From Clostridia bacterium (GTDB taxonomy: Bacteria; Bacillota_A; Clostridia; Christensenellales; Aristaeellaceae), in assembly GCA_017464225.1 (NCBI GenBank), contig JAFUDW010000134.1, forward strand, positions 1-8,703: a DNA stretch of 8,703 nucleotides, given 5' to 3'. Both the position numbers and the translations under genes were made by a program. Shown in pieces: positions 1 through 8,703 of the stretch. Under the pieces are notes generated by a model that did not search any database, was not told the DNA's origin, and was given only the letters and a program-made list of their open reading frames with translations. Within the stretch, counting starts at the first letter, position 1, and every line of letters starts with the position of its first letter.

Positions 1-596
<596 letters not shown>

Positions 597-616
597 TATT
601 GCGATATTGTATCAAT

Positions 617-653
617 CGTCCGGATCACAGCTTGGTCCGGACGTTCCTTTTTT
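617..653 (+). terminator. Intrinsic terminator after aspS
   Basis: A perfect 8-bp stem CGTCCGGA (617-624) / TCCGGACG (636-643) with an 11-nt loop is followed by a T-rich run (TTCCTTTTTT, 644-653). It begins 20 nt after the aspS stop codon, so aspS is the last gene of its transcript. Confidence 0.88.
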
Positions 654-661
654 ATCCATGC

Positions 662-689
662 TTGTTTTCCGCGCGTTTCGTGGTATAAT
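662..689 (+). promoter_or_regulatory. Sigma-A type promoter with extended -10, for the VOC gene
   Basis: A perfect TATAAT lies at 684-689, preceded by the extended -10 dinucleotide (TGG just before the hexamer, 681-683). A weak -35 (TTGTTT, 662-667) sits 16 nt upstream. The predicted transcript start near 696 lies between this element and the Shine-Dalgarno of the VOC gene at 712-716. The promoter directly follows the aspS terminator and probably drives the VOC gene and, since no terminator separates them, the CapA-family gene. Confidence 0.75.
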
Positions 690-722
690 CAAAACGCAGA
701 TCAAATGATTTGGAGGCGCTTT

Positions 723-1124
723 ATGAGACTGGATGGTTTCGGACTGTTTGTGAACGATATGGGAGCGATGATCCGCTTTTACAGGGACGTGCTGGGCTTT
801 GAGATCCAGGAGGCGGAGGATACGAACAATGTATATCTGCTCAAGGACGGCACGCTGTTCCTGCTGTACGGCCGCAAGGATTTTGAAAAGATGACCGACA
901 GAAAATACGAATATGTGAAGGGCTTGAACGGGCATTTTGAATTGGCGCTGTACGTGGATACCTTTGAGGAAGTGGACGCGGAGTATCAAAAGGCGATCGA
1001 AAAGGGCGCTGCGCCGGTCATGGCGCCAACCACCGAGCCCTGGGGGCAAAGAACCTGCTATATCGCAGACCCGGAGGGCAATCTGATCGAAATCGGCTCC
1101 TTCAATCGGCCCTTTGTCCACTGA
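723..1124 (+). CDS. VOC-superfamily (glyoxalase/bleomycin-resistance fold) protein
   Basis: A 133-residue cytoplasmic protein with the two beta-alpha-beta-beta-beta modules of the vicinal oxygen chelate fold. Module one starts at GFGLFVNDMGAMIRFYRDVLGF and module two at HFELALYVDTFEEVDAEYQ. It ends with the typical YIADPEGNLIEIGS strand, whose Glu is the usual C-terminal metal ligand; the His of GHFELAL is a candidate second ligand. The start at 723 is chosen because GGAGG (712-716) lies 6 nt upstream; an in-frame ATG at 705 has no ribosome binding site and sits almost on the predicted transcript start. Members range from glyoxalase I to dioxygenases and antibiotic-binding proteins, and nothing here fixes the substrate. 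The next gene follows after 70 nt with no convincing terminator, so co-transcription is plausible. Confidence 0.85.
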   Translation: MRLDGFGLFVNDMGAMIRFYRDVLGFEIQEAEDTNNVYLLKDGTLFLLYGRKDFEKMTDRKYEYVKGLNGHFELALYVDTFEEVDAEYQKAIEKGAAPVMAPTTEPWGQRTCYIADPEGNLIEIGSFNRPFVH

Positions 1125-1194
1125 CGACGGCCTTTGACGCCGGGCCGACCGGCTTGGCGAAAAATATCCCTATCAACCGCTGGAGGAAATACCG

Positions 1195-2247
1195 ATGAAA
1201 AAAATGCTGGCTCTGTGCCTGCTGCTTTGCGTGCTTATGCCCTCAGCCCTGGCCGATACGCTGACGCTGTCCTTCGTGGGCGACTGCAGCATCGGCGAGG
1301 CCATCCAGAACAAGGGCGAGGAAAACGGCTATACCTGGATGCTGGATCATAACGGCTACGATTGGCCCTTTTCGCTGGTGCGGGAGTATTTGGATCGGGA
1401 TGATTTCACCTTCGCCAATCTGGAGGTGGTGTTCACCGAGCGTACAAAGCACGTGGATAAAATGTATCCGCTGGTAGGCGCGCCCAAGTATGCCCAGGTT
1501 TTGCTGAACTCCGGCGTGGACGCGGTAAATACCGTCAACAACCACTGCTTTGATTTTAACGTGGAGGGCTACCGGGACACCATGAGCGCGCTGGACGCCC
1601 TGCACTATCCGCACTTTGGCAGCGTGTATGTGAACAATAAAACCCAGGGGCAGGATATCCTGCTCATGGTGGAGGTGAGCGGCGTCACCATCGGCGCCCT
1701 GGGCTTCACCTATCCGCAGGACAGCGATCTGCCGCTGATCGGCAGCCGGATCCGCCAGCTGCGGGAGGCGGGCTGCGATTTGATCGTAACGGCGCTCCAC
1801 TGGGGAAAGGAAACCCACGCCACGCCCGAATCCTGGCAGTATACCTATGCCCGCAATGTGATCGATCTGGGGGCCGATATCGTATGGGGCCATCATCCCC
1901 ACGTGCTCCAGCCCGTGCAGTTCTACAACGGCGGCGTCATCATGTATTCCACCGGCAATTTTACCTTTGGTACCATGTCCTCCAAGGTCGATCGGGACAC
2001 CGGCATTTTTCAGACCGAATATGAAAAAACGGAAAACGGCCTTGTTCTCAGCCAGTTCCGCGTGATCCCCTGCGTCACCACCGGCAAGGGCGATTATCGG
2101 CCTTACGAGCTCACCGAGGAGGCCGACCGTCGGCGGGTATTCAAAAAGCTGATCTATCCCAAGGAAGTGAAAAATATGCAAAACCTTCCCCAAAGCTTTC
2201 TTGAAACCGGCGTCTGCCGCATTGCGGACGGCGTGCCGGTGGAATGA
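1195..2247 (+). CDS. Secreted CapA-family (poly-gamma-glutamate capsule type) metallophosphatase-like protein
   Basis: A 350-residue exported protein. The start is supported by GGAGG at 1182-1186, 8 nt upstream. A Sec signal peptide (MKK, hydrophobic core, cleavage probably after ALA at residue 20) precedes a full-length CapA/PGA_cap domain. Family motifs appear in order: FVGDCSIG with Asp30, FANLEVVF with Asn75/Glu77, VNNHCFDF with Asn116/His117, ALHWGKE with His202, and WGHHPHVLQP with His233/His234/His236, followed by MYSTGNFTFG. These match the metal-binding residues of calcineurin-like phosphoesterases, to which CapA/PgsA proteins are related. In Bacillus, CapA/PgsA belongs to the poly-gamma-glutamate synthesis and export complex, but the capB/capC partners are absent here. 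Stand-alone family members are common in Clostridia and mostly of unknown role, so a capsule function is not implied. Transcription ends at the terminator 12 nt downstream. Confidence 0.9.
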   Translation: MKKMLALCLLLCVLMPSALADTLTLSFVGDCSIGEAIQNKGEENGYTWMLDHNGYDWPFSLVREYLDRDDFTFANLEVVFTERTKHVDKMYPLVGAPKYAQVLLNSGVDAVNTVNNHCFDFNVEGYRDTMSALDALHYPHFGSVYVNNKTQGQDILLMVEVSGVTIGALGFTYPQDSDLPLIGSRIRQLREAGCDLIVTALHWGKETHATPESWQYTYARNVIDLGADIVWGHHPHVLQPVQFYNGGVIMYSTGNFTFGTMSSKVDRDTGIFQTEYEKTENGLVLSQFRVIPCVTTGKGDYRPYELTEEADRRRVFKKLIYPKEVKNMQNLPQSFLETGVCRIADGVPVE

Positions 2248-2258
2248 AACGCGCGGAC

Positions 2259-2292
2259 ATCCTGGGCTTTTGCCCGGGATTTTTTCTTTTTT
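2259..2292 (+). terminator. Strong intrinsic terminator after the CapA-family gene
   Basis: A 9-bp stem ATCCTGGGC (2259-2267) / GCCCGGGAT (2272-2280), with one internal T-G wobble and a TTTT loop, is followed by a long T-rich tract (to 2292). Its last T is one base from the -35 element of the next promoter, so the two transcription units are separated with almost no spare DNA. Confidence 0.93.
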
Positions 2293-2293
2293 A

Positions 2294-2322
2294 TGAACCG
2301 ATTACCGCGTTTCTCCGTCTAA
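2294..2322 (+). promoter_or_regulatory. ECF-sigma-type promoter, probably autoregulatory, for the sigma/anti-sigma operon
   Basis: TGAACC (2294-2299), a 16-nt spacer, then CGTCTAA (2316-2322). This closely resembles promoters read by ECF sigma factors such as Bacillus SigM/SigW (TGAAAC, about 16 nt, CGTC/CGTA). It lies directly upstream of an ECF sigma gene, the usual position for positive autoregulation. The predicted transcript start is near 2328-2330, leaving a 5' leader of about 27 nt before the GTG at 2356. That the neighbouring sigma reads it is inference. Confidence 0.75.
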
Positions 2323-2327
2323 CGGAT

Positions 2328-2339
2328 GATTGATCAATC
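2328..2339. promoter_or_regulatory. 12-bp perfect palindrome at the predicted transcript start of the sigma gene
   Basis: GATTGATCAATC equals its own reverse complement. It lies over the predicted transcript start and just before the Shine-Dalgarno AAGGAG (2342-2347). A repressor operator is possible from the position alone. About two such 12-mers are expected by chance in a window of this size, so this is weak evidence. Confidence 0.25.
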
Positions 2340-2346
2340 GCAAGGA

Positions 2347-2359
2347 GCTTGAACCGTGA
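2347..2359 (+). repeat. 13-nt direct repeat, copy 1, at the start codon of the sigma gene
   Basis: GCTTGAACCGTGA spans the spacer between Shine-Dalgarno and start codon and the GTG itself. An identical copy occupies the same position at the next gene (2817-2829). With the bases upstream, 15 of 16 positions match. Confidence 0.85.
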
Positions 2360-2829
2360 CCAAGGAAGCATTGACCCAGGCGCTGCTGGATATGACCCAA
2401 ACGCTGTACCGCGTGGCCTGGTCCCAGCTGCCCAATGCGGCGGATCGGGAGGATGCCGTGCAGGAAACGCTGTGCCGCGTTTGGCAAAAGCGGGGAACGC
2501 TCAGGGATGAAAGGCTTTTGCAAACATGGACCGTTTGGATATTGCTGAACGTTTGTCACGATATCCAGCGCAGGAACGCCCGGACGCTGCCCATGGACGT
2601 GCAGCCCGAGACGCCGCGGACGGCGGAGGAGGACCGAAATCTGGCCCAGGCGCTGCAAGCGCTGGATGCCCGGGAGCGCGTTCCGATCCTGCTTTATTAC
2701 ATCGAGGGCTACGATATCCGCCAGGTGGCGGCCATGCTGCGCGTCCCGCCGGGCACGGTCAAATCCCGGCTGAGTCGGGGCAGAAAGCAGCTTCGGGAAA
2801 TGCTGCGGGAGGAGGTGCTTGAACCGTGA
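2356..2829 (+). CDS. ECF-type RNA polymerase sigma factor (sigma-70 family)
   Basis: A 157-residue sigma factor with only regions 2 and 4, typical of the extracytoplasmic-function group. Region 2 spans about residues 13-75 (TLYRVAWSQLPNAADREDAV, then the -10-recognising WTVWILLNVCHDIQRR helix). A short acidic/proline linker follows, then region 4 at about 98-151 with the helix-turn-helix YDIRQVAAMLRVPPGTVKSR that contacts the -35. It starts at GTG 2356, supported by AAGGAG 8 nt upstream. The stop overlaps the GTG of the next gene (GTGA, 2826-2829), so the two proteins are translationally coupled, as expected for a sigma factor and its controlling membrane protein. An ECF-like promoter lies just upstream. 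The regulon cannot be read from the window, but the adjacent L,D-transpeptidase suggests envelope homeostasis. Confidence 0.92.
   Translation: MTKEALTQALLDMTQTLYRVAWSQLPNAADREDAVQETLCRVWQKRGTLRDERLLQTWTVWILLNVCHDIQRRNARTLPMDVQPETPRTAEEDRNLAQALQALDARERVPILLYYIEGYDIRQVAAMLRVPPGTVKSRLSRGRKQLREMLREEVLEP
2817..2829 (+). repeat. 13-nt direct repeat, copy 2, at the start codon of the anti-sigma gene
   Basis: Identical GCTTGAACCGTGA. Here it also encodes the last three sense codons and the stop of the sigma factor, and it carries the GTGA overlap that links the two genes. Confidence 0.85.
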
Positions 2830-3965
2830 AAACAGAAAATGATTTTCGCCGCGCCATCGGCAGGGCTGATCCGGGTTTTGAACGGGCGATCGATCATACC
2901 CTCCTCCGTTTGAATGAACAGGAAGAAATCAAAAAGAAGAACAAAATCCCTGTCGCCCTTGCGGTGACGGCGGCCTTGCTGCTGCTGATCACGGCGGCTG
3001 CAGCCATGGAGAGCTTGCGGAGCGGACTGCTTGATTGGCTGCCGGGGATCAGGGATGATCCCGACGCGCCCATCGTCACCGAAAGACCGAAGACAGACGT
3101 GCAGGTGAAAACCGACTATGCCTCTTTTCGGCTGCGGGAGGCTGTAACGGACGGCTATGGCGTTTACGCCACCGTGGTCTGTACGCCCAGCCGGCCCGGC
3201 ACGCTGATCCTGGACGCCGATATGATCCCTTCCCAGGATCCGGCGTCGGATCTGGGCGTGATCCCGGATTCGCCGGGAGAAACGATCCTGCAATGGGCCA
3301 AGGCGCACGGATATGACAGCCTGGGCCGGGCTTTGATCTTTTCTCCCCGTACGCAGTACGAATGGGAGTATGACGGCTTTTATTCCGGTATCACCCGAAA
3401 GATCAGCCTGGAAGAGGATGGAAGCAGCGTGTTCCTGATCAGCGGCGTGTATCAGGGAGAAAAACATACCTATCAGCTGGATTGCTTCGCAGGGCCGTGG
3501 ATGGAACCCTATTGGAACGAAGGACACAAGGAGACGAGCTGGGGACCGCAGGAGCAGGGAGCCTTCAGCTTTTCCTTGCAGGAGCCTGCGGTGGGAGATA
3601 CACAGGTATTGGCCGAGTACGCCGCTCCCGAGGAACAGCCGGACGGAGCGATCCGGATCAAGGGAACGCGGCTGATCCGGACCGCTCTGGCGGAATATTA
3701 CGAGGTGATTTATGAAATGGGAGGAGAGGGACAGTATACGCGCTGGAATCCGCCCATGTTCATCACGTCCGATATGGGGCTGCCTGAAATCAAAGCCCAC
3801 GGGACCCTTCGGGACGCGCAGGGGGAGGGAAGCGAACAATACCGGTATATCTGCGCCTGTCAACTGCCGCAGACCATCCCCGATACCCTCTCTTTGACCG
3901 AAATTCTCTGGACCGGCGCGGCCGATAGTGAGCAGACCGCCGTCATCCTGAACAGGATCCCGTAA
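2826..3965 (+). CDS. Membrane-anchored putative anti-sigma factor / extracytoplasmic sensor (DUF4179-like layout)
   Basis: A 379-residue protein in three parts: a short cytoplasmic N-terminus (1-40) with the helical stretch FERAIDHTLLRLNEQEEIKKK, one membrane helix (41-61) preceded by positive charges, and a large extracytoplasmic domain (62-379), apparently beta-rich with many aromatic residues. By topology and by its 4-nt GTGA overlap with the ECF sigma gene, it should bind and inhibit that sigma factor and release it on an envelope signal. It lacks the HxxxCxxC zinc motif of ZAS anti-sigma factors. The layout resembles DUF4179/RsgI-like proteins common in Clostridia, but I assign it by context rather than a decisive motif. 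The start is GTG 2826 with AGGAGG (2810-2815) 10 nt upstream, inside the sigma gene. The ligand or stress is unknown. Confidence 0.75.
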   Translation: MKTENDFRRAIGRADPGFERAIDHTLLRLNEQEEIKKKNKIPVALAVTAALLLLITAAAAMESLRSGLLDWLPGIRDDPDAPIVTERPKTDVQVKTDYASFRLREAVTDGYGVYATVVCTPSRPGTLILDADMIPSQDPASDLGVIPDSPGETILQWAKAHGYDSLGRALIFSPRTQYEWEYDGFYSGITRKISLEEDGSSVFLISGVYQGEKHTYQLDCFAGPWMEPYWNEGHKETSWGPQEQGAFSFSLQEPAVGDTQVLAEYAAPEEQPDGAIRIKGTRLIRTALAEYYEVIYEMGGEGQYTRWNPPMFITSDMGLPEIKAHGTLRDAQGEGSEQYRYICACQLPQTIPDTLSLTEILWTGAADSEQTAVILNRIP

Positions 3966-3971
3966 TACGGG
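3959..3971 (+). promoter_or_regulatory. Short inverted repeat over the anti-sigma stop codon
   Basis: CCCGTA (3959-3964) and TACGGG (3966-3971) are perfectly complementary around one base, and the TAA stop (3963-3965) lies inside. As RNA, only CCCG/CGGG with a 5-nt loop can form. Its right arm, CGGGC (3968-3972), can alternatively pair with GCCCG (3985-3989), the left arm of the downstream terminator-like hairpin. This gives possible mutually exclusive structures. Confidence 0.35.
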
Positions 3972-3984
3972 CATGACGCGGCAC

Positions 3985-4034
3985 GCCCGCGCATATCCTC
4001 CCAGGAGGTGATATGCGTGCGGCGGGCTTTTTTG
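3985..4034 (+). terminator. Terminator-like hairpin that encloses the L,D-transpeptidase ribosome binding site
   Basis: The outer stem is GCCCGC (3985-3990) / GCGGGC (4022-4027) followed by six T (4028-4033). The inner stem is GCATATC (3991-3997) / GATATGC (4010-4016), with CTC/GAG pairing at the tip. The AGGAGG Shine-Dalgarno (4003-4008) is in the tip and the GTG start codon (4017-4019) is in the 5-nt bulge between stems. The stem plus T-run is a plausible intrinsic terminator for the sigma/anti-sigma operon. However, its T-run is codons 4-6 of the next gene, so that gene must either be read through the hairpin or start from a promoter inside the anti-sigma gene. I see no such promoter. Confidence 0.65.
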
Positions 4035-4691
4035 CTGCTGGGATTGATCGTTTTGCTGACAGCCTGCGCGGGCGGCGCGCCGGAGGCGGTCACGGCGTCG
4101 GCGGGCGTGCCGGAAAGAAAATGGATCCTGATCGAAACCGACCTGAAACGGCTGACGGTGTACCAGGGGACAGAAATCGTGAGCCGTTATCCCATCGCGT
4201 CGGGCGCTTGGGACACGCCGTCGCCGATCGGCGCGTTTTATATTGACAGCCGATTTAAAACCGAAATGTCGGGCTTTGGCACCCGGTTTTTGCACCTCAC
4301 CGTGCCCTGGGGGCAGTACGGCATCCATGGCACCAACCGCCCGGAATCCATCGGCGGCAACGCCTCTCACGGCTGCATCCGCCTGCGGGTGAAGGACGCC
4401 GAAGCGCTTTACGGCCAGGTGCCCAATTGGACGCGGGTGATCATCGAGGGCGGCCCCTACGGCCCCTTGGGTGACAGCCTGCGGTCGCTGCGGCCCGGCG
4501 ACCGGGGCAGCGCCGTTCAGCTGGTGCAGTTCAGGCTGAGCCAGCAGGGCTTCTACGCCGGGGCGGACGGCGTATACGGCGCGGCCACCTCCCGGGCGGT
4601 GCTGGCCGCCCGTAGGGCCTTTGGGCTGTCCGACCGGGATATCGTGGATCAGGCGCTGTACGAAAGGCTGGGCATCATGCTGTTTGAGTGA
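4017..4691 (+). CDS. Lipoprotein L,D-transpeptidase (YkuD) with C-terminal peptidoglycan-binding domain
   Basis: Forms 3-3 (meso-DAP to meso-DAP) peptidoglycan cross-links or attaches substrates to peptidoglycan, acting outside the membrane. The 224-residue product starts at GTG 4017, chosen because AGGAGG (4003-4008) lies 8 nt upstream and because it gives a compact lipoprotein signal, MRRAFLLLGLIVLLTAC, with Cys17 as the lipidated residue; an in-frame GTG at 4008 overlaps the Shine-Dalgarno. The YkuD domain (about 33-145) carries the family signature: HGTN with His104, then SHGCIRLR with His118, catalytic Cys120 and Arg122. A linker leads to a PG_binding_1-type domain (about 160-215; DRGSAVQLVQFRLSQQGFY, then DGVYGAATSRAV). 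The gene follows the sigma/anti-sigma pair and precedes spoIIIAA by 32 nt. It could therefore belong to the ECF regulon or serve the sporulation envelope. Translation may be limited by the hairpin over its start. Confidence 0.93.
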   Translation: MRRAFLLLGLIVLLTACAGGAPEAVTASAGVPERKWILIETDLKRLTVYQGTEIVSRYPIASGAWDTPSPIGAFYIDSRFKTEMSGFGTRFLHLTVPWGQYGIHGTNRPESIGGNASHGCIRLRVKDAEALYGQVPNWTRVIIEGGPYGPLGDSLRSLRPGDRGSAVQLVQFRLSQQGFYAGADGVYGAATSRAVLAARRAFGLSDRDIVDQALYERLGIMLFE

Positions 4692-4717
4692 TTTTACGAT
4701 GGCTTGCCGCATAGAAT
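4690..4717 (+). promoter_or_regulatory. Candidate sigma-E (mother-cell) promoter for the spoIIIA operon
   Basis: CATAGAAT (4710-4717) matches the SigE -10 consensus CATACAnT except for one base. A weak ATA/ATTTT-like -35 (GATTTTA, 4690-4696) lies 13 nt upstream. In B. subtilis spoIIIA is transcribed by SigE, so the position fits. The predicted start (about 4722-4725) coincides with the ATG at 4724. TAGAAT alone could also pass as a sigma-A -10, but there is no well-spaced -35. Confidence 0.4.
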
Positions 4718-4723
4718 TGTACC

Positions 4724-5587
4724 ATGGATTTGATCAGATGCTTTCCGCCCCTCCTGCGGGAGGAGCTATGCGGACTTGATTTGGATGCGGTCAGCGATAT
4801 CCGGCTGTTTGCCGGGCGGCCCTGCGCCGTGCGCCTGGAGGAAGGCGAATACCTGTCCGAGTATATCCCAGATGCGGGAGAGCTGGAGGATCTGGCTCAG
4901 GCGCTCACAGGCCGCATGCTGCGGCTGGCGCCCGGAACAGGGGAAGGGTATATCACCCTGCGCGGCGGCCATCGCATGGGGCTTTGCGGCCATGTGACGC
5001 CTGGACCGGGCGGCCCCGTGCTCCAGGGCGTGGGGAGCCTGTGCATCCGCGTGGCCCATGAAAAACCGGGCTGCGGCAGGGGCCTGGCGGCCTGCGTGCG
5101 GCAGGGTGGGGGCGTGCTGGTGGCCGGCGCGCCGGGTAGCGGCAAAACCACCATGCTGCGGGATGCCGTGCGCATCCTGTCGGATGCCGGCACTGTGGTG
5201 GGGTTGGCGGATGAGCGCGGCGAGGTGGCGGCCTGCCTGAATGGCGTGCCGCAGCTGGATGTGGGTATGCGCACCCATGCGGTGGACGGATGCGCCAAGG
5301 CCATGGCGCTTCGTTGGCTGCTTCGGGCCATGAGCCCGCAGCTGTTGGCCGTTGACGAATTGTATGGGGATGCGGATTGCCAGGCTGTGCGGGAGGCGGC
5401 GGCCTGCGGCGTGCCTGTGCTGGCAACGGCGCACGCGGGCAGCGCGGCCGAGCTCTGCGCCAGGCCGGGCATCCGTGCGCTGCTGCTGGAGGGTGCGATT
5501 CGGCGGGTGATGTTCCTGCATGATCGCAGGCCCGTGCTCACGGCGGAGGCGGGGGAAGTGCTGGAGGCCGCGTGTTTGGGGCGCTGA
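4724..5587 (+). CDS. spoIIIAA: Stage III sporulation protein AA, ATPase of the mother cell-forespore channel
   Basis: A cytoplasmic (mother-cell) ATPase of the secretion-ATPase superfamily, related to type II/IV secretion ATPases, thought to power the SpoIIIA-SpoIIQ channel. Its 287 residues are slightly shorter than the B. subtilis protein. Visible in order: the family N-terminus with VSDIRLFAGRP (about 22-32); Walker A GAPGSGKTT (135-143, Lys141); ADERGE (162-167); and Walker B LLAVDE (Asp211/Glu212), followed by ATAHAGS. The ATG at 4724 matches the usual family N-terminus, but no Shine-Dalgarno precedes it and a SigE-like -10 ends only 6 nt upstream, so the message may be leaderless or re-initiated from the L,D-transpeptidase gene 32 nt upstream. 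The last 16 nt overlap spoIIIAB. It is the first of eight canonical spoIIIA genes. Confidence 0.95.
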   Translation: MDLIRCFPPLLREELCGLDLDAVSDIRLFAGRPCAVRLEEGEYLSEYIPDAGELEDLAQALTGRMLRLAPGTGEGYITLRGGHRMGLCGHVTPGPGGPVLQGVGSLCIRVAHEKPGCGRGLAACVRQGGGVLVAGAPGSGKTTMLRDAVRILSDAGTVVGLADERGEVAACLNGVPQLDVGMRTHAVDGCAKAMALRWLLRAMSPQLLAVDELYGDADCQAVREAAACGVPVLATAHAGSAAELCARPGIRALLLEGAIRRVMFLHDRRPVLTAEAGEVLEAACLGR

Positions 5588-6048
5588 CGGCGGCGCTGGC
5601 CTGTGCGCTGCTGGGGATCTGGGCGGCGCACAGCCTTCGCGCACGGAGCAGGATGCTTAGAGCGTGGCAGCGAGCGCTGGCGGGCATGTACGCCTCCTGC
5701 GCCTATGCGCGGGCCGACAGCGCGCAGATCCTGCGGGCCGGGGCCTATGAGATCCCTGCGCTGGGCGATTTGGCCCGGGCGGTGGAGCTGAACGGGGCCG
5801 ATGCCGGAATGCTGTTTGAATCCCAGAAAACCGGCAGGCTGCGGCCCGAGGAATATACCGTTCTGCTTTCCGTGATGCGGGCGGCAGCCTCGGGCGGACG
5901 GGAGGAGATCGCCGCCGCCATCGCCTACGCCCAGGAGCGGTTTCGCTCCTTCTGCGAGGCGTGCGACGGCAAACGCGACGCCGACGCGCGGATGTACGTT
6001 ACGCTGGGGCTTTTGTCCGGCGTATGCGCGTTCCTGATTCTTTGGTAG
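5572..6048 (+). CDS. spoIIIAB: Stage III sporulation protein AB
   Basis: A membrane protein of the SpoIIIA channel in the mother-cell membrane around the forespore. It has 158 residues, with a hydrophobic N-terminal helix (1-22), a cytoplasmic helical region, and a C-terminal membrane helix (about 138-158, ending CAFLILW). This hairpin-like layout recalls GspF/type II secretion platform proteins, to which AB has been compared. The middle segment (RALAGMYASCAYARADSAQIL, then AILKTGRLRPEEY-like turns around 75-95) fits the family. The start is GTG 5572, inside spoIIIAA, with GGAGG (5563-5567) only 4 nt upstream; the 16-nt overlap suggests translational coupling. The assignment rests on length, topology and position between AA and AC. 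Confidence 0.88.
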   Translation: MFGALTAALACALLGIWAAHSLRARSRMLRAWQRALAGMYASCAYARADSAQILRAGAYEIPALGDLARAVELNGADAGMLFESQKTGRLRPEEYTVLLSVMRAAASGGREEIAAAIAYAQERFRSFCEACDGKRDADARMYVTLGLLSGVCAFLILW

Positions 6049-6056
6049 GAGGGTGA

Positions 6057-6257
6057 ATGATGCAGGTACAGCAGCTGCTCCGCATTGCGGGCATCGGCAT
6101 CCTTGTCACGGTGATCGCCCAGATCCTCACCCGGGCGGGCCGGGAGGATATGGCCACGCTCACCGGCATCGCCGGGCTGGCCATCGTGCTCATGCTGGTG
6201 GTGTCGCTGGTGGCCGAGCTGTTCACCAGCGTGCAGAGCATCTTTGGCCTGTACTGA
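6057..6257 (+). CDS. spoIIIAC: Stage III sporulation protein AC
   Basis: A 65-66 residue integral membrane protein of the SpoIIIA complex, with two hydrophobic helices (QQLLRIAGIGILVTVIAQIL and MATLTGIAGLAIVLMLVVSL) joined by a short polar turn (TRAGRED). This is the family's standard size and pattern. Two consecutive ATG codons lie at 6057 and 6060; AGGAGG (6047-6052) is 4 and 7 nt upstream respectively, so 6060 may be the real start. The stop TGA shares its A with the ATG of spoIIIAD (TGATG), which couples the two genes. Confidence 0.92.
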   Translation: MMQVQQLLRIAGIGILVTVIAQILTRAGREDMATLTGIAGLAIVLMLVVSLVAELFTSVQSIFGLY

Positions 6258-6646
6258 TGGATAGTTTTTGGAAATTCCTGGGGATGGCCGTGCTGGCCGC
6301 CGTGATGGCGCTGACGCTCCGCGCGGCGAACAAGCCCTTTGGAACGGTGTTTTCGCTGGCGGCAGGGATCATCCTGCTGCTGGCGTTGGCCGAGCCCATC
6401 GCCCAGGCCGCGGAAACGCTGTCTGAGATCGCCCGGGCGTCTCGGAGCGACAGCGAACACGTTGCGCTGATCCTCAAAATGCTGGGCGTGTCCTTTGCCG
6501 CCGAGCTGGCGGCGCAGGCCTGCCGGGACGCCGGCGAGGAAGGCATTGCCCTGCGGATCGAAATGTCGGCCAAGGTCATGCTGGTGACGCTGTCGGCGCC
6601 GCTGCTTCGCCAAATGGCACGGCTCATCCTGGAGCTGACGGCATGA
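6257..6646 (+). CDS. spoIIIAD: Stage III sporulation protein AD
   Basis: A 129-residue multi-spanning membrane protein of the SpoIIIA complex. Hydrophobic helices lie at about 5-25 (FLGMAVLAAVMALTL), 32-52 (TVFSLAAGIILLLALAEPI) and near the C-terminus (MLVTLSAPLLRQMARLIL). The middle segment ILKMLGVSFAAELAAQACRDAGEEGIA is characteristic of the family, which resembles AC over part of its length. The frame is open further upstream (to 6053), but that part overlaps spoIIIAC out of frame and is not coding. The ATG at 6257 overlaps the AC stop by 1 nt and starts the expected MDSFWKFLG N-terminus. The stop overlaps spoIIIAE by 4 nt (ATGA). Confidence 0.92.
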   Translation: MDSFWKFLGMAVLAAVMALTLRAANKPFGTVFSLAAGIILLLALAEPIAQAAETLSEIARASRSDSEHVALILKMLGVSFAAELAAQACRDAGEEGIALRIEMSAKVMLVTLSAPLLRQMARLILELTA

Positions 6647-7755
6647 GAAGGCTGGCGCTTCTGGCGCTGCTGACGCTGCTGGTGCTGCCGGGACAAGCCG
6701 AATCGCTGGAGGACGGGCTGAACCGGGCGCTGGATATGGTGGACGTGCCCGCGCTGGAGCAGGCGTCGGGACAGACGGGACTGGGGGAGCTGCTGCTTCG
6801 CCTCGCCCGGGGCGAAACGGTATGGGACGCCGCCGCCACAGCGGAAGCGTTCAAGGAGCTGGCGGCGGGAGAAATCAAAGCCAGCCTGTCCCGCGTGCTG
6901 GGGCTCATGGCGCCCGCTCTGCTCTGCGCCCTGGCGGGCGGGCTCCGGCCCGGGAGCAGCGTGGCCAGAATGGCGGAGAACGCCTGTTTTCTGGTGTTGG
7001 CCGCCGTGCTGACGGCCGATCTGCGGGTATATCTGCTGGAGGCCGACGGTACGGTCAGCCGCGCCGCCCAACTGATGCAGACGCTTTTTCCCATGCTGCT
7101 GACGCTGCTGGCGGCGGTGGGGGCCACCAGCGGTGCGGCGCTCTTTCAGCCGGCTGTGACGGCGGCCAGCGGCACCATGACGGCGCTGGTGCGCGGCGTA
7201 TCGCTGCAGCTGGCGCTAGGTGTGGCGGTGGTCACCTTGCTGGATCATTTATCGCCCCGCATGCGGCTGAGCAGGCTTGCCGCCCTGCTGCGCTCGGTAT
7301 CCAGCTGGACGCTGGGCGCGGCCTTCACGGTATTCATCGGCGTCACAGCCATGCAGGGGCTCACAGCCGCCGCGGCGGACGGCATCGGGATCCGGGCGGC
7401 CAAGTACGCTGTGGATAATCTGGTCCCGGTGGTGGGCGGCATGTTTGCCGATACCATGGATACGCTGGTGGGCTGCGCCATGCTGATCAAAAACGCGCTG
7501 GGTGTCACCGGCCTTTTTCTGCTGCTTTCGGTGGTCGGCGCGCCGATGCTGCGCGTGCTGGGAGCGGTACTGATATACAGGCTGTGCGCCGCGCTGCTGC
7601 AGCCCGCCGTGCCTGACCGCGTATCGGCCATGATCCATGATTTTTCGGACGTGATGATGCTGCTGTTTATCATCGAGCTGTCGGTGGGCGCCATGTTCAT
7701 GCTGCTTGTGGCGCAGATGCTGGCGGTGGGCAATCTGACGGTGGGGCTGAGGTGA
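6643..7755 (+). CDS. spoIIIAE: Stage III sporulation protein AE
   Basis: The largest membrane component of the SpoIIIA channel: 370 residues, close to the usual ~390. It has a signal-peptide-like N-terminus (MRRLALLALLTLLVLPGQA), an extracytoplasmic helical stretch (about 21-80), then about seven or eight membrane segments, including LMQTLFPMLLTLLAAVGA, LQLALGVAVVTLLDHL and a C-terminal cluster from about 285. The most diagnostic region is the segment TLGAAFTVFIGVTAMQGLTA, then DGIGIRAAKYAVDNLVPVVGG and GCAMLIKNALGVTGL, near residues 225-295. The ATG at 6643 overlaps the spoIIIAD stop (ATGA), with GGAG (6631-6634) 8 nt upstream. The 3' end carries the Shine-Dalgarno (GAGGTG, 7749-7754) of the next gene, spoIIIAF. 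Confidence 0.95.
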   Translation: MRRLALLALLTLLVLPGQAESLEDGLNRALDMVDVPALEQASGQTGLGELLLRLARGETVWDAAATAEAFKELAAGEIKASLSRVLGLMAPALLCALAGGLRPGSSVARMAENACFLVLAAVLTADLRVYLLEADGTVSRAAQLMQTLFPMLLTLLAAVGATSGAALFQPAVTAASGTMTALVRGVSLQLALGVAVVTLLDHLSPRMRLSRLAALLRSVSSWTLGAAFTVFIGVTAMQGLTAAAADGIGIRAAKYAVDNLVPVVGGMFADTMDTLVGCAMLIKNALGVTGLFLLLSVVGAPMLRVLGAVLIYRLCAALLQPAVPDRVSAMIHDFSDVMMLLFIIELSVGAMFMLLVAQMLAVGNLTVGLR

Positions 7756-7761
7756 AAAACA

Positions 7762-7932
7762 ATGAAGGATTTTCTGCGCAGCGTGGGCATGCTGGCCCTC
7801 CTGCGCATGACGGCGGATATGCTTTTGCCCGAGGGAGGAACGCGGAAAATGTGCGAAACGATGCTGGGGTTCATGATGACCCTGGGCATCCTTTCGGCGC
7901 TGGGACGGCTGCTGCCCATGTGGCTCGGCTGA
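7762..7932 (+). CDS. spoIIIAF: Very short stage III sporulation protein AF (membrane part only)
   Basis: A 56-residue ORF in the frame not used by the longer ORF covering it. GAGGTG (7749-7754) lies 7 nt upstream of ATG 7762. It encodes MKDFLRSVGMLALLRMTADM, LLPEGGTRKMCETMLGFMMT, LGILSALGRLLPMWLG: two hydrophobic helices around the conserved family turn LLP-G, Arg/Lys, then the GL..IL pattern of the SpoIIIAF N-terminus. Its place between AE and AG is exactly where spoIIIAF belongs. B. subtilis SpoIIIAF is about 206 residues, with a soluble ring-building-motif domain after the two helices. Here that domain is absent, and no remnant is possible because spoIIIAG begins before the AF stop (overlap 7920-7932). 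The alternative is a decayed gene, but the intact start, signature and spacing argue for a functional mini-AF that anchors in the membrane without forming a ring. Confidence 0.82.
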   Translation: MKDFLRSVGMLALLRMTADMLLPEGGTRKMCETMLGFMMTLGILSALGRLLPMWLG

Positions 7933-8270
7933 AAACCTTTCTTCGCGCCAGGTACAGCCTTTTGCTGATCCCATTGGCCGCTGCGGCGCTGGCGTTGGTG
8001 TTGTCCGGCGGGGACGGCGGCATGACCCGGGAGGAAAAGCGCTTGGCCGATACGCTTTCCAGCGTGCAGGGAGCGGGGAGGGTGCGCGTAACGCTCTATT
8101 ATGAGCAGAGCGGCGGCGCCTTTTCGGGCGCGGCCCAGCGGGTGACAGGTGCGCTGGCGGTGGCGCGGGGAGCGGGAAGCGTGGGCGTGCGCCTTCGGCT
8201 CACGGAGGCGCTTGAAACGCTGCTTTCGCTGGAGCCGGGCAGCGTGCTCGTGCTGGAAATGGAGGAATAA
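7920..8270 (+). CDS. spoIIIAG: Compact stage III sporulation protein AG (ring-building protein without the usual insertion)
   Basis: A single-pass protein of the intermembrane space that oligomerises into the channel ring. The proposed start GTG 7920 gives 116 residues: a positive N-terminus (MARLKTFLRAR), a membrane helix (about 13-29), then one ring-building motif (about 37-116) with the family pattern of helix EKRLADTLSSVQGAGRVRVTL, strand VTGALAVARGA, helix LRLTEALETLL and strand VLVLEM. The frame is open upstream to 7752, but that stretch is the out-of-frame shadow of spoIIIAF. No clear Shine-Dalgarno precedes 7920, so translation is probably coupled to AF (13-nt overlap). CTG 7929 is a less likely start. 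B. subtilis AG is about 229 residues with a ~60-residue insertion between the first strand and the conserved GVLVVA strand, which builds the beta-triangle. Here only about 14 residues separate them. Confidence 0.88.
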   Translation: MARLKTFLRARYSLLLIPLAAAALALVLSGGDGGMTREEKRLADTLSSVQGAGRVRVTLYYEQSGGAFSGAAQRVTGALAVARGAGSVGVRLRLTEALETLLSLEPGSVLVLEMEE

Positions 8271-8275
8271 GCCGG

Positions 8276-8703
8276 ATGAAAAAACGTCTTTCCCGGGGCT
8301 TGATGACGGCGCTGATGCTGTGCGCGGTGCTCAGCGCCTTTTATCTCAGATCGGAAAATGAAAGGGCTGTCGGCGTAATCCCGGTGGAGCGCGTGTTTCT
8401 CCGGGGAAGCGTTACGCCTGCGCCTTTGGGCGAAAGACAGCGGCGGGACGATCAGCGCGGCCAGGAGCTGGCCGCCCTTGGCGCGTTGGCGGCCCAGGAT
8501 GAAGCGGCGGCCGCCCTCCTGCAAAAGCTGGTGGAACGGGCCGAAAACGAACAGGCCGTGGAAAGCGCGCTGTCGGCTTTGGGATATGAGGGGGCTATGT
8601 GCAGCCTTCGCTCGGACGCGGCGGCCATCTGCGTGAAAGAGCGCATGGACGCGGCGCAGGCCGCTCAAATTATAGAGCTGTGCGCCAGGATCGTGGGCGT
8701 TGA
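8276..8703 (+). CDS. spoIIIAH: Stage III sporulation protein AH, partial (runs off window end)
   Basis: A ring-forming channel protein that in B. subtilis binds SpoIIQ from the forespore side. The ATG at 8276 follows spoIIIAG by 5 nt, with GGAGG (8261-8265) 10 nt upstream. 142 residues are visible and the frame is still open at the edge; the TGA at the very end is out of frame. Layout: positive N-terminus, membrane helix (about 8-24), a linker (25-60), then the YscJ/FliF-like ring-building domain from about 60 (RQRRDDQRGQELAALGALA, a helix AAALLQKLVERAENEQAVES, then LGYEGAM, a strand ending in ICVKE, and AAQIIELCARIVGV). The segment around SALGYEGA and the following strands align by eye with the AH family. 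Three cysteines (109, 119, 136) fall in the exported domain. Confidence 0.88.
   Translation, partial: MKKRLSRGLMTALMLCAVLSAFYLRSENERAVGVIPVERVFLRGSVTPAPLGERQRRDDQRGQELAALGALAAQDEAAAALLQKLVERAENEQAVESALSALGYEGAMCSLRSDAAAICVKERMDAAQAAQIIELCARIVGV

Follow-up and report, generated by a model that had tools for sequence, protein, structure and literature searches.

A SpoIIIAF reduced to its membrane hairpin in a broad lineage of mostly uncultured gut Clostridia

Described SpoIIIA systems and the locus in the window

In Bacillus subtilis and other Firmicutes, SpoIIIAF (AF; PF09581, TIGR02896) joins an N-terminal hairpin to a soluble domain that has the fold of a ring-building motif, as stated in the available part of a paper citing the AF structure work (PMC8092281), and a table within the accessible part of a 2012 survey (PMC3533761) gives its length as 206 aa, which we read as that of the B. 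subtilis protein. SpoIIIAG (AG) of B. subtilis forms a 30-fold ring with a beta-barrel (5wc3); its motif has an insert between the first two strands (PMC4768692), and this insertion forms most of the ring's cup (PMC6934232), both according to excerpts of those papers. Sporulation in the absence of AF is already in print: in excerpts of two papers (PMC7924749 and PMC3533761), the SpoIIIA sets of Planococcaceae (Lysinibacillus, Sporosarcina) are described as having no AF, and several of these species form spores; the authors of the second paper doubted the Lysinibacillus genome sequence. A hairpin-only AF is new as far as we found, as no description of one turned up in the literature on SpoIIIAF, spoIIIA rings, Christensenellales, and Aristaeella, a coverage that consisted of partial texts and left subscription papers aside.

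The window (the whole stretch of 8,703 nucleotides analyzed here) carries a spoIIIA operon that runs from AA to AH, from position 4724 to the end of the window, with all eight genes present. Its features are as follows.

4724..5587, + strand: spoIIIAA, the ATPase (PF19568, E = 3.3e-42; TIGR02858, E = 6.4e-53, under its cut-off)
5572..6048, + strand: spoIIIAB (PF09548, E = 4.9e-16)
6057..6257, + strand: spoIIIAC (PF06686, E = 6.1e-15; TIGR02848, E = 1.1e-20, above its cut-off)
6257..6646, + strand: spoIIIAD (PF06686, E = 1.1e-18; TIGR02849, E = 7.3e-21)
6643..7755, + strand: spoIIIAE, stop codon at 7753-7755 (PF09546, E = 1.7e-68)
7750..7755, + strand: Shine-Dalgarno AGGTGA for AF, read from the sequence, 6 bases 5' of the ATG and overlapping the AE stop codon
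7762..7932, + strand: spoIIIAF, 56 aa, membrane hairpin only, with an ATG start (profile matches, selection, relatives, AlphaFold2 model)
7828..7836, + strand: AF hairpin turn P23-E24-G25 (column conservation in short and full-length AFs)
7920..8270, + strand: spoIIIAG, shortened; start uncertain (GTG 7920, CTG 7929, or upstream GTG 7851 or 7752; TIGR02830, E = 5.6e-6, under its cut-off)
8028..8258, + strand: AG ring-building motif (helix-strand-strand-helix-strand) without the usual insert between strands 1 and 2 (model, fold matches, lengths)
8276..8703, + strand: spoIIIAH, running off the window (PF12685, E = 6.8e-10)

The window AF has its operon position, N-terminal hairpin, LP-x-G turn, K29, and G36 in common with SpoIIIAF of B. 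subtilis and other Firmicutes but lacks the ring-building soluble domain (56 versus 206 aa). Likewise, the window AG shares one membrane helix and the ring-building motif with the B. subtilis protein (5wc3) but is without the insert between the first two strands. In Planococcaceae, as far as the excerpts go, AF is absent together with AA, AB, and often AD, whereas the window has all eight genes and an AF cut to its hairpin. Directly 5' of spoIIIAA lies a 227-aa ORF (4008-4691) that, judged by eye, is L,D-transpeptidase-like with a peptidoglycan-binding end.

Identity and structure of the 56-residue SpoIIIAF

The ORF at 7762-7932 is a real SpoIIIAF without its soluble domain. The original prediction had read it as spoIIIAF, with its own Shine-Dalgarno and the AF position, and with the soluble half entirely gone, and both parts of this reading were borne out by the AGGTGA, the gene order AE-AF-AG-AH, and matches to the AF families confined to the N-terminal hairpin. 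Specifically, the product matched PF09581 with an E value of 1.3e-4 and 22.4 bits (cut-off, 28.3) over profile positions 3-43 of 185, and TIGR02896 with an E value of 5.9e-5 and 23.4 bits (cut-off, 61.3) over positions 3-53 of 106; apart from these two, nothing in Pfam or NCBIfam attained an E value of 1. The ORF stops at residue 56, and there is no match past profile position 43 (Pfam) or 53 (NCBIfam). As the soluble domain is missing, we describe the protein as a hairpin-only variant whose orthology is judged from its position and its hairpin. Since the window hairpin lies under the curated cut-offs, such forms may be why profile surveys report some genomes as lacking spoIIIAF.

The same matches recur among 34 short AFs (that of the window and those of 33 of 35 related loci, L012 and L023 being omitted): at E values of 0.1 or below, 28 matched PF09581 and 32 matched TIGR02896. 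When a profile of 64 AFs of at most 110 aa was aligned by hhalign with the hairpins of 158 full-length AFs, the probability was 98.5% and the E value 1.9e-14. An AlphaFold2 model built from the 34 sequences has helices at residues 2-20 and 28-55, with a mean pLDDT of 67.9, i.e., moderate confidence; a search for solved structures bearing the AF hairpin gave none that were relevant.

Across 73 hairpins, short and full-length, P23 is near-invariant (at least 90%). In 157 full-length AFs, relative entropy was 1.55 bits in hairpin columns versus 0.79 bits in soluble columns, about a 2-fold difference, and the hairpin was more alike than the soluble part in 2,797 of 3,000 random pairs of full-length AFs, as would be expected if the hairpin makes essential contacts. 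The seven most conserved columns of these 157 sequences (W4, P46, P23, Y30, G36, G25, and K29 in the numbering of L048) are all in the hairpin. By the same ungapped numbering, the window AF keeps P23, G25, K29, and G36 and differs at F4, M30, and A46, the last of these at a position where a proline is highly conserved in full-length AFs.

SpoIIIAC and SpoIIIAD (PF06686) are likewise small membrane proteins of this operon, and SpoIIIAC is a two-helix hairpin. A relationship between them and AF was considered and is unsupported: the hhalign probability was 0.7-32%, and PF06686 was not among the families matched by the window AF or by the 34 short AFs.

Spread and history of the short SpoIIIAF and the reduction of SpoIIIAG

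A short AF characterizes a broad lineage of gut Clostridia, most of them uncultured. In one AE-based scan, AF was short at all 35 related loci (51-60 aa in 33, 72-74 aa in two) and full-length at none; these loci are labelled Clostridia, Clostridiales, Christensenellaceae (L015, L024), Oscillospiraceae (L032, L034), and Bacillota (L025). An order-wide sample of 101 genomes, 82 of which have AE, gave 81 loci (one of the 82 was not fetched), with a full-length AF at 53, an AF of 51-62 aa at 17, one of 68-110 aa at 9, and an AF that was cut or not found at 2; the resulting short count of 26/81 includes L057, a repeat of L018. A class-wide sample of 196 genomes, 141 with AE, gave 110 loci (31 of the 141 were not fetched, 5 of these being covered by the order sample), of which 106 had a full-length AF, three a short one, and one a cut one. 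Overall, AF lengths fall into 52 rows at 51-62 aa, 14 at 68-110 aa, and 158 at 133-234 aa.

AF was called by its position after AE together with a profile that had been rebuilt from the hits it gave, the score floor being 2 bits; start codons were chosen by script. Weak profile matches alone were not used for calling, because TIGR02896 at an E value of 0.1 rings in 6 of 14 control genomes. Several of the short-AF calls are weak (e.g., L114, 6.8 bits; L074, 9.2 bits; L085, 11.0 bits), and L091, L102, L109, and L112 came to light only once the profile had been rebuilt. Dropped before the AE tree were L002 (AE frame broken), L014, L023, L057, L116, and L142 (near or exact duplicates), L163 (masked letters), and L070 and L171 (cut by contig ends); AF is missing from the contig of L041. 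In L014, 248 bases lie between AE and AF.

On the AE trees, the short AFs fall essentially into a single group, with several isolated cases besides. In the unrooted FastTree of 217 rows, 50 rows without any full-length AF (42 of 51-62 aa and 8 of 68-110 aa) group together with a support of 89, a node that is not starred; smaller sets holding the window (8, 30, and 34 rows) are starred, and at least eight changes between short and full-length are needed overall. An unrooted IQ-TREE of 78 hand-picked rows agrees with this group apart from the long branch L113, whose placement inside it makes the short-AF label require two changes. In the same tree, the separate short AFs L044, L074, L174, L177, and L179 sit among full-length rows, with L079 beside them.

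AG is reduced as well, which, like the lineage-wide spread of the short AF, the original prediction had not noted. The part after its membrane helix is 85 residues in the window, versus a median of 144 at loci with a full-length AF, and it is 84-109 residues in the window and 34 related loci (no AG was found in L034). The model of the window AG (116 aa; mean pLDDT, 90.5) has a membrane helix and a helix-strand-strand-helix-strand motif, and the model together with fold and profile matches places the ring-building motif after the membrane helix. The insert between motif strands 1 and 2 that builds the beta-barrel is absent in the window and its relatives. The fold matches of the model are rings of type III secretion systems and flagella, the best and the sole match below 0.001 being 2y9j (PrgK; E = 4.4e-4); SpoIIIAG itself (5wc3) ranked 14th in this fold search (E = 8.2e-3) and was matched by the AG profile at the sequence level with an E value of 3.8e-10.

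Outside the branch of the window, the short-AF members L036, L038, L040, L042, L043, and L046 keep the AG insert; hence, if the tree is right, AF would have lost its domain before AG lost its insert. Among 214 loci, 43 have both proteins short, 16 a short AF and a long AG, 21 a full-length AF and a short AG, and 134 both in the longer form. A link between the two losses, of the AF ring domain and of the AG insert, was also considered: the counts look associated, but starred branches offer only six independent pairs, and the sign test on them was not significant (median p, 1), leaving the coupling unproven.

The start of AG varies among relatives. Many relatives have an ATGA at the AF stop. In the window and L001-L004 and L007, CTG overlaps the AF TGA in five of the six sequences, with ATA there in L001; candidate GTG starts lie at 7920 in the window and 49 bases upstream in L003 and L007. 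The likely AG start is about 100-170 bases past the AF stop in L014, L015, L020, L023, L028, and L030, versus a tight overlap in many relatives, with earlier possible starts at 48-51 bases past the AF stop in L014 and L030.

Proposed function and competing readings

On the strength of these comparisons, we consider it probable that the ORF encodes a functional SpoIIIAF that was reduced to a two-helix membrane hairpin in an ancestor of the lineage and works without a ring of its own. In an ancestor of these gut Clostridia, a full-length AF, with hairpin and soluble ring-building domain, would have been cut back from its C terminus, the hairpin persisting ever since. Most likely, the hairpin sits in the membrane of the mother cell next to SpoIIIAE and the remaining A proteins, as a small subunit that would work through its conserved LP-x-G turn and second helix, the positively charged turn presumably facing the cytoplasm. 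Ring building between the two membranes would then fall to AG and AH, with no part for AF. Three observations strengthen the reading that the hairpin may be sufficient and the ring part dispensable: how widely the trait is spread, the sporulation markers in most of the 26 genomes described below, and the stronger conservation of the hairpin relative to the rest of full-length AFs. Retention of the membrane part with loss of the ring-forming half suggests that the essential function lies in the former. A lineage that has all eight genes, minus the ring domain of one protein and the barrel-forming part of a second, is a natural separation of membrane role and ring role that needed no engineered mutation; it bears on the role of the SpoIIIA-SpoIIQ complex and on whether its stacked rings form a conduit. 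We put forward more tentatively, as a possibility, that this gut lineage sporulates and runs a stripped-down SpoIIIA machine in which the AF ring domain was lost first and the AG insert later in the branch of the window, so that the essential AF would be a gate-like membrane hairpin, a membrane core and simple AG and AH ring motifs would remain, and the large rings of Bacillus would be additions rather than the core of the machine.

The alternative with the best standing, although an unlikely one, is that AF is a decaying remnant on its way out of a lineage that is losing sporulation. In its favor, the accessible text of a 2025 paper on a neighboring isolate describes the cultured relatives of that isolate (Aristaeella, Beduinella, Luoshenia, and Christensenella) as non-sporulating (PMC12694931), and the available part of another paper predicts a few Christensenellales MAGs to be spore-formers but most of 19 human ones not to be (1 of 19; PMC12536801); these relatives and MAGs may lie outside the short-AF group. 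According to the portion of the 2012 survey available, spoIIIAF is missing in the Spo0A-bearing non-spore-formers Caldicellulosiruptor, Ethanoligenens, Eubacterium rectale, and Ruminococcus albus (PMC3533761), so a reduced AF could go with sporulation loss. The markers point mainly the other way: among 26 genomes of the short-AF group, SpoIVA was matched in 22 (missing in 4), SpoVAC/AEB in 20 (missing in 6), SASP in 23, and SigG at more than 390 bits, a line set after the scores had been seen, in 22, of which 12 were above the curated cut-off. All four markers were present in 16 of these 26 genomes of unstated completeness, and at least one was missing in 10. The five genomes with separate short AFs had SpoIVA in 5/5, SpoVAC in 5/5, SASP in 2/5, and SigG above 390 bits in 3/5. 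We infer that short-AF carriers probably sporulate. Further, the narrow peak of AF lengths at 51-62 aa is maintained over AE distances of more than one change per site, and pN/pS in the AF frame was 0.26-0.75 in all 15 pairs of six sequences (the window, L001-L004, and L007), which are related, so that the pairs are not independent; both findings speak against decay. AE pN/pS exceeds 1 between L002 and the five others, and its AE profile score is lower; the AE frame seems broken in this MAG (L002:644-1708), and these AE values are to be ignored for that reason. Ten order-sample genomes that have a full-length AF (G014, G025, G050, G059, G061, G066, G081, G089, G100, and G105) showed no alpha/beta SASP (PF00269) at an E value of 1e-5 and weaker best SigG scores (280-359 bits), with SpoIVA and SpoVAC in 10/10.

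A second alternative, that AF is split rather than reduced, with the ring-building domain supplied in trans by another gene, appears distinctly improbable. PF09581 is a weak detector of the ring domain (the full-length AF of L090 was matched only to position 82 of 185), and a diverged copy could therefore be missed; still, nothing above the PF09581 cut-off was matched elsewhere in the nine genomes searched, in which AF itself is also below the cut-off, and in the window, as in many relatives, only tens of bases at most separate the AF stop from the start of AG, which leaves no room between them.

The opposite history, in which the short AF came first and other lineages acquired the soluble domain, is also very unlikely in our judgment. 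The trees are unrooted and the short group makes up nearly one side, so that loss rather than gain, which we prefer, is argued only. Arguing for loss are the full-length AF at 106 of 110 loci of the class sample, the separate short AFs among full-length relatives, and the listed length of 206 aa. Moreover, in three group members with longer tails (86, 104, and 110 aa), the AF profile match extends as far as positions 53, 79, and 72 of 185, with the tails of the intermediates L038 and L047 matching past the hairpin, and these partial matches suggest a stepwise loss from the C terminus.

Against the reading of AF as a true gene one may set the longer ORF that overlaps it in another frame (7752-8270, 172 aa), which exists as the original prediction described; it is highly improbable that this ORF is the true gene, i.e., an AG whose long N-terminal extension overprints AF. 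All six of the closest sequences (window included) retain its in-frame GTGs, at -181 and -82 counted from where the AF stop ends, and no ATG lies near the AF stop in any of the six. However, the AF frame is under purifying selection and the overlapping frame is not: pN/pS in the latter was 1.07-4.21, above 1 in 15/15 pairs. Of the two results named in the original prediction as refuting it, a full-length AF in relatives and selection on the overlapping frame instead of AF, neither was seen. In AF codons 2-56, the variable columns at codon positions 1, 2, and 3 numbered 30, 17, and 35 of 55 each. The overlapping frame stays open in 44-81% of synonymous recodings of AF, and its openness thus needs no explanation. 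By our reading, both GTGs are at letters largely fixed by AE or AF residues, that at 7752 overlapping the AE stop codon and that at 7851 lying in AF codons 30/31, and their conservation is probably a by-product. Among 20 database proteins listed, none exceeds 139 aa, and an extended AG would in any case not remove AF.

Two expectations about annotation did not hold. AF had been thought hidden from automatic annotation, but the protein database contains four predicted 56-aa proteins, that of the window included, one of which is named "hypothetical protein" and one of which has a PF09581 match; hence AF is visible to gene callers and merely unnamed. AG had been expected to be falsely extended to 7752, but the database entry for the window has 102 aa and starts inside the membrane helix. 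Finally, a sequencing or assembly error that cut a full-length AF can be dismissed, as the short form is present at 35/35 related loci from other records.
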